Source of the DNA: Pyrinomonadaceae bacterium
GTDB lineage: Bacteria > Acidobacteriota > Blastocatellia > Pyrinomonadales > Pyrinomonadaceae
DNA length: 64,000 nucleotides
Direction: 5' to 3'
NCBI GenBank assembly: GCA_030841085.1
Contig: JAVEDP010000003.1
Span: 62,001 to 126,000, forward strand
The translations under genes and the position numbers were made by a program. Shown piece by piece: positions 1 through 64,000 of this stretch (positions are counted from its first letter, which is position 1; every line of letters begins with the position of its first letter). The notes under the pieces are model-generated. The model was not told the origin of the DNA. It worked only from the letters and a program-made list of their open reading frames with translations, and did not search any database.

Positions 1-296
1 TCCGCATCTTTCAGGAGGCGTTGACCAACGTTCTCCGGCACGCGCGAGCGACCCGGGTAGATATCAAGTTGAAGGCAGACGACGGATTTTTCGTCCTGTC
101 AGTTAAAGATAATGGTCGAGGAATTAGCGACAGTGAGAAATCAGAACAGCAGTCATTGGGTCTGCTGGGAATGCGAGAACGCGCCCATCTTATTGGCGGC
201 GAAGTCAGTATTACACGCGCCGAGGGCCGGGGCACCGTCGTTACGCTGCGCGTGCCGGTTGCCAGCCGCGAGATAGTTCGCAAAATGACCAGGTAG
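1..296 (+). CDS. Sensor histidine kinase, C-terminal part (truncated by window edge)
   Basis: Reading frame is open from base 3 to the stop at 296; the start lies outside the window. The visible 97 residues are the HATPase_c half of a NarX/DegS-type (HisKA_3) kinase: the N-box FQEALTNVLRHA at the very start, DNGRGI (G1 box) and LGLLGMRERA with a final GTVVTLRVP strand. This domain binds ATP and phosphorylates the histidine in the missing part; the usual partner is a NarL-family regulator. It is a close paralog of the kinase ending at 4519 and of the MHYT kinase at 34672-36117, which share the NVLRHA-ATRV stretch. Function class is certain; the signal sensed cannot be known from here. Confidence 0.9.
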   Translation, partial: RIFQEALTNVLRHARATRVDIKLKADDGFFVLSVKDNGRGISDSEKSEQQSLGLLGMRERAHLIGGEVSITRAEGRGTVVTLRVPVASREIVRKMTR

Positions 297-690
297 CGAA
301 TGTAGGGGAAAGCCTGACAAGTTTATGGGGGAATGGTCTTACACAATTATCAGGTTTAGCCCCATATGGTTCAAGGATACCGTTTAATATCCTTAAAAAC
401 CGATCTGCGCTTGCCATGAGTATCAATCTGAACAGCTTGGCCGTCTCGGGGAATCCCTGATTGTTTGACTAGGAACTTGCTGCAATTATGCGCCGGTAAA
501 TGTCACTGCCGACAGGTGGGAGGCCACGTCAAACCCAATAGCGCGACTCCTGAATAACAGTCGATCTTGTCTAATTCGCGAACTTCGAAAGCGCGGCAGT
601 ATTGCATTCGAATCAATGCTTTCGCGATCAACTAACAATTCCTATCAAAGTCCGCCGCGATCGCCCAAAGAGCCGTAAACCAGGAACCGA
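297..690. other. Intergenic, no gene seen
   Basis: About 390 bp between the truncated kinase and the subtilase. No open frame with a plausible ribosome site and no clear terminator hairpin was seen. It probably holds the promoter of the protease gene, which has an AGGAA ribosome site just before the ATG at 691. Confidence 0.5.
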
Positions 691-2691
691 ATGAAACAGG
701 TGAACAAAGCCCGAACAGTAGTATGGTTGCTGTACGTTTCACTCGCGCTGTTTTTCTTCACCGGCATTTTGATCACCAGACGGACCAACGCTCAGTCTGT
801 CGGAAACTTGAATAAGGCAAACAAGGTTTCAGCAGATCTAGTTGCACAAGTCGCAGGCTCACAAACACAAGATGCTCTGAAAGTAATTCTGCAGCTTAAA
901 GCACCGATGAGCGGCGCATTGAAAGTGCTGCTTAATCAGACAGGCGTCCATACCAAAGCCAACTTCAAGAACCTTAACGCCCAGAGTCTGGAAATACCTG
1001 CGGGCATTTTGCAATCTGTAGCCGCCTTTGACGAAGTATTTTTCATCTCGTCCGACAGGCAAACAGCTTCCCTCGGTCATCTTTCAGAAACGACGGGAGC
1101 CGATGCGGTGCGCACCACAAACGGAATTACTGTCGACGGCTTGGACGGCTCCGGCATAGGCATCGCCTTTCTCGATTCGGGAATTTACAGCGCCCATACT
1201 AACTTTCTCGATAAGAGCAGTAAGACACGAGTCGTAGTCAGCCAGGACTTTACTGGTGAGAACCGCACGACTGACTTCTACGGTCACGGCACACACGTGG
1301 CGTCGATGGCGGCGGGCAATGGCCGCGTTTCAAACCGCGCCTACCTCGGTATTGCGCCGAACGCGAACATCATCAACCTGCGAGTATTGAATTCCCGAGG
1401 CACTGGTACGGTGTCGGCGGTCCTGAGTGCCCTTGATTGGGTCATGTCCAATCGAGCGACTTACAACATCCGCGTCGTCAATATTAGTCTTGGCACCGCG
1501 GCAATCGACTCTTACAAAAATGACCCGATATGCCTCGCCGCGCGTCGCCTGGTTAACGTCGGGATCGTCGTAGTGGCTGCGGCGGGAAACAACGGCAAAG
1601 ACAGCGCGGGCCTGAAAGTTTATGGACAGATTCATTGCCCGGGAAATGAACCGTCAGTAATCACAGTCGGCGCCGCGAACACGTTCGGCACGGAAGCGCG
1701 CAACGACGATGGCGTTACCAGCTACAGTTCGCGTGGTCCAACGCGCAGTTCATGGACCGACAGCACTGGATCCAAACATTACGATCATTTGATCAAGCCG
1801 GATATCGTGGCGCCCGGCAACAAGCTAATCGGAGCCGAGGCGATAAATAATCTTTTGGTAACTCAGAACCTGCAACTGGATGCCGGCGTTACTTCCTCAG
1901 TTCCGCGCAAGCAGATGATTCTCAGCGGTAGCTCAATGTCAGCTTCGGTTGTGAGCGGCGGCGCGGCGTTGTTGCTTCAGGCAAATCCAACTTTGACGCC
2001 GAACATGGTGAAGGCAATTCTCATGTATTCGGCACAGCCGCTGGCCGGCTTTAACATGTTGGAGCAGGGCGCAGGTGAACTTAACCTCGAGGGCGCTATG
2101 CGCCTCGCTCAAGCAGTTCGCACAAACCTGGGAACAACCAAACCGCTGGGCGCGCCCTTATTGGCCACTGCACTACCCCAGCCCCAAACAACTATTGCGG
2201 GATCGACTTTTACCTGGTCCCAGGGACTAATCCTGGGCCAACATTTCGCTACGGGCGCGCCGCTTATTATGACCTACCAGCCGATCTATCCTATTGGCGT
2301 ATTGATGAGCGATAACGTCATTATCAGCGGCTGCGTGATCCTGAGCGAGGGAATCATTATCAGCGACGGAGTGATCATCACTGATGGGGTCACTGTCAGC
2401 GACGGCGTGATTATCACTGACGGAGTCTTTGTCAGCGACAACGTCATGCTAAGCGATGGGAATGTAATGGGTAACGGCTCGGTCTTTTTAGCGATGGGCA
2501 GTATCGTCAGTGACGGAGTGATTATCTGTGATGGAGTGATCATTACCGATGGCATCATCATTAGCGACCTTACAACAGTTACCGATGGCTTTATCGCAAA
2601 CGATGTGCTTCTACGGGCGCAATCTGCCCAGACTAACGGGGATCCCACCGCCTCATCTCAAGTTGTCTTAGATACAGCAGTTGATAATTAA
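691..2691 (+). CDS. Secreted S8 family subtilisin-like serine protease with C-terminal hexapeptide repeats
   Basis: Predicted exported endopeptidase of 666 aa. An N-terminal hydrophobic segment (about residues 10-28) followed by TNAQS looks like a signal peptide. The subtilase triad is visible: Asp162 in FLDSG, His199 in GHGTH and Ser415 in SGSSMSA, with oxyanion Asn300 in AAAGN. The stretch at about 40-135 resembles an inhibitor-type propeptide. Residues about 535-645 are unusual: a run of six-residue units of the form V-[IV]-[IT]-[ST]-D-G, as expected of a beta-solenoid or surface stalk; the DNA there repeats in a GATGGAGT/ATCATC pattern. Start chosen at ATG 691 with AGGAA upstream. The gene sits between two histidine kinase genes, but no functional link can be claimed. 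Confidence 0.9.
   Translation: MKQVNKARTVVWLLYVSLALFFFTGILITRRTNAQSVGNLNKANKVSADLVAQVAGSQTQDALKVILQLKAPMSGALKVLLNQTGVHTKANFKNLNAQSLEIPAGILQSVAAFDEVFFISSDRQTASLGHLSETTGADAVRTTNGITVDGLDGSGIGIAFLDSGIYSAHTNFLDKSSKTRVVVSQDFTGENRTTDFYGHGTHVASMAAGNGRVSNRAYLGIAPNANIINLRVLNSRGTGTVSAVLSALDWVMSNRATYNIRVVNISLGTAAIDSYKNDPICLAARRLVNVGIVVVAAAGNNGKDSAGLKVYGQIHCPGNEPSVITVGAANTFGTEARNDDGVTSYSSRGPTRSSWTDSTGSKHYDHLIKPDIVAPGNKLIGAEAINNLLVTQNLQLDAGVTSSVPRKQMILSGSSMSASVVSGGAALLLQANPTLTPNMVKAILMYSAQPLAGFNMLEQGAGELNLEGAMRLAQAVRTNLGTTKPLGAPLLATALPQPQTTIAGSTFTWSQGLILGQHFATGAPLIMTYQPIYPIGVLMSDNVIISGCVILSEGIIISDGVIITDGVTVSDGVIITDGVFVSDNVMLSDGNVMGNGSVFLAMGSIVSDGVIICDGVIITDGIIISDLTTVTDGFIANDVLLRAQSAQTNGDPTASSQVVLDTAVDN
2275..2640 (+). 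repeat. Coding hexapeptide repeat tract in the subtilase
   Basis: Roughly eighteen-base units encoding V-I-I-S/T-D-G variants follow one another over about 110 residues, interrupted once around 2460-2505 by a less regular stretch. The period of six residues is what left-handed beta-helices show, but Asp-Gly at the turn positions is not the classical LbetaH pattern. Confidence 0.7.
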
Positions 2692-2725
2692 ACTGGGTGT
2701 ACGCGGCTCGAGGGATCTCTTCGCA

Positions 2726-4519
2726 ATGTTAGTGAGCAAGCAAAATCTATTTAAGTGTTTTCTTTACACTGTAATTGCTGCCGGTCTGGCAGTAGTTCTC
2801 TTCTCTATCCAACGTCTATCACTTGCGCAATTCGATTGGCGCTTTCTCATATTAGCTGTCACCACGGTTGGCTTTTGTTCGCGCCTGGGCGTGAAGCTTC
2901 CGCGGGTGAGTGCGCAGGTCACCGTTGGCGATACGCTGATCTTTTTCGCAATGTTGCTTTACGGCGGTGAAGCCGCCACGTTGCTGGCAGCCGCTGAAGG
3001 CTTCGGGTTGTCGTACCGCGTGAGTAAGAAGTTGAGAGTGTTCCTCTTCAACGCTGCCCAGATGGCCTGTTCAACTTTCCTTACAGCCTGGGTACTACGA
3101 TCGCTGCTTGGTCCTATTGAGGCGCTGCCTCGTTACGACGATCCGGCCAGATACCTTGCAGCGACCTTCATCATGGCGCTGGTCCAGTACATCGCCAACT
3201 CTGGTCTGGCCGCGTTGTACACGGCCCTCAAGGACGATCAACCCGTCTGGCTCACCTGGCGCCGGCACTATCTTTGGACTTCCATTACTTATTTCGCAGG
3301 CGCGTCAGTTGCGAGTATCACCGTCGATGTCGTTGGCGCGATCGGTATCTCGGCTGCGCTTATCATCAGCCCGATCATTGCTATCATCTATTTTAGCTAC
3401 CGGACATACGTCAAGAAGATCGAGGCGTCGACGGAACTGCGTGAGAGTGAAGAGCGCTATCGGGAGTTGTTTGAAAACGCCAAGGATGCGACCTACGTCC
3501 ACGATCTCGGCGGCAGGTTTACCTCTGTGAACCGTGCCGCCGAAAAGTTGACCGGCTATACCAGGGCCGAGATTCTGGGAAAACACTTTGTTAACTTTAT
3601 TCCCGCGGACCAGATTGAGGTGATTAGCGAACACATAGTGCGCAAACTCGCTGACGAGGGCGAAACAACCTACGAGTCTGAAGTGCTAACCAGGGACGGC
3701 CGCAGCGTGGCCGTCGAAGTTAGCAGCCACCTTATTTCTGAAAGTGGGGTACCCGTCGCCGTGCAGGGCGCTGTCCGCGATATTAGCGAGCGCAAAGCGG
3801 CCGAAGAAAAACTCAAAGCTTACAGCGAGCAGTTGCGAGCTCTCTCTGCGCGGCTGCAGTCGGCCAGAGAACAGGAAGGCACTCGAATCGCGCGTGAGAT
3901 TCACGATGAACTCGGTTCGGCGCTTACCAGCCTAAAGTGGGATCTGGAGGAAATGGACAAAATGATGTCCGCTTCCAGCGATCAACCAAAACTCGCGGTG
4001 CTGCGTGGAAAATTACACGCGCCTATGAAGCTGGCTGACACGGCCATCAGCGCCATCCGCCGCATCGCGTCAGAATTGCGGCCAAGCATTCTCGATGATC
4101 TTGGCCTGGTGCCGGCAATCGAGTGGCAGGCGCAGCAGTTTCAGGAGCGCACCGGGATCATTTGCGATTGCGATTGTTTTCTGGAAAAAGTGGAGTTGAG
4201 CGAAGAGCAAGCAACAGCGGTCTTTCGCATCCTTCAGGAAGCCTTGACCAACGTTCTTCGCCACGCGCAAGCGACCAGGGTTCAAATTAAGATAAATATT
4301 GAGAACGGCCACTTTGCCCTGTCGGTGAGCGATAACGGCAAAGGGATCACCGAGAGTGAGAAGTCAGAACAGCAATCATTGGGAATACTGGGAATGCGCG
4401 AACGTGCTCACCTCATAAGCGGTGAGATAGATATTAATAGCGTCTCGGAACAAGGAACCGTAATTCTGGTACAAGTGCCTCTCCCCGCTCAGGCCAAAGG
4501 TTTTGAAATGACGAACTAG
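2726..4519 (+). CDS. Membrane-bound PAS sensor histidine kinase (HisKA_3 / NarX-DegS type)
   Basis: 597 aa. Residues about 10-230 form several hydrophobic segments typical of a MASE-like integral membrane sensor. A PAS domain follows (about 240-365: RELFENAKDATYVHDLGG to DISERKAAEE), then a coiled linker, the HisKA_3 phosphoacceptor His near 393 in REIHDELGSALTSLKWDLEE, and a HATPase_c domain with NVLRHAQATR, DNGKGI and LGILGMRERA. A TTG at 2681 in frame would overlap the protease stop; ATG 2726 begins directly before the first membrane stretch and is preferred. The NarL-type regulator 57 bases downstream is its likely phosphotransfer partner. The ligand is unknown. Confidence 0.88.
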   Translation: MLVSKQNLFKCFLYTVIAAGLAVVLFSIQRLSLAQFDWRFLILAVTTVGFCSRLGVKLPRVSAQVTVGDTLIFFAMLLYGGEAATLLAAAEGFGLSYRVSKKLRVFLFNAAQMACSTFLTAWVLRSLLGPIEALPRYDDPARYLAATFIMALVQYIANSGLAALYTALKDDQPVWLTWRRHYLWTSITYFAGASVASITVDVVGAIGISAALIISPIIAIIYFSYRTYVKKIEASTELRESEERYRELFENAKDATYVHDLGGRFTSVNRAAEKLTGYTRAEILGKHFVNFIPADQIEVISEHIVRKLADEGETTYESEVLTRDGRSVAVEVSSHLISESGVPVAVQGAVRDISERKAAEEKLKAYSEQLRALSARLQSAREQEGTRIAREIHDELGSALTSLKWDLEEMDKMMSASSDQPKLAVLRGKLHAPMKLADTAISAIRRIASELRPSILDDLGLVPAIEWQAQQFQERTGIICDCDCFLEKVELSEEQATAVFRILQEALTNVLRHAQATRVQIKINIENGHFALSVSDNGKGITESEKSEQQSLGILGMRERAHLISGEIDINSVSEQGTVILVQVPLPAQAKGFEMTN

Positions 4520-4576
4520 TTGGCGACCAATCCCCGGTACACGATAAGCATTTATATGTATTTGGATATTAAGCAC

Positions 4577-5209
4577 ATGAAAACAATCCTCATCATTGAC
4601 GATCATGAAGTCGTTCGGGATGGTGTGAAAAAAATCTTCGATGACCAACCCGGCGACGTTACCTTCGGTGAAGCCAATACCAGGCTGGAAGCGCTTCAAC
4701 TCGTGCGCCAACAAGATTGGGATTTGGTGGTGCTCGATCTCTCCTTGGGAGACCAGAGCGGTCTGGAAGTACTCAAAGAGATCAAGGAGCTTCGTCCGCG
4801 GTTGCCGGTGCTGATCCTCAGCATGCACTCGGAAGAACAATATGCCCGTCGTGCTTTCAAAGCGGGCGCCTCCGGCTACATAACAAAAGACAGCTCGAGA
4901 ACAGAGTTGGCGAAAGCAATCAACAAAGTCGCGACCGGAGGAAGGTACATCACTTCCGCTCTGGCCGAACGGCTCGTATTTGATCTGGGCCGTGACTCAG
5001 ATCGTCCGCCTCACCAGGATCTCTCCGATAGGGAGTTTGAGGTGATGCGTTTAATTGCTTCGGGAAAAACTGTGACTGAGATTGCGGAATTGCTTTCGCT
5101 CAGTGACAAAACGATTAGCACCTATCGCGCGAGGTTGCTGGAAAAAATGGGAATGAAGACAAACGCGGAACTCACCCACTACGCCATTCGGAATAAGCTA
5201 GTGGACTGA
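4577..5209 (+). CDS. NarL/FixJ-family response regulator
   Basis: 210 aa. The receiver domain (residues 1-120) keeps the acidic pair in IIDDHE, the phospho-Asp near 54 in VVLDLSLG and the Lys in YITKDSS. The C-terminal LuxR-type helix-turn-helix (about 145-205) reads LSDREFEVMRLIASGKTVTEIA. It follows the membrane kinase at 2726-4519, so the two probably form a pair, with DNA as the output target. A longer frame opening at TTG 4520 has no domain content; ATG 4577 starts exactly at the receiver. It is strikingly similar to the regulator at 33988-34617, including the endings KMGMKTNAELT-Y-IRN, so the kinase/regulator unit appears duplicated in this window. Confidence 0.9.
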   Translation: MKTILIIDDHEVVRDGVKKIFDDQPGDVTFGEANTRLEALQLVRQQDWDLVVLDLSLGDQSGLEVLKEIKELRPRLPVLILSMHSEEQYARRAFKAGASGYITKDSSRTELAKAINKVATGGRYITSALAERLVFDLGRDSDRPPHQDLSDREFEVMRLIASGKTVTEIAELLSLSDKTISTYRARLLEKMGMKTNAELTHYAIRNKLVD

Positions 5210-5579
5210 GAGAGATATCATTCACTTTTTAGATTTTTGCCTCACGCACAAATAAATTTAGTCCCTACGTTCGTCGAAACAGTCGCGTCTAAGGGCAAGC
5301 CTTACGCGCCTGTGGGTAAAATTCCTACATAAAAATCCAACTAACACTGATATTCGCAGGCGCGCTCTGTCTGTATGCTCAACGATGAAAGATAGAATTT
5401 TAGTTGGAAGGAGCGACAACGATCTGCGAACTGGACCAGTCAGCCTCGAATCTCAGGGTTTTCCTGATTGTAAATCTCAGGGCGATTGGTTAGTTTGTTG
5501 CCGTGCAAGGATTCTTGCAGCGTCAATCAGGACGACCTCAGCGCCAAGCCTTCCTGATTGCTCACGGCCCGCACCGAAA
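5210..5579. other. Intergenic, no confident gene
   Basis: The frame of the next regulator is open from 5385, but the added 65 residues show no domain and are low in coding character. The string TTCCTGATTG occurs twice (near 5460 and 5550). No terminator hairpin was found. Confidence 0.4.
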
Positions 5580-6278
5580 ATGCCGAAACCTTATCGTTCA
5601 TCTGGGGCAGGAAGAGTAAAGGAAGCTCAAGCTTCAAAACCAATTCGAGTGTTGGTAGAGGCTCAGCATGCCCTTGTTCGTGCGGGTATTCGCGCGCTGA
5701 TCGAGCAAATCCCGGAAGTACAGGTTGTGGCCGAGGCAGCGGAGGGCCCGCAGAGTTTTCAACTGATCAAAGACTACCATCCCGACATCCTACTGCTTGA
5801 CGTGATTTTGCCGTCGGTAACCGCATTCGAAAGCTTGCAAGAAATGGTGGAGAAGTTTCCCAAAGTGCGCGTAATTGTGCTCACTCTTCAAGAGAACCAG
5901 GAATACGCGATTCAAGCATTTCGGGCGGGAGCCGCCGGATATATTTCGAAAAACGCGGCGAGTGCCGAGCTCGAAAAAGCAATTAAGTCGGTGGCCCGTG
6001 GCGAAAACTATCTCGGGTCGGAATTATCGCAACAGGCTGTCCTTAAGTACTTAAAAGATCCGCGTGCGATTTTGTCGGAACTCACGGCGCGTCAGCGTGA
6101 GGTCTTGAAGATGGTTGCGGAAGGCCTCGCGACTAAAGAGATTGCCAAGCGCTTAAACATTAGTGTGAAAACCGTGGAGACGCATCGGGCTCAATTAATG
6201 GAGCGCCTGGACATTCACGATGTGGTGGGCCTGGTCCGCTATGCGTTGCGGATCGGATTGGTAAGACTTGATGAATAA
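5580..6278 (+). CDS. NarL/FixJ-family response regulator with degenerate acidic pocket
   Basis: 232 aa from ATG 5580. Receiver fold followed by a LuxR-type HTH (LTARQREVLKMVAEGLATKEIAKRLNISVKTVETHRAQLMERL). The phospho-Asp is present in ILLLDVILPS (about residue 74) and the Lys in YISKNAA, but the acidic pair that binds Mg2+ at the end of beta strand 1, normally DD, reads VLVEAQHALVRAG. Only one acidic residue remains, so phosphorylation may be weak or absent, as in atypical receivers. DNA binding should be intact. The frame stays open upstream to 5385; a longer product is possible but unsupported. No kinase gene is adjacent. Confidence 0.85.
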   Translation: MPKPYRSSGAGRVKEAQASKPIRVLVEAQHALVRAGIRALIEQIPEVQVVAEAAEGPQSFQLIKDYHPDILLLDVILPSVTAFESLQEMVEKFPKVRVIVLTLQENQEYAIQAFRAGAAGYISKNAASAELEKAIKSVARGENYLGSELSQQAVLKYLKDPRAILSELTARQREVLKMVAEGLATKEIAKRLNISVKTVETHRAQLMERLDIHDVVGLVRYALRIGLVRLDE

Positions 6279-6631
6279 ACCTGGAAAACATTTTGCGGGA
6301 AGAGTGGCGTAGTTCGATGCGAGCAAATACCTGACTACGTTCTCAGGAACTTCCCGATTGTACGGTAACGTACATGAATATACATTGTGTGGCGGATCAC
6401 CTCTTTATTTGTCCCTCGCTCCAACGTCCCAGCGCGACTCAAGTAACCCGGCCGTCCGCAAAAAACTTTTCTCCACCGCGGGAGAACCTCCGAAGTTTTG
6501 AAACTGATTTGTATTCGTTCTTCGCCGAAGACAAGTCCTTGCACCAACCCCCGATTTCACGAGCCGTGACGATGTTGTAATGAGCTCTTCGGATTTTCTT
6601 CGCTGAGATATTAGTTGGGGTGCATTCAAGC
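6279..6631. other. Intergenic, no gene seen
   Basis: About 350 bp. An imperfect palindrome lies at about 6359-6374 (TGTAC, six bases, GTACA). Short frames on both strands lack ribosome sites and domain content. Confidence 0.4.
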
Positions 6632-8077
6632 ATGGGTAGATTGATGGAAAACTCCACTCTGCAAACAAAGACTCACTTGCAGCCGGCACAACCAGTTGAT
6701 CTGGTGTCGCTCTTGTCACAGAAAGTTGTGGGCCAATCCGCCGCGACCAAAGCTATCGTTCCGTACGTCTACATGTATCAATCCGGCCTGGCACCGGCAG
6801 GTAGGCCAGCCGGGATCTTTCTGTTGTTAGGTCCAACCGGCACCGGCAAGACAAAAACTGTGGAAGCGATTGCCGAATTGCTGCATGGCAACGAAAAGAA
6901 AATGCTCAAGATTGATTGCGGCGAATTTCAGATGGAGCACGAAACGGCGAAACTTGTTGGGGCTCCTCCCGGTTATCTCGGTCATCGTGAAACGACACCA
7001 CTGCTCACCCAGGAGCAGTTGACTGGGGTAACCAGCCCGGAGTGTGATTTGGCTCTTGTACTATTTGACGAAATAGAAAAAGCCGCGCATTCCATAATCA
7101 AATTGTTGCTGGGCATTCTCGACAAAGGCATCTTGCGCCTCGGTGACAACACTTGCGTTGATTTTGAAAAGAGCCTGATCTTTTTCACCAGCAACCTCGG
7201 CGCGCGCGAGATGATGAAAGAGATCAACCCAAATATCGGGTTTCAAAGCTCCACGGCTAAATCAGCGGCCAGTATCACGGCCAGACTCGAAAGCATTGCT
7301 TTAGGGTCGGTGAGAAAACGCTTCTCGCCGGAATTTGTTAACCGCATCGATGCGGTTGTCACTTACAACCCTCTTGACGCCGGTGCCATAGAATTGATTC
7401 TCGATCACGATATACGCGTGCTTCAAGAGCATGTGAACCTGCGGCTGGGCGATCGCTACTTTTCTCTGGACATTACTACTGACGGCAGAGAATTTCTGCT
7501 GCGCAAGGGAGTGAGTGCGGAATACGGTGCGCGCGAGCTGAAACGAACCATTCACCGGCAACTTACGCAACCGCTGGCAACCATGGTGGCCCGCGGCGAT
7601 ATTCTGCCGGGCGCACAAGTGACTGTTTCAGCCGCTAACGGCGCCGAGAACCTATCAATAACAGCTTCCGGGGGTGGCGCGATCCGTGCGCGTACCCCGC
7701 CGGCGATTTTGATTGTGGACGACAACCACGACCTGTTGTTTTTTCTGGCGGCTGAGTTAAGAGAGGAAGGCTGGGAGGTTTTGATCGCTGAGAATGGACC
7801 ACAGGCTCGTCTCGCTTTCTATCAACGCCCACCTGGTGTCGTGCTGCTCGACTACATGCTGGATGACGACGACGGGTTAAAGATGGCAATTGAATTTCAG
7901 GAGCAGGCGCCTTTGACACAGATAATTATGATGACCGGGGGCGGATTTTCAGACGAAGAGCAACTCATCTGTGTACAGCGAAACTTCCCGATTTTGTACA
8001 AGCCCTTTCTGGCCCAGGATGTTTTGAACCTGGTAAAAGTTCGCTATCGCAGTGCTTACACTGCTGCCGCCGTTTAG
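6632..8077 (+). CDS. Clp/Hsp100-type AAA+ ATPase fused to a C-terminal receiver domain
   Basis: 481 aa from ATG 6632 (GTG 6620 and ATG 6644 are alternatives; GGGG lies 11 bases before 6632). Residues about 20-330 match the ClpA/B/C second AAA+ module: VVGQSAA, Walker A GPTGTGKT (about 67-74), the pore-type loop APPGYLGH, Walker B VLFDEIEKA, sensor FTSNLGA, Arg finger region RFSPEFVNRIDAVV and the D2-small domain with SAEYGARELKR. NIGF resembles the loop that docks ClpP in ClpA/ClpX. From about 358 a receiver begins (ILIVDDNHD, phospho-Asp in VVLLDYMLD, Lys in LYKPF). Such a fusion would put an unfoldase under phosphorelay control. No ClpP gene is nearby. Confidence 0.85.
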   Translation: MGRLMENSTLQTKTHLQPAQPVDLVSLLSQKVVGQSAATKAIVPYVYMYQSGLAPAGRPAGIFLLLGPTGTGKTKTVEAIAELLHGNEKKMLKIDCGEFQMEHETAKLVGAPPGYLGHRETTPLLTQEQLTGVTSPECDLALVLFDEIEKAAHSIIKLLLGILDKGILRLGDNTCVDFEKSLIFFTSNLGAREMMKEINPNIGFQSSTAKSAASITARLESIALGSVRKRFSPEFVNRIDAVVTYNPLDAGAIELILDHDIRVLQEHVNLRLGDRYFSLDITTDGREFLLRKGVSAEYGARELKRTIHRQLTQPLATMVARGDILPGAQVTVSAANGAENLSITASGGGAIRARTPPAILIVDDNHDLLFFLAAELREEGWEVLIAENGPQARLAFYQRPPGVVLLDYMLDDDDGLKMAIEFQEQAPLTQIIMMTGGGFSDEEQLICVQRNFPILYKPFLAQDVLNLVKVRYRSAYTAAAV

Positions 8078-8455
8078 TACCGAGAATTCAGTCATGGCCG
8101 AAAACCTTTTTTGCAGATCGCGTGCTGCCTCAAGCGAGGCCAGTGCATGCGTGTGGAAAAAGACGTCGCCTTGGGGGCGAGAGCGACGTCTTTTTCCCAA
8201 AATTTCATAGACGGATGGAAATATCTGAGCCGACAAGTAACCGTCTCGAATCGTGTGCCTTGATGTTGAGGGGCACGCGCCACGACGAAGGACGCCGTTT
8301 TGGGGCGAAAGCGGCGCCCTTCGTCGAATTAGAGAAATACGAAGTTTCCTTGAGCCCAGACTGAGATCTATTTTCAGATTGCGTAAGCCCCAGGTAGCGG
8401 GGCGCGCACAATGAAGAAGGATGCCGCCTTTGGGGCGAAAGCGGCGTCCTTTTTC
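8078..8455 (+). repeat. Triple tandem array of terminator-like hairpins, 130-bp period
   Basis: Three hairpins end at 8195, 8325 and 8455, exactly 130 bp apart. Arms: 8157-8169 with 8183-8195; 8284-8297 with 8312-8325; 8413-8427 with 8441-8455. All have the apical core GGGGCGA(A/G)A and pyrimidine-rich 3' sides, like rho-independent terminators. Each is preceded by a smaller stem (8127-8140, 8255-8276, 8387-8403). The units have diverged between hairpins but the layout is constant, as expected of duplicated small RNA genes or a multi-hairpin leader before the kinase gene at 8475. No similar element was seen elsewhere in the window. Confidence 0.7.
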
Positions 8456-8474
8456 AATTTTGAAAGCAACAAAA

Positions 8475-10037
8475 ATGACAAAGCTGTTTCCCGATAACTC
8501 TGAGATCGCCATTGAGCTGCTCAACAACTCGCCGGACGCGATGATGGCGCTCTCGTCTTCGGGTGAGGTGGTCTATTGGAACAAAGGCGCTGAGCATACT
8601 TTCGGCTATAGCAGAGACGAAGCCCTTGGACGACAGCTGAGCGAGTTGATAATACCGGCCGATCGCCTTGAGGAAGAGGAGAAATTTTTTAACGAAGTAA
8701 TACATTCCGGCTATTCGAGCTTCGAATCCCAACGCCGTAAAAAGGACGGCTCGGTCATTGATGTCGAAATCTCAACCAAGGTCATCCGGAATGATCAAGG
8801 CCTGGTCAAATACGTTCTCTCGTCCAAAAGAGATAGTACTGAACGCAAACTCGCACGGGAGGCGCTGCGAAGTTCAGAGGTTCGCTACCGGCGCCTGTTT
8901 GAATCAGCGAGAGATGGCATTCTAATTCTCAATGGAAGTTCGGGAGAGATTGTTGATGTCAATCCCTACCTAATCGAAATGCTTTGCTATTCCAGGGAAG
9001 AACTGCTGGGCAAAGAACTATGGGAAATCGGAACTTTTAGAGATATTGCTGCTTCGAAGGCGGCGTTCATGGAATTACAAGCGCGAGACTATGTGCGTTA
9101 TGACGATTTGCCGTTGCAAAGCAGCAAAGGAAAAATCAGCCATGTCGAGGTTGTGGCTAACGGTTACGTCGAGGACCAGCATCGTGTAGTGCAGTGCAAC
9201 ATTCGCGATATTACTCCGCGCCAACTGGCTGAGGAGAACTTACTGCAAACGAACCAACGCCTTGAGAAGGCAGTGGCCGACCTGCATGCGAAAACGAGCG
9301 AGCTGGCCACCATGACGCAACAGCTTTGGCAAGCGTCGAAACTCGCGACCATGGGTGAGTTAGCCGCCAGCGTCGCTCACGAACTGAACAATCCGCTGGC
9401 GACGATCTCGTTGCACACCGAACTGCTAGCGAATTCCTTCGCTGCTGACGATCCTGGCCGGAAACCGTTGCTGGTGATTGAGCAGGAAGTCGCACGCATG
9501 GCAAGTTTGGTGAGTAATCTGCTGGTGTTTAGCCGTCGCAGTCATCAACAATTATCTACTTTGAATATTTGCGACGAATTAACCAGCACGCTCGACTTTA
9601 TTCAGTACCACCTGCGCGGTTACAACATCGATATCGTAAAGGACTATGCCTGCGGTCTGCCGACGGTACAGGGTGATCGGGAACAGTTGCGGCAAGTATT
9701 TGTGAACCTGATAACCAACGCAAGCGATGCAATGCCGCGGGGTGGAACACTTACAGTTCGAGGCCGTATCGGAGCTATGCCCGCCGGCGGGCAGGCGTTG
9801 GTAATTGAATTTTCCGATACCGGGACCGGCGTTCAGACCGGGGACTTGCCTAAGCTTTGGGAGCCATTCTTCACCACCAAGCCGGAAGGCAAAGGTACTG
9901 GCTTGGGTTTAGCCATTTGCCGCCGGACCGTCGAAGAACACCGGGGAACAATCGAGATCGAAACCCGTCCGGGAAAAGGAACCACCGTGCGCATTACGTT
10001 GCCGGCAACTGCCGTAGAGAGAGAGGCCGTAGCGTGA
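8475..10037 (+). CDS. PAS-PAS sensor histidine kinase
   Basis: 520 aa, no membrane segment, so probably cytoplasmic. Two PAS domains (about 10-130 and 135-255; YWNKGAEHTFGYSRDEALG and VNPYLIEMLCYSREELLG), a coiled coil, a HisKA domain with the phospho-His near 301 in SVAHELNNPLATI, and HATPase_c with NLITNASDAMP, DTGTGV and GTGLGLAICRR. The NtrB-like HELNNPL box suits pairing with NtrC-type or receiver partners. The frame opens upstream at 8421 inside the third hairpin; ATG 8475 is preferred because it follows the hairpin and starts at the PAS fold. The next gene starts inside its stop codon (GTGA), so the two are coupled. Confidence 0.88.
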   Translation: MTKLFPDNSEIAIELLNNSPDAMMALSSSGEVVYWNKGAEHTFGYSRDEALGRQLSELIIPADRLEEEEKFFNEVIHSGYSSFESQRRKKDGSVIDVEISTKVIRNDQGLVKYVLSSKRDSTERKLAREALRSSEVRYRRLFESARDGILILNGSSGEIVDVNPYLIEMLCYSREELLGKELWEIGTFRDIAASKAAFMELQARDYVRYDDLPLQSSKGKISHVEVVANGYVEDQHRVVQCNIRDITPRQLAEENLLQTNQRLEKAVADLHAKTSELATMTQQLWQASKLATMGELAASVAHELNNPLATISLHTELLANSFAADDPGRKPLLVIEQEVARMASLVSNLLVFSRRSHQQLSTLNICDELTSTLDFIQYHLRGYNIDIVKDYACGLPTVQGDREQLRQVFVNLITNASDAMPRGGTLTVRGRIGAMPAGGQALVIEFSDTGTGVQTGDLPKLWEPFFTTKPEGKGTGLGLAICRRTVEEHRGTIEIETRPGKGTTVRITLPATAVEREAVA

Positions 10038-13000
10038 GTACTCAAGTTGAGGAACCTGCCATACGAGAAGGCGCTGCCAGCGGCGTGCGGTCCAACGCGC
10101 CGGTCGGAAAAATATTGGTTGTGGATGACGAACCAGAGCTGCGAAGCGTCCTGGTCGAATCACTCCTACGGCAAGGTTACGAAGTAGTTGGTTGTAGTTC
10201 CGGGTTCAAGGCGCTGGCAGAACTGCGCCAACACGACTATGACGTGCTACTGACTGATCTAATGATGCCCGAAATGGATGGCATCGCCCTACTAAAAGCG
10301 GCGCTGGAAATAGATCCTCATCTGGTCGGCATCATGGTGACTGGCCAGGGCACTATTCAAACAGCGGTCGACGCCATGCAGACCGGCGCGTTTGATTACG
10401 TGCTCAAGCCCTTTCGCATGCAAACGCTGCTGCCGGTGCTGACTCGGGCCATGAACCTTCGGCATCTGCAACTTGAGAACGTACAACTCCGCGAGACGGT
10501 AGCCATACACAGTTTGTGCCAGACGATCGCCTTCACACTGGATCCGCAGACGGTGCTGAGTAAGTTGGCAGATGCGGCCCTGCAGCAAAGCGATGCGGAC
10601 GAAGTTTCGATTCTTTTGCCGACTAACGACGGCACTGAACTCTATGTTGCGGCAGTGCGAGGAGAGAAACGTGAGCGACTGCTGGGCGAGCGCGTGCCGC
10701 TTCAGCAAAGCATATCAAGCTGGGTGGCGCGCGAGCGCAAGCCCTTAATTCTTAACGGAGTCGTGCGCGACGAGCGTTTCGTAGCGCTGTGGCCCAGATC
10801 CGACATTCGCTCGGCAGTCTCAGTTCCAATGGAGGTAGCGAATCGATTAGTTGGCATCATCAATCTAAACGTGACCAATCGCCTGCGTCCTTTCACGTTA
10901 GGACAAATGAAAGCCCTGAGTATTCTCGCCAGCACCGCAGCGGCGGCGTTGGAAAGCGCCTCGCTCTATGCGCAGGTGGAGCAGGCCGAGAAAAATTATC
11001 GTTCCATTTTTGAAAATGCCGTCGAAGGAATTTTTCAGTCGACCCCAGACCGGCGCTTTCTCACGGTCAACCCGGCGCTGGCTCAGATACTTGGATACGA
11101 CTCGCCTCAGGAAGTAATAGCCTCGTTCACGGATATTGGTAAGCAACTCCACGTCGATCCCGCAAGTCAGGAGCAGCTGGCGCAGATCCTCGACGAGCGC
11201 GGAATTTTGCAAGGCTTCGAGTTTGAAGCTTACCGGAAAAATGGAGAAAAGATTTGGCTGTCGCTGAACTTGCGGCTGATTCGCGATGAAAGGGCGATGG
11301 AAGTTTCGCGTGAAGGAACCATCGAAGACATTACCGAACGCAAACGGGCTGAGATGGAGCGGCTCGTCATGTTTGAAATCATTCAGGGTATCAGTACCAG
11401 CGCCGATTTGGACGCGCTGCTAAATCTTGTCCATCAAACAATCCGGAAAGTGGTCTATGCCGAGAATTGCTTTGTCGCGCTGTACGACGAACCCAGCGAT
11501 CACCTTGAAATGCAGTTCTTCGTTGATAAGTATGACAGTTCGCCGCCACCGCAGAAGCTTGGCAAAAGCTGTGCGGCCTATGTCTTTCGTACCGGCGAAG
11601 CCTCCCTCATAGGCAAGCAGCTTTTTGCAAAACTGGTTGCCGCGGGCGAGGTCGAACTGGTAGGCGAACCATCTCCATCGTGGCTCGGCATTCCCCTTAA
11701 TACTCCGGCAAAGACGGTGGGCGTTCTGGTGGTGCAGCACTACGAGGACCATTCGGCCTACACTCAGCGCGACGTTGACCTTCTTTCTTCAGTGGGCAGT
11801 CAGATCGCGGTTGCTATTGAGCGCAAGCGTGCGGTTGAAGCGCTTACAAACTCAGAGGCGGAGATGCGAGCCCTCTTCGCCGCCATGACCGACGTCATCT
11901 TTGTGCTTAATGCCGACGGGCGCTACCTGAGAATCGCGCCAACGGATCCGACCTTTTTATATGAAGCATCAGCGCAGATGATAGGCAAGACGTTGCACGA
12001 AGTGTTTCCCAAAACCGAGGCCGACTTGTTTCTGAAGCACATCCGGCGCGCCCTCGCTGAAGGCAAACCCCACCGAGTTGAATACTACCTCCAGATGGCG
12101 GGGGTCCAGGTGTGGTTTGACGGCAATGTTTCCCCAATGTCTGGTGACTCAGTTCTTTGGATCGCGCGCGATATTACCGAACGCAAACGAGCTGAAGGCG
12201 TGTTGCGAGAGACTGTAAGAAGCAAAGAGGAAGCGCTCGCCCAGCTCGACGCGCTGCTCTCTTCCGCGCCGATAGGTTTCGCTTTTTACACTCCTGATTT
12301 GGTCTATCAGCGCATTAATAAATCACTCGCTGCCATCAATGGCTTGTCCGTGGAACAACACCTGGGGAAAACGTTGCGCGAAGTGTTGCCGGAAATGTCC
12401 CTGGATTTGGAACCACTGCTCCAGCAGGTGATGGATAAGGGAGAACCGATTCTGGACCTCGAGATCACCGGTGAACCGCAACCGAATTCTACGCAGGAAC
12501 ACCACTGGCTCGTGAGTTTTTATCCGGTCCGGATAACGGGAGGCGAGTTGCTCGGCGCCGCAGTGCTCGTTTCGGATATTACCGAGCGTAAGCAGGCGGA
12601 GGTAGCGTTACGCGAAAGCGAAGAGAGGTACCGTCTCCTCTTTGAAAGCAATCCACAACCAATGTGGGTTTACGATGTGGAGACGCTTGCCTTTCTTGCC
12701 GTTAACAAATCCGCGGTGCGTCATTATGGATACTCACGCGAAGAGTTTCTGAGTATGACCATCGCAGACATTCGTCCGGCTGAAGATCTGCCGTTCCTGT
12801 ATGAATCGGTGGCCCAGAGTTTCGACGGACTTGATCGCGCAGGCGAATGGCGACATCTCAAAAGAGACGGAAGCATCATTGAAGTAGAAATCACTTCTCA
12901 CGCCCTGGTGTTCGCCGACCGGCGTGCCGAGCTTATCCTCGCTAACGATATTACCGAACGTAATCGCCTGGAGGCGGCGCTGCTTTCCAGTGAAGCGCAA

Positions 13001-14149
13001 CTCCGGCAGTCGCAAAAGCTTGAAGCGATTGGTCAGCTTGCCGGCGGCGTGGCCCATGACTTCAACAATCTGCTGACGGCAATTAACGGCTATAGCTCGC
13101 TCGCCCTGCGAAAACTCGGGGAAGCTCATCCAGTCAGTCCTTATCTCGACGAAATCAAAAAGGCCGGAGACCGCGCGGCCAATCTCACTCGCCAACTGCT
13201 CGCCTTTGGCCGCAAACAAATGCTCCAGCCGCTGGACCTTAATCTCAACGACGTCGTTACCGACATGACAAAAATGTTGAAGCGATTGATCGGCGAAGAC
13301 ATCCAGCTGGTGACGAAACTAAATCCGGAACTGCACCGAATCAAGGCCGACCCAGGTCAGATTGAACAAGTACTAGTAAACCTGATTGTTAACGCGCGCG
13401 ACGCGATGCCGACGGGTGGCAATTTAACTATTGAGACAGCGAACGCCATTCTTGATGACGCCTACACCAGCAAACATGTGGATGTAACGCCGGGACAGTT
13501 CATCATGTTGGCGGTGAGCGATACCGGCACGGGCATGGATGCGCAGACGAGGACCCGAATATTCGAACCCTTCTTCACTACCAAGGAAAAAGGCAAAGGC
13601 ACCGGGCTTGGCCTCTCAACTGTGTACGGGATTGTGAAACAAAGCGGCGGCAACGTTTTGGTTTACAGCGAGGAGGGCAGAGGAACCTCTTTCAAAGTCT
13701 ATTTGCCGCAACTCGTTGATGGAGGCAAACAAATAACCATCCCGGTGGTTGAGCCGGTGCGGGTCGGAGGTTCCGAAACTGTTTTGGTTGTCGAGGACGA
13801 AGATATGGTTCGCAAGCTGTCGTGCGAGTTACTGCAAGAGAGTGGTTACCGGGTTTTGACTGCCAGCGGCGGTGAAGAGGCCATCCAAATATTTAAGAAA
13901 CATAAAAAAATCGACTTACTCATCACTGACGTCATTATGCCGAAGATGAGTGGAAAAGAGGTTGCCGAGCAGCTCAAGAAGATCCATCCAAATACCAAGG
14001 TGCTCTTCATGTCGGGATATACCGACGAAGCGATCGTTCATCATGGCATCGTGGATTCGCACATTGCCTTTATTCAAAAACCGTTTTCCGAGAATGCGCT
14101 GGCACAAAAGGTGCGCGATGTGCTCGACGCGGAAAATGGCCACAAATGA
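10034..14149 (+). CDS. Giant hybrid histidine kinase REC-GAF-PAS-GAF-PAS-PAS-PAS-HisKA-HATPase-REC
   Basis: 1371 aa from GTG 10034, which overlaps the previous stop in GTGA; the frame is open to 9857 but that extension only shadows the preceding kinase. Approximate order: receiver 25-140 (VVDDEPE, LLTDLMMPEMDG), GAF 165-310, PAS 320-436, GAF 442-600, PAS 603-718, PAS 733-852, PAS 860-975, HisKA with His near 1008 in GGVAHDFNNLLTAI, HATPase_c 1090-1229 (GTGLGLSTVYGIV), receiver 1249-1367 (VVEDEDM, LLITDVIMPKMSG). It would integrate several cytoplasmic cues and relay phosphate internally, likely onward to an Hpt protein such as the one ending at 26440. The N-terminal receiver may be fed by the coupled upstream kinase. 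Confidence 0.9.
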   Translation: MSTQVEEPAIREGAASGVRSNAPVGKILVVDDEPELRSVLVESLLRQGYEVVGCSSGFKALAELRQHDYDVLLTDLMMPEMDGIALLKAALEIDPHLVGIMVTGQGTIQTAVDAMQTGAFDYVLKPFRMQTLLPVLTRAMNLRHLQLENVQLRETVAIHSLCQTIAFTLDPQTVLSKLADAALQQSDADEVSILLPTNDGTELYVAAVRGEKRERLLGERVPLQQSISSWVARERKPLILNGVVRDERFVALWPRSDIRSAVSVPMEVANRLVGIINLNVTNRLRPFTLGQMKALSILASTAAAALESASLYAQVEQAEKNYRSIFENAVEGIFQSTPDRRFLTVNPALAQILGYDSPQEVIASFTDIGKQLHVDPASQEQLAQILDERGILQGFEFEAYRKNGEKIWLSLNLRLIRDERAMEVSREGTIEDITERKRAEMERLVMFEIIQGISTSADLDALLNLVHQTIRKVVYAENCFVALYDEPSDHLEMQFFVDKYDSSPPPQKLGKSCAAYVFRTGEASLIGKQLFAKLVAAGEVELVGEPSPSWLGIPLNTPAKTVGVLVVQHYEDHSAYTQRDVDLLSSVGSQIAVAIERKRAVEALTNSEAEMRALFAAMTDVIFVLNADGRYLRIAPTDPTFLYEASAQMIGKTLHEVFPKTEADLFLKHIRRALAEGKPHRVEYYLQMAGVQVWFDGNVSPMSGDSVLWIARDITERKRAEGVLRETVRSKEEALAQLDALLSSAPIGFAFYTPDLVYQRINKSLAAINGLSVEQHLGKTLREVLPEMSLDLEPLLQQVMDKGEPILDLEITGEPQPNSTQEHHWLVSFYPVRITGGELLGAAVLVSDITERKQAEVALRESEERYRLLFESNPQPMWVYDVETLAFLAVNKSAVRHYGYSREEFLSMTIADIRPAEDLPFLYESVAQSFDGLDRAGEWRHLKRDGSIIEVEITSHALVFADRRAELILANDITERNRLEAALLSSEAQLRQSQKLEAIGQLAGGVAHDFNNLLTAINGYSSLALRKLGEAHPVSPYLDEIKKAGDRAANLTRQLLAFGRKQMLQPLDLNLNDVVTDMTKMLKRLIGEDIQLVTKLNPELHRIKADPGQIEQVLVNLIVNARDAMPTGGNLTIETANAILDDAYTSKHVDVTPGQFIMLAVSDTGTGMDAQTRTRIFEPFFTTKEKGKGTGLGLSTVYGIVKQSGGNVLVYSEEGRGTSFKVYLPQLVDGGKQITIPVVEPVRVGGSETVLVVEDEDMVRKLSCELLQESGYRVLTASGGEEAIQIFKKHKKIDLLITDVIMPKMSGKEVAEQLKKIHPNTKVLFMSGYTDEAIVHHGIVDSHIAFIQKPFSENALAQKVRDVLDAENGHK

Positions 14150-14470
14150 CACGTTATGTGTCTCAACGCACCGACAGGAAAAAGTTTTCCGGTTACGCTT
14201 ACTTGCTCCGGTTGGTCGTCGTATCGACCGTTGATCAAGGTTACTAAAAACTGGCTATCCGAAGTTCTCGCCCAGAAAGCTTCAATCGACTAATTGTTTC
14301 TATAAATCTCGCTGGACCAGGAGAGTCTGATTCTCTGTTGTGCTTTTACACGCTGCCGCGCCACCGAGTGGCTCGCGCGCGTGGCTGGCATTTCAAGGTG
14401 AAGACAAGAATCCAGCAGTCAATCAGTCAATGCCGGCTGTCGCAAGCGAACTCCAAACTGTGGGACTCAT
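14150..14470. other. Intergenic, no gene seen
   Basis: About 320 bp. Short open frames on either strand are without ribosome sites. No clear terminator or repeat was recognised. Confidence 0.4.
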
Positions 14471-15115
14471 ATGAGAGTACTAATTGCCGAAGATGATTCC
14501 GTCTCGCGATGCCTGTTGGAAGCGACGCTCCAGAAGTTTGGCTTCGAAGTGATATCAGCGGCCACTGGCGGCGAAGCGTGGGCCGTGCTTCAGAGTGACG
14601 ACTCTCCGTCCTTGGCCATACTCGATTGGATGATGCCCGAGATTGACGGCATCGAAATCTGTCGCCGCGTGCGTCAGCTTCCGACTGCAACTCCGCCTTA
14701 TCTGATTCTGCTGACCGCGAAGAGCGAGAAGACAGATGTAGTAATTGGGCTTGACGCCGGAGCCAACGATTATTTGACAAAGCCTTTCGATCGGTCGGAA
14801 TTGCGCGCTCGCATTCAGGTCGGCACGCACGTGCTGGAATTACAGAAAGTTCTGGTCGGACGTGTGCAGGAACTAGAGGCCGCACTATCGCAAGTCAAGC
14901 AGCTTCAGGGTCTGTTACCGATCTGCTCCTACTGCAGCAAAATCCGCAGCGAGGAAAACTATTGGCAGCGCGTTGAGAATTACCTTTCAGAACATGCGCA
15001 GGTCGCCTTCAGTCACGGCATCTGCCCCGACTGTTATCGGACAGTGGTCCAGCCACAGTTGGACCAAAGAAACGATTCGATTGATCCGGCGACAGCGCTA
15101 GAGGCCGGCGAATGA
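14471..15115 (+). CDS. Response regulator with C-terminal Cys-rich module
   Basis: 214 aa. The receiver (1-120) is complete: IAEDDS, phospho-Asp in LAILDWMMPEIDG, Lys in YLTKPFD. A coiled coil (about 120-148) leads to LLPICSYCSKIRSEENYW (about 148-165) and HGICPDCY (about 183-190): two CxxC pairs that could bind a metal. This tail is known from many bacterial receiver proteins, but its biochemical role is not established. No DNA-binding domain is present. Its stop overlaps the ATG of a 31-codon reading frame (ATGA), and that one overlaps the next gene, so the three are likely translated as a coupled set. Confidence 0.88.
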   Translation: MRVLIAEDDSVSRCLLEATLQKFGFEVISAATGGEAWAVLQSDDSPSLAILDWMMPEIDGIEICRRVRQLPTATPPYLILLTAKSEKTDVVIGLDAGANDYLTKPFDRSELRARIQVGTHVLELQKVLVGRVQELEAALSQVKQLQGLLPICSYCSKIRSEENYWQRVENYLSEHAQVAFSHGICPDCYRTVVQPQLDQRNDSIDPATALEAGE

Positions 15116-15207
15116 GTGACAAACACAATTTTTACCAGCAAGTCGCCGACGAATGCTGCCGGCGCGATTTCATCAGCGAGTTGAGTAATACGCAGGAAGG
15201 TTTGTAG
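15112..15207 (+). CDS. 31-aa micro-ORF coupled to both neighbours
   Basis: Begins at ATG 15112 inside the stop of the REC-Cys protein (ATGA overlap) and ends at TAG 15205-15207, whose last base is the first base of the GTG start of the following REC-GGDEF-EAL gene. The peptide starts MSDKHNFYQQVADECC and ends SNTQEGL; it is polar, has two adjacent Cys and no membrane stretch. The double overlap is what real small coupled genes look like, but it could also be a leftover spacer. No family is recognised. Confidence 0.5.
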   Translation: MSDKHNFYQQVADECCRRDFISELSNTQEGL

Positions 15208-16982
15208 TGAAGAACCACCGGGAACAACCACATATTTTGATCATCGATGATGATGCGCCGATCAGGCAGTTGCTGATCGAGGTGTTAAAGAACAGTTATG
15301 CTTGTTGCCAGGCAGAATCTGCGGAACAGGCACTGGATGCACTGGAAACCGATAACTTTGATTTAGTTATCAGCGATATCAGGATGGGCGGCATGAGTGG
15401 TCTGGAGCTGGTGCCACTTGTCCACTCGACTGCCCCGGACTGCGTAGTACTGATGATTAGCGGGCAGAACACAATTGAGACTGCCATCCAGGCTATGCGC
15501 GCCGGCGCCTTTGATTACATTACCAAACCACTCGAAATTCCACTGGTCGAGTCCGCGGTCCATCGTGCGATGACTCATCACACGCTGCTCGAAGACAAGC
15601 GCCGGCACGAAAATCATCTCGAAGAACTGGTCCAAAGCCGGACCGCGGAGATCGAACGGCTGGCCCATTTCGATTCCTTGACCGATCTTCCCAACCGCCT
15701 GCTCTTTACAGATCGCTTGGCGCAGGCCCTCAAACTTCCGCAAGCCGATGACCAAAAGTTGGGGACGTTGCTATTGCGTCTGGATCGATTCAAGAGCATC
15801 AACGATACCCTGGGCCACATCATTGGCGATCGGCTGTTGCGCGACTTCGCCGAAAGAATTAGAAACTCGATTACTGAGGAAAGCACGCTGGCCAGATTCG
15901 AAAGTGACGAATTTGCACTGTTGATTCCGAATGTAAAGGGATCGGGAAACATTCTCAATTCCCTCGGACGGATTCGTGACCTGCTCGGCGCTCCGTTTAT
16001 TCTTGACGAACATAAGATCTACATCACGGTTACTGCCGGCATCAGCCTGTCTCCGACCGATGGCGAAAACGCACAAGAGCTGTTGAAGAATGCGGGCGTG
16101 GCGCTCAGTCGGGCCATGGGCCGCGGCGGAAACAATTATCAATTCTACCGCTCAGACATGAATGCGCGTGCGCTCGCGCGTTTGACGCTGGAGGCTGAAC
16201 TGCGCCGGGCGCTGGAGAACGGCGAGCTAACGCTTCACTACCAGCCGCAAGTTGAACTCAACCCGCAACGCGTCATCGGCGCTGAAGCATTGGCGCGTTG
16301 GCAACATCCAAAACGAGGCTGGTTGCCGGCGTCTGAATTCATTCCCTTGGCCGAAACTACGGGCCTCATTACCCCGCTCGGGAAATGGGCCATGCGGGAG
16401 GCCTGCCGGCAAACGGCCTGCTGGCAGCAGGCCGGCGCAGACGATCTGAGAATTGCCGTCAACGTTGCCGCGTCTCAATTTCAACAGGAAGACTTCGTCA
16501 AGATGGTCGCCGACATTCTTGCCGAAACGTCACTCGCGCCTTCATCACTCGAATTGGAAATTACTGAAACCTCGATAATGCAGAACCCGGAACAGGTGAT
16601 AACGATTCTTACCGAGTTGAAAGAGCTGGGGGTGTCGATCGCGATCGACGACTTCGGCATCGGTTATTCGTCTCTCATGTACTTAAAGCGTTTTCCAATC
16701 GACAGACTCAAGATAGACCGAATGTTTGTGAGCGATTCAACTACTGATCCGGATGATGCGGCGCTGGTGATGACCATCATCACGCTGGCCCATAACCTGC
16801 GTTTGAATGTGATGGCTGAAGGAGTTGAAACAGCAGAGCAGCTAAAATTCTTGCGGCTGCTGAAGTGCGATGAAGGTCAGGGTTACTTCTTTGCCAAACC
16901 GGTACCACCGGAATTTTTTCTGGCAACCGCGCGGGAAATTGGCACGCGCAAGTTAGAGCCGCAATTGACCCTGGCGCGTTGA
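15207..16982 (+). CDS. REC-GGDEF-EAL response regulator, probable c-di-GMP phosphodiesterase
   Basis: 591 aa from GTG 15207. Receiver 1-125 (IIDDDAP, LVISDIRMGGMSG, YITKPLE), GGDEF-type domain about 150-315, EAL domain about 330-580. The cyclase signature is broken: GGDEF reads ESDEF in ARFESDEFALLIP, so GTP condensation is unlikely and the domain may act as a regulatory GTP or dimer module. The EAL domain keeps its active-site elements: GAEALARW, ELEITET, IDDFGIGYSSL, LKIDRMFV and AEGVET. Predicted net activity is phosphorylation-controlled hydrolysis of c-di-GMP. No metal-binding change was noticed. Confidence 0.9.
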   Translation: MKNHREQPHILIIDDDAPIRQLLIEVLKNSYACCQAESAEQALDALETDNFDLVISDIRMGGMSGLELVPLVHSTAPDCVVLMISGQNTIETAIQAMRAGAFDYITKPLEIPLVESAVHRAMTHHTLLEDKRRHENHLEELVQSRTAEIERLAHFDSLTDLPNRLLFTDRLAQALKLPQADDQKLGTLLLRLDRFKSINDTLGHIIGDRLLRDFAERIRNSITEESTLARFESDEFALLIPNVKGSGNILNSLGRIRDLLGAPFILDEHKIYITVTAGISLSPTDGENAQELLKNAGVALSRAMGRGGNNYQFYRSDMNARALARLTLEAELRRALENGELTLHYQPQVELNPQRVIGAEALARWQHPKRGWLPASEFIPLAETTGLITPLGKWAMREACRQTACWQQAGADDLRIAVNVAASQFQQEDFVKMVADILAETSLAPSSLELEITETSIMQNPEQVITILTELKELGVSIAIDDFGIGYSSLMYLKRFPIDRLKIDRMFVSDSTTDPDDAALVMTIITLAHNLRLNVMAEGVETAEQLKFLRLLKCDEGQGYFFAKPVPPEFFLATAREIGTRKLEPQLTLAR

Positions 16983-17021
16983 GAATTTTGCTTATTTAGA
17001 AAGATATTTTAGGGAGAAAAG

Positions 17022-18437
17022 ATGACTGATAGAAATTTGCATGCCTTAGTGATCGATGATGAAGCTGCGATAACCCTCCTGGTGGGCACAATATTGCGAG
17101 AAGACGGCTGGCAAGTCGCGGAAGCGGGATCGGCCGAGCAGGCGTTTGGCATACTGCCGGACCAGCCATGGGACGTGGTGTTCTGCGACGTTCATTTGGG
17201 TGGCGCCGATGGGTTCAGTGTCCTGCGCCGTTTCAAGAAAGAATCGCCGGCTACGAAAGTCGTGCTGATGACGGGACATGGCAGCGCTTCCGGCGCGATG
17301 GACGCAACTTCGTTTGGGGCCTACGACTATCTGCTGAAACCATTTGGCGCCGACGAACTTCAATCACTTTCAGAGGCGTTGCGCGAACAATTGCAAAGCC
17401 AGCAGTCGCGCAGGCTGCGCGCTCCGTATGGCACCGGCGGTTTGAAATCCGATGTGGAGGTGCTGGGACGCAGTGAAGTTTTCATCAATGTGATGAAGCA
17501 GGTGGGCCGCGTTGCCGCCACTAATCTGCCGGTGCTGTTGACGGGCGAGTCGGGCACGGGCAAAGAAGTGATTGCCTCGGCGCTGCACAGTCACAGCAGC
17601 CGGCGCGATCTGCCTTTCGTGGCGGTCAACTGCGGCGCCATCTCAGCCGAGCTAATCGAATCGGAACTGTTTGGTCACAGCAAGGGTTCCTTTACCGGCG
17701 CCGACCGTGATCGCAAGGGGCTTTGGGAAGAGGCTGACAAGGGCACAATTTTTCTCGACGAGATTACTGAGACCACCCCGGCGTTCCAGGTGAAGCTGTT
17801 GCGCGCGTTACAACAAAGCGAAATCCGGCGCGTTGGTTCAAATCAAACGCTCAAGGTCGACGTTCGTGTCATCGCTGCAAGCAACAGCAACGTGGAAGAG
17901 GAAGTCGCGGCCGGCCGCTTTCGCGAAGATTTGTTTTATCGTTTGAATGCAGTGGCGATCACGCTGCCACCTTTGCGGGAGCGACGCGAAGATATTCTGC
18001 TGCTGGCAAAAAGTTTCTCGGAAAGAGTTTATTCACTGAACCCGCAAGTGAAATTTTCGCTCGATGTGCTGGAGCTGTTGGAATCGTATCCGTGGCCGGG
18101 AAATATTCGCGAGCTGGAGAATGCGGTAGTGCGGGCCACCGCCGTCTGCGACGGTATCATCCGCATAAAAGACCTGCCGGAACGCATTCAAGAGTATCGG
18201 GCGAAAACATCGACCGAGTCTCCGGAGTTAGCCGAGACAGTTATGATTCCCGAAAACTGGACCACACTGGCCGTGGTTGAAGGGCACTATGTGGCAAAGG
18301 TGTTGGTGCATACGCGAGGCAACAAGCAGGCGGCAGCGCGAGTGCTGGAAGTTGATCGCAAGACTCTTGACCGCATGATCAAGCGGCATAATATTCCCAC
18401 GCGACACTCTGCGAACTTCCCTTCACCGACAGCGTGA
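17022..18437 (+). CDS. Sigma-54-dependent response regulator (NtrC family)
   Basis: 471 aa, AGGGAG ribosome site six bases before ATG 17022. Receiver 1-120 (VIDDEAA, VVFCDVHLGGADG, YLLKPFG). AAA+ central domain about 145-380 with Walker A GESGTGKE, the sigma-54 contact loop as GSFTGAD (Ser instead of the common Ala), Walker B IFLDEI and the terminal YPWPGNIRELENAV. A Fis-type HTH closes the protein (GNKQAAARVLEVDRKTLDRMI). It should activate sigma-54 promoters after phosphorylation, plausibly by one of the HELNNPL/HDFNNLL kinases upstream. No -24/-12 promoter was pinned down. Confidence 0.92.
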   Translation: MTDRNLHALVIDDEAAITLLVGTILREDGWQVAEAGSAEQAFGILPDQPWDVVFCDVHLGGADGFSVLRRFKKESPATKVVLMTGHGSASGAMDATSFGAYDYLLKPFGADELQSLSEALREQLQSQQSRRLRAPYGTGGLKSDVEVLGRSEVFINVMKQVGRVAATNLPVLLTGESGTGKEVIASALHSHSSRRDLPFVAVNCGAISAELIESELFGHSKGSFTGADRDRKGLWEEADKGTIFLDEITETTPAFQVKLLRALQQSEIRRVGSNQTLKVDVRVIAASNSNVEEEVAAGRFREDLFYRLNAVAITLPPLRERREDILLLAKSFSERVYSLNPQVKFSLDVLELLESYPWPGNIRELENAVVRATAVCDGIIRIKDLPERIQEYRAKTSTESPELAETVMIPENWTTLAVVEGHYVAKVLVHTRGNKQAAARVLEVDRKTLDRMIKRHNIPTRHSANFPSPTA

Positions 18438-18674
18438 GGGAATGAGGCGCAACACCAACAAACTTTAGGAAGGCCTGATTAAGTTGATCAATAGTTTGAT
18501 TAGGCTTAGCGCGCGGAGCGGGCTCTGGGCAACTGCCTATAATCTTGTTTGTAAAGACGGGAAAGCCGTTTTCATTTCCCAACTCGGATTCCAACTTTGC
18601 AACTCCGTCGTTCTGATGATAATTTGAATTACCGCTCGACAACTAGACGCCCTCCCGCCCGGTGAAAGGAAACC

Positions 18675-18944
18675 ATGCCGCAAGCATTATCAGCATTACT
18701 GCGCCCTCGGGCTCAGTCTGTGCTGGACAATCTCTTCAAGAATCAGGTGTTGCCATTTGAGTTAACAGCTACGAAAGTGGAGTGCATCGGACCTAATGAA
18801 TACATAGTGCGCTTTTACGACAGCCGCCTGCGTTCAGTTGATGTTTCCTGGAAGAAGGACCAGTCGTTTGAGGATGTATTTCAGGCCGCCATGGTCGATC
18901 GTGTAAGGCGCCTAAGTGGTCCATTAACACGCCGAGCGGGATGA
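18675..18944 (+). CDS. Small hypothetical protein (89 aa)
   Basis: ATG 18675 with AAAGGA four bases upstream. The 89 residues show no signal peptide or membrane stretch; the centre reads like a small beta-rich fold (YIVRFYDSRLRSVDVSW). No family is recognised. It follows the sigma-54 regulator after about 240 bp and is the last gene before a 760-bp gap. Confidence 0.6.
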   Translation: MPQALSALLRPRAQSVLDNLFKNQVLPFELTATKVECIGPNEYIVRFYDSRLRSVDVSWKKDQSFEDVFQAAMVDRVRRLSGPLTRRAG

Positions 18945-19704
18945 AATATTTCTTCCACTTGAACAAAAAGTGTAGTCACGGCGCCGTTTGGGTAATTCGA
19001 TTGTCTTCAGCTTATGAAGAACATGCGAGCACGATAAGTTGCGGTTCATCCTGGATTGTTGAAACTAAATCTTGAGCGGAATGCGGCGGTGCTTTGAATG
19101 GAATTGGCCGTGTGGCCCAACGCAGTTCGCCGCGTCGCGTCTGCTGCGCGAACGTAGACCGCCGTTCTTTCCGCTGTCGCCGCGTCCTCGTAGTTCATCG
19201 ATAATTGTTTCATTGATAGCGATCATTCCAACTGAATCTGCTGTATAGTGAACCCGCTTAACCAACCTACCTCGCTCGCTCCTCGAGGCCGAGTTCAAAT
19301 CGCCCCAAACATATTTGTTTAAAGCGCCCGCGCGCTTGCGTCTGTAAGTGTGCTGCTTGACACCGCACAGCGCGAAATCATGGCTGCAAGTTTAATCATG
19401 ATCCTGGTCAAGCCTTAGTTTGCTCCCAAAAGATTTCGAAAAAGTGCATGGCCCATACGCCCCTTTTCGACTCTCCTTTGTAATTGTCGTTCTGTGGCAC
19501 CAGGAATGCTCTGATAACACATATGCGGCATCAAACGCTGCGTCGATGAGGAGATCGTGGTCTTACGCCCAGGCAACTCAATCCCTCAGCCCCTTTTCGT
19601 ACCACATCCCATTTCGCTTTTGCGCCTTGTAGCTCCAACAAGGCCGGGAAGAAATGCACGACAGAAATCCAACGTTTCGATTCAACTCGGCTAGAGGACT
19701 GAGA
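18945..19704. other. Long intergenic region, no confident gene
   Basis: About 760 bp. Open frames at 19065-19298 (-) and 19420-19632 (+) have no ribosome site or recognisable content. The frame of the next kinase extends upstream to ATG 19654. No tRNA cloverleaf, hairpin series or attC-like site was recognised. Confidence 0.4.
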
Positions 19705-21297
19705 ATGATAGCCACAAAGTCTAATCAGGAATTACGGGATGATCGCGCTCTCGACTACTTCCAAAACATCGTCGAGACGGTGCGCGAGCCGCTCGTCATC
19801 CTCGACTCAGACTTGCGAGTCACGGGTGCGAGTCGCTCCTTCTACCGGACTTTCAGCGTCACTAAAGAAGAGACGGAAGGGCGGCTCATTTACGAGTTGG
19901 GCGATCGACAGTGGGACATCCCGGCTCTGCGCACATTGCTCGAAGAGATCCTCCCAGCACACACGGAGTTCGATAACTTTGAAGTTGATCATGTGTTCCC
20001 GCGCGTCGGACGGCGCGTGATTTTGCTAAATGCCCGCCAGCTCATTAGTCAAGAACGTAATGCCACCACGATCCTGTTGGCCATCGAGGACATCACTGAT
20101 CGCAAGAAAGAAGAGCAGATTCTGCGCGAGAGCGAGGAGCGTCTCGAAACCATAATCGAAAATCTACACGAAGGCCTGATGATCTCTGATCTCAACGGTC
20201 AATTGACTAACTTTAACCGGGCCGGATTAGCAATGCATGGTTTTTCAAGTCGGAAAGAGGGCCTGAAAAACCTTCCCGAGTTTCATAAGATTCTGGAACT
20301 ATCCACACTTGATGGCACGGTTCTGAAGTTTGAAGAATGGCCGTTGGCACGCGTCATCGCTGGTGAAGTTCTCACCGCCTATGAGGTTTGCTTGCGGCGG
20401 ACCGACAGGGACTGGCAGGCCAAATTTAGTTACGGTGGCGCCATCGTCAAGGCACCGAACGGCCAGCCGCTGGCATTCCTCACCGTCACTGACATTACCA
20501 ACCGCAAACGGATCGAGGAGAAGTTAAAGGTCTACTCGGATAAGTTAGAGCGCAGTAATCGCGAGTTGCAGGATTTCGCGCAGGTTGCTTCGCACGATCT
20601 CCAGGAGCCGCTGCGAAAGATCCTGGCATTCGGTGATCGCCTCAAAGCAAAAGCCGGCGCCTCGCTCGACGAGGAGTGCCAGGACTATCTCCAACGAATG
20701 TTTAATGCCACTGGGAGAATGCAGAGCCTTATCACTGACCTGATGACATTTTCCAAAGTTGAGACTAAAGCGCAGACTTTCGTCGTCGTCAATCTGAACG
20801 TAATCGCCAGGGAGGTCAGTACCGATTTAGAAACATTAATAGAGCAGAGCGGCGGACGCGTCGAGATTGAAGAACTTCCGACCATAGATGCCGACCCGGT
20901 ACAGATGCGGCAACTGCTACAGAATTTGATCGGTAACTCGCTTAAGTATTGCCGCGCCGGCGTTCCGCCCGTTGTCCGCATCTCCAGTCAAAAGCTGGAA
21001 GAGCGGCGCCTCGATTCCATAACCAGGAATGGCAGCCTGGGCCAGCCACTCTGTCAAATCCTGGTGGCGGACAACGGCATCGGGTTTGACGAGAAATATC
21101 TCGATCGCATCTTCACCATGTTCCAGCGCCTGCACAAGAAAGACGAATACGAAGGGACCGGAGTGGGTCTCGCCATCTGCCGAAAGATAGTCGACCGCCA
21201 CGGCGGATCTATCACGGCCCGCAGCACGCCAGACCAGGGCACCACCTTCGTGGTGACTATGCCAGTCACACAACCAAAGGAAGTAGAAGTGTTATGA
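19705..21297 (+). CDS. PAS-PAS histidine kinase, phytochrome-type core
   Basis: 530 aa from ATG 19705, which has AGAGGA about eight bases upstream; ATG 19654 in the same frame is the alternative. Two PAS-like domains (about 15-135 with VREPLVILDSDLRV, and 140-270), then HisKA with the His in FAQVASHDLQEPLRKI (near 297) and HATPase_c with NLIGNSLKY, DNGIGF and GTGVGLAICRK. The HDLQEPL box is typical of phytochrome-like kinases that signal to single-domain receivers such as the Rcp1-type protein at 23856. Its last 250 residues closely resemble those of the next gene, so the two are tandem duplicates. Confidence 0.88.
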   Translation: MIATKSNQELRDDRALDYFQNIVETVREPLVILDSDLRVTGASRSFYRTFSVTKEETEGRLIYELGDRQWDIPALRTLLEEILPAHTEFDNFEVDHVFPRVGRRVILLNARQLISQERNATTILLAIEDITDRKKEEQILRESEERLETIIENLHEGLMISDLNGQLTNFNRAGLAMHGFSSRKEGLKNLPEFHKILELSTLDGTVLKFEEWPLARVIAGEVLTAYEVCLRRTDRDWQAKFSYGGAIVKAPNGQPLAFLTVTDITNRKRIEEKLKVYSDKLERSNRELQDFAQVASHDLQEPLRKILAFGDRLKAKAGASLDEECQDYLQRMFNATGRMQSLITDLMTFSKVETKAQTFVVVNLNVIAREVSTDLETLIEQSGGRVEIEELPTIDADPVQMRQLLQNLIGNSLKYCRAGVPPVVRISSQKLEERRLDSITRNGSLGQPLCQILVADNGIGFDEKYLDRIFTMFQRLHKKDEYEGTGVGLAICRKIVDRHGGSITARSTPDQGTTFVVTMPVTQPKEVEVL

Positions 21298-21321
21298 GTC
21301 CCGCCGCTGGAATTTAGTCTT

Positions 21322-23859
21322 ATGAAAAATAACGGAAAAAACAGTGAGCACGAAATTATTCTCCAGGGCGACCGCATCGCGGTGGAGATCGTCACCAAAG
21401 TCCGGCGCGAAGAAGCTCTGCTGAAAGCAGAGACTTTACAGCACGCGATTTTCAACAGTGCCAACTTTTCGAGCATTGCAACGGACGCAAAGGGCGTCAT
21501 CCAGATCTTCAACGTCGGCGCCGAGCGGATGCTGGGCTATACCGCCGGCGAGGTTGTGAACAAGATCACGCCGGCCGACATTTCCGATCCGCAGGAAGTG
21601 ATCGCGCGCGCCAAAGAACTGAGTATCGAATTGGGAACCCCGATTACGCCGGGGTTTGAGGCGTTGGTGTTCAAGGCCTCGCGCGGCATCGAGGACATCT
21701 ACGAGCTGACTTACATTCGCAAGGATGGCAGCCGCTTCCCCGCGGTCGTGTCGGTCACGGCGTTGCGCGATGCCCAGGATGCCATCATCGGCTATCTGCT
21801 GATTGGCACCGACAACACCGCGCGCAAGCAGGCGGAAGAGGCATTGCTAAAAGCTGGAGCACTGCAGAACGCCATTTTCAACAGCGCCAACTTCTCGAGC
21901 ATCGCAACAGATGCGAAGGGTGTGATCCAGATCTTCAACGTCGGCGCTGAACGCATGTTGGGTTATGCGGCTGACGAAGTGATGAACAAGATCACTCCGG
22001 CCGACATTTCCGATCCGCAAGAGGTGATCGCGCGCGCCAAAGCGCTGAGCATCGAACTCGGAACGCCGATCGCGCCGGGCTTCGAGGCGTTGGTGTTCAA
22101 GGCCTCGCGCGGCATCGAGGACATTTACGAGCTTACTTACTTTCGCAAAGATGGCAGCCGCTTCCCCGCGGTCGTGTCGGTCACCGCCCTGCGCGATGCC
22201 CAGGACGCGATCATCGGCTACCTGCTGATCGGCACTGACAACACCGCGCGCAAGCATGCGGAAGAAGCACTGCTCAAGGCGGGAGCCCTGCAGAATGCGA
22301 TTTTCAATAGCGCCAACTTTTCCAGTATCGCCACCGACGCGAAGGGCGTGATCCAAATCTTCAACGTCGGCGCCGAACGCATGTTGGGCTACACGGCCGA
22401 CGACGTGATGAATAAGATCACGCCGGCTGACATTTCCGATCCGCAGGAGGTGATCGCACGCGCCAAAGCGCTGAGCGTCGAACTCGAGACCTCGATCGCG
22501 CCGGGCTTCGAAGCCCTGGTGTTCAAGGCCTCGCGCGGCATCGAGGACATCTACGAATTGACTTATATCCGCAAGGACGGCAGCCGTTTTCCGGCGGTCG
22601 TGTCGGTCACCGCTCTGCGCGATGCGCAAGATGGAATCATCGGCTACCTGCTAATCGGCACTGACAACACCGCGCGCAAGCAGATCGAGGCAGAGCAACT
22701 GCAGCTCGGCCAGCGACTGCGCGACCATCAGTTCTACACTCGCTCGTTGTTCGAAGCGAACATCGACGCACTGATGACCACCGATCCGGCCGGCATCATC
22801 ACCGACATCAACAAACCAATGGAGGCGCTCACCGGTTGCACGCGCGACGAGCTGATCGGGGCGCCATTCAAAAACTACTTCACCGATCCGGACCGGGCCG
22901 AGGCTGGCATCAAGCTGGTGCTGAGCAAAAAGAAGGTCACCAACTACGAACTGACCGCGCGCGACCGAGACGCGAAGGAAACGGTGGTGTCTTACAACGC
23001 CACGACCTTCTACGATCGAGACAGAAGACTGCAAGGCGTGTTCGCGGCGGCGCGCGACATTACCGACCGTAAACGTGTAGACGAAAAGTTAAAACTCTAC
23101 TCGGACAAATTAGAGCGCAGCAATCGCGAGCTGCAGGATTTCGCGCAGGTTGCTTCGCACGACCTCCAGGAACCGCTGCGAAAAATTCTCTCCTTTGGTG
23201 ACCGGCTCAAAACAAAAGCTGGTGAATCACTCGACGAGGATTCTCGAGATTACCTCCAGCGCATGACTAGTGCAGCGGCCAGGATGCAGACGCTGATCAC
23301 CGACCTGATGTCATTCTCCCGAGTTGAAATTAAGGGACAAGCCTTCGTCCCGACAGATCTGAACGTGATCGCCAGAGAGGTGAGCGCCGATTTAGAGACA
23401 CGGATCGAGCAGGCCGGTGGGCGGGTCGAAATTGAAAAACTCCCGACCATCGATGCCGACCCGATGCAGATGCGGCAACTGCTGCAGAATCTGATCGGCA
23501 ATTCTCTCAAGTATTATCGCGCCGGCGTTCCGCCCGTCGTCCGGATCTCATGTCAAAAGCCAACCGCCCGGCGTTTAGAATCTCTGGATGAGAGTGCCGC
23601 GCCTCGTCAATTCTGTGAAATCCTGGTAGCAGATAACGGCATCGGGTTTGATGAGAAGTACCTCGACCGCATCTTCACCGTCTTCCAGCGGCTACACAAG
23701 AAAGGTGAATACGAAGGAACCGGAGTAGGCCTCGCGATCTGCCGCAAGATAGTCGATCGGCACAGTGGAACTATCACGGCACGCAGTAACCCAGGGCAAG
23801 GCGCGACCTTCGTCGTCACGCTGCCAGTCATACAACCAAAGGAAGTGGAAGTGTTATGA
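21322..23859 (+). CDS. Multi-PAS histidine kinase with three near-identical PAS repeats
   Basis: 845 aa. Residues about 32-457 are three consecutive 142-residue PAS/PAC units (each starting near ALLKA, with NAIFNSANFSSIATDAKG and ending LLIGTDNTARK), followed by a fourth, different PAS (about 470-590), HisKA (FAQVASHDLQEPLRKI) and HATPase_c (GTGVGLAICRK). Cytoplasmic by absence of membrane segments. The stop overlaps the ATG of the Rcp1-type receiver gene (ATGA), naming that receiver as its likely phosphoacceptor. The kinase core is shared with the gene just upstream. Repeat units may have been misjoined in assembly, but their differences at scattered positions argue that all three are real. 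Confidence 0.9.
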   Translation: MKNNGKNSEHEIILQGDRIAVEIVTKVRREEALLKAETLQHAIFNSANFSSIATDAKGVIQIFNVGAERMLGYTAGEVVNKITPADISDPQEVIARAKELSIELGTPITPGFEALVFKASRGIEDIYELTYIRKDGSRFPAVVSVTALRDAQDAIIGYLLIGTDNTARKQAEEALLKAGALQNAIFNSANFSSIATDAKGVIQIFNVGAERMLGYAADEVMNKITPADISDPQEVIARAKALSIELGTPIAPGFEALVFKASRGIEDIYELTYFRKDGSRFPAVVSVTALRDAQDAIIGYLLIGTDNTARKHAEEALLKAGALQNAIFNSANFSSIATDAKGVIQIFNVGAERMLGYTADDVMNKITPADISDPQEVIARAKALSVELETSIAPGFEALVFKASRGIEDIYELTYIRKDGSRFPAVVSVTALRDAQDGIIGYLLIGTDNTARKQIEAEQLQLGQRLRDHQFYTRSLFEANIDALMTTDPAGIITDINKPMEALTGCTRDELIGAPFKNYFTDPDRAEAGIKLVLSKKKVTNYELTARDRDAKETVVSYNATTFYDRDRRLQGVFAAARDITDRKRVDEKLKLYSDKLERSNRELQDFAQVASHDLQEPLRKILSFGDRLKTKAGESLDEDSRDYLQRMTSAAARMQTLITDLMSFSRVEIKGQAFVPTDLNVIAREVSADLETRIEQAGGRVEIEKLPTIDADPMQMRQLLQNLIGNSLKYYRAGVPPVVRISCQKPTARRLESLDESAAPRQFCEILVADNGIGFDEKYLDRIFTVFQRLHKKGEYEGTGVGLAICRKIVDRHSGTITARSNPGQGATFVVTLPVIQPKEVEVL
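21415..22692 (+). repeat. Three tandem 426-bp PAS-coding repeats
   Basis: Units 21415-21840, 21841-22266 and 22267-22692, each exactly 426 bp, in frame. They differ by scattered, mostly synonymous changes plus some substitutions (for example YIRKDG versus YFRKDG), showing a recent duplication kept in frame. Confidence 0.9.
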
Positions 23860-24326
23860 GAATTGGACGCAAACCGATCGTCATTCTGCTCGCCGATGAC
23901 GATGAGGAAGACCGCATGCTGGCTTGCGATGCCCTGGCTGAAAGCCGCCTGTCGAATGACATAACGTGCGTTACCGACGGCGAAGATTTAATGGACTACC
24001 TGCACCGCCGCGGTAATTATGCGCCGCCCGTTGAAGCGCCGCGTCCGGGTTTGATCTTGCTCGACTTGAATATGCCAAAGAAGGACGGACGCGAAGCGTT
24101 GCGCGAGATTAAGTCAGACCCCGAACTGCGGCAGATCTCCGTCGTAGTTCTCACTACCTCGAAGGCCGAGGAAGATATCTACAGCAGCTACGACTCAGGG
24201 GCGAGTTCGTTCATCAGCAAGCCCGTGACTTTCGAGGGCCTGGTCGAAGTCATGAAGGGTCTGGGCCGGTACTGGTTTGAGATTGTCGATCTTCCGCGCC
24301 AGCACGAGCAAGGAAAATGGAAATGA
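23856..24326 (+). CDS. Single-domain response regulator, Rcp1 type
   Basis: 156 aa. Receiver only: LADDDEEDRM, phospho-Asp in LILLDLNMPKKDG, Thr/Ser switch in VVLTTS, Lys in FISKPV. The DDDEEDR start and the long loop DYLHRRGNY are typical of Rcp1-like receivers paired with phytochrome-type kinases. It overlaps the kinase stop by four bases (ATGA) and overlaps the next gene by ten, so it sits in a tight operon. Acts as a phosphate shuttle or protein-interaction switch. Confidence 0.92.
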   Translation: MRIGRKPIVILLADDDEEDRMLACDALAESRLSNDITCVTDGEDLMDYLHRRGNYAPPVEAPRPGLILLDLNMPKKDGREALREIKSDPELRQISVVVLTTSKAEEDIYSSYDSGASSFISKPVTFEGLVEVMKGLGRYWFEIVDLPRQHEQGKWK

Positions 24327-26440
24327 AGATTGAAACGATCAAAGTTCTGCTCATCGAGGATGACGAGGACGATTTCATTCTCACCCGCGATCTGCTCGCT
24401 GAGGTGAAGGGCGGCAACTACGCTCTTGATTGGGCCTCGTCCTACGAAGAAGGCTTGAAAGTAGCCGGGCGCGGCGAGCATCACGTTTGTCTGGTGGACT
24501 ACAGGCTCGGCGAACTCAGCGGCGTGCAGTTAATTCGCGCGGCCCGTGACCTGGGGATAACCACGCCGATGATTTTGCTTACCGGGCAAGGTAACTACGA
24601 CGTCGATGTCGAGGCGATTGAAGCCGGCGCGACGGACTATCTGATTAAAGATGAGACTCACGCATCACGCCTGGAACGGACCATCAGATATGCGGTTGAA
24701 CTCAACACCGAGCGTTGCCGTGCGGAAGTTGAACTTACTGAGCGCAAGTTAGTCGAGTTGGAACTCGAACACGCACGCGATGCAGCGTTGGAATCAGTGC
24801 GGCTCAAGTCAGAGTTTCTCGCCAATATGAGTCATGAGATTCGCACGCCCATGAATGTAATTATCGGCACAGCGGAACTTGCTTTGGAGACGAATCTTGA
24901 TGCGCAGCAATCTCGTTACATCAATTCGATCGCACTGGCCGCCGAATCTTTATTGGTCATCATCGACGACATTCTGGATTTCTCGAAAATTGAGGCAGGC
25001 AAGCTCAGCTTTGAAACAATAGACTTCGACCTTCGCTCCACAGTCCAAAGCGTCATGGAGCTAATGGCAGAACGTGTGCGGGCGAAAGAGTTGGAGATGA
25101 CTCTCTCGTTCGACGCGGACGTACCGGCAAAGCTTCGCGGCGATCCAACACGGTTACGTCAGGTCCTGACTAACCTGCTTGGCAACGCAGTCAAGTTCAC
25201 CGAACGGGGCAAAGTCGAAATCCGAATCTCGAAGGAGAGTGAAAAGGATAAGCGAGTAACAATCCGTTTCGATGTTCAGGACACAGGCATAGGCATTTCT
25301 GAAAATGATCAGCGGGCGCTGTTTGCGCCTTTCGTACAGGCCGACGGCTCTGTAACGCGGCGCTATGGCGGGACCGGTTTAGGGTTGGCCATTGCCAAAC
25401 AACTCGTGGAGATGATGGGCGGCACGATCAGTCTCACCAGCGAGCCGGGTTATGGCTCAACTTTTTCTTGCACAGGGAGCTTCAGCAAACAACCGCAGTC
25501 GGAACTTACGGCTCAGCTTACGCCGCAACCTAACGAAGGCAATTTAAGACATATGCCAATCCGACGCGGCGGCCTCTCTGCCGTCAGTTCCGCAAAGACT
25601 GCGGGGTTGAGAGGAATTAACGAGCCAGTCACACAACACGACGTGAATCAGACGAAAGTCTCTCTTGATCGTAGTGTCTTGTTGGTGGAAGACAACGAAG
25701 TGAATCAAACGGTGGCGTCGGATCAACTGGCGAGACTTGGATGCAAGGTCGACCTGGCAGGAAACGGTCAGGAGGCCCTCGACGCCCTGGCGCTTAGGAG
25801 CTACGACGTTGTTTTGATGGATTGCGGGATGCCCGTGATGGACGGCTACACGGCGACAGCCCAAATTCGCAGACGCGAGAATGGATTGACGCATACTCCA
25901 ATCATTGCGATGACTGCTCATGCAATGAACGGCGACCGGGAAAGATGTCTGGCCGCCGGCATGGATGACTACCTCTCAAAACCGGTAAAGCGAAAGACGC
26001 TCGAGGCAATCTTCGCGACCCTGTTTGGAAACGACCACTTCCCGCCCACTCAATATGTTGCGGAAGTTCCGACAACGATAGCGACGACAGATAATTCAGC
26101 GCTTATCAACGTGACGTGTTTGCAGGAGACAGCCTCAACTCCCGAAAAGTTAAGAAACATAATTGAGCTTTATCTGCGTCACACGGCAGAGCGGTTAGAG
26201 GAATTGAAAACCGCCCTGCATCAGAAATCGGCAGATCACGTTTACGCCATCGCGCATAAATGCCTGGGCAGCAGCCGCACCTGCGGTATGAACGCAATCG
26301 TACCGGCGCTCACAGAATTGCAACGCATGGGTAAGGCCGGCGAACTAAACGGCGCCGCCGACCAATTCAACGTGGCCCAGCAGGCGTTTAAGAAGCTACA
26401 AACCTTTTTGGAAACATATCTCAAACAATTACCAGCATGA
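24317..26440 (+). CDS. Hybrid kinase REC-HisKA-HATPase-REC-Hpt
   Basis: 707 aa from ATG 24317 (ATG 24323 also possible). Receiver 1-135 (LIEDDEDD, CLVDYRLGELSG), HisKA with FLANMSHEIRTPMNVI (about 165-230), HATPase_c about 275-395 (NLLGNAVKFT, DTGIGIS, GTGLGLAI), second receiver about 450-565 (LVEDNEVNQ, VVLMDCGMPVMDG, YLSKPVK) and an Hpt domain about 600-705 with the His in IAHKCLGSS. This is a BarA/ArcB-like full phosphorelay on one chain, with an extra N-terminal receiver. The following double receiver is a natural final acceptor. The start overlaps the Rcp1-type gene. Confidence 0.9.
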   Translation: MEMKIETIKVLLIEDDEDDFILTRDLLAEVKGGNYALDWASSYEEGLKVAGRGEHHVCLVDYRLGELSGVQLIRAARDLGITTPMILLTGQGNYDVDVEAIEAGATDYLIKDETHASRLERTIRYAVELNTERCRAEVELTERKLVELELEHARDAALESVRLKSEFLANMSHEIRTPMNVIIGTAELALETNLDAQQSRYINSIALAAESLLVIIDDILDFSKIEAGKLSFETIDFDLRSTVQSVMELMAERVRAKELEMTLSFDADVPAKLRGDPTRLRQVLTNLLGNAVKFTERGKVEIRISKESEKDKRVTIRFDVQDTGIGISENDQRALFAPFVQADGSVTRRYGGTGLGLAIAKQLVEMMGGTISLTSEPGYGSTFSCTGSFSKQPQSELTAQLTPQPNEGNLRHMPIRRGGLSAVSSAKTAGLRGINEPVTQHDVNQTKVSLDRSVLLVEDNEVNQTVASDQLARLGCKVDLAGNGQEALDALALRSYDVVLMDCGMPVMDGYTATAQIRRRENGLTHTPIIAMTAHAMNGDRERCLAAGMDDYLSKPVKRKTLEAIFATLFGNDHFPPTQYVAEVPTTIATTDNSALINVTCLQETASTPEKLRNIIELYLRHTAERLEELKTALHQKSADHVYAIAHKCLGSSRTCGMNAIVPALTELQRMGKAGELNGAADQFNVAQQAFKKLQTFLETYLKQLPA

Positions 26441-26456
26441 AACGAGGCAAGTTGTA

Positions 26457-27257
26457 ATGCAAAGAATCTTAATCATTGAAGACGACGAAATCGTGGCCGA
26501 AGTTTACAAGGATAAACTCCAGGCCGAGGGCTATTACGTAGATGTTGCGCACGATGGTGAAACTGGATTCTGGAGGCTAAAGACCTTCGAGCCTGACGTG
26601 GTATTGCTCGACATGATGATCCCGAAACTGGCGGGCATAGACATCCTGCGAAGACTGCGCGGAAACGGCCGATCAAATGAGCTCCCCGTAATTGCCTATT
26701 CGGGATCTGAAGACTTGCTCAAGGAAGCCAAGCGTCTCGGAGCTGCGCGCGTCTTGTCCAAAAACGAATTGGTTCCCAATCAAATCGTCGCGAGGATCAC
26801 TGAAGTCCTGGCCACGCTGCGCAAGGTGGACGAGTCCGAGGCTGTTTACTTGCACACGCTGGCCGAGTGGGTGCCGCCCGCCGGGCGGGTCCTCGTCGTT
26901 GAAGATGATCCAATCATCATGCAACTGGTCAAGGACGTGATCGACGAAGAGGGCTACACTGCCGTCTGCGCTGAGGACGGCGCGAAAGCTTTCAAGATTC
27001 TGGGAAAAGATAACGCCTTTGTCGCTGGGATTTTCGATGTGAGGATGCCGACGATCCAGGGAATAGATTTGCTTCGTTACATGCAGACCGAAAAGCGGCT
27101 GATGAAAATTCCGGTGTTGATTATGACCAGCGACCAAAGTGCGGGAATTCAAAGCGAAAGCCGCTCGGCCGGCGCCGCGATATTTTTGCCCAAGCCTTTC
27201 ACACGCTCGAGTTTGCGAATGATGTTTCTCGCGCTCATCTCAAAAAAAGCCGCCTAA
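26457..27257 (+). CDS. Double-receiver protein (REC-REC)
   Basis: 266 aa. First receiver 1-125 (IIEDDEI, VVLLDMMIPKLAG; the Lys is in VLSKNEL), second about 143-262 (VVEDDPI, GIFDVRMPTIQG, FLPKPFT). No output domain, so it likely relays phosphate or binds a partner. It follows the Hpt-bearing hybrid by 16 bases in the same operon. Its stop codon (27255-27257) directly abuts the first attC site, so the cassette array starts right at the end of this operon. Confidence 0.9.
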   Translation: MQRILIIEDDEIVAEVYKDKLQAEGYYVDVAHDGETGFWRLKTFEPDVVLLDMMIPKLAGIDILRRLRGNGRSNELPVIAYSGSEDLLKEAKRLGAARVLSKNELVPNQIVARITEVLATLRKVDESEAVYLHTLAEWVPPAGRVLVVEDDPIIMQLVKDVIDEEGYTAVCAEDGAKAFKILGKDNAFVAGIFDVRMPTIQGIDLLRYMQTEKRLMKIPVLIMTSDQSAGIQSESRSAGAAIFLPKPFTRSSLRMMFLALISKKAA

Positions 27258-27359
27258 ATTGAACGCCAGCCTTGCACGACGCTGGGCATCAGCGGAGCGC
27301 GCAAGCGATTAAATTAAAAGGGTCGCTGAGGGCGTCTCCGCTGCATGCCGTTGTTCGGT
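27258..27359 (-). repeat. attC site 0, diverged
   Basis: Outer boxes ATTGAAC (27258-27264) and GTTCGGT (27353-27359). Inner arms CAGCGGAG and CTCCGCTG pair perfectly. The sequence differs from the two main families. It is the end-of-array site, belonging to the 77-aa gene on its right. Confidence 0.65.
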
Positions 27360-27374
27360 GTCGTTGGCGAGGAA

Positions 27375-27608
27375 TTAGGCTGCTCGCAATAAGGACTTTT
27401 CAACTGACTTTGGTAATTCAACGAAAACGAAATATTCGGCTGGATAGAGGTAATCTTCACCGCTCTCATCCACTACGCGGATGTCACCCTCGCTGGCTGC
27501 ATCCTCATTGGACAGCACACGGTAAATCTTATGTAGCTCGAGAGAGGCCGGATACTCAGCATTACTAACGCAGACAGCGAATTTGAGAACTGGCTTTCTT
27601 TGACTCAT
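27375..27608 (-). CDS. Cassette gene: small hypothetical protein (77 aa)
   Basis: Starts at ATG 27608 and stops 16 bases from attC site 0, the standard cassette layout. The sequence holds the stretch RVVDESGEDYLYP, which occurs in widespread small proteins of unknown function; there is no signal peptide or membrane segment. Acidic, probably a small beta-rich cytoplasmic protein. Function unknown. Confidence 0.65.
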   Translation of the reverse strand: MSQRKPVLKFAVCVSNAEYPASLELHKIYRVLSNEDAASEGDIRVVDESGEDYLYPAEYFVFVELPKSVEKSLLRAA

Positions 27609-27663
27609 ATGATTAATCCAGATAGAGCTTACGTTTCATTTCCTTTCGGCCTATCCCATGGGC

Positions 27664-27766
27664 CTCATACCAATGCAATTCCGCCGCGCGAATCAAAGCA
27701 CCCTTCGCCGCACCAAGCTAGTTACGAAACACGCTCCCGCCGCTCGCGTCCAACGATTTGTTGGGC
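27664..27766 (-). repeat. attC site 1 (family A), left box decayed
   Basis: Right half is intact: CGCCGCTCGCGTCCAACGA followed by TTT and GTTGGGC at 27760-27766. The left box is not recognisable where RYYYAAC is expected (about 27664-27670), so this site is probably a poor substrate. Confidence 0.75.
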
Positions 27767-27780
27767 GCACTCCAGAGTAA

Positions 27781-28218
27781 CTATTCTGCCTTCGTCTTAA
27801 TGAGAATCCACCTTAGGCCCTTCGTACTCTTGAGCTGAATGTAGTATTCACCTTCTTTTGTCTCGCCTGAAGATGGCAAAGCATCGGTCTTATCTATGAA
27901 ATCATTTATCGTGCTGTCTTTCACTTTTCCTCTGGCGTCTAGGATACTAATACTCTCTATACTCGCTGGCAGCTTTGTTTTGGGAACGTCCTGATAGAGG
28001 TATGTTTCTTTGTCCAAGCTCCGAGTTGCAAGCTGTACGGCAATGGCGAAGTCTGCCAAATGGCTCTTTACATCGCAGTTAATTGCCGGGCGACTTTGTT
28101 GAGGTTGAGTTCCTCGGGAAGCCAAATAGCGCGCGGGAACATGCGCCTTATTTGTGCCCAAGGTGCGGTCCGTATTCTGAGAATGGAGAGCGATGAACAG
28201 TACAAAGAACCAAATCAT
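27781..28218 (-). CDS. Cassette gene: hypothetical secreted protein (145 aa)
   Basis: ATG 28218 with AAAGG about nine bases upstream; stop 14 bases after attC site 1. A short hydrophobic N-terminus (IWFFVLFIAL) may be a signal peptide. The rest is polar, with no recognised domain. Box match: GTTGGGC at its 3' end and GCCCAAC at its 5' junction (28282-28288), a perfect pair, so this is a well-formed cassette of about 520 bp. Confidence 0.65.
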   Translation of the reverse strand: MIWFFVLFIALHSQNTDRTLGTNKAHVPARYLASRGTQPQQSRPAINCDVKSHLADFAIAVQLATRSLDKETYLYQDVPKTKLPASIESISILDARGKVKDSTINDFIDKTDALPSSGETKEGEYYIQLKSTKGLRWILIKTKAE

Positions 28219-28281
28219 AAGAGTGCCCTTTCGACAATACTGATCAAATCTCTAATCCAACGAAGTCAATGACCCGTGTGC

Positions 28282-28390
28282 GCCCAACGCTGGCATTCAG
28301 CTGCGGCGCGCGATCAGCATTCAAGCTGAACGGAAAGAAGTTACTTGAGAAGCATGCTATCGCGCCGTCAGCTGCAAGGCTTTGTTGGGC
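28282..28390 (-). repeat. attC site 2 (family B)
   Basis: GCCCAAC 28282-28288 and GTTGGGC 28384-28390. Inner arms CAGCTGCGGCGCG and CGCGCCGTCAGCTG pair with one extra A in the right arm (the extrahelical base). Confidence 0.88.
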
Positions 28391-28404
28391 GGATGGCGAG
28401 GAAT

Positions 28405-28839
28405 CTAAGGGAACGACTTGCGCAACATATTGAGCAATTCCTGTCCCTTGCGACTCGACCCGCGAAATCCTTGCGATCCGAGGTTCCCTGGTTCCGGAAA
28501 ATCGATGTTGTCACACTCCCAGCACAAGCTTGCGTATAGCAACAATTTCCCGTGGGAGTAGAACTTTATCGCAAAGGGCGGTTGATGACAGTCAGCAGAA
28601 CTCGAACGAAAGTTTTGTGTCCGCCATAGTGCTGCGACTGCCGCCGCCTCCCGACCTTCCAATATCTTGACAGCTTCAACGGCCTTGATTCCTAGTTCAG
28701 AAGGCTGCACCTTTTGCAATTCCACTCGATCAACCGGTGGCAGTCTTCGGGTATAACGAAGCGGAACATTTTTGGCGCCGACGCTCATCGGTGACACCAA
28801 TAACATGATCATCAAGAGATGGGTTGCCGTCCTCTTCAT
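28405..28839 (-). CDS. Cassette gene: hypothetical secreted protein (144 aa)
   Basis: ATG 28839 chosen because GGGGAG lies about nine bases upstream and the signal peptide MKRTATHLLMIMLLVSPMSV begins there; ATG 28857 is also in frame. Stop lies 14 bases after attC site 2. The mature part has two Cys pairs (CH, CWEC) and no recognised domain. Predicted periplasmic. Function unknown. Confidence 0.65.
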   Translation of the reverse strand: MKRTATHLLMIMLLVSPMSVGAKNVPLRYTRRLPPVDRVELQKVQPSELGIKAVEAVKILEGREAAAVAALWRTQNFRSSSADCHQPPFAIKFYSHGKLLLYASLCWECDNIDFPEPGNLGSQGFRGSSRKGQELLNMLRKSFP

Positions 28840-28878
28840 ATCCTTTTCGCTCCCCATTTGAGATTACTCGTGAATCCG

Positions 28879-28983
28879 CCCCAACGTCTGAGTTGACGCG
28901 GCGGCGCGAATCAAAGCACCTTCGCCGCACCAAGCTAGTTGCGAGAGGCGCCCCCGCCGCTCGCGTCCAACGATTTGTTGGGT
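28879..28983 (-). repeat. attC site 3 (family A)
   Basis: Left box CCCCAAC (28879-28885), right box GTTGGGT (28977-28983). Arms GACGCGGCGGCGCG and CGCCGCTCGCGTC pair. Read on the - strand, this end encodes the tail NKSLDASGG of the next protein. Confidence 0.85.
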
Positions 28984-29333
28984 GGCGGCGGCGGGGATAG
29001 AGGCACATCTTGCCTTTGGCGATTCTTCCGAAGCAAATAGATCGGATAGAAAAGAAAAGCATTTAAGAACGCACAGATCATGAAGCCATATTCGAAAAAG
29101 TAATCAGTGATGACGATCTCGCGACTGAAGCGCGCGGCAGTTGGTTCCGCAAGAAAGCCAATTGCCACGACGATAACGCTTAGCGGCAATGTGAAAAAGA
29201 AACTTGGTAATCCGGCCCAGTCGGAACGCAGATACTTGAATTCGAGAAAGAAAATTGCTGACATGAGGAGCCAGTACCAAATCACAATGCGCAGCCACGA
29301 TGTAAGTCTTAGGTTCACAGAGAGAGAAGCCAC
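28935..29333 (-). CDS. Cassette gene: small membrane protein (about 130 aa)
   Basis: Three to four hydrophobic segments and no recognised family. The frame runs into attC site 3, so the C-terminus PPNKSLDASGG is encoded by the site. No ATG lies near the 5' end: the frame begins with GTG 29333, which overlaps the R box of site 4; GTG 29318 or a later ATG may be the true start. Boxes GTTGGGT (3') and ACCCAAC (5' junction) match perfectly. Predicted inner-membrane protein, function unknown. Confidence 0.6.
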   Translation of the reverse strand: MASLSVNLRLTSWLRIVIWYWLLMSAIFFLEFKYLRSDWAGLPSFFFTLPLSVIVVAIGFLAEPTAARFSREIVITDYFFEYGFMICAFLNAFLFYPIYLLRKNRQRQDVPLSPPPPPNKSLDASGGGASRN

Positions 29334-29440
29334 CCAACGACGGCCTTCAGCTGCGGCGCGCGATCAGCATCCAAGCCGAATCGAAAGAAGTTACTTGAGA
29401 GAAATGCTATCGCGCCGTCAGCTGGAAGGCTTTGTTCGGC
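29332..29440 (-). repeat. attC site 4 (family B)
   Basis: ACCCAAC 29332-29338, GTTCGGC 29434-29440, family B arms. The two boxes of the linear site do not match each other; each matches the neighbouring cassette. Confidence 0.88.
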
Positions 29441-29453
29441 CGCGCCGCAGCTA

Positions 29454-29852
29454 CTAGTGATTTTCCGGAGACCGCTTCTTTGAAATCTCGCTCAACTTTA
29501 TCTGGATAACCTTCGGTGCGTTACCGTGAGCCCAAAGATAATCGCTATCGAGGCCGAAGCCGTGATATTCAAACCGCTCATTCCAGTGGGGAACGATCGA
29601 TGCCAATTCAACCCCCAGACCACAGAGTTCGCATTCGTAGGCATAGTTCTTACGCTCATTGGTGAATCTTTGTAGCTCTGAATTGCAACTTTCCCAAAAG
29701 AGTTTTGGAAGGTCGTCGAAAGCCAGAAACCGGGGATTGCCACAGGCGAGGCAATTCTGAGTGACGAACCCCTGATTCCGGCTCCCTACGATTAGACTGC
29801 CACTGTTATGACAGGGCGAACTCGTGCCGTAAAGAGGTCTGTTCTCATTCAT
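29454..29852 (-). CDS. Cassette gene: zinc-ribbon-like hypothetical protein (132 aa)
   Basis: ATG 29852 has GAGGA seven bases upstream; the frame continues upstream to 29918 without support. Two CxxC knuckles (CLACG and CELCG, about 30 residues apart) suggest a zinc ribbon. No membrane part. Stop is 13 bases from attC site 4. Function unknown. Confidence 0.68.
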   Translation of the reverse strand: MNENRPLYGTSSPCHNSGSLIVGSRNQGFVTQNCLACGNPRFLAFDDLPKLFWESCNSELQRFTNERKNYAYECELCGLGVELASIVPHWNERFEYHGFGLDSDYLWAHGNAPKVIQIKLSEISKKRSPENH

Positions 29853-29883
29853 ATACTTTTCCTCAGTGGCATCAATGAGCGAG

Positions 29884-29989
29884 CGAACGGTTGAGTTGAC
29901 GCGGCGGCGCGATTTCATTCAAGCATCGCCGGACGAATCAAGTTACAAAACACGCTTCCGCCGCTCGCGTCCCACGATTTGTCATGCCG
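29884..29989 (-). repeat. attC site 5 (family A)
   Basis: AGCGAAC 29884-29890; right box GTCATGC (29983-29989) deviates from GTTRRRY by one base. The central part (ATTCAAGC to AAGTTAC) is shared with family B although the arms are family A. Confidence 0.78.
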
Positions 29990-29997
29990 CCCGGGGT

Positions 29998-30954
29998 CTA
30001 TCGGGTAAGGACACACATCGCGGTCGTGTTGGCAGGGAGACGGACTGGTGAAAGGTCTGCCCACGGTCCATTCTTTTCGCCAATCAGGATCGGCAACTCG
30101 GTTGAAAACGTTACTCTGTACTCGCCGGGGCTGAAAGACAAGCTCTTTTGCCCTTCGTCGAAAGCGGCTTGCAGTGAAAGCTCCTGGCGATAAGTCTCAC
30201 CGGCCCGCACGGTGATTGTTGGAACCTTCTTGGCTATCTCCCAGGTGAATGTGTCAAATCCGATTGACCCAATCCCGCCCTGATTCTTACCAGAGAGCTC
30301 ATTGTCAGGATAGAAGAAGTCATTAGCGTAGCTACCGTCGATACGCTTAATTGACACTGACACCAACGGTCCATTTCCACCAAGTCGCGGAAACCTTAGC
30401 GTTTGACTCGAGTTATTATTTACGATCAGCGTGACTTTTTCCGTGGTAGGAAGGTGGATGTGAAGAACCGCGGGATCACCAACCAATTTGGGAAAGACGA
30501 ATTCAGTTTTGATCTGTTCAAGGATTGGGGCATCTTCGACAAAAAAGAAGGCGGGTGCCGTCTTTTGTCCGGCGAACTCGAAGACGATCGCGTATCGACC
30601 GAGCTTTACGATCTCCTTTGATAGATCCGCACCTCCCAACCATCCGCTATTCGGTGGACCATCCATCGGCCAGCCTACATTCTCTGTCTTTTGGGTACCG
30701 TCGGGAAGCGTGATGCTCCGGCGACATGAGCTCTGATACTGCTTCGGAATTGGCGCCCGACTCGTCTGCTCGACGCCCTCCCAGAAGAATATATCCTCGC
30801 CCAACGCAAACCGGGTTTTGTCAAAGCGAACTATCGGGATTGCGTTGGGAGGTTCTTGCCTGCCTGAAGAGCTTCCAAACCATATGCAAGTGAGAAATAG
30901 GGCGAGACCACCAGCCTTCAGATACTGCCCGTAAGATAGATTGGTGACGCTCAT
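29998..30954 (-). CDS. Cassette gene: exported hypothetical protein (about 319 aa)
   Basis: Starts at ATG 30954 or ATG 30972; the frame runs further into attC site 6 but that part is site-encoded. An N-terminal hydrophobic segment (LALFLTCIWFGSS) indicates export, possibly as a membrane-anchored protein. The mature region looks like repeated beta sandwiches (LIVNNNSSQTLRF, YRVTFSTELP), in the style of immunoglobulin-like folds of surface proteins. Largest cassette gene of block 1. Its 3' box GTCATGC and 5' junction GCATAAC match but for one base. Confidence 0.7.
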   Translation of the reverse strand: MSVTNLSYGQYLKAGGLALFLTCIWFGSSSGRQEPPNAIPIVRFDKTRFALGEDIFFWEGVEQTSRAPIPKQYQSSCRRSITLPDGTQKTENVGWPMDGPPNSGWLGGADLSKEIVKLGRYAIVFEFAGQKTAPAFFFVEDAPILEQIKTEFVFPKLVGDPAVLHIHLPTTEKVTLIVNNNSSQTLRFPRLGGNGPLVSVSIKRIDGSYANDFFYPDNELSGKNQGGIGSIGFDTFTWEIAKKVPTITVRAGETYRQELSLQAAFDEGQKSLSFSPGEYRVTFSTELPILIGEKNGPWADLSPVRLPANTTAMCVLTR

Positions 30955-31004
30955 TGCAACCCGCAACCTCATTCGTGGATTCGATTCAGTCTGCGGTGAT
31001 AGCG

Positions 31005-31113
31005 GCATAACGCTGGCCCTCAGCTGCGGCGCGCGATCAGCATCCAAGCTGAAAGGAAAAAGATTATTTGAGAGACCTGCTATCGCGCCGTCAGCTGCAA
31101 GGCTTTGTTCGGT
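31005..31113 (-). repeat. attC site 6 (family B)
   Basis: GCATAAC 31005-31011, GTTCGGT 31107-31113, with full family B arms and centre. Confidence 0.87.
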
Positions 31114-31120
31114 GCGTCGA

Positions 31121-31731
31121 TTATTTTAAGCGAAACTGTCGGGATTTTCTGTCCCAAGCAAGCTCCTTTGTTTGTTCGGTGCCGTCACGTCGAAAGCACT
31201 CCATGAATACACTGCCGCTAGCTGGAGAGATGAGATAGCTTTCCATGTCTTCCTCGCGCAACACCCAATATGGGTTGTAAGCGGCACCTTCGGATGCGAC
31301 CGCTGCGATAACCACAAGTCCGTATCGCTTTGCATCCGATCGCGACGGGTCAACTACGATGGCAATGACGAAATGACGAAGTCGTTTGTGTTCGCGCCTC
31401 GGTAGCCGCGAGCGCCCCACCAATTAAGAATCGGTACGATTTGATGCGGATTGTTTGATGCGACCCGCGCAGCCGCAGTAGGTGTCAAGTTGCGATCCGA
31501 TGGCTGCGCCAGGCGATATTTCTGGCTCTGTTCGAAGTGTTGCCACGCCCGTTTCAATCCTTCGTTCGACAGGTATTCGTCCGGAGCGTATGGCCAAGCA
31601 CGAACCGTTTCATCCACGGTCGTGACAGGTGTCGGCCATGGAACAGCGCGAACAGTATCTGAGCGAGAGCCGCAGGCAAGGGAGAAGACGAGAGCCGCGA
31701 GTGTCGCGAGGTAAAGGACAATGGTTCTCAT
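31121..31731 (-). pseudogene. Cassette gene: lipoprotein, frameshifted by an 8-bp tandem duplication
   Basis: From ATG 31731 a lipoprotein signal is read (MRTIVLYLATLAALVFSLAC), then about 115 residues to NDFVISS and a stop at 31354. A second frame continues the protein to 31121 (FVIAIVVDPSRSD ... SRQFRLK). At the switch the - strand reads TTCGTCAT twice in a row (+ strand about 31365-31381); removing one copy restores NDFVIAIVVD in one frame. The intact product would be about 200 aa, anchored in a membrane. The start lies nine bases from attC site 7 and the stop eight bases from site 6. A sequencing error of eight bases is possible but less likely. Confidence 0.75.
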
Positions 31732-31739
31732 GAGCAAGC

Positions 31740-31848
31740 ACCTAACGCTGGCCTTCAGCTGCGGCGCGCGATCAGCATTCAAGCTGAAAGGAAAAAGATT
31801 ATTTGAGAGACCTGCTATCGTGCCGTCAGCTGCAAAGCTTTGTTCGGC
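31740..31848 (-). repeat. attC site 7 (family B)
   Basis: ACCTAAC 31740-31746, GTTCGGC 31842-31848; differs from site 6 at a handful of positions. Confidence 0.88.
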
Positions 31849-31858
31849 GGCGGGGCGC

Positions 31859-32401
31859 TCACTGCGTTCGACAAGGAACGCGCTTCGGTTTTTGCCCCGT
31901 GGGGAACAACTGCGTTTCCGAACATATACGCGCCTTGTAACGCTCACCATCAAATTTGTACATGTTAGTGTAATTGGTTTGCGCCGTAGCCGCATTGGTT
32001 TCAATGTTCCGCAAGCCACGAGTCGTGGATCTGAGAACATCCAGAGATATAGTGCCTGCGTTCATCACTGGCCGGTAACCTCGCGCAGTTTTCCGAAAGA
32101 TCCAAAACCAGTTGTTGTCCACGCCATTCAGGCACCATTTGCCAGACTTCAGTATTAACCCGGAGCGGTCGTCGCCAATATTGATCTTCGATGCTGAGAA
32201 CCATGATCTAACATCGGTTCCTGCGTTAACTCCTTCAGCACGGCACTCTTGTGCGATGTCTCTGAGTAATGGCACAAGCGCGTCAGGTATTTTAGCTGGG
32301 CGCTTGAACGGCTCGTCCAAATAAAAATGCGTTTGCGCCACCGACGTCAAGACAGACAAAAGAATTGCAAGCAGGACCGGAATGGATTTCAATAATTTCA
32401 T
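31859..32401 (-). CDS. Cassette gene: secreted hypothetical protein (180 aa)
   Basis: ATG 32401 begins a clear signal peptide (MKLLKSIPVLLAILLSVLTSVAQ). The mature part contains several Trp and two Cys and resembles no family known to me. The frame is open into attC site 8, but that part is site-encoded. Stop ten bases from site 7. Boxes GTTCGGC (3') and GCCGAAC (5' junction 32415-32421) pair perfectly. Predicted periplasmic or secreted. Confidence 0.7.
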   Translation of the reverse strand: MKLLKSIPVLLAILLSVLTSVAQTHFYLDEPFKRPAKIPDALVPLLRDIAQECRAEGVNAGTDVRSWFSASKINIGDDRSGLILKSGKWCLNGVDNNWFWIFRKTARGYRPVMNAGTISLDVLRSTTRGLRNIETNAATAQTNYTNMYKFDGERYKARICSETQLFPTGQKPKRVPCRTQ

Positions 32402-32414
32402 AAACAAGAAAGCC

Positions 32415-32519
32415 GCCGAACGTTTGAGTTGACGCGGCGGCGCGATTCCATTCAAGCATCGCCGGAGGAAGCAAGTTGCGAACACGCTCCCGCCGCTCGC
32501 GTCCAACGATTTGTTGGGC
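32415..32519 (-). repeat. attC site 8 (family A)
   Basis: GCCGAAC 32415-32421, GTTGGGC 32513-32519. Family A arms with an ATTCAAGC centre. Confidence 0.87.
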
Positions 32520-32543
32520 CGCAGCAGCAAGGTGCTTCGAGAG

Positions 32544-32843
32544 TCAGTTTCTTTTACCCAACGACGGCAAGCCGCCCTGGACAACACGAACCTTCTTACG
32601 AGGACGTTTCCCTTTTACGCGTGTAGCGCGTGGATAATCAAATTTGTCGACAACAACAATTGACGGCCTTCGACGGGGCTTTCCAGGAGACAGCTTCTTT
32701 GAGTTTCGAGATTTCGATTTTTTGACGTTTGGCGTCTTCTTCTTCCGGCGGTTGATTTGGCATTCAATAATGTGATCTTCGTAAATCGAAACATCGATGT
32801 CTTTCGCGCAATACAAGCACTTAGCCATCGAGGAGCTGACCAT
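32544..32843 (-). CDS. Cassette gene: basic CxxC protein (99 aa)
   Basis: ATG 32843 has a TGAGG ribosome site seven bases upstream. Near the N-terminus CLYCAKD is followed by HIIEC, a possible CxxC-H-C zinc finger. The rest is very rich in Lys and Arg (KPRRRPS, GKRPRKKVR), suggesting nucleic-acid binding. Second gene of a two-gene cassette with the 87-aa gene upstream. Function unknown. Confidence 0.6.
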   Translation of the reverse strand: MVSSSMAKCLYCAKDIDVSIYEDHIIECQINRRKKKTPNVKKSKSRNSKKLSPGKPRRRPSIVVVDKFDYPRATRVKGKRPRKKVRVVQGGLPSLGKRN

Positions 32844-32852
32844 TAAGACGCC

Positions 32853-33113
32853 TCAGTCTAAGTTTTCCCAATGGACGATCCCAATCGCTTCGTCGATGGT
32901 GCGCGCATTGTTGCCCCCTGCTTCCTTGCCATCATCTTGGATAACTTCACACGCAAATCGTTCGGACGGATTTGGACAGTCAGGGCCCTGATCAAGAATG
33001 CGTATGGTAACAGTCTTGCCGTTTCGATGCCCTGTAAACGTCGTCACTTCGTAGACCTCAGAGACGTTACCAAATGACTCCAGCCTATCTCGGATCAAGC
33101 GACGGTCCATCAT
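32853..33113 (-). CDS. Cassette gene: small hypothetical protein (87 aa)
   Basis: ATG 33113 with AGGAGG nine bases upstream, the best ribosome site of the array. No membrane part; it looks like a small alpha/beta protein (VYEVTTFTGHRNGKTVTIRILD). The cassette 5' junction box GCCCAAC (33132-33138) lies just upstream and pairs perfectly with the 3' box GTTGGGC of this cassette at 32513. Confidence 0.65.
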   Translation of the reverse strand: MMDRRLIRDRLESFGNVSEVYEVTTFTGHRNGKTVTIRILDQGPDCPNPSERFACEVIQDDGKEAGGNNARTIDEAIGIVHWENLD

Positions 33114-33131
33114 AATGGCGATCCTCCTACG

Positions 33132-33138
33132 GCCCAAC
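33132..33138 (-). other. Lone R box: 5' junction of cassette block 1
   Basis: GCCCAAC on +, GTTGGGC on -. To its right no second half of an attC site is seen. This is where an attI or a now-lost attC should lie. Confidence 0.55.
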
Positions 33139-33221
33139 TACGTATTATACCGCGGATCTGCGGCACAAGTACGGATTCGGTGATCTCATCAGGGATTGGA
33201 ACGCGCGCTACCGCTTAAGCG

Positions 33222-33590
33222 TCAAGCGTCAAGCGTCTGGCGGACCGCGTCTAAGAACTCCTGGTTGCCAAAAGGTTTGGACAAAGTAAGGTGTGCACCT
33301 AGTTTCTGTGCGATCCGCAAATAGTCTTCCCCTTTGCCTTTTCCGCCTCCCGACATGGCTATGATTCGCACGTCTTGATCTATCCGTCGAAGCTCCATGA
33401 TCACGGCCAGCCCATCAAAGTCCGGCATCACCAGATCAGTAATAACCAGATCGAACCGTTGCTGCTGATGCATGGCAAATACTGGCGTACCGTCACTCGC
33501 TTCTGACACCTCATACCCGGCGCTCGTCAGTAGCATTTTGAGCAATTCCCTTAGCTGTTCATCGTCTTCCACAAGCAAAATATTAGGCAC
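33222..33590 (-). CDS. Single-domain response regulator
   Basis: 122 aa, GTG start at 33590 with GGAG five bases upstream. Receiver only: LVEDDEQ, phospho-Asp in LVITDLVMPDFDG, Lys in LSKPFG. CheY-like size. No kinase is adjacent; the nearest is the MHYT kinase at 34672. The C-terminus is followed by a triple GCGTCAA repeat (about 33219-33236). Confidence 0.9.
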   Translation of the reverse strand: MPNILLVEDDEQLRELLKMLLTSAGYEVSEASDGTPVFAMHQQQRFDLVITDLVMPDFDGLAVIMELRRIDQDVRIIAMSGGGKGKGEDYLRIAQKLGAHLTLSKPFGNQEFLDAVRQTLDA

Positions 33591-33987
33591 ATTAACTCCA
33601 TTCGATTCTCAACCCTCGTAAGATTGCATCCAGTAGACAAGGCGGTGGAACCTCGTCGCGGAATTATTCATGATCAGGGTACAAGCCGGGAGCCGCAGCC
33701 GATAGCGCTATAACAATGACTTTTACGTAGAGGAATTACTGACAGGGTTGTCAGTATTAGCACTACACGTTGAGCGCGCAGCCAGGTGAGATGGTTGGTT
33801 TAGAACCGAGCTTGAGGTGGTGCCCTTTTATCATTCGCTGATTGTTTTCGGTCAACAAGCTTTTCGATGCTTGGCGTCGATAGAATTTGCCCGACACTTT
33901 TCAATGCCGCCAATATGAATGATCGTTCGCGTTGCGTAACTCCGACTCGAGGCGCTGGATCGAAAACTATTAGGATTTACCGGGACT
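33591..33987. other. Intergenic, no gene seen
   Basis: About 400 bp between two - strand regulators. No plausible ORF, attC box pair or strong hairpin was recognised. Confidence 0.4.
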
Positions 33988-34617
33988 TCACTCCACCAGG
34001 TTGTTCCGTATCCCGTAGTAGGTGAGTTCGGCATTAGTTTTCATTCCCATCTTTTCGAGAATACGGCTACGGTAGGTGCTGATAGTGCTCTCACTCAGCG
34101 AGAGTACGTTAGCAACTTCGCTTACAGTTTTGCCGGAAGCGATAAGACGAAGGACTTCGAACTCACGATCAGACAAGGCTTCGTGAAGCGCGCCGCCCGC
34201 GCCCGGCTCGAGATCAAAGACCAGTTTCTCAGCGAGAAGTGGGCTTATGTATCTGCCCCCACCCAGCACTTGGTTGACCGCGCGGATTAGTTCAGCTCGC
34301 GGACTGTCTTTGGTGACATAACCTGAGGCCCCTGCCTTGAGAGCGCGTCTCGCAAACTGTTCTCCGGAATGCATGCTGAGCATTAACACTGGAAGCGCAG
34401 GATGACTCTGTTTTAACTCCTTCAAAACTTCCAGCCCGCCTCTGCCGCCCAGAGAAATATCCAGCACGACGAGATCCCAGTCCTGCTCTCGCGCAAGCTT
34501 GATTGCGTCATGGGCCGTGCCGGCCTCTCCGAAAGTTGTGCCTGGTTGCTTTTCGAAAAATCGCTTCACACCCTCTCGGAGAACTGCATGGTCATCCACA
34601 ATCAGGATTCTTGCCAT
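33988..34617 (-). CDS. NarL/FixJ-family response regulator
   Basis: 209 aa; GAGG lies eight bases before ATG 34617. Receiver (IVDDHAV, VVLDISLGGRGG, YVTKDSP) and LuxR HTH (LSDREFEVLRLIASGKTVSEVA). It is a close paralog of the regulator at 4577-5209. It lies 54 bases downstream of the MHYT kinase, with which it should form a two-component pair. Confidence 0.92.
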   Translation of the reverse strand: MARILIVDDHAVLREGVKRFFEKQPGTTFGEAGTAHDAIKLAREQDWDLVVLDISLGGRGGLEVLKELKQSHPALPVLMLSMHSGEQFARRALKAGASGYVTKDSPRAELIRAVNQVLGGGRYISPLLAEKLVFDLEPGAGGALHEALSDREFEVLRLIASGKTVSEVANVLSLSESTISTYRSRILEKMGMKTNAELTYYGIRNNLVE

Positions 34618-34671
34618 CGCTGCGACCTCGTCCCTGCTCTTACGTATTCAGCTCGAGCGAAAGTACTCCGT

Positions 34672-36117
34672 TCAAACTGCAACTGTGCGGGAAACCGGGA
34701 TTCGTAATGTAATCGTTGTGCCTTTACCTATCATGCCGGATACATCGAGCTTTCCACCTACAATATCAGCGCGTTCTCGCATGCCGAGGAGACCCAGTGA
34801 ACCCGATTTCTCCTCGTCTCGAATGCCTCTGCCGTTGTCGCTGATCGTCAAAACGAATTCGCCAGCCTCTTGCTTCATTGAAATGTCAACGCGCGTCGCT
34901 GCGGCATGTCGCAGGATATTCGTTAGGGCCTCTTGGAAAATGCGAAAGACAGCTGTTGTTTGCTCCTGGTTCAAATCAACATTTTCCATCGCACACTCGA
35001 ACTTGCAGATAATGCCTGTGCGCGCCTGAAACTGCTGGGCTTGCCATTCGATTGCTTCAATCGGACCGAGTTCATCAAGGGCGAATGGACGTAATTCTGC
35101 TGCGATTCGCCTAACATCGCCGAGCGTACGGCTAGTCAACCCGATCATTCCCTCGATCTTTTGGCGTACGCCCTCTAGTTGGGCCACATCTTTCGTTTCT
35201 GAAATAACTTCGTCGACCTCTTCCAGTTCCCAGCGCAAACTTGAAAGTGCCGATCCCAGTTGATCGTGAATCTCACGCGCAATTCGAATTCCTTCCTCTT
35301 CTCTGGCGGATTCAACACTGGCGGAAAGAGCGCGCAATTGGGCGCCGGCCGTTCGCAGAAGTGAGCTCTGCTTTTGAAGTCGATCTAACGTTGAGGTCAG
35401 CAGAGCTACTGCGAGCACCGTCAGGGCAACCGCGCCGATGCCGGCGGCGCTGAGGGAAGAGATCCTTACTGCGTGGGATAGATCCGGCGGTGTGGCAGAT
35501 TCCGTGTAACTGGCCGAGGCCATACCGGTGTAATGCATCACCCAGATAGCCGACCCCATCAGCGCCACGCTTGCAACCTTCTGCAACCTCCAGGCGCGCG
35601 GTCCGTCCCGAAAAAGAAACGTCAGCCATAACGACAGCAGCGCAAAAAGCATTGCCAGCACAGCCGAAAGAGTTACGAGTGCCGGGGAATAGTGGTCCAT
35701 TCCCTGAAACCGCATCGACGCCATGGCGGTGTAATGCAGTCCCACGATACCCCCGCCAATAAAGATGCTGGCGACGAAGACGCGCGCAGATTCCATCTTC
35801 GGACGGATGACGACAACCAGCGCGACAGCGGAAGCCAAGAGGCTGGGCAGGAACGACAGCAAGGAAGTGGGCCAGTCGTAGAGTGTCAGAACCGGCAAGC
35901 GGAAGGCCAGCATGCCGGTGTAGTGCATTGCCCAGGTGCCGATTGCCATCGCGGTGGCACCGCCAATCCGCCAGAATAGACGAGACTCGCCGTAATTTGC
36001 CTTTACTCGTTCGGCAAGATCGATGGTCGCGTACGACCCGAGCATGGCGATCAAAATCGACAGCGCCACCAGGCCGTAATTGTAGGAACCGACCATAACC
36101 AGGTCCGAAGAATTCAT
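34672..36117 (-). CDS. MHYT-domain membrane histidine kinase
   Basis: 481 aa, AGGA upstream of ATG 36117. The N-terminal half (about 1-250) is a seven-helix MHYT sensor with three repeats of the signature (MHYTGMLAF, LHYTAMASM, MHYTGMASA), thought to bind copper and sense diatomic gases. A HisKA_3 domain follows (His in AREIHDQLGSALSSLRWELEE) and HATPase_c (NILRHAAATRV, DNGRGI, LGLLGMRERA). The kinase half is paralogous to those at 1-296 and 2726-4519. Partner: the NarL regulator just downstream. Confidence 0.92.
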   Translation of the reverse strand: MNSSDLVMVGSYNYGLVALSILIAMLGSYATIDLAERVKANYGESRLFWRIGGATAMAIGTWAMHYTGMLAFRLPVLTLYDWPTSLLSFLPSLLASAVALVVVIRPKMESARVFVASIFIGGGIVGLHYTAMASMRFQGMDHYSPALVTLSAVLAMLFALLSLWLTFLFRDGPRAWRLQKVASVALMGSAIWVMHYTGMASASYTESATPPDLSHAVRISSLSAAGIGAVALTVLAVALLTSTLDRLQKQSSLLRTAGAQLRALSASVESAREEEGIRIAREIHDQLGSALSSLRWELEEVDEVISETKDVAQLEGVRQKIEGMIGLTSRTLGDVRRIAAELRPFALDELGPIEAIEWQAQQFQARTGIICKFECAMENVDLNQEQTTAVFRIFQEALTNILRHAAATRVDISMKQEAGEFVLTISDNGRGIRDEEKSGSLGLLGMRERADIVGGKLDVSGMIGKGTTITLRIPVSRTVAV

Positions 36118-36262
36118 AGCTTCGTCCTAACTGGGAAACCAAGCGGTTTCGTCGGGCAGCTCTACGAGGTGCCTACTGTATAGACCTTCGGCACTTAGTT
36201 GTCGAGGATTGCCTCGGTATCTCCGATGCACAAGCGACTTGTTATACAACGATTGTAAGTAG

Positions 36263-36311
36263 CATAGACTTCAGTCTGTGTTTTCGTAGCAGGCACAGAC
36301 TGAAGTCTATG
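36263..36311. repeat. Perfect 18-bp inverted repeat
   Basis: Arms 36263-36280 and 36294-36311 (CATAGACTTCAGTCTGTG and its complement) with a 13-base loop. Likely a dispersed palindromic element. Confidence 0.8.
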
Positions 36312-36369
36312 TCACAGGATCCGGGTAATCTTTCAGCGTGGTCCAATCGGAGAGGTTTACCCGCATTTG

Positions 36370-36744
36370 TTAGGTCGAACGGTTGGGCTCCTGATAAAGG
36401 CCGATCACATTTCCCGCAGGGTCGCGAAATCTTGCCGTTATCTCTGGCGCATCGGCGCCGATCGCCTGGACCAGCTCGCCACCGTGTGCAATGACCGAGT
36501 CGAGCGCAGCGGATACGCTGTCGACCATGATGTAAACGAGCAGCCCCGGTACCGAAGCTGGCGGCCGGCCTACTACCCAAGTGCCGCTCACTTGGCCGGT
36601 CGTGTCATCAAACGCGGTGTGACCGTCGCCGCGCTGCCTTAGTTGCCAGCCGAACACGCTGGCGTAAAACTCTGCCGAACGATCTATATCGACAGCCGGG
36701 ATCTCGATGTAGCAAATTTTGCCGTTAGATAAAGTAGGTGGCAT
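36370..36744 (-). CDS. VOC-family protein (glyoxalase/bleomycin-resistance fold)
   Basis: 124 aa from ATG 36744, which has AAGGAG five bases upstream; the frame is open to 36771. Typical VOC pattern: ICYIEIPAVDIDRSAEFYASVFGWQL at the N-terminus, and FRDPAGNVIGLYQEP at the C-terminus with the metal-ligand Glu. Substrate unknown. The stop codon lies in GTTAGGT (36369-36375), which resembles an R box, but no partner box was found upstream of the gene. Confidence 0.85.
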   Translation of the reverse strand: MPPTLSNGKICYIEIPAVDIDRSAEFYASVFGWQLRQRGDGHTAFDDTTGQVSGTWVVGRPPASVPGLLVYIMVDSVSAALDSVIAHGGELVQAIGADAPEITARFRDPAGNVIGLYQEPNRST

Positions 36745-36984
36745 CGGAACTCCTTTCGAATCAGCGCGCACTTCATTAGTCGTCGAGTGAGAACTTACTC
36801 AGCCAGATGCGCCCAGCCGTCTTCAGACTGGTCGAGGCGTTTGCTTCTCTTTCAAGAATCAACCTCTCCCTTTTGTAATCAATGATGATGTTGAACGCTT
36901 CCAGATGAGAGTACCCATTGCACCTGAGAAAGCGGAGTTAGAACCTTCTTTATCAAGAAAGAAGTTATCAGATACTCACTTCTC

Positions 36985-37051
36985 AATTAACGCGGCGCCT
37001 CAGGTGCGGCGCACGATCAGTAATCACCTGAACGGAAAAGTTTACATTAGA
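36985..37051 (-). repeat. Internally deleted attC (family B remnant)
   Basis: The first 60 bases (AATTAAC, then a family B left arm, GCGCACGATCAG centre and AACGGAAAAGTTTAC) align with intact sites. The right arm is missing and the sequence jumps to ATTAGAT, the expected last box. The membrane-protein gene on the right stops nine bases later, as in intact cassettes. Confidence 0.6.
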
Positions 37052-37059
37052 TGGACCCT

Positions 37060-37482
37060 TCAATGTGCGGGTTGTTGGTCGTTGGACCATCGGGACCGCC
37101 GCCATGGCAGGCTCCAGAGTCCGCGCGCCGAGAGGATGGCAGAGAAGAGTCCGAGCACGCCGATCGCGAGGAGCGTCCAGACGAAGAAGAGGTGTCCGCC
37201 GGTATTGGCGAGCCTGCTGGCGACGCCGACGCCCTTCCCGCTCATGTGGATGTAGGGGACGACCAACGAAAAGAGCGACAAGAGGAGCATGATGATGTAC
37301 CCCGATCGCCGTTCGAAGAGCACCAGCGTTCCGTACAGCCAGACGACGGAGATGAGCACCAGCATGATGAGGTTTGCGAGCCCTCCCGGCTCATACCCGT
37401 ACACGATGTCGCCCGCCAGGTGAAACGTCAAAAAGAGGATCAAGAGCAGAGACGTGATGGTTAACATAACGCTGTTTTTCAT
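37060..37482 (-). CDS. Small integral membrane protein (140 aa), probable fixed cassette
   Basis: Four hydrophobic segments. AGGAG eight bases before ATG 37482. No family recognised. Its stop follows the deleted attC as in the array, and ATCTAAG at 37507-37513, close to the box ATCTAAT expected for a 5' junction, lies just upstream. This suggests an old cassette no longer able to move. Confidence 0.7.
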   Translation of the reverse strand: MKNSVMLTITSLLLILFLTFHLAGDIVYGYEPGGLANLIMLVLISVVWLYGTLVLFERRSGYIIMLLLSLFSLVVPYIHMSGKGVGVASRLANTGGHLFFVWTLLAIGVLGLFSAILSARGLWSLPWRRSRWSNDQQPAH

Positions 37483-37508
37483 TTGATATTCTCCTGGTTA
37501 GAACAAAT

Positions 37509-38183
37509 CTAAGTGGGCAACGGGTGAACCCCGCCACTGCTAGTCACCGACTTTCTCTCGTACGCATTTTTGAAGCGAACGCGGATCAGCCAGAAAATCA
37601 TCAGGATCAATGGCAGGGCAGCCAGGAGCATAATTTTTGGTCCGCCCAGGATAGCCATTACTCGTCGTTGCGCCAGGAACGATCCGGTAGCGATGAACAG
37701 CCCAAAGCACATGCGCCAAAGATGTCTCGCAATTCGCTGCCTACCCAAAACACCGCCGCGCACGAGCATGCGAACATCACCGGCGGCAGCAACCAGAACG
37801 ACGGAGCCAAGGAACAAGATCATCCCCACAGGAACTCCAGGTTTTGCCGGAATTAATCCACCAGCTATTCTTAAGCCATCGGCCAGAATGGGAACCCCGA
37901 CCGCCAAGCCAAACAGAAGAGCACCCCAATCAAAGATGGTCGTTTCCCCTTCCCGCCTTCTGGCGGTCAGCCATCCCGTGGTCACCAGATATAACGCAGA
38001 AGCGCCGCCGAAAAGATTGCCAAGGTAGGCAGCGGTTGAGGCCATCGTCAGCATGGAGATGAAAAATATATTTCCAGCCATGCGATGCCGTGGGGAACCT
38101 TTCCGGAACGACATTGCGGCGATGCCTGATAGTAACCCTACGACGCCGCCGCAAATGTGAATTATTAGTATCGGCAAACGCAT
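37509..38183 (-). CDS. DUF2306-like membrane protein
   Basis: 224 aa from ATG 38183, one base after the stop of the upstream DUF4386 gene. About seven hydrophobic segments; the start LPILIIHICGGVVGLLSGIAAM with SPRHRMAGNIFF is typical of DUF2306-type membrane proteins. Function unknown. Translationally linked to the DUF4386 gene. Confidence 0.75.
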   Translation of the reverse strand: MRLPILIIHICGGVVGLLSGIAAMSFRKGSPRHRMAGNIFFISMLTMASTAAYLGNLFGGASALYLVTTGWLTARRREGETTIFDWGALLFGLAVGVPILADGLRIAGGLIPAKPGVPVGMILFLGSVVLVAAAGDVRMLVRGGVLGRQRIARHLWRMCFGLFIATGSFLAQRRVMAILGGPKIMLLAALPLILMIFWLIRVRFKNAYERKSVTSSGGVHPLPT

Positions 38184-38184
38184 C

Positions 38185-38904
38185 TTAAGACCCAGCCCCT
38201 GACTCCGCCTGTTTAATCCATCTCTCTTCATTCACACCAAACACAAGTAGCCAGAAGATCATTGCAGCGGAGCCTAACAGAGCGAACAAGGCGACAATGG
38301 GAAACGCACGGTATCCAAGCGGTGGGTAAAGCCACGTCAGCCAGCCTACGCCTGCCACGAACGACACCACGCCCAGCCAGCGCGGCAGAAAGGTTGAGCG
38401 GAAAATCAAATAGCCGCCCAGCAGAGTTGAGAATCCGAAAAACGCCAAAGGCACGCCCGCGCCCTGGTCATTCACTTTAAGAAGAATGAGTGCCACGGAC
38501 TGCAATTGTTCCGCACTAAATCCTTGCAAAGCCGCCGGATGTCCCAGCACGAACAACGGAGTGATATAGAAAACGCGCGCGACAATTTTCACGATGCAGC
38601 CGGTAACCTCCAGCAACAGCGCCAGCAAAGCAACCGTCCTGTTTACCGGCTTCAGCAAACGATAAAAGAGCGCGGCGGCCGTGACTTGGCACGTCATCTC
38701 AATGAGATAGACGGTGAAGCCCAACTGGAAAAGGTCTTTGTGCGCCAGGATGTTGGTCGCCGTAGCCGCAGCGTCCCTGAAGTCGATAAGTCTTTCGCTC
38801 ACGTAGCCCTGAGCGAATACTCCTGCCAGGATTGTGAGCAGCATAAACAGACCCGTCATTCGGGCGAGGAAACGTGGAGAAGATGGGGCAAGTTGTGAAT
38901 TCAT
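38185..38904 (-). CDS. DUF4386 family membrane protein
   Basis: 239 aa with about six membrane segments; RFLARMTGLFMLLTILAGVFA and VNDQGAGVPLAFFGFSTLLGGYLIFRSTFLPRWLG are typical of DUF4386. Inner-membrane protein of unknown function. Its stop is one base from the start of the DUF2306-like gene, so both are likely co-expressed. Confidence 0.82.
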   Translation of the reverse strand: MNSQLAPSSPRFLARMTGLFMLLTILAGVFAQGYVSERLIDFRDAAATATNILAHKDLFQLGFTVYLIEMTCQVTAAALFYRLLKPVNRTVALLALLLEVTGCIVKIVARVFYITPLFVLGHPAALQGFSAEQLQSVALILLKVNDQGAGVPLAFFGFSTLLGGYLIFRSTFLPRWLGVVSFVAGVGWLTWLYPPLGYRAFPIVALFALLGSAAMIFWLLVFGVNEERWIKQAESGAGS

Positions 38905-39032
38905 TTGAGTGTGATACCGGTTCAGTTATTTTGTCCGTTGAAATTCGCCTGCGCCACACGGGCACCAGCGTTGCGCCGGCCACCAGTCGACCCCAGTCGA
39001 CCATTGACGTGCGCGTTCGGCCGCGGCGTTCG

Positions 39033-39287
39033 TCAGCTAGCCCTCCGTTTGCTCGCCGCTGTGGGTCGATGACGTGTTGCTTGCTTCGGCTCAAACCCGA
39101 GAATGTCGCCAGGCTGGCAAGAGAGCGCCTCGCAGATCGCGTCGAGCGTGGAGAAGCGGATCGCGCGCGCCTTGCCGGTCTTGAGGATCGAGAGGTTGGC
39201 CAGCGCCATTCCGATCCGATCCGCGAGCTCGGTCAGCGTCATACGCCGATCGTGAAGCATGTCGTCGAGTTTGATGGCGATAGCCAT
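39033..39287 (-). CDS. Xre-family transcriptional regulator (YozG-like)
   Basis: 84 aa. A helix-turn-helix of the short Cro/Xre type fills residues 5-65 (MTLTELADRIGMALANLSILKTGKARAIRFSTLDAICEALSCQPGDIL). It lies three bases after the DUF2975 gene. DUF2975/Xre pairs recur in bacteria; the regulator is presumed to control its own operon. Confidence 0.9.
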   Translation of the reverse strand: MAIAIKLDDMLHDRRMTLTELADRIGMALANLSILKTGKARAIRFSTLDAICEALSCQPGDILGFEPKQATRHRPTAASKRRAS

Positions 39288-39290
39288 TTG

Positions 39291-39821
39291 TCACACCGTC
39301 CCTTCGAGGTCTTCGCGCATCAGTGCGCCTTCCGCAAACACGCGCGCCAGCAGGAAAGTCAGCAGTACGGCGAGCCAGCCGTTGATTGAAAAGCCGGCGT
39401 TCATATGAAGCGGATGCGCCGGAGTCGAAACAGTCCTGGCGATTGCGCCGATCACAATGCTGAGAACGTTCAGCGCGAGCAGCACCCAGGCGATCGCCTG
39501 CAAACGGGACGCGTTCGCGGCGACGAACGGATCGCCCGCGCGAACGGTCTCAACGATCGCAAGCAACCGTTTTAAGACAGCGTAGTTCAGCGGGATCGTC
39601 GCGAGGCCGAGCACTGCGATCGCGCGCAGGCCCATGACCAGCCGCGCTGCCTCAGGCGAAGGAGAGAGTTTGAAAGCGGCCATGATCCATTGTTCGTTCG
39701 GCATGATAACCAGCAGAGCGAGGATCGCGACGCCCCCCAGCCAGTTTAGAACGATAAGGATCCGCAGCCCGACGTACGCGATCGGCAGCGCGGCGGATGA
39801 CGAGGCTTTACTTGATGACAT
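39291..39821 (-). CDS. DUF2975 family membrane protein
   Basis: 176 aa, four membrane segments; the pattern FVAANASRLQAIAWVLLALNVLSIVIGAI is that of DUF2975. First gene of a two-gene operon with the Xre regulator. Likely inner membrane, role unknown. Confidence 0.85.
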   Translation of the reverse strand: MSSSKASSSAALPIAYVGLRILIVLNWLGGVAILALLVIMPNEQWIMAAFKLSPSPEAARLVMGLRAIAVLGLATIPLNYAVLKRLLAIVETVRAGDPFVAANASRLQAIAWVLLALNVLSIVIGAIARTVSTPAHPLHMNAGFSINGWLAVLLTFLLARVFAEGALMREDLEGTV

Positions 39822-39837
39822 GATTCACCAGCTTTCC

Positions 39838-39892
39838 TATATCGAACTCCCTATATCGAATATCAATAAACTATTTATCGACAATCGTCAAG
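39838..39892 (-). promoter_or_regulatory. ATCGA box cluster upstream of DUF2975-Xre operon
   Basis: Several copies of (T)ATCGA/ATCAA at about ten-base steps (CTATATCGAAC, CTATATCGAATATCAA, TTTATCGACAATCG) in an AT-rich patch just before the operon start. Plausible operator of the Xre protein. Confidence 0.45.
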
Positions 39893-40229
39893 TAGGATAT
39901 TGGCAATCGATAAAGCGAGCGAGAATATGGAGTGGGGTGGCAAGCGCAGCGCGACACCGCTTTGGATTCGCTGCTGCAGAAATCCTAAGAAATCCAAAGC
40001 GCCGCCGCTGTCGGCGCACTCCAAATTCGAGCGGCGATGTTAGTTTGCCCCGCAGCAATCGTGAAGGAGGCAGAAGGACGAAGAGACGCGGGTTCTGGAA
40101 ACCATCAACTGGTAGATGAAGAATATGCGATCCGTCTCGAGGCAAGGGATCTAGGCGCTCGCACCTCCCCAAAACAGCAGCTTCATACAAACCATCGAAA
40201 GTTGTGAAGAGAATGACGCCTGCGCAGCG

Positions 40230-40988
40230 TTAGAAATTGAACTGGGCTCCGACGTAGGCCAGCAAAGTTGGCTGTCCTGTCGCTGCCCGACGAAGACTTC
40301 TGCCTGACGAAAACAGCAGCGTGTAATGCTTGCTCATCTTGAAGCGACCGCCGACATTAAAGATCAGTTCTTCCTCTGCAAAGTTGCGTTTCGCTGTGCC
40401 GTGAATCTCGCCTAGCAACTCGAGACGTTTATTGATCTCGCCTGCAACAACTAACCCGTAAATCACTTCGTCCTTCTCGCGCTGGACCACCTGATAGCCG
40501 AACTCGCCGTTGATTGTGACACGGCCCAGTTCGCGACTTATCTCAACGGGTAACAGCAACTCACTACCCTGCTCGATTAGTCCCCGCCGCGCTGAAGACG
40601 CGGAGGTCCTGATTTCAAGTTGCGGGTATGTGGACATCGCAAAGCCATGTCGATCCTTATCCAGGAAGCGCCACTTTACGCCGAAATTCGCACTGCCGAG
40701 CCCCGGTTGTGTTCCCCCTCGGCGATCCTGGAGCACTAACCAGGGAACTTCGGCCTTAAGCTGAACGTGCTCGCCGAATCCATAATTGATGTCTAGCAAC
40801 GGAATCGCAAAAAGACGCTCATCTTGTTTTTGTGAAAGCTTCCAAGCGACGTTAATTTCCCAATGACCGTTTCCCGGCGTCTCCGGATCATCAGTGATGA
40901 GCGGCGGGCCTCCTTGAGCGATGACCCGTCTTGGAAGAGCGGCCACGCACACAGCCACCAAAAACAGCAAGAGAATCATTGAGCGCAT
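40230..40988 (-). CDS. Outer-membrane beta-barrel-like protein
   Basis: 252 aa. Signal peptide (MRSMILLLFLVAVCVAALP to VIAQ). Alternating polar/hydrophobic strands and a C-terminal LLAYVGAQFNF ending in Phe fit an outer-membrane barrel recognised by BAM. The segment GPPLITDDPETPGNGHWEINV is seen in many barrel proteins of unknown role. Monocistronic. Confidence 0.75.
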   Translation of the reverse strand: MRSMILLLFLVAVCVAALPRRVIAQGGPPLITDDPETPGNGHWEINVAWKLSQKQDERLFAIPLLDINYGFGEHVQLKAEVPWLVLQDRRGGTQPGLGSANFGVKWRFLDKDRHGFAMSTYPQLEIRTSASSARRGLIEQGSELLLPVEISRELGRVTINGEFGYQVVQREKDEVIYGLVVAGEINKRLELLGEIHGTAKRNFAEEELIFNVGGRFKMSKHYTLLFSSGRSLRRAATGQPTLLAYVGAQFNF

Positions 40989-41454
40989 GATGTGTTCTGT
41001 TCGCGTCCTGTGAACTGTAATTGATCACTTCGTCGTTCTTGGCGCAATTGGCTAGCACGATTTATGCCGCGCGCGTCGATATTGTTTTTAGAAGGTAGAA
41101 GAGAACTCTATCATGGCCCACCGCCAATGTGTGTCTGATTTTCGGTAACCGAACGGGCTCAGGCGTTCGATTCTGCGATGCAAGCTTCGCGCCCTCAGCT
41201 AACCCGTAAATCGTGAATCGTAAATCGTGAATAGAACGAGAGCGCGACCCCAGTCTCTAGTCTCGGCGGATCTATCAAAGACGACGAATCGAGCGCCGCC
41301 GCAAACGAAAACGGCATCGCGATGGCGTTCACTGGCATTCGTCATTTCAAACATTAGCTTGACGATGTCTTGTCGTAGTGTTAAGACCGTGCACAATTAA
41401 GATGACTTAGGAGCGCTCGGAAGGTTTTTGTTCAAACCCCACGGGCTCTTCAAA

Positions 41455-41515
41455 GAGTGATGAGTGATGAGTGATGAGTGATGAGTAAAAGCCAACTACT
41501 CATTGCTCATCACTC
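41455..41515. repeat. ATGAGTG microsatellite hairpin
   Basis: Four to five copies of the 7-mer GTGATGA followed by its complement (CTCATTGCTCATCACTC). The same 7-mer series in the other orientation occurs near 63467-63489. Confidence 0.7.
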
Positions 41516-41568
41516 AGTTTTTGTTTTTGGCAAATTCAATTTCGAAGTGCAACACCGGCAACTGTTTT

Positions 41569-41740
41569 CGCTCCAGAGGAGCGACATGTTTATAGTCCCA
41601 TGATTTCCCTATTGTTCCGCGCTCCGGAGGAGCGCAATGTTTTGGTTGGTTCGCCACTCACAATATGTTTCGCTCCTAACGGAGCGAGGATTAATAACGG
41701 CGGGTGGTGCTATAAACATCTCGCTCCTTTGGAGCGAAAA
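41569..41740. repeat. Cluster of four CGCTCC-GGAGCG palindromes
   Basis: Palindromes at about 41569-41584, 41618-41634, 41670-41687 and 41722-41737. The outer two carry ATGTTTATAG and CTATAAACAT in opposite orientation, forming a large inverted repeat. A REP/BIME-like dispersed element. Confidence 0.75.
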
Positions 41741-41810
41741 CGAATTCACCTGTTTCACTTCAACTTGAATCCACCGTTTTGAAATCGAATAATCCCTTAG
41801 GAGAATTGTT

Positions 41811-42884
41811 ATGAAAAAGACACCCCGGTTTATTTTGTTGGTTGCTGCGTCAATGTTGTTCGTTGCATGCGGAGCCCCGGCTGCTAACACCGGCGCAAAT
41901 ACGGCAAACACAAATGCCAACACAAATACGAACAAACCGGTTGCGGCTGCACCGACCGCCGACGCGTTGATGGCCCTCGAGAAACAGGCCAATGACGCTT
42001 ATGTGAAGGGTGACTCAAAAGTCTTTGAGGAAATGTTGAGTGATAAGTTCGTCATTCTCGGCGGCGGCCCGCGGATGGACAAGGCCGCAATCGTCAAGAT
42101 GATCGCCGGCGTCAAGTGCGACATCAAGTCAATGGATCTGACCGAGCCCGCTATGTCGATGATCGACCGGGACACGTGTGCCTTCACCTATAAGGCCACT
42201 TGGGACGGCGACTGCAACTCCTCCGACGGCAACGGCCCCGACGGCAAGCGTGCGAAGGTGCCGAGCCCAATCCGTTCCGCCAGCGTCTGGATCCGCAGCG
42301 GCGACAAATGGCAGGCGGTCTTTCACGGCGAGAATTTGATCTTCGATCCGAAGAATCCGCCAAAGACCGCACCCTCAGCTCCGCCCAACAAGCCCATAGC
42401 TCCGGCCAAGAAGGTTGAACCGAGGAAGGACGTCAAGACTGCGGCCAATTCAAATACGGCTGCTAACAACGACGCTCCGGCCGCTGCTCAGTCCAAGGGC
42501 ACGCCCGATCGGAACACCGACGCTCTCGTCAAGGTCGAACTCGCGTTATGGGAAGCATGGAAGGAACACGACGCCAAAAAGCTCGACGCTCTGATGGCCA
42601 GGGACGTTTCATTTGTGAATATATTCGGCTCCGCTCTGACAACGAGGGCTGATGCAATGAAGGACTGGACCGGGGCGGGATGCGATGTCAAAAGCGTCAG
42701 CGTCACTGATGGCTTCGCCACAGCTCTTTCGCCGACCGTCGAGATGCTCACTCGCAAGGGCACCGCCGAAGGCTCTTGCGGCGGTCAGAACATCGGAGGA
42801 ACTGATATCTGGGGCGTGTCAATTTTTATTAAGGAAGGCGATGCGTGGAAGTTCGCCTTTGGCATGAATTTGTCTGCTATGTAA
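41811..42884 (+). CDS. Lipoprotein with two DUF4440/SnoaL-like domains
   Basis: 357 aa, AGGAG seven bases before ATG 41811. Lipobox LLVAASMLFVACG (Cys about 20), then a Thr/Asn/Ala linker. Two NTF2-like units follow (about 50-185 and 235-355; LMALEKQANDAYVKGDSK and KVELALWEAWKEHDAKKLDALM), joined by a Pro/Lys/Ala linker. Such domains usually bind small ligands; no catalytic residue can be assigned. The only + strand gene of the middle region; followed by a clear terminator. Confidence 0.85.
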   Translation: MKKTPRFILLVAASMLFVACGAPAANTGANTANTNANTNTNKPVAAAPTADALMALEKQANDAYVKGDSKVFEEMLSDKFVILGGGPRMDKAAIVKMIAGVKCDIKSMDLTEPAMSMIDRDTCAFTYKATWDGDCNSSDGNGPDGKRAKVPSPIRSASVWIRSGDKWQAVFHGENLIFDPKNPPKTAPSAPPNKPIAPAKKVEPRKDVKTAANSNTAANNDAPAAAQSKGTPDRNTDALVKVELALWEAWKEHDAKKLDALMARDVSFVNIFGSALTTRADAMKDWTGAGCDVKSVSVTDGFATALSPTVEMLTRKGTAEGSCGGQNIGGTDIWGVSIFIKEGDAWKFAFGMNLSAM

Positions 42885-42910
42885 GCTTGATTGCCGCTAA
42901 AACTACTGAG

Positions 42911-42938
42911 GGCCGGAGTTATTCGCTCCGGCCTTTTT
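42911..42938 (+). terminator. Rho-independent terminator
   Basis: GGCCGGAG, seven-base loop, CTCCGGCC and five T residues, 27 bases after the lipoprotein stop. Confidence 0.9.
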
Positions 42939-42974
42939 ATGCGAACATTCACGGAGCGCAGGCTGATGCGATTG

Positions 42975-43391
42975 TTAGGTGGGCGCTTCATGGCCCATCA
43001 GCTCGAGCGCAGAGAACGCACTAATCATGACGTAGTATCCGTCCGGATCCCGGAGCGCGAACTCCTGTGTTCCAGTACTCGGATTCGCGTGCGGCTCCTC
43101 TTCGAGCCGGGCGACGAGCGCGCGTGCCCTTTTCAGCGACATACCGAAATCGTCGACGCGGAAGAACAAGAGCAGCCCGTTGCCAGGTGTCGCGTTGTCC
43201 GGGCTCGTCAACGACGGATGCTCGTGCGCGCCCCACTGGTGGAGGCAGAGCAGGACAGTTCCATCCGCATCGAGGAGCTGACCAAAGTAAGCATGGGCCG
43301 GTTGTGTCTCGGGTTGACCGAAGAGCGACTGGTACCATTTGAAGCTACTCGGCACATCGCTTACGCCGATGATCGTCCAGGTGCGTTTCAT
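42975..43391 (-). CDS. VOC-family protein (glyoxalase-like)
   Basis: 138 aa. VOC pattern with IIGVSDVPSSFKWYQSLFG at the start and EFALRDPDGYYVMISAF near the end. Metal-dependent dioxygenase/lyase-like fold; substrate unknown. Convergent with the lipoprotein gene. The stop sits in GTTAGGT (42974-42980), but no matching junction was found. Confidence 0.85.
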   Translation of the reverse strand: MKRTWTIIGVSDVPSSFKWYQSLFGQPETQPAHAYFGQLLDADGTVLLCLHQWGAHEHPSLTSPDNATPGNGLLLFFRVDDFGMSLKRARALVARLEEEPHANPSTGTQEFALRDPDGYYVMISAFSALELMGHEAPT

Positions 43392-43514
43392 GACATTTCT
43401 ACCGCTTGATTCCAGGTGGTAGCCACTAGCAGTTCCTCTGAATTATTTGGTGGACGAAGGCCATCTGTTCTCCCCGCGAAGTAGCGGTGGGCAAGCGTAG
43501 CTGCCGATAGGTGC

Positions 43515-44090
43515 TTAAACCCTTACCGAGCCACGAAACCCGCGCCCGGCATAGTAAGATTCGGCACCGTTGTGATAGACGAAGACAGTATCGTAGCGGC
43601 GATCACAAAAGATGGCGCCGCCGAGTTTTCTAATGGCAGCAAGTGTTTGCACCCAACTCGAAGTTTTCGTATCGAACTCTCCAAGTTTCTGCAGCTCTCG
43701 ATATTCTTGTTCCGTTAGAAGCTCAATGCCCATGCCCGCTGCCATGTCGATAGCGTTATTTTTTGGTTTATGTTCTTTCCTCGACTTCAGCGCTTCGCCG
43801 TCGTAACAAAAACTTCTGCGGCCTTTAGGGCTGTCCGCTGAACAATCATAAAAAATGTATTCGCCCGTCTTTTTATCAAACCCGACAACATCCGGTTCAC
43901 CGCCAGTTCTTTCCATTTCATTGAGCGACCAAAGTTTTTCAGTATTGGCTTCCAGCTTTGCTTTTACTTTGGCCCACTCAAGACCTTTATGGCGCTTCAT
44001 ATTTTTTTCAAAACGGGCTTTCAATGCTTTGAGTAGTTCTTCACGCTGTTCTGCTGACAACTTCCTTTTGCTGCTCTTAATGTTGTTCAT
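43515..44090 (-). CDS. DUF4256 family protein
   Basis: 191 aa. The conserved core is present: LLKALKARFEKNMKRHKGLEW, GGEPDVVGFD, FYDCSADSPKGRRSFCYD and GGAIFCDRRYDTVFVYHNGAESYY. Typical full length. No signal peptide, thus cytoplasmic. Function of the family is unknown. Confidence 0.88.
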   Translation of the reverse strand: MNNIKSSKRKLSAEQREELLKALKARFEKNMKRHKGLEWAKVKAKLEANTEKLWSLNEMERTGGEPDVVGFDKKTGEYIFYDCSADSPKGRRSFCYDGEALKSRKEHKPKNNAIDMAAGMGIELLTEQEYRELQKLGEFDTKTSSWVQTLAAIRKLGGAIFCDRRYDTVFVYHNGAESYYAGRGFRGSVRV

Positions 44091-44220
44091 ACTTTCATAT
44101 TACCCCTGTTGAATAGGGGTGTCAGGCTTTGCCATTGCACGATTCGACTTTTGTTTGCGCTTCCCGATGGCGGTTTCGTTCTCCGTTGAACACTTAGCAG
44201 GCGATCTCCTCGATCAGCTT

Positions 44221-45066
44221 TCAGGCGCCCGTAGCTGCTGTTCCCTTGCGGATGAAAGCTTCGAGATCGGGGTTGACCACCTCGTGATGAGTGGTGCACA
44301 TGCCGTGCGGCAGACCGGGATAAACTTTCAACACCGCGTCTTTTACGATCTTAGACGAAAGCATTGCCGAGGCGCCGATCGGGACGATCTGATCGTCATC
44401 GCCATGCATGATCAGAGTTGGCACATCAAACTTCTTAAGGTCTTCGGTAAAGTCGACCTCGGAAAATTGTTTGATGCAATCGTATCCGCCCTTGAAGCCG
44501 CCCATCATTCCCTGACGCCACCAGTTGTCGATGATGCCCTGCGAGACCTTTGCACCCGGCCGGTTGAATCCGTAGAACGGGCCGGAGGCGACGTCCAGGT
44601 AGAACTGCGATCGATCGGCTACGTACGCGGCGCGAAATCCGTTGAATACCTCGATCGGAAGGCCGCCCGGGTTCGACTCAGTCTTAACCATTAGCGGCGG
44701 CACCGCGCCTATGAGCACCGCTTTGGCCACTCGGCTCGTGCCATGTCGTCCGATATAGCGGGCTACCTCACCGCCGCCAGTCGAGTGGCCGACGTGGATG
44801 GCGTCCTTTAGATCGAGGTGCGCGGTCAACTCGGCAAGATCGTCCGAGTAAGTATCCATATCGTTACCTACCCAGGGTTGACTCGAGCGCCCATGTCCCC
44901 TTCGATCGTGTGCGATGCAGCGAAAGCCGCGCGCAGCAAAATAGAAGACCTGAGCATCCCAGTCGTCCGCGCTCAGGGGCCAGCCGTGGCTGAAAACGAT
45001 CGGCTGCCCTGTCCCAAGATCTCTGTAATAGATCTCTGTTCCGTCTTTTGTCGTAATAGTAGGCAT
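44221..45066 (-). CDS. Alpha/beta hydrolase, non-heme chloroperoxidase-like
   Basis: 281 aa, AGGGAG before ATG 45066. Oxyanion motif [12 protein letters not shown], nucleophile Ser in [14 protein letters not shown], Asp in [12 protein letters not shown] and His in [12 protein letters not shown] complete the triad. Closest in pattern to cofactor-free haloperoxidases/arylesterases, which act on esters in vivo. A degenerate attC-like right end lies immediately upstream (45087-45122). Confidence 0.9.
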
Positions 45067-45086
45067 TGTCTTCTCCCTGAAACGCG

Positions 45087-45122
45087 CGCGATCCCACGCT
45101 CACCTGCAACGAATTGTTCGAT
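45087..45122 (-). repeat. Possible attC right-end remnant (family A)
   Basis: ACGCTCACCTGCAACGAATT plus GTTCGAT resembles the family A end (GTCCAACGATTTGTTCGAT of site 47892). No left half. The kelch-like gene stops eight bases later. Confidence 0.35.
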
Positions 45123-45129
45123 TGCGTGT

Positions 45130-46272
45130 TTAGGTTCTATAAATCCACGCCTTTGTACTTGCCAAGCTGTGATTATCATAACCGCCTGCAATCAGAACCC
45201 TACCGTCCGCTAACAAGGTTGCCGTTGAGTAGAACCTCGCCGCATCCATCCGACCTGTCGCTACGCTAAAACTTCTCGTCACGGGATTGTAGATTTCAAC
45301 TTGCTCACCGCCGCCAGCAACTAAGACCTTGCCATTCTTCAGCAAGGTCACGGCTTCAGGAAGTTTGAAGCGCGCCATGTTCATATTGCTGACCGCTGAG
45401 AAAATACCCTTTGCCGGATTGTAAATCTCCGCACTCGCATAACGCCCTTGCCAATCACGGCCATCTGAGCCGCCAACGACAAGAACATTTCCATCAGGCA
45501 GCAACATTGCCGCATGCTTGTAGCGTGGAAAGGCCATGTTGCCGGTGACGGTAAAAGTTCCGTTTCTTGAGTCATAAAGCTCGGCACTGGTAAGCGGATG
45601 CTGGTATTTGCCGCCGCCAGCAATCAACACCTTACCATTAGGCAGAAGCGCCGCTATGTGCATGGTCCGTTCTGTATTCATGTTGCCCGTTGGGGTAAAC
45701 CTTCCCGTCGCAGGGTCGTAAACGTCCGCACTTGAAAGAGCATGATCGTTCTCGCCGCCGGCAACTAGTACCTTGCCATTTGGCAGTAGGGTTGCAGTAA
45801 AGTCACCGCGCGCAACCGACATACTGCCCGTCGGAGTAAATGCACCTGTCGAGGAATCATATAACTCGGCACTTGCCAGCACACCCTCATTACTCCAACC
45901 GCCAGCGATTAAGACTTTGCCGTTCGGCAACCACGTTGCGATGTGACCAACACGCTGCGTACCCATACGTTGAGGCGTGGCGGTAAAGCTGCCCGTCGCC
46001 GGATTATAAAGTTCGGCGCTGTTGTAGAAGACTCCGTTGCGCTCCATGCCGCCCGCGATGAGGACTTGACCGTTAGGTAAGAGTGTCGCTGTGTGACCCG
46101 AACGCGGAGCCGTCATGCTACTGGTCGGAAATATAGTGCTGTCATCGGTAGCGGCCGGTGGCATATCATTCGCGCCACCTGCAATGTGCGTATTCGCCCT
46201 GCAACTCATTGTCAGGGTGGCCGCTATGAAGAATGAAAGTAAAGATGTGTTGAGATTCTTCGGAGGTCGCAT
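45130..46272 (-). CDS. Kelch-repeat / beta-propeller secreted protein
   Basis: 380 aa, GGAG six bases before ATG 46272. Signal peptide with a Cys at about 24 (TLTMSCRANT), possibly a lipoprotein. About seven repeats of the form ATLLPNGKVLIAGG-...-AELYDPATG-F form a propeller as in galactose-oxidase/kelch proteins, but no copper ligands are apparent. Predicted surface binding protein. Lies between the attC-like remnant and site 46301, and the boxes ATCGAAC/ATCTAAC differ in one base, so it may be a large cassette. Confidence 0.88.
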   Translation of the reverse strand: MRPPKNLNTSLLSFFIAATLTMSCRANTHIAGGANDMPPAATDDSTIFPTSSMTAPRSGHTATLLPNGQVLIAGGMERNGVFYNSAELYNPATGSFTATPQRMGTQRVGHIATWLPNGKVLIAGGWSNEGVLASAELYDSSTGAFTPTGSMSVARGDFTATLLPNGKVLVAGGENDHALSSADVYDPATGRFTPTGNMNTERTMHIAALLPNGKVLIAGGGKYQHPLTSAELYDSRNGTFTVTGNMAFPRYKHAAMLLPDGNVLVVGGSDGRDWQGRYASAEIYNPAKGIFSAVSNMNMARFKLPEAVTLLKNGKVLVAGGGEQVEIYNPVTRSFSVATGRMDAARFYSTATLLADGRVLIAGGYDNHSLASTKAWIYRT

Positions 46273-46300
46273 GATTTACTCCATTCGTTGCAAGGAAGCG

Positions 46301-46407
46301 ATCTAACGGATTGCTTCAGCTACGGCGCGCGATCAGCATTCAAGCTGATTGGAAAAAGGCTACTTGAAGCATGCTATCGCGCCGTCAGCTGCAAGGCTTT
46401 GTTAGGC
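46301..46407 (-). repeat. attC site (family B)
   Basis: ATCTAAC 46301-46307, GTTAGGC 46401-46407; arms CAGCTACGGCGCG and CGCGCCGTCAGCTG. Confidence 0.87.
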
Positions 46408-46923
46408 GCGTTCTGGCGGAGAAGCGGCGGCGGCCTGGGCCTGGGCGCGCAAATCCGTCATATAGAAAGTCTGGAAATCCGCCGCGGTATCGGACATCTC
46501 GTCAGCAATCTCCTCAAGATCTGCAACCGTGAATTGTTCAAAGGTGTGTTTTAGGCCTTTGGATATCTTGGCGGTTGTTTTGATCCGCGTGATCGTTGCG
46601 TGAGAGTCACCTATAGCCCAGAGAGAATGACTGATGATATTTCGTTTCTCTTCAGCACGCATGATTCTCTTGATCAACGACTCTAACTCTTCGAGTTTGT
46701 TGGAATCATCTGTCGAGTCTCGATAGAGAGAACTGAATAGCGCGACTAGGTTTTTGAACGACAATTCGGCAGTAATGATCTGTCCCTTTTTCTGTTCTGA
46801 CCCCAAGAGCAGCCAAAGGCCGCCTGCGATCGTCATCTCAAGCATCGCGAAGTTGACCGTTATCAGACCAATTGCTTGAAGATGGTCCTTCTTGAGGCTG
46901 GCAGACGATGTCATCTTTCCCAT
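46402..46923 (-). CDS. Cassette gene: hypothetical protein (173 aa)
   Basis: ATG 46923. The TAA stop lies within the R'' box GCCTAAC, a classic arrangement for cassettes. One hydrophobic stretch (TIAGGLWLLLGS) is followed by a long helical, charged region (EELESLIKRIMRAEEKRNIISHSLW). The RNIISHSLW part recalls helical-bundle proteins seen with defence or signalling systems, but no assignment is safe. Confidence 0.68.
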   Translation of the reverse strand: MGKMTSSASLKKDHLQAIGLITVNFAMLEMTIAGGLWLLLGSEQKKGQIITAELSFKNLVALFSSLYRDSTDDSNKLEELESLIKRIMRAEEKRNIISHSLWAIGDSHATITRIKTTAKISKGLKHTFEQFTVADLEEIADEMSDTAADFQTFYMTDLRAQAQAAAASPPERA

Positions 46924-46954
46924 AAGTCGATTTTAGAACTTTAAGAGAATAAGC

Positions 46955-47062
46955 GCATAACGCTGGCCTTCAGCTGCGGCGCTTGATCAGCATTCAAGCT
47001 GAAGGGAAGAAGTTACTTGAGAAGCATGCTATCGCGCCGTCAGCTGCAAGGCTTTGTTAGAT
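46955..47062 (-). repeat. attC site (family B)
   Basis: GCATAAC 46955-46961, GTTAGAT 47056-47062. Confidence 0.88.
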
Positions 47063-47091
47063 GGCATGTTTCGAATGCACGAGCAGCTTTA

Positions 47092-47808
47092 TTAAGGGGT
47101 TCTGTTAGTTAAGGCAGATGGACTGAACCAAAGTTCATAGTGTTTTGGCCTCATTGCCTTTGAATTCTCGTAGCCTTCGACGTATTTTGCTTTGGCATCC
47201 ACATTTAAACTATTGAGAAGGTTAACTATCTCATTCACTTCACCTTCATCGTCTCTTCGGAAGAATCTTAGCTCAGTAGTGTTTGGCCCGGTATCAAGCC
47301 TTTCTATACCTGGCACATTCAGATCTTTCTCTTCTAGCTTACCTTCAATCTGCCGGGCAGCGTCTCTTTGCTTTTCATCACGGATGTGGATGTAAACGCG
47401 AGCTGGCAAATTCTCGACACTACTTTTCACGCTCGCTGCCAAGGCGGGATCACCATTAGCTGTAACTTCGGTAACGAATTGCTGGGCTTGCTTTGAAACT
47501 TCTGCATTCCGATCATTAACGGCGATATTGACTAAGGCTGGCACTGCGCCCGCCAACAACTCATCGGGCACTTCTTCAGGATGTTTTTGCTTCTCCCGCC
47601 TAAGGAGAACAATTGCCATCAGTTGCTCTTTGGGTTTATCGCTATTGAGGTCTTTGACAAGACTTGCCACTCTATCGGCAGACTTCTGTGCTTCGTCCGC
47701 TTTCTGTTGCCGACTGCCATACATTACTCCAAAAGCGAAGATCAAGATCGGGGTCAGAACGCCCGCTACGATATCAACTTTCGACCATGAATCGCGTGAG
47801 TCAGACAT
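47092..47808 (-). CDS. Cassette gene: membrane-anchored hypothetical protein (238 aa)
   Basis: ATG 47808 with GGAG eight bases upstream. One membrane helix (about 12-30, IVAGVLTPILIFAFGVMYG), a coiled/HEAT-like region (LVKDLNSDKPKEQLMAIVLLRREKQ), and a C-terminal alpha/beta part (ARVYIHIRDEKQRDAARQIEGKLEE) reminiscent of SPOR/LytR_C folds. The topology suggests a cytoplasmic or periplasmic regulator tethered to the membrane. Perfect R-box pair shows it is a true cassette. Confidence 0.72.
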   Translation of the reverse strand: MSDSRDSWSKVDIVAGVLTPILIFAFGVMYGSRQQKADEAQKSADRVASLVKDLNSDKPKEQLMAIVLLRREKQKHPEEVPDELLAGAVPALVNIAVNDRNAEVSKQAQQFVTEVTANGDPALAASVKSSVENLPARVYIHIRDEKQRDAARQIEGKLEEKDLNVPGIERLDTGPNTTELRFFRRDDEGEVNEIVNLLNSLNVDAKAKYVEGYENSKAMRPKHYELWFSPSALTNRTP

Positions 47809-47891
47809 GGGATTGTCTCCAGACGGTAAGTTTGTGAGAACATCGGTTGGTAAGATACATCCGCCTCCGCTCTTTTCTCAATCAGGAAGTC

Positions 47892-47997
47892 ATCTAACGG
47901 TTGAGTTGACCGGGCGGCGCGAATCAAAGCACTCTCCGCCGCACCAGTCTAGTTGAGAAACACGCTCCCGCCGCTCGCGTCCAACGATTTGTTCGAT
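47892..47997 (-). repeat. attC site (family A)
   Basis: ATCTAAC 47892-47898, GTTCGAT 47991-47997, family A arms. Confidence 0.88.
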
Positions 47998-48004
47998 GGC
48001 GCGC

Positions 48005-48484
48005 CTAATAGGACTTCAGCGCCGCCTTGATATCGTCAGCTAGTTTCTGTGATTTCTCAGAGTTCACTTTGGGATCGCCCCAAGGTTCAGTTTGCAAGAG
48101 TTTCTTGCGTTTCTGTTCGGACACCGCAACTCTGAGGGTCGTTGAATTGTCGCTATCTTTGATCAGCGTTACGTAGACTCTTGTGCCCGTTTGCGAATAA
48201 CCGCCTTTAATAGTCATGGCCGTTACGATTTGGCCAGTCTCTTTGCTGGCGGACTCGATTGTGTACTCCTGACGCTTCAGGTAAGAGAGAGTTGCCTCGT
48301 GCGCCTTGTCGTAAGCCACTTCTATTTGGAATGTTACACCGCCAGACACCCCTTTCGCTTTCGCGGACTCTTCAAGTTTCTGTTCCCGTTTCTCATGTCG
48401 CCCTTGTGCGAATGATGACATAGGCAGAACTGCGGTGAGGGCGAGGATGCTCGCGATGAAGGTGAGTTTGCGTTTCGAGTTCAT
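48005..48484 (-). CDS. Cassette gene: secreted hypothetical protein (159 aa)
   Basis: ATG 48484 has GGAG seven bases upstream and begins the signal peptide MNSKRKLTFIASILALTAVL; the frame is open to 48523. The mature part has a two-strand/helix pattern (VTFQIEVAYDKAHEATLSYLKRQ, TRVYVTLIKDSDNSTTLRVAV) similar in style to small periplasmic DUF3568/BON-like proteins, not enough to assign. Perfect R-box pair. Confidence 0.72.
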   Translation of the reverse strand: MNSKRKLTFIASILALTAVLPMSSFAQGRHEKREQKLEESAKAKGVSGGVTFQIEVAYDKAHEATLSYLKRQEYTIESASKETGQIVTAMTIKGGYSQTGTRVYVTLIKDSDNSTTLRVAVSEQKRKKLLQTEPWGDPKVNSEKSQKLADDIKAALKSY

Positions 48485-48532
48485 CTTTTGTCTCCTGTTG
48501 AAAGTAGTGGTAGAGCTTTGCATGACGAAGCC

Positions 48533-48641
48533 ATCGAACGCCTGGAATTCAGCTGCGGCGCGCGATCAGATTCAAGCTGAACGGAACGAGGTTACTTGAG
48601 AAATAGGCTACCGCGCCGTCAGCTGCAAGGCTTTGTTATGC
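48533..48641 (-). repeat. attC site (family B)
   Basis: ATCGAAC 48533-48539, GTTATGC 48635-48641. Confidence 0.88.
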
Positions 48642-48647
48642 GCGGCG

Positions 48648-49226
48648 TCACTTGTTAGCGTTTGGCTTCGTAAGCAGCGTTCCCGATTTGCTGGACTTGT
48701 TTTGTGATTCAATTGCCAGTTTGATGTTCGCTAAGTTTCCTTTTATCTCATTCACATCAGAGGTGTTGAGCTTGGAGCTGTCAATCTTGTTTATGATCTG
48801 CTCCAGCTGAGTTTGGTCGAGTGTCAGGTTTTGAGCGGCACTTGACTTAGGCAAGAGAGAAGGAATCGCAATGAGAATGGAAACAATAATCGCGGCGATT
48901 GCTAATCTCACTGCCGTAAGGGCACGTCCGTTAGCTTCAATAGCGAAGGCCCTAGCCTCCTCAAATTGGACAAACTGAAGATAATTTAGGAATGAGGATT
49001 GAGTGATCGAATAATCGGAGTCGGAGTCTCCGATAAGGCTACAGATCTGATCTTTCAAGGCGTTGAAATCATCCTGGGTAAGGGACGTCGCCTGACATGC
49101 TTCGTCTCGAGTGAAAGAAGATTTGGTGGCTGCTTTCTCGAAAGCGTAGTGAAGCAACTTTAAGTACGGTGTCTCTTTTAACCCTTCAATCGTTGTCCCT
49201 GCAATCTTTTTTGGAGTGAGATCCAT
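48648..49226 (-). CDS. Cassette gene: membrane protein with helical head (192 aa)
   Basis: ATG 49226 with GGAGG nine bases upstream. N-terminal 90 residues look like a winged or helical domain (FTRDEACQATSLTQDDFNALKDQ), then one membrane helix (LAIAAIIVSILIAIPSLL) and a C-terminal coiled region (LDQTQLEQIINKIDSSKL). Single-pass, unknown function. First of two genes in this cassette counted from the attC. Confidence 0.7.
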   Translation of the reverse strand: MDLTPKKIAGTTIEGLKETPYLKLLHYAFEKAATKSSFTRDEACQATSLTQDDFNALKDQICSLIGDSDSDYSITQSSFLNYLQFVQFEEARAFAIEANGRALTAVRLAIAAIIVSILIAIPSLLPKSSAAQNLTLDQTQLEQIINKIDSSKLNTSDVNEIKGNLANIKLAIESQNKSSKSGTLLTKPNANK

Positions 49227-49263
49227 TTTTGTGAGCCTCCATTCGTAAGGAAAAGACTTAGTG

Positions 49264-49527
49264 CTACAGGCTTTCGAGATAGTACCGCATGTAGCGTGGA
49301 TGGCCGAGAACGTTGAAAAGACGAAACTTTATTACGGCGAAAATTGCGCCAATGAGAAGTGCGAGGTCTACTGCGAGCCCACTCAGTTCGTGCAGCTGTG
49401 TTATGGATGGTAAAAGCATGACGAGTTTAGCCGTCGAACTATATATTATCCATCTGCTACTGGATAATAACTCCCTGAGAGTATATCCCGCAGGCGCTTG
49501 ATCATAACGCCCTGACGGGATTATCAC
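49264..49527 (-). CDS. Cassette gene: small membrane protein, start uncertain
   Basis: The frame opens at ATG 49527, beyond the cassette junction TCATAAC (49502-49508). ATG 49419 would give a 51-aa protein with one helix (LAVDLALLIGAIFAVIKF). Neither start has a good ribosome site. The C-terminus FNVLGHPRYMRYYLESL follows a membrane segment. May be co-translated with the 192-aa gene. Confidence 0.5.
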   Translation of the reverse strand: MIIPSGRYDQAPAGYTLRELLSSSRWIIYSSTAKLVMLLPSITQLHELSGLAVDLALLIGAIFAVIKFRLFNVLGHPRYMRYYLESL

Positions 49528-49575
49528 AGCGGTCCGGAAACTGCGGGGGAGCTTAATCTTTGTTTGTGAGAAATG

Positions 49576-49795
49576 TGCGGCTAGTTCTTCTTCTCTTCAG
49601 CAACGGAGGACTGGTAAGGTCTGCAACCACGGGCCACTAGCCCGCCTGCTTTTTCCAAATGCGGTAGTAGTTACCGCTCTCCACATTTTTTGACGGCGCG
49701 TCCTTGCTCGCTATCCGGTAGATTCCAAAGGTGTAGCCGAGGTCGCCTGAGCGCGATACGTCGGCGAAGGTCGGTGCCCAGGTCGGTGCTTGCCA
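49576..49795 (-). pseudogene. Truncated DUF4440 gene copy
   Basis: About 220 bp strongly similar to the 3' end of the gene at 50555-51466 (for example GCCCGCCTGCTTTTTCCAAA and GGTGTAGCCGAGGTC in both). It lacks all upstream coding parts, and a two-base difference near its 3' end shifts the last codons. A duplication remnant. Confidence 0.8.
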
Positions 49796-50022
49796 AGACG
49801 CGATGGAACGATGCGCTTCAGCAGCCGGGAGACAACTGTTAACCGTAACTCCCCTCTGAGTTTCATCCCTCTTAGTTTCATCCCGCCGACACGCGCATCA
49901 GGAATCTACTCTAATAGATCCAATAAATTCACAACTTGCTTGTGAAAAACGTCTATGTGATCTAGTCACTCTTAAAATTAACGAAGGCTGAAATCCAGTA
50001 GATTTAGAAGGAGAAGACACAT
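49796..50022. other. Intergenic; probable promoter of the 76-aa gene
   Basis: AT-rich from about 49920. No gene seen; the AAGGAG site for the next gene lies at its end. Confidence 0.4.
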
Positions 50023-50253
50023 ATGGCAAACCTAACACAGGGCGAATCCTGCACGATTCCCGCTGGTCACGACGATGCCGTCGTAACCAACCTCGACGCG
50101 GTTAAAGGTGGATCGTACGACCTCGTAATTGACGGGAATAGCACTAAGAAACAGATCGCTGCAGGACAAGTACAGACCACGGCGATTCACAAAAACGAAG
50201 CAGTCATCACCAACTCAGGTAAAGCCGAGCTCAGCGTGCCCAACTGCGACTAG
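50023..50253 (+). CDS. Small hypothetical protein (76 aa), acidic
   Basis: AAGGAG nine bases before ATG 50023. Beta-rich, no signal peptide, one Cys near each end. No family recognised. Single gene on the + strand facing an attC-like element at 50273; its coding features (good ribosome site, full frame) make it likely real. Confidence 0.65.
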   Translation: MANLTQGESCTIPAGHDDAVVTNLDAVKGGSYDLVIDGNSTKKQIAAGQVQTTAIHKNEAVITNSGKAELSVPNCD

Positions 50254-50272
50254 TAATCGTATTCTGGAGTAA

Positions 50273-50381
50273 GCCTAACGAATCGGGTTCACCGAGCGCG
50301 GGCAAACAGCATTCAAGCTACGACCTCACAAGGTTGTTTGAGAAGCACTTTTCCGCGCCCTGATGCAATGGGCTGTTCACG
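50273..50381 (-). repeat. Diverged attC-like site
   Basis: GCCTAAC (50273-50279), arms around GAGCGCGGG and CCGCGCCCT, centre CAGCATTCAAGC and TTGAGAAGCA as in family B, right box GTTCACG (50375-50381) degenerate. Probably inactive. Confidence 0.55.
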
Positions 50382-50554
50382 TTACGTTGAGTCTAGTCGT
50401 GGGCTAACGGGAAGGGATAACAATTTTGCAATACCCATAGTGCATATTGCTCTGCCTGTCACGGACAATTGGTCCTGCTGCTTCACACTATTCTGCAGCG
50501 CCAATATGAGGGCTGATAGAACCTGGAAAGAGCTTCGGTTTTTTTGTGAGAGTG

Positions 50555-51466
50555 TTAGTCCTTCTTCTCTTCAGCGACGGGATTGGTAAGATCCGCGACG
50601 ACGAGCCACTTGCCCGCCTGCTTTTTCCAAATGCGAAAGTAGTTGCCACTCTCCACATTCTTTGACGCCGTAGTCTTGCTCGCTATCTGATATTTTCCGT
50701 AGGTGTAGCCGAGGTCATCCGAACGCGATACGTCGGCGAACGTCGGCTCCCACGTCCAGGTGCTTGTGGTTGCGGGCAGCGCGGTTAAGCCCGCAGCTTT
50801 TCCGATGAAGGGAAGTTGTTCATCACGAAATACGCGGACGTCAGGGGCCGCAAAAGATTCGAAAGCTGTTTGCGCATCACGAGCGGCTGAAAGAGTTGAG
50901 AACTCGCTGTCCTTTGCGCGCAACAACGCCTGCTCGGCTTCAACAGTTGAGTGCGCCGCTTTGCTTTCTCGTTTGGAGTTCTTTGGCGGCTGCCAGGCCG
51001 CGATGGTGGTGTTGGGTGAAGGACCGGAAATTCCTAAATCGATCGCAAACTTCCACGACCCGTCGGTTTGTTTCTTCCATACAGTCAAAAAATTTCCAAA
51101 CGCAACTGCCTTAGCATCGTTAACATCCGGTCTGAATTCCCAGGGCCCGCTGGTGTAACCCATGTCGCCCGCAAGCGAGATGTCCGCGACGGCGGGATAC
51201 CAACTGAGCCACGGATGCTTGTCAGAAACCGGCGCCGGATTTTTTGCCAACCATTCTTTTCCTTTGACTGGGCCAGGGCGAAACAAAATTCCATCGTCCG
51301 CAATGAACGCACTGAACGCCGGGCGCGTCCCCTGCTCTTTCGCCGTTTTGGCGAAGGCAAGCTCGGTAGCCACCATTGATTCCAATGCCGTCTGCTCTCT
51401 TTGTTTTTGAGCAAAACCCGGCGCAAGAATTCCCAGCAGCAACATCACGCAGATTAACTCTTTCAT
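50555..51466 (-). CDS. Secreted protein with two DUF4440/SnoaL-like domains
   Basis: 303 aa. Signal peptide MKELICVMLLLGILAPGFAQ. Two NTF2-like units (about 25-160: VATELAFAKTAKEQGTRPAFSAFIADDG ... FLTVWKKQTDGSWKFAID; about 175-295 with NYFRIWKKQAGKWLVVAD). Start ATG 51466 overlaps the TGA of asd (ATGA), so it is translated behind asd, an odd pairing. Function unknown; a truncated copy lies at 49576-49795. Confidence 0.85.
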   Translation of the reverse strand: MKELICVMLLLGILAPGFAQKQREQTALESMVATELAFAKTAKEQGTRPAFSAFIADDGILFRPGPVKGKEWLAKNPAPVSDKHPWLSWYPAVADISLAGDMGYTSGPWEFRPDVNDAKAVAFGNFLTVWKKQTDGSWKFAIDLGISGPSPNTTIAAWQPPKNSKRESKAAHSTVEAEQALLRAKDSEFSTLSAARDAQTAFESFAAPDVRVFRDEQLPFIGKAAGLTALPATTSTWTWEPTFADVSRSDDLGYTYGKYQIASKTTASKNVESGNYFRIWKKQAGKWLVVADLTNPVAEEKKD

Positions 51467-52518
51467 TTCAGGTGTCCAGTCGCGATCATTAATTCGGCGT
51501 TTAAGATGGCAGCTCCGGCGGCGCCGCGAATCGTGTTGTGACTCAAGGCAACGAAGCGGTAATCGAATACGTTGTCAGGTTGCAGCCGGCCAATAGTGAT
51601 GCTCATGCCATTGCCCGCGTCGCGATCCAGGCGCGGCTGCGGTCGATCTTTTTCCTCACGCACAATGATTACCTGTTCCGGCGCTGAGTGAAGTTTCATT
51701 TCCTGCGGCAAGGCGCTGAACGACGCAAGCGCCTGCTTCACATCTTTCAACGGCGCAGCATTTTTTAACTTCACACGCACTGCTGCCAGATGGCCGTCGG
51801 AAACATTCACGCGATGGCATTGCGCGCTGACTTTCATCGGCGAATCGGCAATCGTTTCGCCGTTTAGTTGGCCCAGGATCTTCAATGTCTCCTGCTCGAT
51901 CTTTTCTTCTTCGCTTTCGATAAAAGGCAAAACGTTATCGCTGATTGCTAACGAAGCGACGCCCGGATAACCGGCTCCCGACAGCGCTTGCATCGTAGTT
52001 GCTATCACACTCTCGATTCCGAATTGCTGGTCCAACGGCGCGAGTGCGAGCGCCAACATGATTGTCGAGCAGTTTGGATTAGTAACAATGAATCCCTGTT
52101 GTCCAGTACCAGATTTTTTTTGCGCCTCGATTAGCGCGAGGTGTTTCGGATTTATTTCCGGAATCAGCAACGGCACGTCATGGTCCATCCGAAACGCTGA
52201 AGAATTACTAATTACCGGATAGCCGGCCGCGGCGAAGTTGCTCTCAGTTTCCCGTGCAATGTCCCCAGGCAAACTGGAAAAGACCAGATCGCAATCGAGC
52301 GGCGGCTGCGGCGCCTGCACCGGCAGTGATTTGACAAACTCAGGCATCGCGCCGGCGAGACGCCAGGTGCAAGCTTCGGCAAAAGATTTTCCTTGCGATC
52401 GATCGGAAGCGGCCAGCGCCGTGATCTGAAATTGTGGATGGTTTTCCAGTAACTCGACAAAGCGCTGCCCGACCATGCCGGTAGCACCGAGAATTCCGAC
52501 GCGAAGTTTCTTAGTCAT
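51463..52518 (-). CDS. asd: Aspartate-semialdehyde dehydrogenase
   Basis: 351 aa from ATG 52518 (ATG 52533 also in frame). Converts aspartyl-phosphate to aspartate semialdehyde with NADPH, second step of the aspartate pathway. NADP motif LGATGMVGQRFVELL, catalytic Cys in VTNPNCSTIML, and SGAGYPGV and INVSDGH-type stretches place it with the archaeal/fungal-type Asd group rather than the E. coli type. It follows the aminotransferase gene after a 200-bp gap holding a long palindrome. Confidence 0.92.
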   Translation of the reverse strand: MTKKLRVGILGATGMVGQRFVELLENHPQFQITALAASDRSQGKSFAEACTWRLAGAMPEFVKSLPVQAPQPPLDCDLVFSSLPGDIARETESNFAAAGYPVISNSSAFRMDHDVPLLIPEINPKHLALIEAQKKSGTGQQGFIVTNPNCSTIMLALALAPLDQQFGIESVIATTMQALSGAGYPGVASLAISDNVLPFIESEEEKIEQETLKILGQLNGETIADSPMKVSAQCHRVNVSDGHLAAVRVKLKNAAPLKDVKQALASFSALPQEMKLHSAPEQVIIVREEKDRPQPRLDRDAGNGMSITIGRLQPDNVFDYRFVALSHNTIRGAAGAAILNAELMIATGHLK

Positions 52519-52580
52519 CGAAGTTAGTTTCAAAAGTCTAGCCGGAAAAAGTCTTGTCCGGAAATACTGGTGCCGCGCTC

Positions 52581-52704
52581 ACTGGGACCGCGCGCGTCCC
52601 GCCCGCCAGGCGTCGTCAGACGCTCCGGTGTTGAGGAAGAGATAAGTTGCGAAACACCTTTCGCGCTTCGCGCTCATTGCGGGCGGGACGCCCGCGGTCC
52701 CAGT
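52581..52704. repeat. Long inverted repeat between aminotransferase and asd genes
   Basis: Arms 52581-52606 and 52679-52704 (ACTGGGACCGCG...CGCCCGC) with one mismatch, 72-base loop. A dispersed GC-rich palindrome; may act as a transcript brake. Confidence 0.85.
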
Positions 52705-52733
52705 GAAAGCGATCCCAGTGCCCGCCATGACTT

Positions 52734-53879
52734 TTATTTCTCAAAATTCTTCAATGCTGCTTTGATGCGCTCAACACCTTCCGTCAACACCGGCAAGTCC
52801 GCGCAAAATGAAACGCGCAGAAAGCCTTCGCCCTCGCTGCCAAACGCGTTACCCGGAACTGTTACGACGCCCGCCCCCAAAAATGTTTCGGCAACCTCGA
52901 GCGACGATCCATAGTCATGGATATCTACCATTGTATAGAACGCGCCGTCCGGCGTAATGCAACGTAGACCCGCGCCGCGCAACGCTGCCAGCAAGTGATC
53001 GCGCCGGCGGTGAAAGGTGGCGCGAATCTGCCGGCGCGCTGCAACGGCTTCATCGCTCCATGCGGCGAGGGCCGCCTTCTGCGAAATTGTTGAAGCGCAG
53101 GTCGTGACATAACCATGCAACAAATGAGCAGCCCGAATCACCGTCTCCTCGCCAAGAATCCATCCCAAACGCCAGCCAGTCATACACGTCGATTTTGAAA
53201 GACCGCTAATCACCAGCGTGCGGGGATAGAATTCAGATATTGAACCGGGACGTTCTCCGGTGTAGTAAAGGTCGCGATAGATTTCGTCGCTGATGATGAA
53301 CGCGTTCGACCCGCTTTCCTCAAGAGCCTGGGCCATCGCTCGTAGTTCCTCGCTCGTCAGCGTGCGACCCGTTGGGTTGGATGGACTGGTGCAAACGACG
53401 ACCTTCGTCTTCATGCTAAGCCGCTGTTTGAAGTCTTCCAAATCAAAACTGAAATCGTTCGCGGCCGGGAGTTTATAGAAAGTCGGACTGCCGCCCGCCA
53501 TGCGCGTAATCGTCGGATAAGCAACGAAGCCGGGATTGGGAATCAACACTTCATCGCCTGCTTCGACGAGAGTCATCAGAGCAAGATACATAGCTTCCTG
53601 CGAGCCGGCAGTGACGATGACTTGATCGGTGGAGAGATTCAGGTGTTGATAATCATGGGCCACGCGTTCGCGCAGCGCAGGCAATCCAGCTTGCAGCGTG
53701 TAGCCGTTCCGTTCCTCCTGAATAACGCGCATTGCCTCGCGGCGAATCACTTCAGGAGTCGGCAGATCCGGTTCGCCCAGGCCGAAACTAATGTCGCCCG
53801 GCTTCGCGCGATCGGTGATCTGGCGAATCGGGCTCTTCTCAATCCCGCGCAGAAATGCTGGTGGTTGAAACTGTTTCAA
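52734..53879 (-). CDS. Class I/II PLP aminotransferase
   Basis: 381 aa. PLP Lys in SGLSKSTCMTGWRLGW, with SPSNPTGR, SDEIYRDLYY and RVSF. The family includes aspartate aminotransferases and the DapC/succinyl-DAP aminotransferases. Within a cluster of dap genes it is a good candidate for the N-succinyl-2-amino-6-ketopimelate step, otherwise missing here. Specificity cannot be read from sequence. Confidence 0.85.
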   Translation of the reverse strand: MKQFQPPAFLRGIEKSPIRQITDRAKPGDISFGLGEPDLPTPEVIRREAMRVIQEERNGYTLQAGLPALRERVAHDYQHLNLSTDQVIVTAGSQEAMYLALMTLVEAGDEVLIPNPGFVAYPTITRMAGGSPTFYKLPAANDFSFDLEDFKQRLSMKTKVVVCTSPSNPTGRTLTSEELRAMAQALEESGSNAFIISDEIYRDLYYTGERPGSISEFYPRTLVISGLSKSTCMTGWRLGWILGEETVIRAAHLLHGYVTTCASTISQKAALAAWSDEAVAARRQIRATFHRRRDHLLAALRGAGLRCITPDGAFYTMVDIHDYGSSLEVAETFLGAGVVTVPGNAFGSEGEGFLRVSFCADLPVLTEGVERIKAALKNFEK

Positions 53880-53943
53880 TTGCGAAGTCCTCTGATTAGT
53901 GACAACTCGTGAGCCATTTCTAGTCGTCCATTAGCGGTACAAC

Positions 53944-54960
53944 TTATGCCAGCGCCTTGCCAAGCTCGACCAACAAACTGTTAGCTTCCTCGACGGTTAG
54001 GTAGGGGGTTTTGATTGTCCTTGCCCAAAAGAAGGTCTTACCTAGGACAGTGGAAACTTGGCTGAAGGGCATGAATTTCTTTATGTCTGGATCCTTGTGA
54101 GGCACGGGGGTTAAGAATCTCACGTCGCGGTAGCGTTCGTCCGGCCCGTTGTCCTTAGCAACGCCTCGCACTTCTGCAGCAGCGACGATACCAAGACCCT
54201 TGTGAGAGAGGAACACAATGTCTTTAGGGTTTAAGTAATTAACGACGTGTTTGACGGCACCGTAAGCTGCGATCTTCTTGTTTTCAATCATGTCCCATAC
54301 TGCCTCCTCATTCCAGCTACGGTTTGTGTCGAAGATTACGCCTTTCGCGGAAGACGGATTTTGATGGCGGTCATACGGAAGTGCAAAGAATTCAAAATAA
54401 TACTTGCCACCGATTGAATAAATTCTATAAGGCAGGAAATCGACTGAGAGCCCGCGCCGCTTCCAGTAATCCACCGCTGCAATCAGCGAGTCATCCGCAG
54501 CGCTTCCCATAATCCAAAACTTTTGATGTCGATTGAACTGGAGCGGTTCCAACGGCGTTTGGAGACCAAAGGCCTCACGATGAGCATCTAACAGAGAGGT
54601 TTCAGAATTCCTGCTGTATGTCTTAAACTTTTCTTCAAGCTTGCTGTAAGTCCACTGACCCGCATCTTGTCCGTAGCGCAATACTTGAACCATCGCATCC
54701 GAACTCGCGGAGCTTCGCTTCAGTTCGAAAATAAACAAGTCGCCGACACTATCTAGAGCATAGAGGTCGGCTTCGGCTTGCATTGGCCTTTCTCGGAAAA
54801 TCGGCATGAGCGCTCTGTCTTCAAACAACACATCCAACAGATGAGTGTCGACTAATTCCTCAAGGTCCTTCTCAATCCTCCCAAGGCCAGCAAAGTCAGT
54901 GAAAGGCAGAGACTCCAATTCGTGCGGGTTTCGACCTTCAAAAGTTAGCTCATAAAGCAT
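53944..54960 (-). CDS. Putative PD-(D/E)XK nuclease-like protein
   Basis: 338 aa. N-terminal third holds AEADLYALDSVGDLFIFELKRSSAS, a D-x(n)-ExK core as in restriction-type and NucS-like nucleases. The C-terminal region (KDIVFLSHKGLGIVAAAEVRG) recalls EVE/PUA-like modified-base readers. Together these suggest a DNA or RNA defence/repair function, but neither domain is certain. It lies in an accessory patch inside the lysine cluster. Confidence 0.6.
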   Translation of the reverse strand: MLYELTFEGRNPHELESLPFTDFAGLGRIEKDLEELVDTHLLDVLFEDRALMPIFRERPMQAEADLYALDSVGDLFIFELKRSSASSDAMVQVLRYGQDAGQWTYSKLEEKFKTYSRNSETSLLDAHREAFGLQTPLEPLQFNRHQKFWIMGSAADDSLIAAVDYWKRRGLSVDFLPYRIYSIGGKYYFEFFALPYDRHQNPSSAKGVIFDTNRSWNEEAVWDMIENKKIAAYGAVKHVVNYLNPKDIVFLSHKGLGIVAAAEVRGVAKDNGPDERYRDVRFLTPVPHKDPDIKKFMPFSQVSTVLGKTFFWARTIKTPYLTVEEANSLLVELGKALA

Positions 54961-55057
54961 ATCGATTTCGTTTCGCGCCCGACATCATATGACTTGAATG
55001 CGATGAAAAGTAACCAGTATTTCTATTTGTTGCGGAGATTCCTGCAGGGAATCTAAC

Positions 55058-55372
55058 TTAGATGACCTGAATGCCGTGCGTTGTGATTAGGATGTCGACT
55101 TGTTGGAGAGACTCTTTGAGGTATTCTTTAAAATCTTTGAAGAATCTTCTCGCTGCTCTGTCATTTGCCGTGATGATTTCTATCTTGATGATATCGTCAA
55201 AATATTCCACACCTCCGTATTTCCATCTTCCCTGATACGGAGCTGATAATGAACTCACAGTGACCCCACCAAAGGTGTCCGCAAGCTCATCCCAAACGCC
55301 GACTATTTTCGCTGACTCAATCGACTCGCCATCGTTGTATTTCAAAGGCAAGTAGATTTCGTACTTTCTCAT
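55058..55372 (-). CDS. Hypothetical protein (104 aa), coupled to upstream small gene
   Basis: ATG 55372 overlaps the stop of the upstream gene (ATGA); a longer frame to 55495 shadows it. The sequence begins MRKYEIYLPLKYNDG and carries a ferredoxin-like alternation of strands and helices. No family recognised; two-gene unit of unknown role, possibly toxin/antitoxin-like in layout. Confidence 0.62.
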   Translation of the reverse strand: MRKYEIYLPLKYNDGESIESAKIVGVWDELADTFGGVTVSSLSAPYQGRWKYGGVEYFDDIIKIEIITANDRAARRFFKDFKEYLKESLQQVDILITTHGIQVI

Positions 55373-55572
55373 ATTGCCAGCGACGGTTTGGGCATTCGAA
55401 TTTTGCTGGTATCTAGTTTTTTGAAAGGAATGCGTTTGCGTTTGAGTATCTTTATATGCTCGTCCCGCACTCCATATCTTTTCTGAGGAAGGCACACTAT
55501 TGGGAATCCAGTCTTGACGAGCAGGAGCAATGCATCAGTCCTGTAAGCTTCGGGGATTTGTATGTAAGTCAT
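55369..55572 (-). CDS. Small hypothetical protein (67 aa), first of a coupled pair
   Basis: ATG 55572 has AGAGG six bases upstream; ATG 55590 is also in frame. The sequence reads MTYIQIPEAYRTDALLLL and is basic toward the C-terminus (KILKRKRIPFKKLD). No family recognised. Confidence 0.58.
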   Translation of the reverse strand: MTYIQIPEAYRTDALLLLVKTGFPIVCLPQKRYGVRDEHIKILKRKRIPFKKLDTSKIRMPKPSLAI

Positions 55573-55721
55573 AGACAACCTCTGGTTCAAAAATAGGTGC
55601 CTGGTACAGGGCTGTCAAGGTTGCGGGTCATCGCAGCTAAACCCAATCTTGCAAGGCTTCTTTTAACCGAGCGAGGAAGTGGAGACTTGCGGAGAAATAG
55701 TTCAGGGATTAGCGCAATGGA

Positions 55722-55907
55722 CTACCTGATAATCCATGAGGGAAGCTCATGCTCGACTTCCTCGATTGAAATTCGATCGCCACGATCAAGCTCTTCCAAT
55801 CCCTTTCGCACCGCTGCGATAAACTCGATCTGCTGGGCCATGTCATGCAGCGAAGCATCGTCGGGAATGCGCTCAAGCAAGTCTTCAATAATCTCTTTGT
55901 TGCTCAT
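55722..55907 (-). CDS. Antitoxin-like small protein (61 aa)
   Basis: 61 acidic residues ending in GDRISIEEVEHELPSWI, a pattern common in RelB/ParD-type addiction-module antitoxins. It begins three bases after the stop of the DUF104 frame. No toxin gene was found downstream, so it may be an orphan. Confidence 0.6.
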   Translation of the reverse strand: MSNKEIIEDLLERIPDDASLHDMAQQIEFIAAVRKGLEELDRGDRISIEEVEHELPSWIIR

Positions 55908-55910
55908 GTC

Positions 55911-56119
55911 CTATCCCCTTAGACTGTTTACGTAGTTGATGCCATCCTTCGTATCCGCGCGGTCGGCCCACATTCCAGCAAAACCAAGTTCTCGAATAGG
56001 TAAATTTTTTTCTCGGCTCGGTTCGCGATTGAGGTGAATCTCTACCACCGTTCCTTCCGTGAGCTCTACTTTGCCAAGCGGCTTGAAGACACCCTTTCAT
56101 ATTTTGCTTCGATAACCAT
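55911..56119 (-). pseudogene. AF2212-like (DUF104) antitoxin, frameshifted
   Basis: From ATG 56119 the frame reads MVIEAKYER, then breaks; from the next frame GKVELTEGTVVEIHLNREP follows to TAG 55911. Adding one G to the GGG run (+ strand CCC near 56092-56094) would restore the DUF104 pattern MVIEAKYERGVFKPLGKVEL. Either a one-base deletion or a sequencing error. Confidence 0.7.
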
Positions 56120-56188
56120 GAGCCATACATCTAATGCAATATCTAATAGATGTTAGGAGTTACTCTAAGCTCGGTCAAGTTCTACACA

Positions 56189-57022
56189 TCACCGCAGATA
56201 GTCTTCCAACTGCACCGACGCATCAGTTTTCTCATCACGATATTTCACGATCACCGGCGCGTAAAGTGACAAGCCCCAGGCGCGACCCGCTTCGCTGCGC
56301 ACGTTGCGCGCGCCGGGAACGACAACTGCGCCGGCAGGAATCTCAAGCGGCGCTTCGGCTGTTCGTTGATAAATCTTTTCCCGCGCCAGATCGTAAACGG
56401 GCGTTGAGCCGGTGAGAATTGTTCCTGCTGCCAGTACCGCGCGCTCGCGCACAATCGTTCCTTCGTAAACGCCGCAACCGCCGCCAACAAGTACGTCGTC
56501 TTCAATTATCACCGGCACCGCACCAACCGGTTCCAGCACGCCGCCGATCTGCGCCGCGGCCGAGAGATGCACGCGCTTGCCGATTTGCGCGCACGATCCG
56601 ACCAAGGCGTGGCTGTCGATCATCGTGCCTTCGTCGACGTAAGCGCCGACGTTGACATACATCGGCGGCATGCAAACAACGCCCGACGCGATGTATGCGC
56701 CCTCGCGTATGCTCGAGCCACCGGGCACGATGCGAATGTTTTCGTTAAGCGTGGTCGGGCGGGTGCGGTACGTTTCTTTGTCGAAGAAACGAAGCACCGA
56801 CGAGGCGGACATATCCACCAGTTGGCCCATGCGAAACCCGAGCAGTATTCCCTGCTTCACCCAGGAGTTTACTTTCCAGGTTCCGTCGGCCGCGCGTTCA
56901 GCCGCGCGCACCTCGCCCCGATTCAGGGCAATCTTAAACTGACCAAATAAGGCGCGATCGTCCGGACCAAAATCACCGCCGACGCGCGCGCTCAATGCTT
57001 CGATGTCTTCACGAAGTAGCAT
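56189..57022 (-). CDS. dapD: 2,3,4,5-tetrahydropyridine-2,6-dicarboxylate N-succinyltransferase
   Basis: 277 aa, usual length. Hexapeptide left-handed helix with PGGSSIREGAYIASGVVCMPPMYVNVGAYVDEGTMIDSHALVGSCAQIGKRVHLSAAAQIGGVLEP and the conserved C-terminal PAGAVVVPGARNV. Succinylates tetrahydrodipicolinate using succinyl-CoA, showing that the succinylase branch is used. Start overlaps the end of dapA by 14 bases. Confidence 0.95.
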   Translation of the reverse strand: MLLREDIEALSARVGGDFGPDDRALFGQFKIALNRGEVRAAERAADGTWKVNSWVKQGILLGFRMGQLVDMSASSVLRFFDKETYRTRPTTLNENIRIVPGGSSIREGAYIASGVVCMPPMYVNVGAYVDEGTMIDSHALVGSCAQIGKRVHLSAAAQIGGVLEPVGAVPVIIEDDVLVGGGCGVYEGTIVRERAVLAAGTILTGSTPVYDLAREKIYQRTAEAPLEIPAGAVVVPGARNVRSEAGRAWGLSLYAPVIVKYRDEKTDASVQLEDYLR

Positions 57023-57929
57023 GCGACGCTTCCTTAAGTAAACCCAGCTCGACCATCACGTCGCGTAAACGCGCGCGACTGCTTTCCTGAATCGGTACCA
57101 GCGGCAAGCGAAAGTTCTCGCCAATCAAGTTCATCATTGCCAGCCCGGCTTTCACCGGTCCCGGGCTCGACTCGATAAAATTCGTTTCCATCAGCGGTAG
57201 CAAACGATAGTGCAGCTCACGTGCCTCGTTCCATTTTCCCGCCAGCGCCAGATCGACAAGACGCGACATGAGTTCGGGAGCTTGATTCGAGGCAACAGAA
57301 ATCAAGCCGTCGCCGCCAAGCGCAATCAACGCGAAGGTAATCGCGTCATCGCCTGAAAGAACATTAAACCCCGCAGGCCGCCCGCGCAGAATTTCCATAA
57401 TCTGCGATAAGTTTCCCGACGCTTCCTTAACCGCAACGATGTTTTCGCAATCGCGCGCGAGCTTTAGTGTAGTTTCGGCGGCGATGTTGCACGACGTGCG
57501 ACCGGGCACGTTGTAAATAACAATCGGCAGGTCGACAGCTTCAGCAATCGCGCGAAAGTGAGCATAGAGACCGTGCTGCGTGGGCTTGTTATAAAACGGC
57601 GCGACCACGAGGACTGCGTCGGCGCCGAGCCGTTGCGCGATTTTCGAATTCTCAATAGCGGCTGCGGTGGAGTTGCTGCCGGTGCCGGCGATGACTTTCG
57701 CGCGGCCGCGCGCCAGCTCGATCGCTCGACTGATGACGCGTTGGTCCTCTTCCTCCGTCATCGTCGCGCTCTCGCCAGTCGTGCCGCAGGGCACGAGCAA
57801 GCGCACGCCGTTGTTAAGTTGATACTCAATCAAACGAGTTAGCGCCTCATCATCGATCGCGCCGTCAGATGTGAATGGCGTCACGAGGGCAGTTGCGCAA
57901 CCACGCAGCCAGTCAGTCTTTTGTGTCAT
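57009..57929 (-). CDS. dapA: 4-hydroxy-tetrahydrodipicolinate synthase
   Basis: 306 aa. Condenses pyruvate with aspartate semialdehyde. Schiff-base Lys in IVAVKEASG, GTTGES substrate motif, and Tyr in IYNVPGRTSCNI. Overlaps dapD. Confidence 0.95.
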   Translation of the reverse strand: MTQKTDWLRGCATALVTPFTSDGAIDDEALTRLIEYQLNNGVRLLVPCGTTGESATMTEEEDQRVISRAIELARGRAKVIAGTGSNSTAAAIENSKIAQRLGADAVLVVAPFYNKPTQHGLYAHFRAIAEAVDLPIVIYNVPGRTSCNIAAETTLKLARDCENIVAVKEASGNLSQIMEILRGRPAGFNVLSGDDAITFALIALGGDGLISVASNQAPELMSRLVDLALAGKWNEARELHYRLLPLMETNFIESSPGPVKAGLAMMNLIGENFRLPLVPIQESSRARLRDVMVELGLLKEASHATS

Positions 57930-57960
57930 TTTTGTACCTCACGTTGAAAAGCAAACCGGA

Positions 57961-58112
57961 GATTTTCCATTTACCATTTGCCATTTACCATTTTTCATTT
58001 CATGGATGATCGTCGGTGGTCCAACCAGAAAACTGAGTGGTTTCTAACCACTGCCCGACTGCCGCCAATGACAAATGACAAATGAAAAATGGCAAATGGC
58101 AAATGGAAAATC
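57961..58112. repeat. Inverted repeat of ATTTNCCATTT type between dapB and dapA
   Basis: Left arm 57961-58001, right arm 58069-58112: runs of CCATTT/AAATGG that pair as a long stem with about 65-base loop. Confidence 0.8.
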
Positions 58113-58118
58113 TTGTTT

Positions 58119-58829
58119 TCACTGCCTCTGACTACCGATCAATAACTCGTCAATCACTTCCGAAAACTCATAAACACCTTTGCGGCCAATGATCCAACGC
58201 GCGGCCAAAAGCGCGCCAGCAGCGAAGCCTTCGCGCGAGCGGGCCATGTGCGTCAGCGTGATTTGATCGGCAGCGGAATCAAAACCTACTCGATGCGTTC
58301 CCGGAATGTACCCGGCACGCGTCGACGCGATTGGAATCTCGGCCTTAATGAATTCAGCCAGCACATTCTTTAACTGCAGCGCGGTGCCGGACGGCGCATC
58401 ACGCTTGCGCGAATGATGCTGCTCTTCAATGAACGCCTCATATTGATCCAGCCCGCTGAAGAGTTGTGCGGCGTTCCGGACGATGCGATAGAAAACATTC
58501 ACCCCGATGGAGAAATTTGCGCCATAGACCAGCGCGCCAGCGTGTTCAATTATGATTTCCTTCGCGCGGCTTTCCTGATCTTTCCAGCCGGTAGTTCCCT
58601 CGACCAATGGCACACCGGCCAGCGCGCACGCCTCGACGTTTTTCAGCACAATTGCTCCTACGGAAAAATCAATGGCGACATCATGACGACGTAACATTGC
58701 GGCCAACTCGTCGACGTCTTGATCAGACTCGTTCGACGTTAGCTTGACTCCGATTTGATCGCCGGCAGCCTCTGCCTGCTGTTCGACAAGTTGTCCCATG
58801 GCGCCATATCCAATTAAGGCCAACTTCAT
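58119..58829 (-). CDS. dapB: 4-hydroxy-tetrahydrodipicolinate reductase
   Basis: 236 aa from ATG 58829, which overlaps the dapE stop (ATGA); the longer frame to 59048 is a shadow. Rossmann motif IGYGAMGQL and the signature EQHHSRKRDAPSGTAL. NAD(P)H-dependent. Confidence 0.94.
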   Translation of the reverse strand: MKLALIGYGAMGQLVEQQAEAAGDQIGVKLTSNESDQDVDELAAMLRRHDVAIDFSVGAIVLKNVEACALAGVPLVEGTTGWKDQESRAKEIIIEHAGALVYGANFSIGVNVFYRIVRNAAQLFSGLDQYEAFIEEQHHSRKRDAPSGTALQLKNVLAEFIKAEIPIASTRAGYIPGTHRVGFDSAADQITLTHMARSREGFAAGALLAARWIIGRKGVYEFSEVIDELLIGSQRQ

Positions 58830-59872
58830 CGCGGCGCTCCTTCTGCAATTTCTCCAGCGTGCGTCACACCTGCCGTCGCCAGTAGACTGCGCGCCAGTCC
58901 GGCATAAAGCGTGACCGCTTCCCGGAGCTCGCGCTTGCTTATGTATTCGCCGTCCGTGTGCGCCTGGAAAATCGATCCTGGCCCAATCAAAAGCGGTTGA
59001 CCCCAGCGCGATAGGTAGGGAATGTCGGTTGTAAACCGCACCACGCATTGCTCAAAACCGCCAACTGTAAATAGACGGATCGGATCGTGCACCGATAAAT
59101 ATTCGACTTCAGCACGGCCTGCGACCACCATTTCTAAAATGGATTTCACTGCGTTCGCATCGTTTACCAGCCGCAGTTGCAGAACGGCTGAGGCCTCGGC
59201 CGGTATAACATTCGCGCGCGTGCCGCCGCTGATGACTCCTATGTTGCAGGTTGTTTCGCCGAGCAACGCATCGCTGGGCCATTGGCAATCGCGAATGTCC
59301 TGCAGCACATCGAGCAGTTTTTCAATTGCCGAGTCGCCCTGTTCCGGGTACGCCGAATGCGCGGATCGTCCCCTCGCGTTCAGCGTTAACCGCAACGAAC
59401 CTTTGGTGGCACTGGCCAGTTTATTGTCGGTGGGCTCGCCGTTGATCAGGTATTCGCACTCACTCGCCGGCGGATGAGCATTCGCGATGCGCGCGCCCTC
59501 ACTTCCCGCCTCTTCATCAACCGTAAACAAAAGTCCGACTTCGTTCACGCCTTCTGCGCGTAATTGTTCAGCCGCGGTAATCTGAGCGGCAATGATTCCC
59601 TTGGCGTCACAGGCGCCGCGACCATAAATCACTTCATCGTTTTCGCTGGCGGCGATGTGCGGCGGTACTGTGTCCATGTGCGTCGAGAGCACAACTCGCG
59701 GGGGGGCGGCGGTGGTTGCAAAAACGTTAAAGCGGTCTTTCTCAACTTCTTGTCGCTCAACCTTGTAACCCAAACTTTCGAGGTGCGCCGAAAGAAACTC
59801 GCCGGCGGCTTGTTCGTCACCGGTAACGGATGGAATGTCAATTAATTTCTTTGTTAGTTCAAACAGGTCCAT
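58826..59872 (-). CDS. dapE: M20 family deacylase, probable succinyl-diaminopimelate desuccinylase
   Basis: 348 aa from ATG 59872; the upstream open frame to 60040 is encoded by a palindromic element. Zinc ligands in LSTHMDTVPP, GRGACDAKG, VDEEAGSEG and HTDGEY. The M20 family also includes ArgE and LysK; the dapD neighbour favours DapE. Desuccinylates N-succinyl-LL-DAP. Confidence 0.82.
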   Translation of the reverse strand: MDLFELTKKLIDIPSVTGDEQAAGEFLSAHLESLGYKVERQEVEKDRFNVFATTAAPPRVVLSTHMDTVPPHIAASENDEVIYGRGACDAKGIIAAQITAAEQLRAEGVNEVGLLFTVDEEAGSEGARIANAHPPASECEYLINGEPTDNKLASATKGSLRLTLNARGRSAHSAYPEQGDSAIEKLLDVLQDIRDCQWPSDALLGETTCNIGVISGGTRANVIPAEASAVLQLRLVNDANAVKSILEMVVAGRAEVEYLSVHDPIRLFTVGGFEQCVVRFTTDIPYLSRWGQPLLIGPGSIFQAHTDGEYISKRELREAVTLYAGLARSLLATAGVTHAGEIAEGAPR

Positions 59873-59956
59873 CGGATTCGTCGTTAGTCCACTGCCAGGA
59901 ACCGGTTCACTCTTATGAAGCGGGTAGTATCGTAATTTCAGTTTTCTCTGTGTAAC

Positions 59957-60031
59957 CTTCGTGTTCTTTGTGCCTCTGTGGTGCACAGCTACCCTAAAAA
60001 AGACCACCACAGAGACACAAAGGACACTGAG
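59957..60031. repeat. Inverted repeat between lysC and dapE
   Basis: Arms 59957-59983 and 60005-60031 (CTTCGTGTTCTTTGTGCCTC type), four mismatches, 21-base loop. Confidence 0.8.
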
Positions 60032-60066
60032 GACGCACAAAGGTATTCGAACCAGAACAACACCGG

Positions 60067-61485
60067 TTAAGCGGGAACGCTAACGCCCCACTCGTCGATT
60101 GCCGTGTGTTCCTCTCCGGACTGCTCAAAAAATTCCTTATGCAGCCGCATGACCGCTTCGCGCGCGCGCGATTCCTCGACTGCAAAGGTTAAGTTAATCC
60201 GCGACGCCCCCTGCGAGATTAGAGAAACGTTAATATCGCTAATTGTCGAGAAAATTCGCGCCGCAATTCCCGGCGTGCTGCGCAGACCCTCGCCGACGAT
60301 GCACAGAATTGCCCGCTCCTCCTCTATAGATACGGTCCCAAGTTTCTCAAGCTCGGCAACGATCGTCGGCAGCGCGGTGGTATCGTCGAGCGACAACGAC
60401 ACGCTCACTTCGGAAGTCGTAACAACGTCGACTGCCGTTCGATACTTATCAAAGATTTCAAAGATGGCGCGCAGGAAGCCGTAAGCGCCGAGCATGCGCG
60501 CGGAAGTAATCTGCACAGTTGTGACGCCGGTTTTGTGAGCGATAGCTTTTACGGTTTGTGGTGACATTTCACTTTCGCCAACTACGACCGTGCTGCGTCC
60601 GTCGGGAGCGCGTGAGTTGCAGATGCGCACCGGAATATCGCGTTCAACCGCTGGATGCAATGTCTTTGGATGAAGTACGCGCGCGCCAAAGTAAGCGAGC
60701 TCGGACGCCTCGGCGAAAGAGAGACGCGGCACAGTACGCGCCTTCGGCGCAACGCGCGGATCGGCGGTAAGCACACCGGGCACATCGGTCCAAATTTGAA
60801 TCTCTTCCGAATCCAGAGCCGCACCGATTATTGCCGCCGTATAATCCGAACCGCCACGGCCGAGCGTTGTCGTCTCGCCCGTTACCGTCGATCCAATGAA
60901 ACCGCCCAACACCGGAACGCATGCGCTTTCGATAAGCGGCCGCAATTGTGCCCGCGTGTTCGTAAAAGTTTCAGTCATCAACGGAACAGCACAACCAAAG
61001 TCGTCGTCGGTAATAACGCAACGACGTGCGTCAACGTCACACGCTGAATAATTGTTTTCGAGGAGCACTGCCGCCAGCAGTGCTGCGGAAAGTCGCTCGC
61101 CATTTGACGCGACCGCATCTTCCAACGCCTTGCGCCGGCGCCGGTCTGCATTCAGCTCAGTTGCCGCTGTCTTCAGTAGATCTTTGATTTCGGTGCGGCT
61201 GTGCTCCACTAGTTGTCGTAAACGATCGCCTTCTTTGGACAGCAGCGCGTCAATCACTCTCGAGTGTCGATCAAAATGTTTTTCGAGCGAGACCAGGCCG
61301 GCATCCGCGGCTGTGTTAGCTGCTTCTTTCACACTCGCAATCAGGGCATCCGTGAAACGGGCCATCGCCGAGACCACTACGACCGGCCGCCGCTCGATGC
61401 GCTCGGCCACGATGCGCGCGGCATTCTGGAAAGCGGTGGCGCCTTCCAACGACGTGCCGCCAAATTTCATAATGATCGAGTTCAT
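60067..61485 (-). CDS. lysC: Aspartate kinase
   Basis: 472 aa, monofunctional. KFGGTSLEG at the N-terminus, GRGGSDYTAA nucleotide site, and two ACT regions in the C-terminal third (VTTVQITSARMLG, LCIVGEGLRS) that usually give feedback control by lysine. First enzyme of the aspartate pathway and first gene of the dap operon. Confidence 0.94.
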   Translation of the reverse strand: MNSIIMKFGGTSLEGATAFQNAARIVAERIERRPVVVVSAMARFTDALIASVKEAANTAADAGLVSLEKHFDRHSRVIDALLSKEGDRLRQLVEHSRTEIKDLLKTAATELNADRRRRKALEDAVASNGERLSAALLAAVLLENNYSACDVDARRCVITDDDFGCAVPLMTETFTNTRAQLRPLIESACVPVLGGFIGSTVTGETTTLGRGGSDYTAAIIGAALDSEEIQIWTDVPGVLTADPRVAPKARTVPRLSFAEASELAYFGARVLHPKTLHPAVERDIPVRICNSRAPDGRSTVVVGESEMSPQTVKAIAHKTGVTTVQITSARMLGAYGFLRAIFEIFDKYRTAVDVVTTSEVSVSLSLDDTTALPTIVAELEKLGTVSIEEERAILCIVGEGLRSTPGIAARIFSTISDINVSLISQGASRINLTFAVEESRAREAVMRLHKEFFEQSGEEHTAIDEWGVSVPA

Positions 61486-61579
61486 AAACCCAAGTTGCAG
61501 TCTAGCACCTGCTCCGCCAAGCCAAATAAGAGTTTCATTGTTTTATTTGCACTGCACACGAGCCACAATCCACTCGACG

Positions 61580-63049
61580 CTAAACCAGCTTCGTTTTCCA
61601 GCGGCCGCGTCGGAAAACCAGAGCACTCACAATCGCCAGAGTTGAAAACGCAATCATGATTGCCAGGAAAACGCCGCGCGGTCCGATTCCTAAAACGATC
61701 GCGAGCACATACGCCAGCGGCAGTTCCCACAACCAAAACACAAACAGGTTGATAATGGTCGGCGTCCAGGTGTCGCCGGCGCCATTGAACGACTGCGTCA
61801 GCACCATGCCGTAAGCATAAAAAAGAAAACCATAGGCGACGATGCGCAAACAATCGACTCCGTATGGGACCACGTTTGGATCGTGTGTGAAAAGACCGAC
61901 TATCTGCCTCGCGAACAACACAAATATCAAACCTACTGACCCAAGAAAAATTAGATTGTAGAACCCTGCTTTCCAAACCGCTCGTTCGGCGCGCTCCGGC
62001 TTCTTTGCGCCCAACGCCTGGCCCACCATTGTTGCCGCCGCGTTCGACATTCCAAACGAAGGCAGCAACGCAAACAGGACCACGCGAATGCCGATGATGT
62101 AACCGGCAAGCGCGTCCGTGCCAAAACTGGAGATGATGCGCACCAACCCGATCCAGCTTGCCATGCCGATAAATACCTGGAACGTTCCAGTGCCTGAGAT
62201 CCGCACCAGCCGCGCCATGATTGCCGGCTCGAGATGAAAGTGACTCCGCTTGATGTCGAACCGTCCGCCCTTACGAATAAACCTGCTGAATGCGTAAAGC
62301 GCTCCGCTGCCGCGTCCAATGTTGGTCGCAACCGCGGCGCCCACGATTCCCATTTTTGGAAACGGACCGAGGCCAAAAATCAAACATGGACCAAGCAGAA
62401 TGTTGATGGCGTTTGCGAACCATAGCACGCGCATAGCGATCGCCGCGTCGCCTGCGCCGCGAAAGATCGCGTTGATCATAAAAAGCATCACGACAGTGGC
62501 GTTGCCTGCCAGCATAACTCTGGTAAATCCCGCGCCATGCTCGACAACTTGAGGCGATGCTCCCATCAGCGCCAGCAACCTCGGCGCTAACGGCGCACCC
62601 ACCAGTGCAATAAGCAATGACACCATCAAGGCAAGCGACAGTGCTTGCACCGCCGCACGCGCAGCGCCTTCAGGATTCTTCTCTCCAGTTCGCCGGGCCA
62701 CCATCGCAGTGGCTCCGATGCTCAAACCAATCGCAAGCGTGTAAACGAGCGTCATCAGCGATTCTGTCAGCCCCACCGTGGCCATCGCGTCCGGACCAAG
62801 GTAGGAAACCCACTTAATATCCACGACGGCGAAGATGCTTTCCATGCACATCTCGAGCACCATCGGGATGGCGAGCATTATGATCGCTCGGCCGATCGGA
62901 CCTGAGGTGTAGTCGCGATGACTGCCGCGCAACGATTCGCGCACGGCAGCCCACAAACCGATATCGTCAACCGTCGTGCTATGACTCAACACGTTTTTTG
63001 CGATCGTATCTTCGGGCGTGACTGGTACTTGAAGGTCAGTCTCTGACAT
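61580..63049 (-). CDS. MATE family efflux transporter
   Basis: 489 aa with about 12 membrane segments; two MatE repeats (IGRAIIMLAIPMVLEMCMESIFAVVDIKWVSYLG and PAIMARLVRISGTGTFQVFIGMASWIGL). Na+ or H+ coupled exporter of drugs or metabolites. Substrate unknown. Not obviously linked to lysine synthesis. Confidence 0.92.
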   Translation of the reverse strand: MSETDLQVPVTPEDTIAKNVLSHSTTVDDIGLWAAVRESLRGSHRDYTSGPIGRAIIMLAIPMVLEMCMESIFAVVDIKWVSYLGPDAMATVGLTESLMTLVYTLAIGLSIGATAMVARRTGEKNPEGAARAAVQALSLALMVSLLIALVGAPLAPRLLALMGASPQVVEHGAGFTRVMLAGNATVVMLFMINAIFRGAGDAAIAMRVLWFANAINILLGPCLIFGLGPFPKMGIVGAAVATNIGRGSGALYAFSRFIRKGGRFDIKRSHFHLEPAIMARLVRISGTGTFQVFIGMASWIGLVRIISSFGTDALAGYIIGIRVVLFALLPSFGMSNAAATMVGQALGAKKPERAERAVWKAGFYNLIFLGSVGLIFVLFARQIVGLFTHDPNVVPYGVDCLRIVAYGFLFYAYGMVLTQSFNGAGDTWTPTIINLFVFWLWELPLAYVLAIVLGIGPRGVFLAIMIAFSTLAIVSALVFRRGRWKTKLV

Positions 63050-63479
63050 GGCTTTGTACGAACTAGTCCACGTTAGCGGACGACCGATAATAGCCCAGCG
63101 ATTTATCGCTGGGAGCGTTCGCCAACATTAGTCTGAGTCCGTGAAACGGACGGTTGAAAGGTATCCAGCCATCATCATTCAACCGTCCGCTTCACGGACT
63201 TCGTTCTTTCGCGTCTTATCCCAGCAGTGAACTGCTGGGCTTCTCTCATTCGTCCGCTATCGCGGACTGGATAAAAAATACCAGAGCCCGCGGCGCGGGC
63301 GACAGCATCACATCACGCAAAGGCTATCGCCCGCTCCGCGGGCTGGCATCGTCTGTGGACCATTAACCTGCGGTTCCGCTGCGCTTCACCCCAAGCTTTA
63401 CGCTATCGCCTGCTCCGCAGGCTGGAACGTGGGTGAGGAATCGTAACCTCTCCTTACAATCTTTATCACTCATCACTCA
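63050..63479. repeat. Hairpin-rich intergenic region
   Basis: At least five palindromes: CCCAGCGATTTATCGCTGGG (63094-63113), GTCCGTGAAACGGACGGTTG arms 63137-63158/63178-63199, and CCCAGCAGTGAACTGCTGGG, CCGCGGCGCGGG and GCCTGCTCCGCAGGC types between 63220 and 63425, then the ACTCATC microsatellite (63467-63489). No gene. Confidence 0.75.
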
Positions 63480-63866
63480 TCACTCATCACTTTTTTCAGG
63501 CACGCGGCCGAAGTCATCCTGCAAACGCACAATGTCATCTTCACCAAGATACGCGCCGCGCTGCACTTCAATAAAGACGAGCAGCTCGGTAGCGGCGTTC
63601 TCGACGCGATGTGCCGCGCCCACGGCGATGTCGATCGCCTGTCCCGCGGGGACGTTGATTTCTGTGTCATCGAGCGTGACTTTTGCAGTTCCCTGCACTA
63701 CGACCCAATGTTCGGCGCGTTGCGCGTGTTTCTGATAACTCAAACGCTTGCCAGGCAGGACTTCGATTCGTTTCACTTTGAAACCATCGCCTTCATCGAG
63801 CACGGTGAATGTGCCCCAGGGGCGACGATCGAATTTAGGTGAGTTGTCTGTGTTGTTATCAGTCAT
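63480..63866 (-). CDS. Mannose-6-phosphate isomerase type II-like cupin
   Basis: 128 aa from ATG 63866. Reads RRPWGTFTVLDEGDGFKVKRIEVLPGKRLS, YQKHAQRAEHWVVVQGTA and FIEVQRGAYLGEDDIVRLQDDFGR, which is the C-terminal cupin of ManC/PMI. Stand-alone versions isomerise mannose-6-phosphate or related sugars. The frame to 63950 crosses the palindrome at 63888 and is rejected. Confidence 0.88.
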   Translation of the reverse strand: MTDNNTDNSPKFDRRPWGTFTVLDEGDGFKVKRIEVLPGKRLSYQKHAQRAEHWVVVQGTAKVTLDDTEINVPAGQAIDIAVGAAHRVENAATELLVFIEVQRGAYLGEDDIVRLQDDFGRVPEKSDE

Positions 63867-63887
63867 GCTTTCTTTCAGCTGCGCTTT

Positions 63888-63973
63888 GTAAAGCAAACTG
63901 TTAGTTTGCGGTCGTCCCTTACCACCCAAGCTTGAATGCTTAACAACCACCGCAAACTAACAGTTTGCTTTAC
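63888..63973. repeat. Perfect 25-bp inverted repeat
   Basis: Arms 63888-63912 and 63949-63973 (GTAAAGCAAACTGTTAGTTT...), 36-base loop. A dispersed palindromic element. Confidence 0.88.
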
Positions 63974-64000
63974 GATTAGTGTCGTTTGAAATACTGAACG

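Follow-up and report, generated by a model that had tools for sequence, protein, structure and literature searches.

The window, which is the whole 64,000-nucleotide stretch of Pyrinomonadaceae DNA that was analysed, carries three tandem hairpin units inside a two-component signalling cluster. Comparison with related genomes identifies the unit as a conserved RNA element, as judged from the sequences, whose structure, tip and genomic place are kept in eight genomes belonging to three genera. The units are probably small regulatory RNAs of a new family, which is a prediction. The explanation that we favour, tentatively, is that the units are tandem paralogues of one structured small RNA of about 95 nt that is part of the two-component cluster and would act in trans. 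The RNA family has a defined structure and strand, a constant tip and a kinase cluster to which it is linked, and it can be tested in a cultured carrier.

Three hairpin units and their relatives

The units lie on the + strand downstream of a gene for an AAA+ regulator and upstream of a histidine kinase gene. The genes of the cluster in the window and the three units are as follows.

2681..4519, + strand: first gene of the cluster, histidine-kinase-like by its translation
5385..6278, + strand: response regulator of the same cluster (Response_reg and GerE/LuxR domain, from Pfam)
6620..8077, + strand: AAA+ protein (AAA_2, ClpB_D2-small) fused to a response-regulator receiver domain (from Pfam), upstream of unit 1
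8108..8202, + strand: RNA unit 1, with P1 formed by 8119-8125 and 8145-8151 and P3 by 8155-8169 and 8183-8197
8241..8330, + strand: RNA unit 2, with P1 formed by 8252-8259 and 8272-8279 and P3 by 8283-8301 and 8308-8326
8369..8460, + strand: RNA unit 3, with P1 formed by 8380-8384 and 8404-8408 and P3 at about 8413-8455
8475..10037, + strand: histidine kinase (PAS, HisKA and HATPase_c, from Pfam), downstream of unit 3

The boundaries of the units are the extent covered by the covariance model described below. The kinase start at 8475 is our own choice, the longest listed frame beginning at 8421, within the unit 3 hairpin.

Each of the three units consists of a small stem (P1/P2) followed by a long hairpin (P3), which confirms the layout described in an earlier, sequence-only reading of this DNA. 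The apex letters given in that reading had to be corrected to GGGGGCGAGA in unit 1, where the tip GGGGCGAG occupies positions 8174-8181, and to GGGGCGAAA in units 2 and 3. A T-rich 3' side had been ascribed to every unit, and it is found in units 1 and 3, both of which have a run of five T, but not in unit 2, where the longest T run is two and the stem contains one A.C mismatch. The 3' arms of P3 end at about 8197, 8326 and 8455, and these ends are about 130 bp apart as had been claimed, whereas the small stems begin at 8119, 8252 and 8380 with spacings of 133 and 128 (128 and 130 by another count), which makes the supposedly exact 130-bp period an approximate one. The period is not conserved either, as the two copies in G014, a genome of the same genus, start 558 bp apart.

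Folding energies of units 1, 2 and 3 are -49.7, -50.4 and -49.8 kcal/mol with z-scores of -5.3, -3.9 and -6.3, respectively, and for each unit none of 200 shuffled sequences folded as well. The three hairpins are real and not the product of chance. No Rfam 15 family reached its gathering threshold at the units or at the seven relatives' loci that hold copies, and four sub-threshold hits at the units (best E 0.37) were dismissed as chance-like.

A DNA similarity search of 59 genomes returned one convincing match besides the window, to G014, which has two copies; a match in G011 (E 0.003) was rejected as it reads as coding-like DNA. A first covariance model was built from five copies, the three in the window genome (G000) and the two in G014, and a search of 119 genomes of the family with this model found six further single copies with E-values of 5e-11 to 5e-8, in G136, G137, G139, G140 and G141 of genus g3 and in G088 of genus g46. 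A second model was built from all 11 copies and run on 119 genomes of the order and 162 of the class. The same 11 copies were the only matches better than 1e-12 (2.5e-18 to 5.3e-13, scores which are not independent since each copy is part of the model), and the next match was at 2e-7. Searching the relatives by covariance, as the sequence-only reading had proposed, thus yields 11 strong copies with a covarying structure in eight genomes of three genera: three in G000, two in G014 and one in each of the other six. At E<=0.001, the class search gave matches in 18 genomes, all in family f1.

Weaker matches to the first model had E-values of 5e-5 to 0.1, and nine of them were read, with L076, L079 and L083 left out. 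L072, L074, L075, L077 and L080 resemble ordinary terminators, L073 is coding-like, and L078, L081 and L082 carry G-rich tips that differ in kind from that of the units; all nine were rejected.

It had been pointed out that the same hairpin dispersed singly as a REP element would speak against tandem small RNAs. At E<=0.01, the model recovers nothing in G000 beyond the three clustered units, and relatives with one strong copy carry it in a cluster of this kind, so the possibility that the units are a dispersed palindromic repeat was rejected. The tip motif with up to one mismatch occurs in four places, two of which are units, and a contig scan for an exact 18-mer of the tip returned 27 stretches that look unrelated by title alone. 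The window shows no enrichment of sequences complementary to the tip, with three matches (one of them inside unit 1) versus 2.4 expected.

Unit 1 is nearest to the first copy in G014 (78%), and units 2 and 3 are nearest to the second copy (81% and 79%, respectively). Since units of the window are nearest to different copies in G014, these similarities suggest that at least one duplication is older than the split between G000 and G014.

Covariation and the selected strand

In all 11 strong copies a 5' stem is followed by a long 3' hairpin whose tip carries the letters GGGGCGA, and on the + strand the fold runs from a short unpaired lead through the 5' stem-loop to the long hairpin. Covariation was counted over 24 pairs in an alignment of the 11 copies that had been made with a model of similar structure, and in this alignment 88.8% of the cells (24 pairs in 11 copies) are paired. 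Both sides have changed in 10 of the 24 pairs compared to 3.3 expected from shuffling, and none of 500 shuffles reached 10; the covariation score is 0.289 versus 0.199 for shuffles, none of 500 of which reached the observed score. Helix P3 has 95.9% of its cells paired and changes on both sides in 8 of its 18 pairs. When the structure was slid along the alignment, 40-63% of the cells were paired. A slide of +2 gave slightly more cells with changes on both sides (16 versus 14) but fewer such pairs (6 versus 10) and a lower score.

P1 appears to be shifted by one column in the model-fitted alignment for most of the g3 and g46 rows, with 66.7% of its cells paired. In a recount by hand, in which partner strings were picked so as to pair, P1 pairs throughout except for one broken pair in G137, and this hand-fitted count includes exchanges of U-A and G-C at pair 5 and of G-C and C-G at pair 6. 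The units of the window have 64-73% pairwise identity and the paired columns covary over the 11 copies, in agreement with the earlier suggestion that the sequence had drifted while the structure was kept. Selection on RNA structure and a tandem array of one unit are both supported by these results.

Over all copies, the cells of P3 include 19 G.U and one A.C. Because the 19 G.U cells would be mismatches on the opposite strand, the RNA under selection is that of the + strand. A 192-codon minus-strand frame (7949-8527) that runs across the units was treated as a chance occurrence given that the G.U pairing favours a + strand RNA. A 4-bp pseudoknot between UCGC of the 5' lead and GCGA of the tip was considered by eye and dropped, as it is broken in G088 and G140.

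Signalling cluster, termination and flanking DNA

The copies are located inside a cluster of sensor-kinase and response-regulator genes, mostly just upstream of a kinase gene, and the link of the units to the kinase cluster is conserved in relatives. Names of genes in the relatives were read from translations, and Pfam was applied to the genes of the window and to one 72-codon frame in G014. The gene upstream of the RNA encodes the AAA-regulator in G000, G014 and G140, and a response regulator in G136, G088, G139, G141 and G137. Among the 119 family genomes, whole-length matches to the AAA-regulator of the window (70-79% identity) are found only in G014 and G140.

Duplicated copies of a plain terminator, or of a hairpin in the 3' UTR of the regulator gene upstream, could account for the units without any role in trans, a reading that we consider improbable. 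The model start of the first unit is 31 nt past the stop codon of the AAA-regulator gene in G000 and 44 nt past it in G014, and the listed frame of the AAA-regulator in G140 stops within the 5' part of the unit, as expected of such hairpins, and units 1 and 3 resemble intrinsic terminators. The corresponding distance is 406-635 nt in G136, G137, G139, G141 and G088, however, and the conserved 5' stem and the GGGGCGA present in all 11 copies are left unexplained. A scan for terminator-like hairpins covered 464 kb of G000, with 117 hits, and 406 kb of G014, with 71, and GGGG in the loop or within 4 nt on each side of it occurs in 5 of the 117 and 4 of the 71, one in each case being a unit of the family; these counts are rough as the rules of the scan missed all the other units. 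Terminators of G000 and G014 do not seem to carry a G-rich tip as a rule, and the rarity of such a tip in other terminator-like hairpins also argues against plain terminators.

The long hairpin is present in all 11 copies, whereas a clear T run is absent from most of them, a further point against plain terminators. From the end of P3 onward, units 1 and 3 and the G136 copy (3 of 11 copies) have a longest T run of five, the second copy of G014 and the G141 copy (2 of 11) one of four, and the other six, where the T residues are interrupted by C, one of two. The earlier description of the hairpins as intrinsic terminators therefore fits the three copies with five T but fits the rest less well, and the sequences make an intrinsic terminator well founded for some copies only. 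Because six copies have T runs of two, termination at P3 is doubtful for several copies.

A scan of positions 6000-10500 found no sigma-70-like promoter on the + strand, and the 40-nt spacers that precede the units of G000 and G014 had nothing in common above the level of shuffled sequences in the seven pairs tried. Flanks of the six more distant relatives were compared in 15 pairs at three lengths, with results above a z-score of 2.5 reported. G139 and G141 have similar upstream flanks along 150 nt (z 24.7, a value reached in 0 of 200 shuffles), and the 70 nt that follow the RNA in these genomes are not conserved (z -1.0), which is the pattern expected of a promoter in front of an RNA that ends at P3. 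G140 and G088, which belong to two genera, share a block of the form GATTAGC..CGAGTC..GGG in the last 40 nt upstream of the RNA (L097 5086-5125, - strand, and L095 5343-5382, + strand), a likeness equalled in 0 of 3000 shuffles at 40 nt and 9 of 3000 at 150 nt. Weaker likeness was seen between the flanks of G137 and G140 (79 of 3000 shuffles) and between those of G139 and G141 at 40 nt (22 of 3000). The conserved upstream blocks could be promoters or regulator sites and are candidates for such.

Downstream of the RNA, a listed kinase-like start follows the last unit after 15, 86, 83, 107, 74 and 74 nt in G000, G014, G136, G088, G139 and G140, respectively, and thus within 15-107 nt in six of the seven genomes that have a readable one. 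In the seventh, G137, the distance to the next listed kinase-like start is 693 nt. A membrane-protein-like frame that is cut by the contig end starts 130 nt past the RNA in G141, and the first copy in G014 precedes not a kinase gene but a 72-codon reading frame (L062 7514-7732), which lies between the two RNA copies and had no match in Pfam. Matches to the kinase of the window at E<=1e-70 occur in 8 of the 119 genomes, seven of which have the RNA. The eighth, G012, has a match of 1.1e-71 (42% identity) whose C-terminal half seems to be of another kind, and it is absent from the matches listed for the two models; G141 is the only carrier of the RNA without a kinase match at this threshold. Among the 119 family genomes, the RNA and the kinase of the window largely co-occur.

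Since the last unit is so near the kinase gene, it is possible, if rather unlikely, that the units form a cis-acting leader of the kinase in which stacked hairpins would limit or gate read-through. Besides the short distances and the co-occurrence in 7 of 8 kinase-bearing genomes, such a leader is consistent with the 19 nt between the end of P3 and the ATG at 8475 in the window, which leave scant room for another promoter, and with predicted folds of G137 and G139 in which the 5' arm of P3 pairs with letters of P1/P2 once the 3' arm has been removed. No alternative fold of this sort was common to the 11 copies when these were compared by eye, which is a weak test. The 693 nt in G137 and the different reading frame behind the first copy of G014 do not fit a leader of the kinase, and the kinase next to the RNA in G139 and G140 seems to be of another kind, the best match to the kinase of the window lying further downstream. 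The lack of conservation downstream of P3 in G139 and G141 also argues against a leader, though a word of 10 nt in that region is common to G141 and G088 (67 of 3000 shuffles).

Proposed mode of action and comparison with known RNAs

A short RNA that acts in trans, the explanation we favour, is suggested by the two-stem unit kept in each copy while copy number varies (3, 2 or 1), by the different frame that follows the first copy of G014 and by the constant tip. Each unit, or at least units 1 and 3, would give rise to a separate short transcript ending at P3, and one of the cluster's regulators might activate transcription of the units. The RNA would then act in trans through its exposed G-rich tip, which may pair with C-rich targets or hold a protein, and the number of copies would set the dose. 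Points against this explanation are that no sigma-70-like promoter was recognised near the units, that the spacers of G000 and G014 are dissimilar, that few copies have five T, that tip complements are not enriched in the window, that the regulator frame in G140 overlaps the RNA and that the last unit is so near the kinase gene.

Several homologous copies with a conserved RNA structure, as found here, are a feature of the multi-copy small RNAs. The available extracts of the report on LhrC1-5 of Listeria monocytogenes describe five homologous copies of a short small RNA with stem loops, in which the terminator loop takes part in target binding, CU-rich sites are used and expression of all copies depends on the two-component system LisRK (PMC4132741). 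As far as these extracts go, the units resemble LhrC in having several homologous copies and stem loops, but differ in that the copies sit inside the signalling cluster and in that the constant tip is G-rich where LhrC has CU-rich sites; this is a comparison of features. The csRNAs of the streptococcal CiaRH regulon, according to similar extracts, are 51-202 nt long and occur several per genome with promoters activated by CiaR, and many have two stem-loops, one of which is the terminator (PMC3091779). Their most similar part is unpaired between the stems and complements Shine-Dalgarno sequences and start codons (PMC3091779), whereas in the units the constant part is the tip of the 3' hairpin; on this account, the two-stem layout and the shortness of the RNA are shared. 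No csRNA-like promoter motif was identified at the units, and the likeness to LhrC and the csRNAs, as we interpret it, is one of layout.

What is new is the RNA family and not the proposed mechanism, which is of a known kind, that of a multi-copy small RNA tied to a two-component system. A literature search found no work devoted to acidobacterial small RNAs, its results being partly swamped by other bacteria. Should the cluster exert its output through these RNAs, multi-copy small RNAs of two-component systems would have arisen in this lineage too, with a recognition loop that is G-rich rather than CU-rich.

The decoy RNAs RsmX, RsmY and RsmZ as well as CsrB likewise combine several copies, a two-component link and a repeated loop motif, and the sites recognized by CsrA/RsmA carry the motif ANGGA. 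The units share with these RNAs the several copies, the two-component-linked place and the constant loop, and they could accordingly be imagined as decoys whose G-rich tip titrates an RNA-binding protein with copy number as the dose, as RsmX/Y/Z do for RsmA. A constant loop on a structured stem, present in several copies next to signalling genes, is in keeping with such a role, but the constant letters are GGGGCGA and not ANGGA and each unit has only one such loop, and we regard decoys as highly improbable.

G-rich tips were also found in RNA-like elements elsewhere. A second, highly conserved element occurs in nine genomes (L198, which is G000:C16:88286-88373 on the + strand, L190-L195, L197 and L200) and consists of a stem TTCTCC..GGAGAA followed by a GC-rich hairpin with the tip GGGGGAGG and a T-rich end. 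Six of its loci were scanned and had no match in Rfam. At the two loci that were read (L191 and L195), it lies between what we take to be gamma-glutamyltransferase-like and peptidase-like genes. A third element, in eight genomes of genus g9 (L099-L104, L107 and L108), has a small stem and a hairpin with the tip GTGAAGGGGAGAGCAC, and is followed in six of the eight stretches by the start of a presumably malate-dehydrogenase-like gene. The eight g9 matches (E 2e-7 to 2.6e-4) were kept out of the kinase-cluster family as their 5' half and their place differ. It is conceivable, though decidedly unlikely, that small RNAs with a G-rich tip form a class of their own throughout this bacterial family, one that includes the kinase-cluster family and at least two unrelated elements with GGGG(G) loops and a small 5' stem; the model that drew out the other elements itself carries GGGG, and the recurrence is partly built in. 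Such a class, if true, would imply a shared partner, either a protein that binds G-rich loops or C-rich target sites.

Two further observations concern parts of the window away from the units. An Acido-Lenti-1 RNA (RF01687) scores above gathering at 63065-63113 on the - strand, and a second, sub-threshold copy lies about 110 bp off on the other strand (63220-63268, +). Positions 21404-22683 hold three copies of a 426-bp tandem repeat with 86% matches, and since this length is a multiple of 3, the repeat perhaps corresponds to repeated domains of a coding gene.
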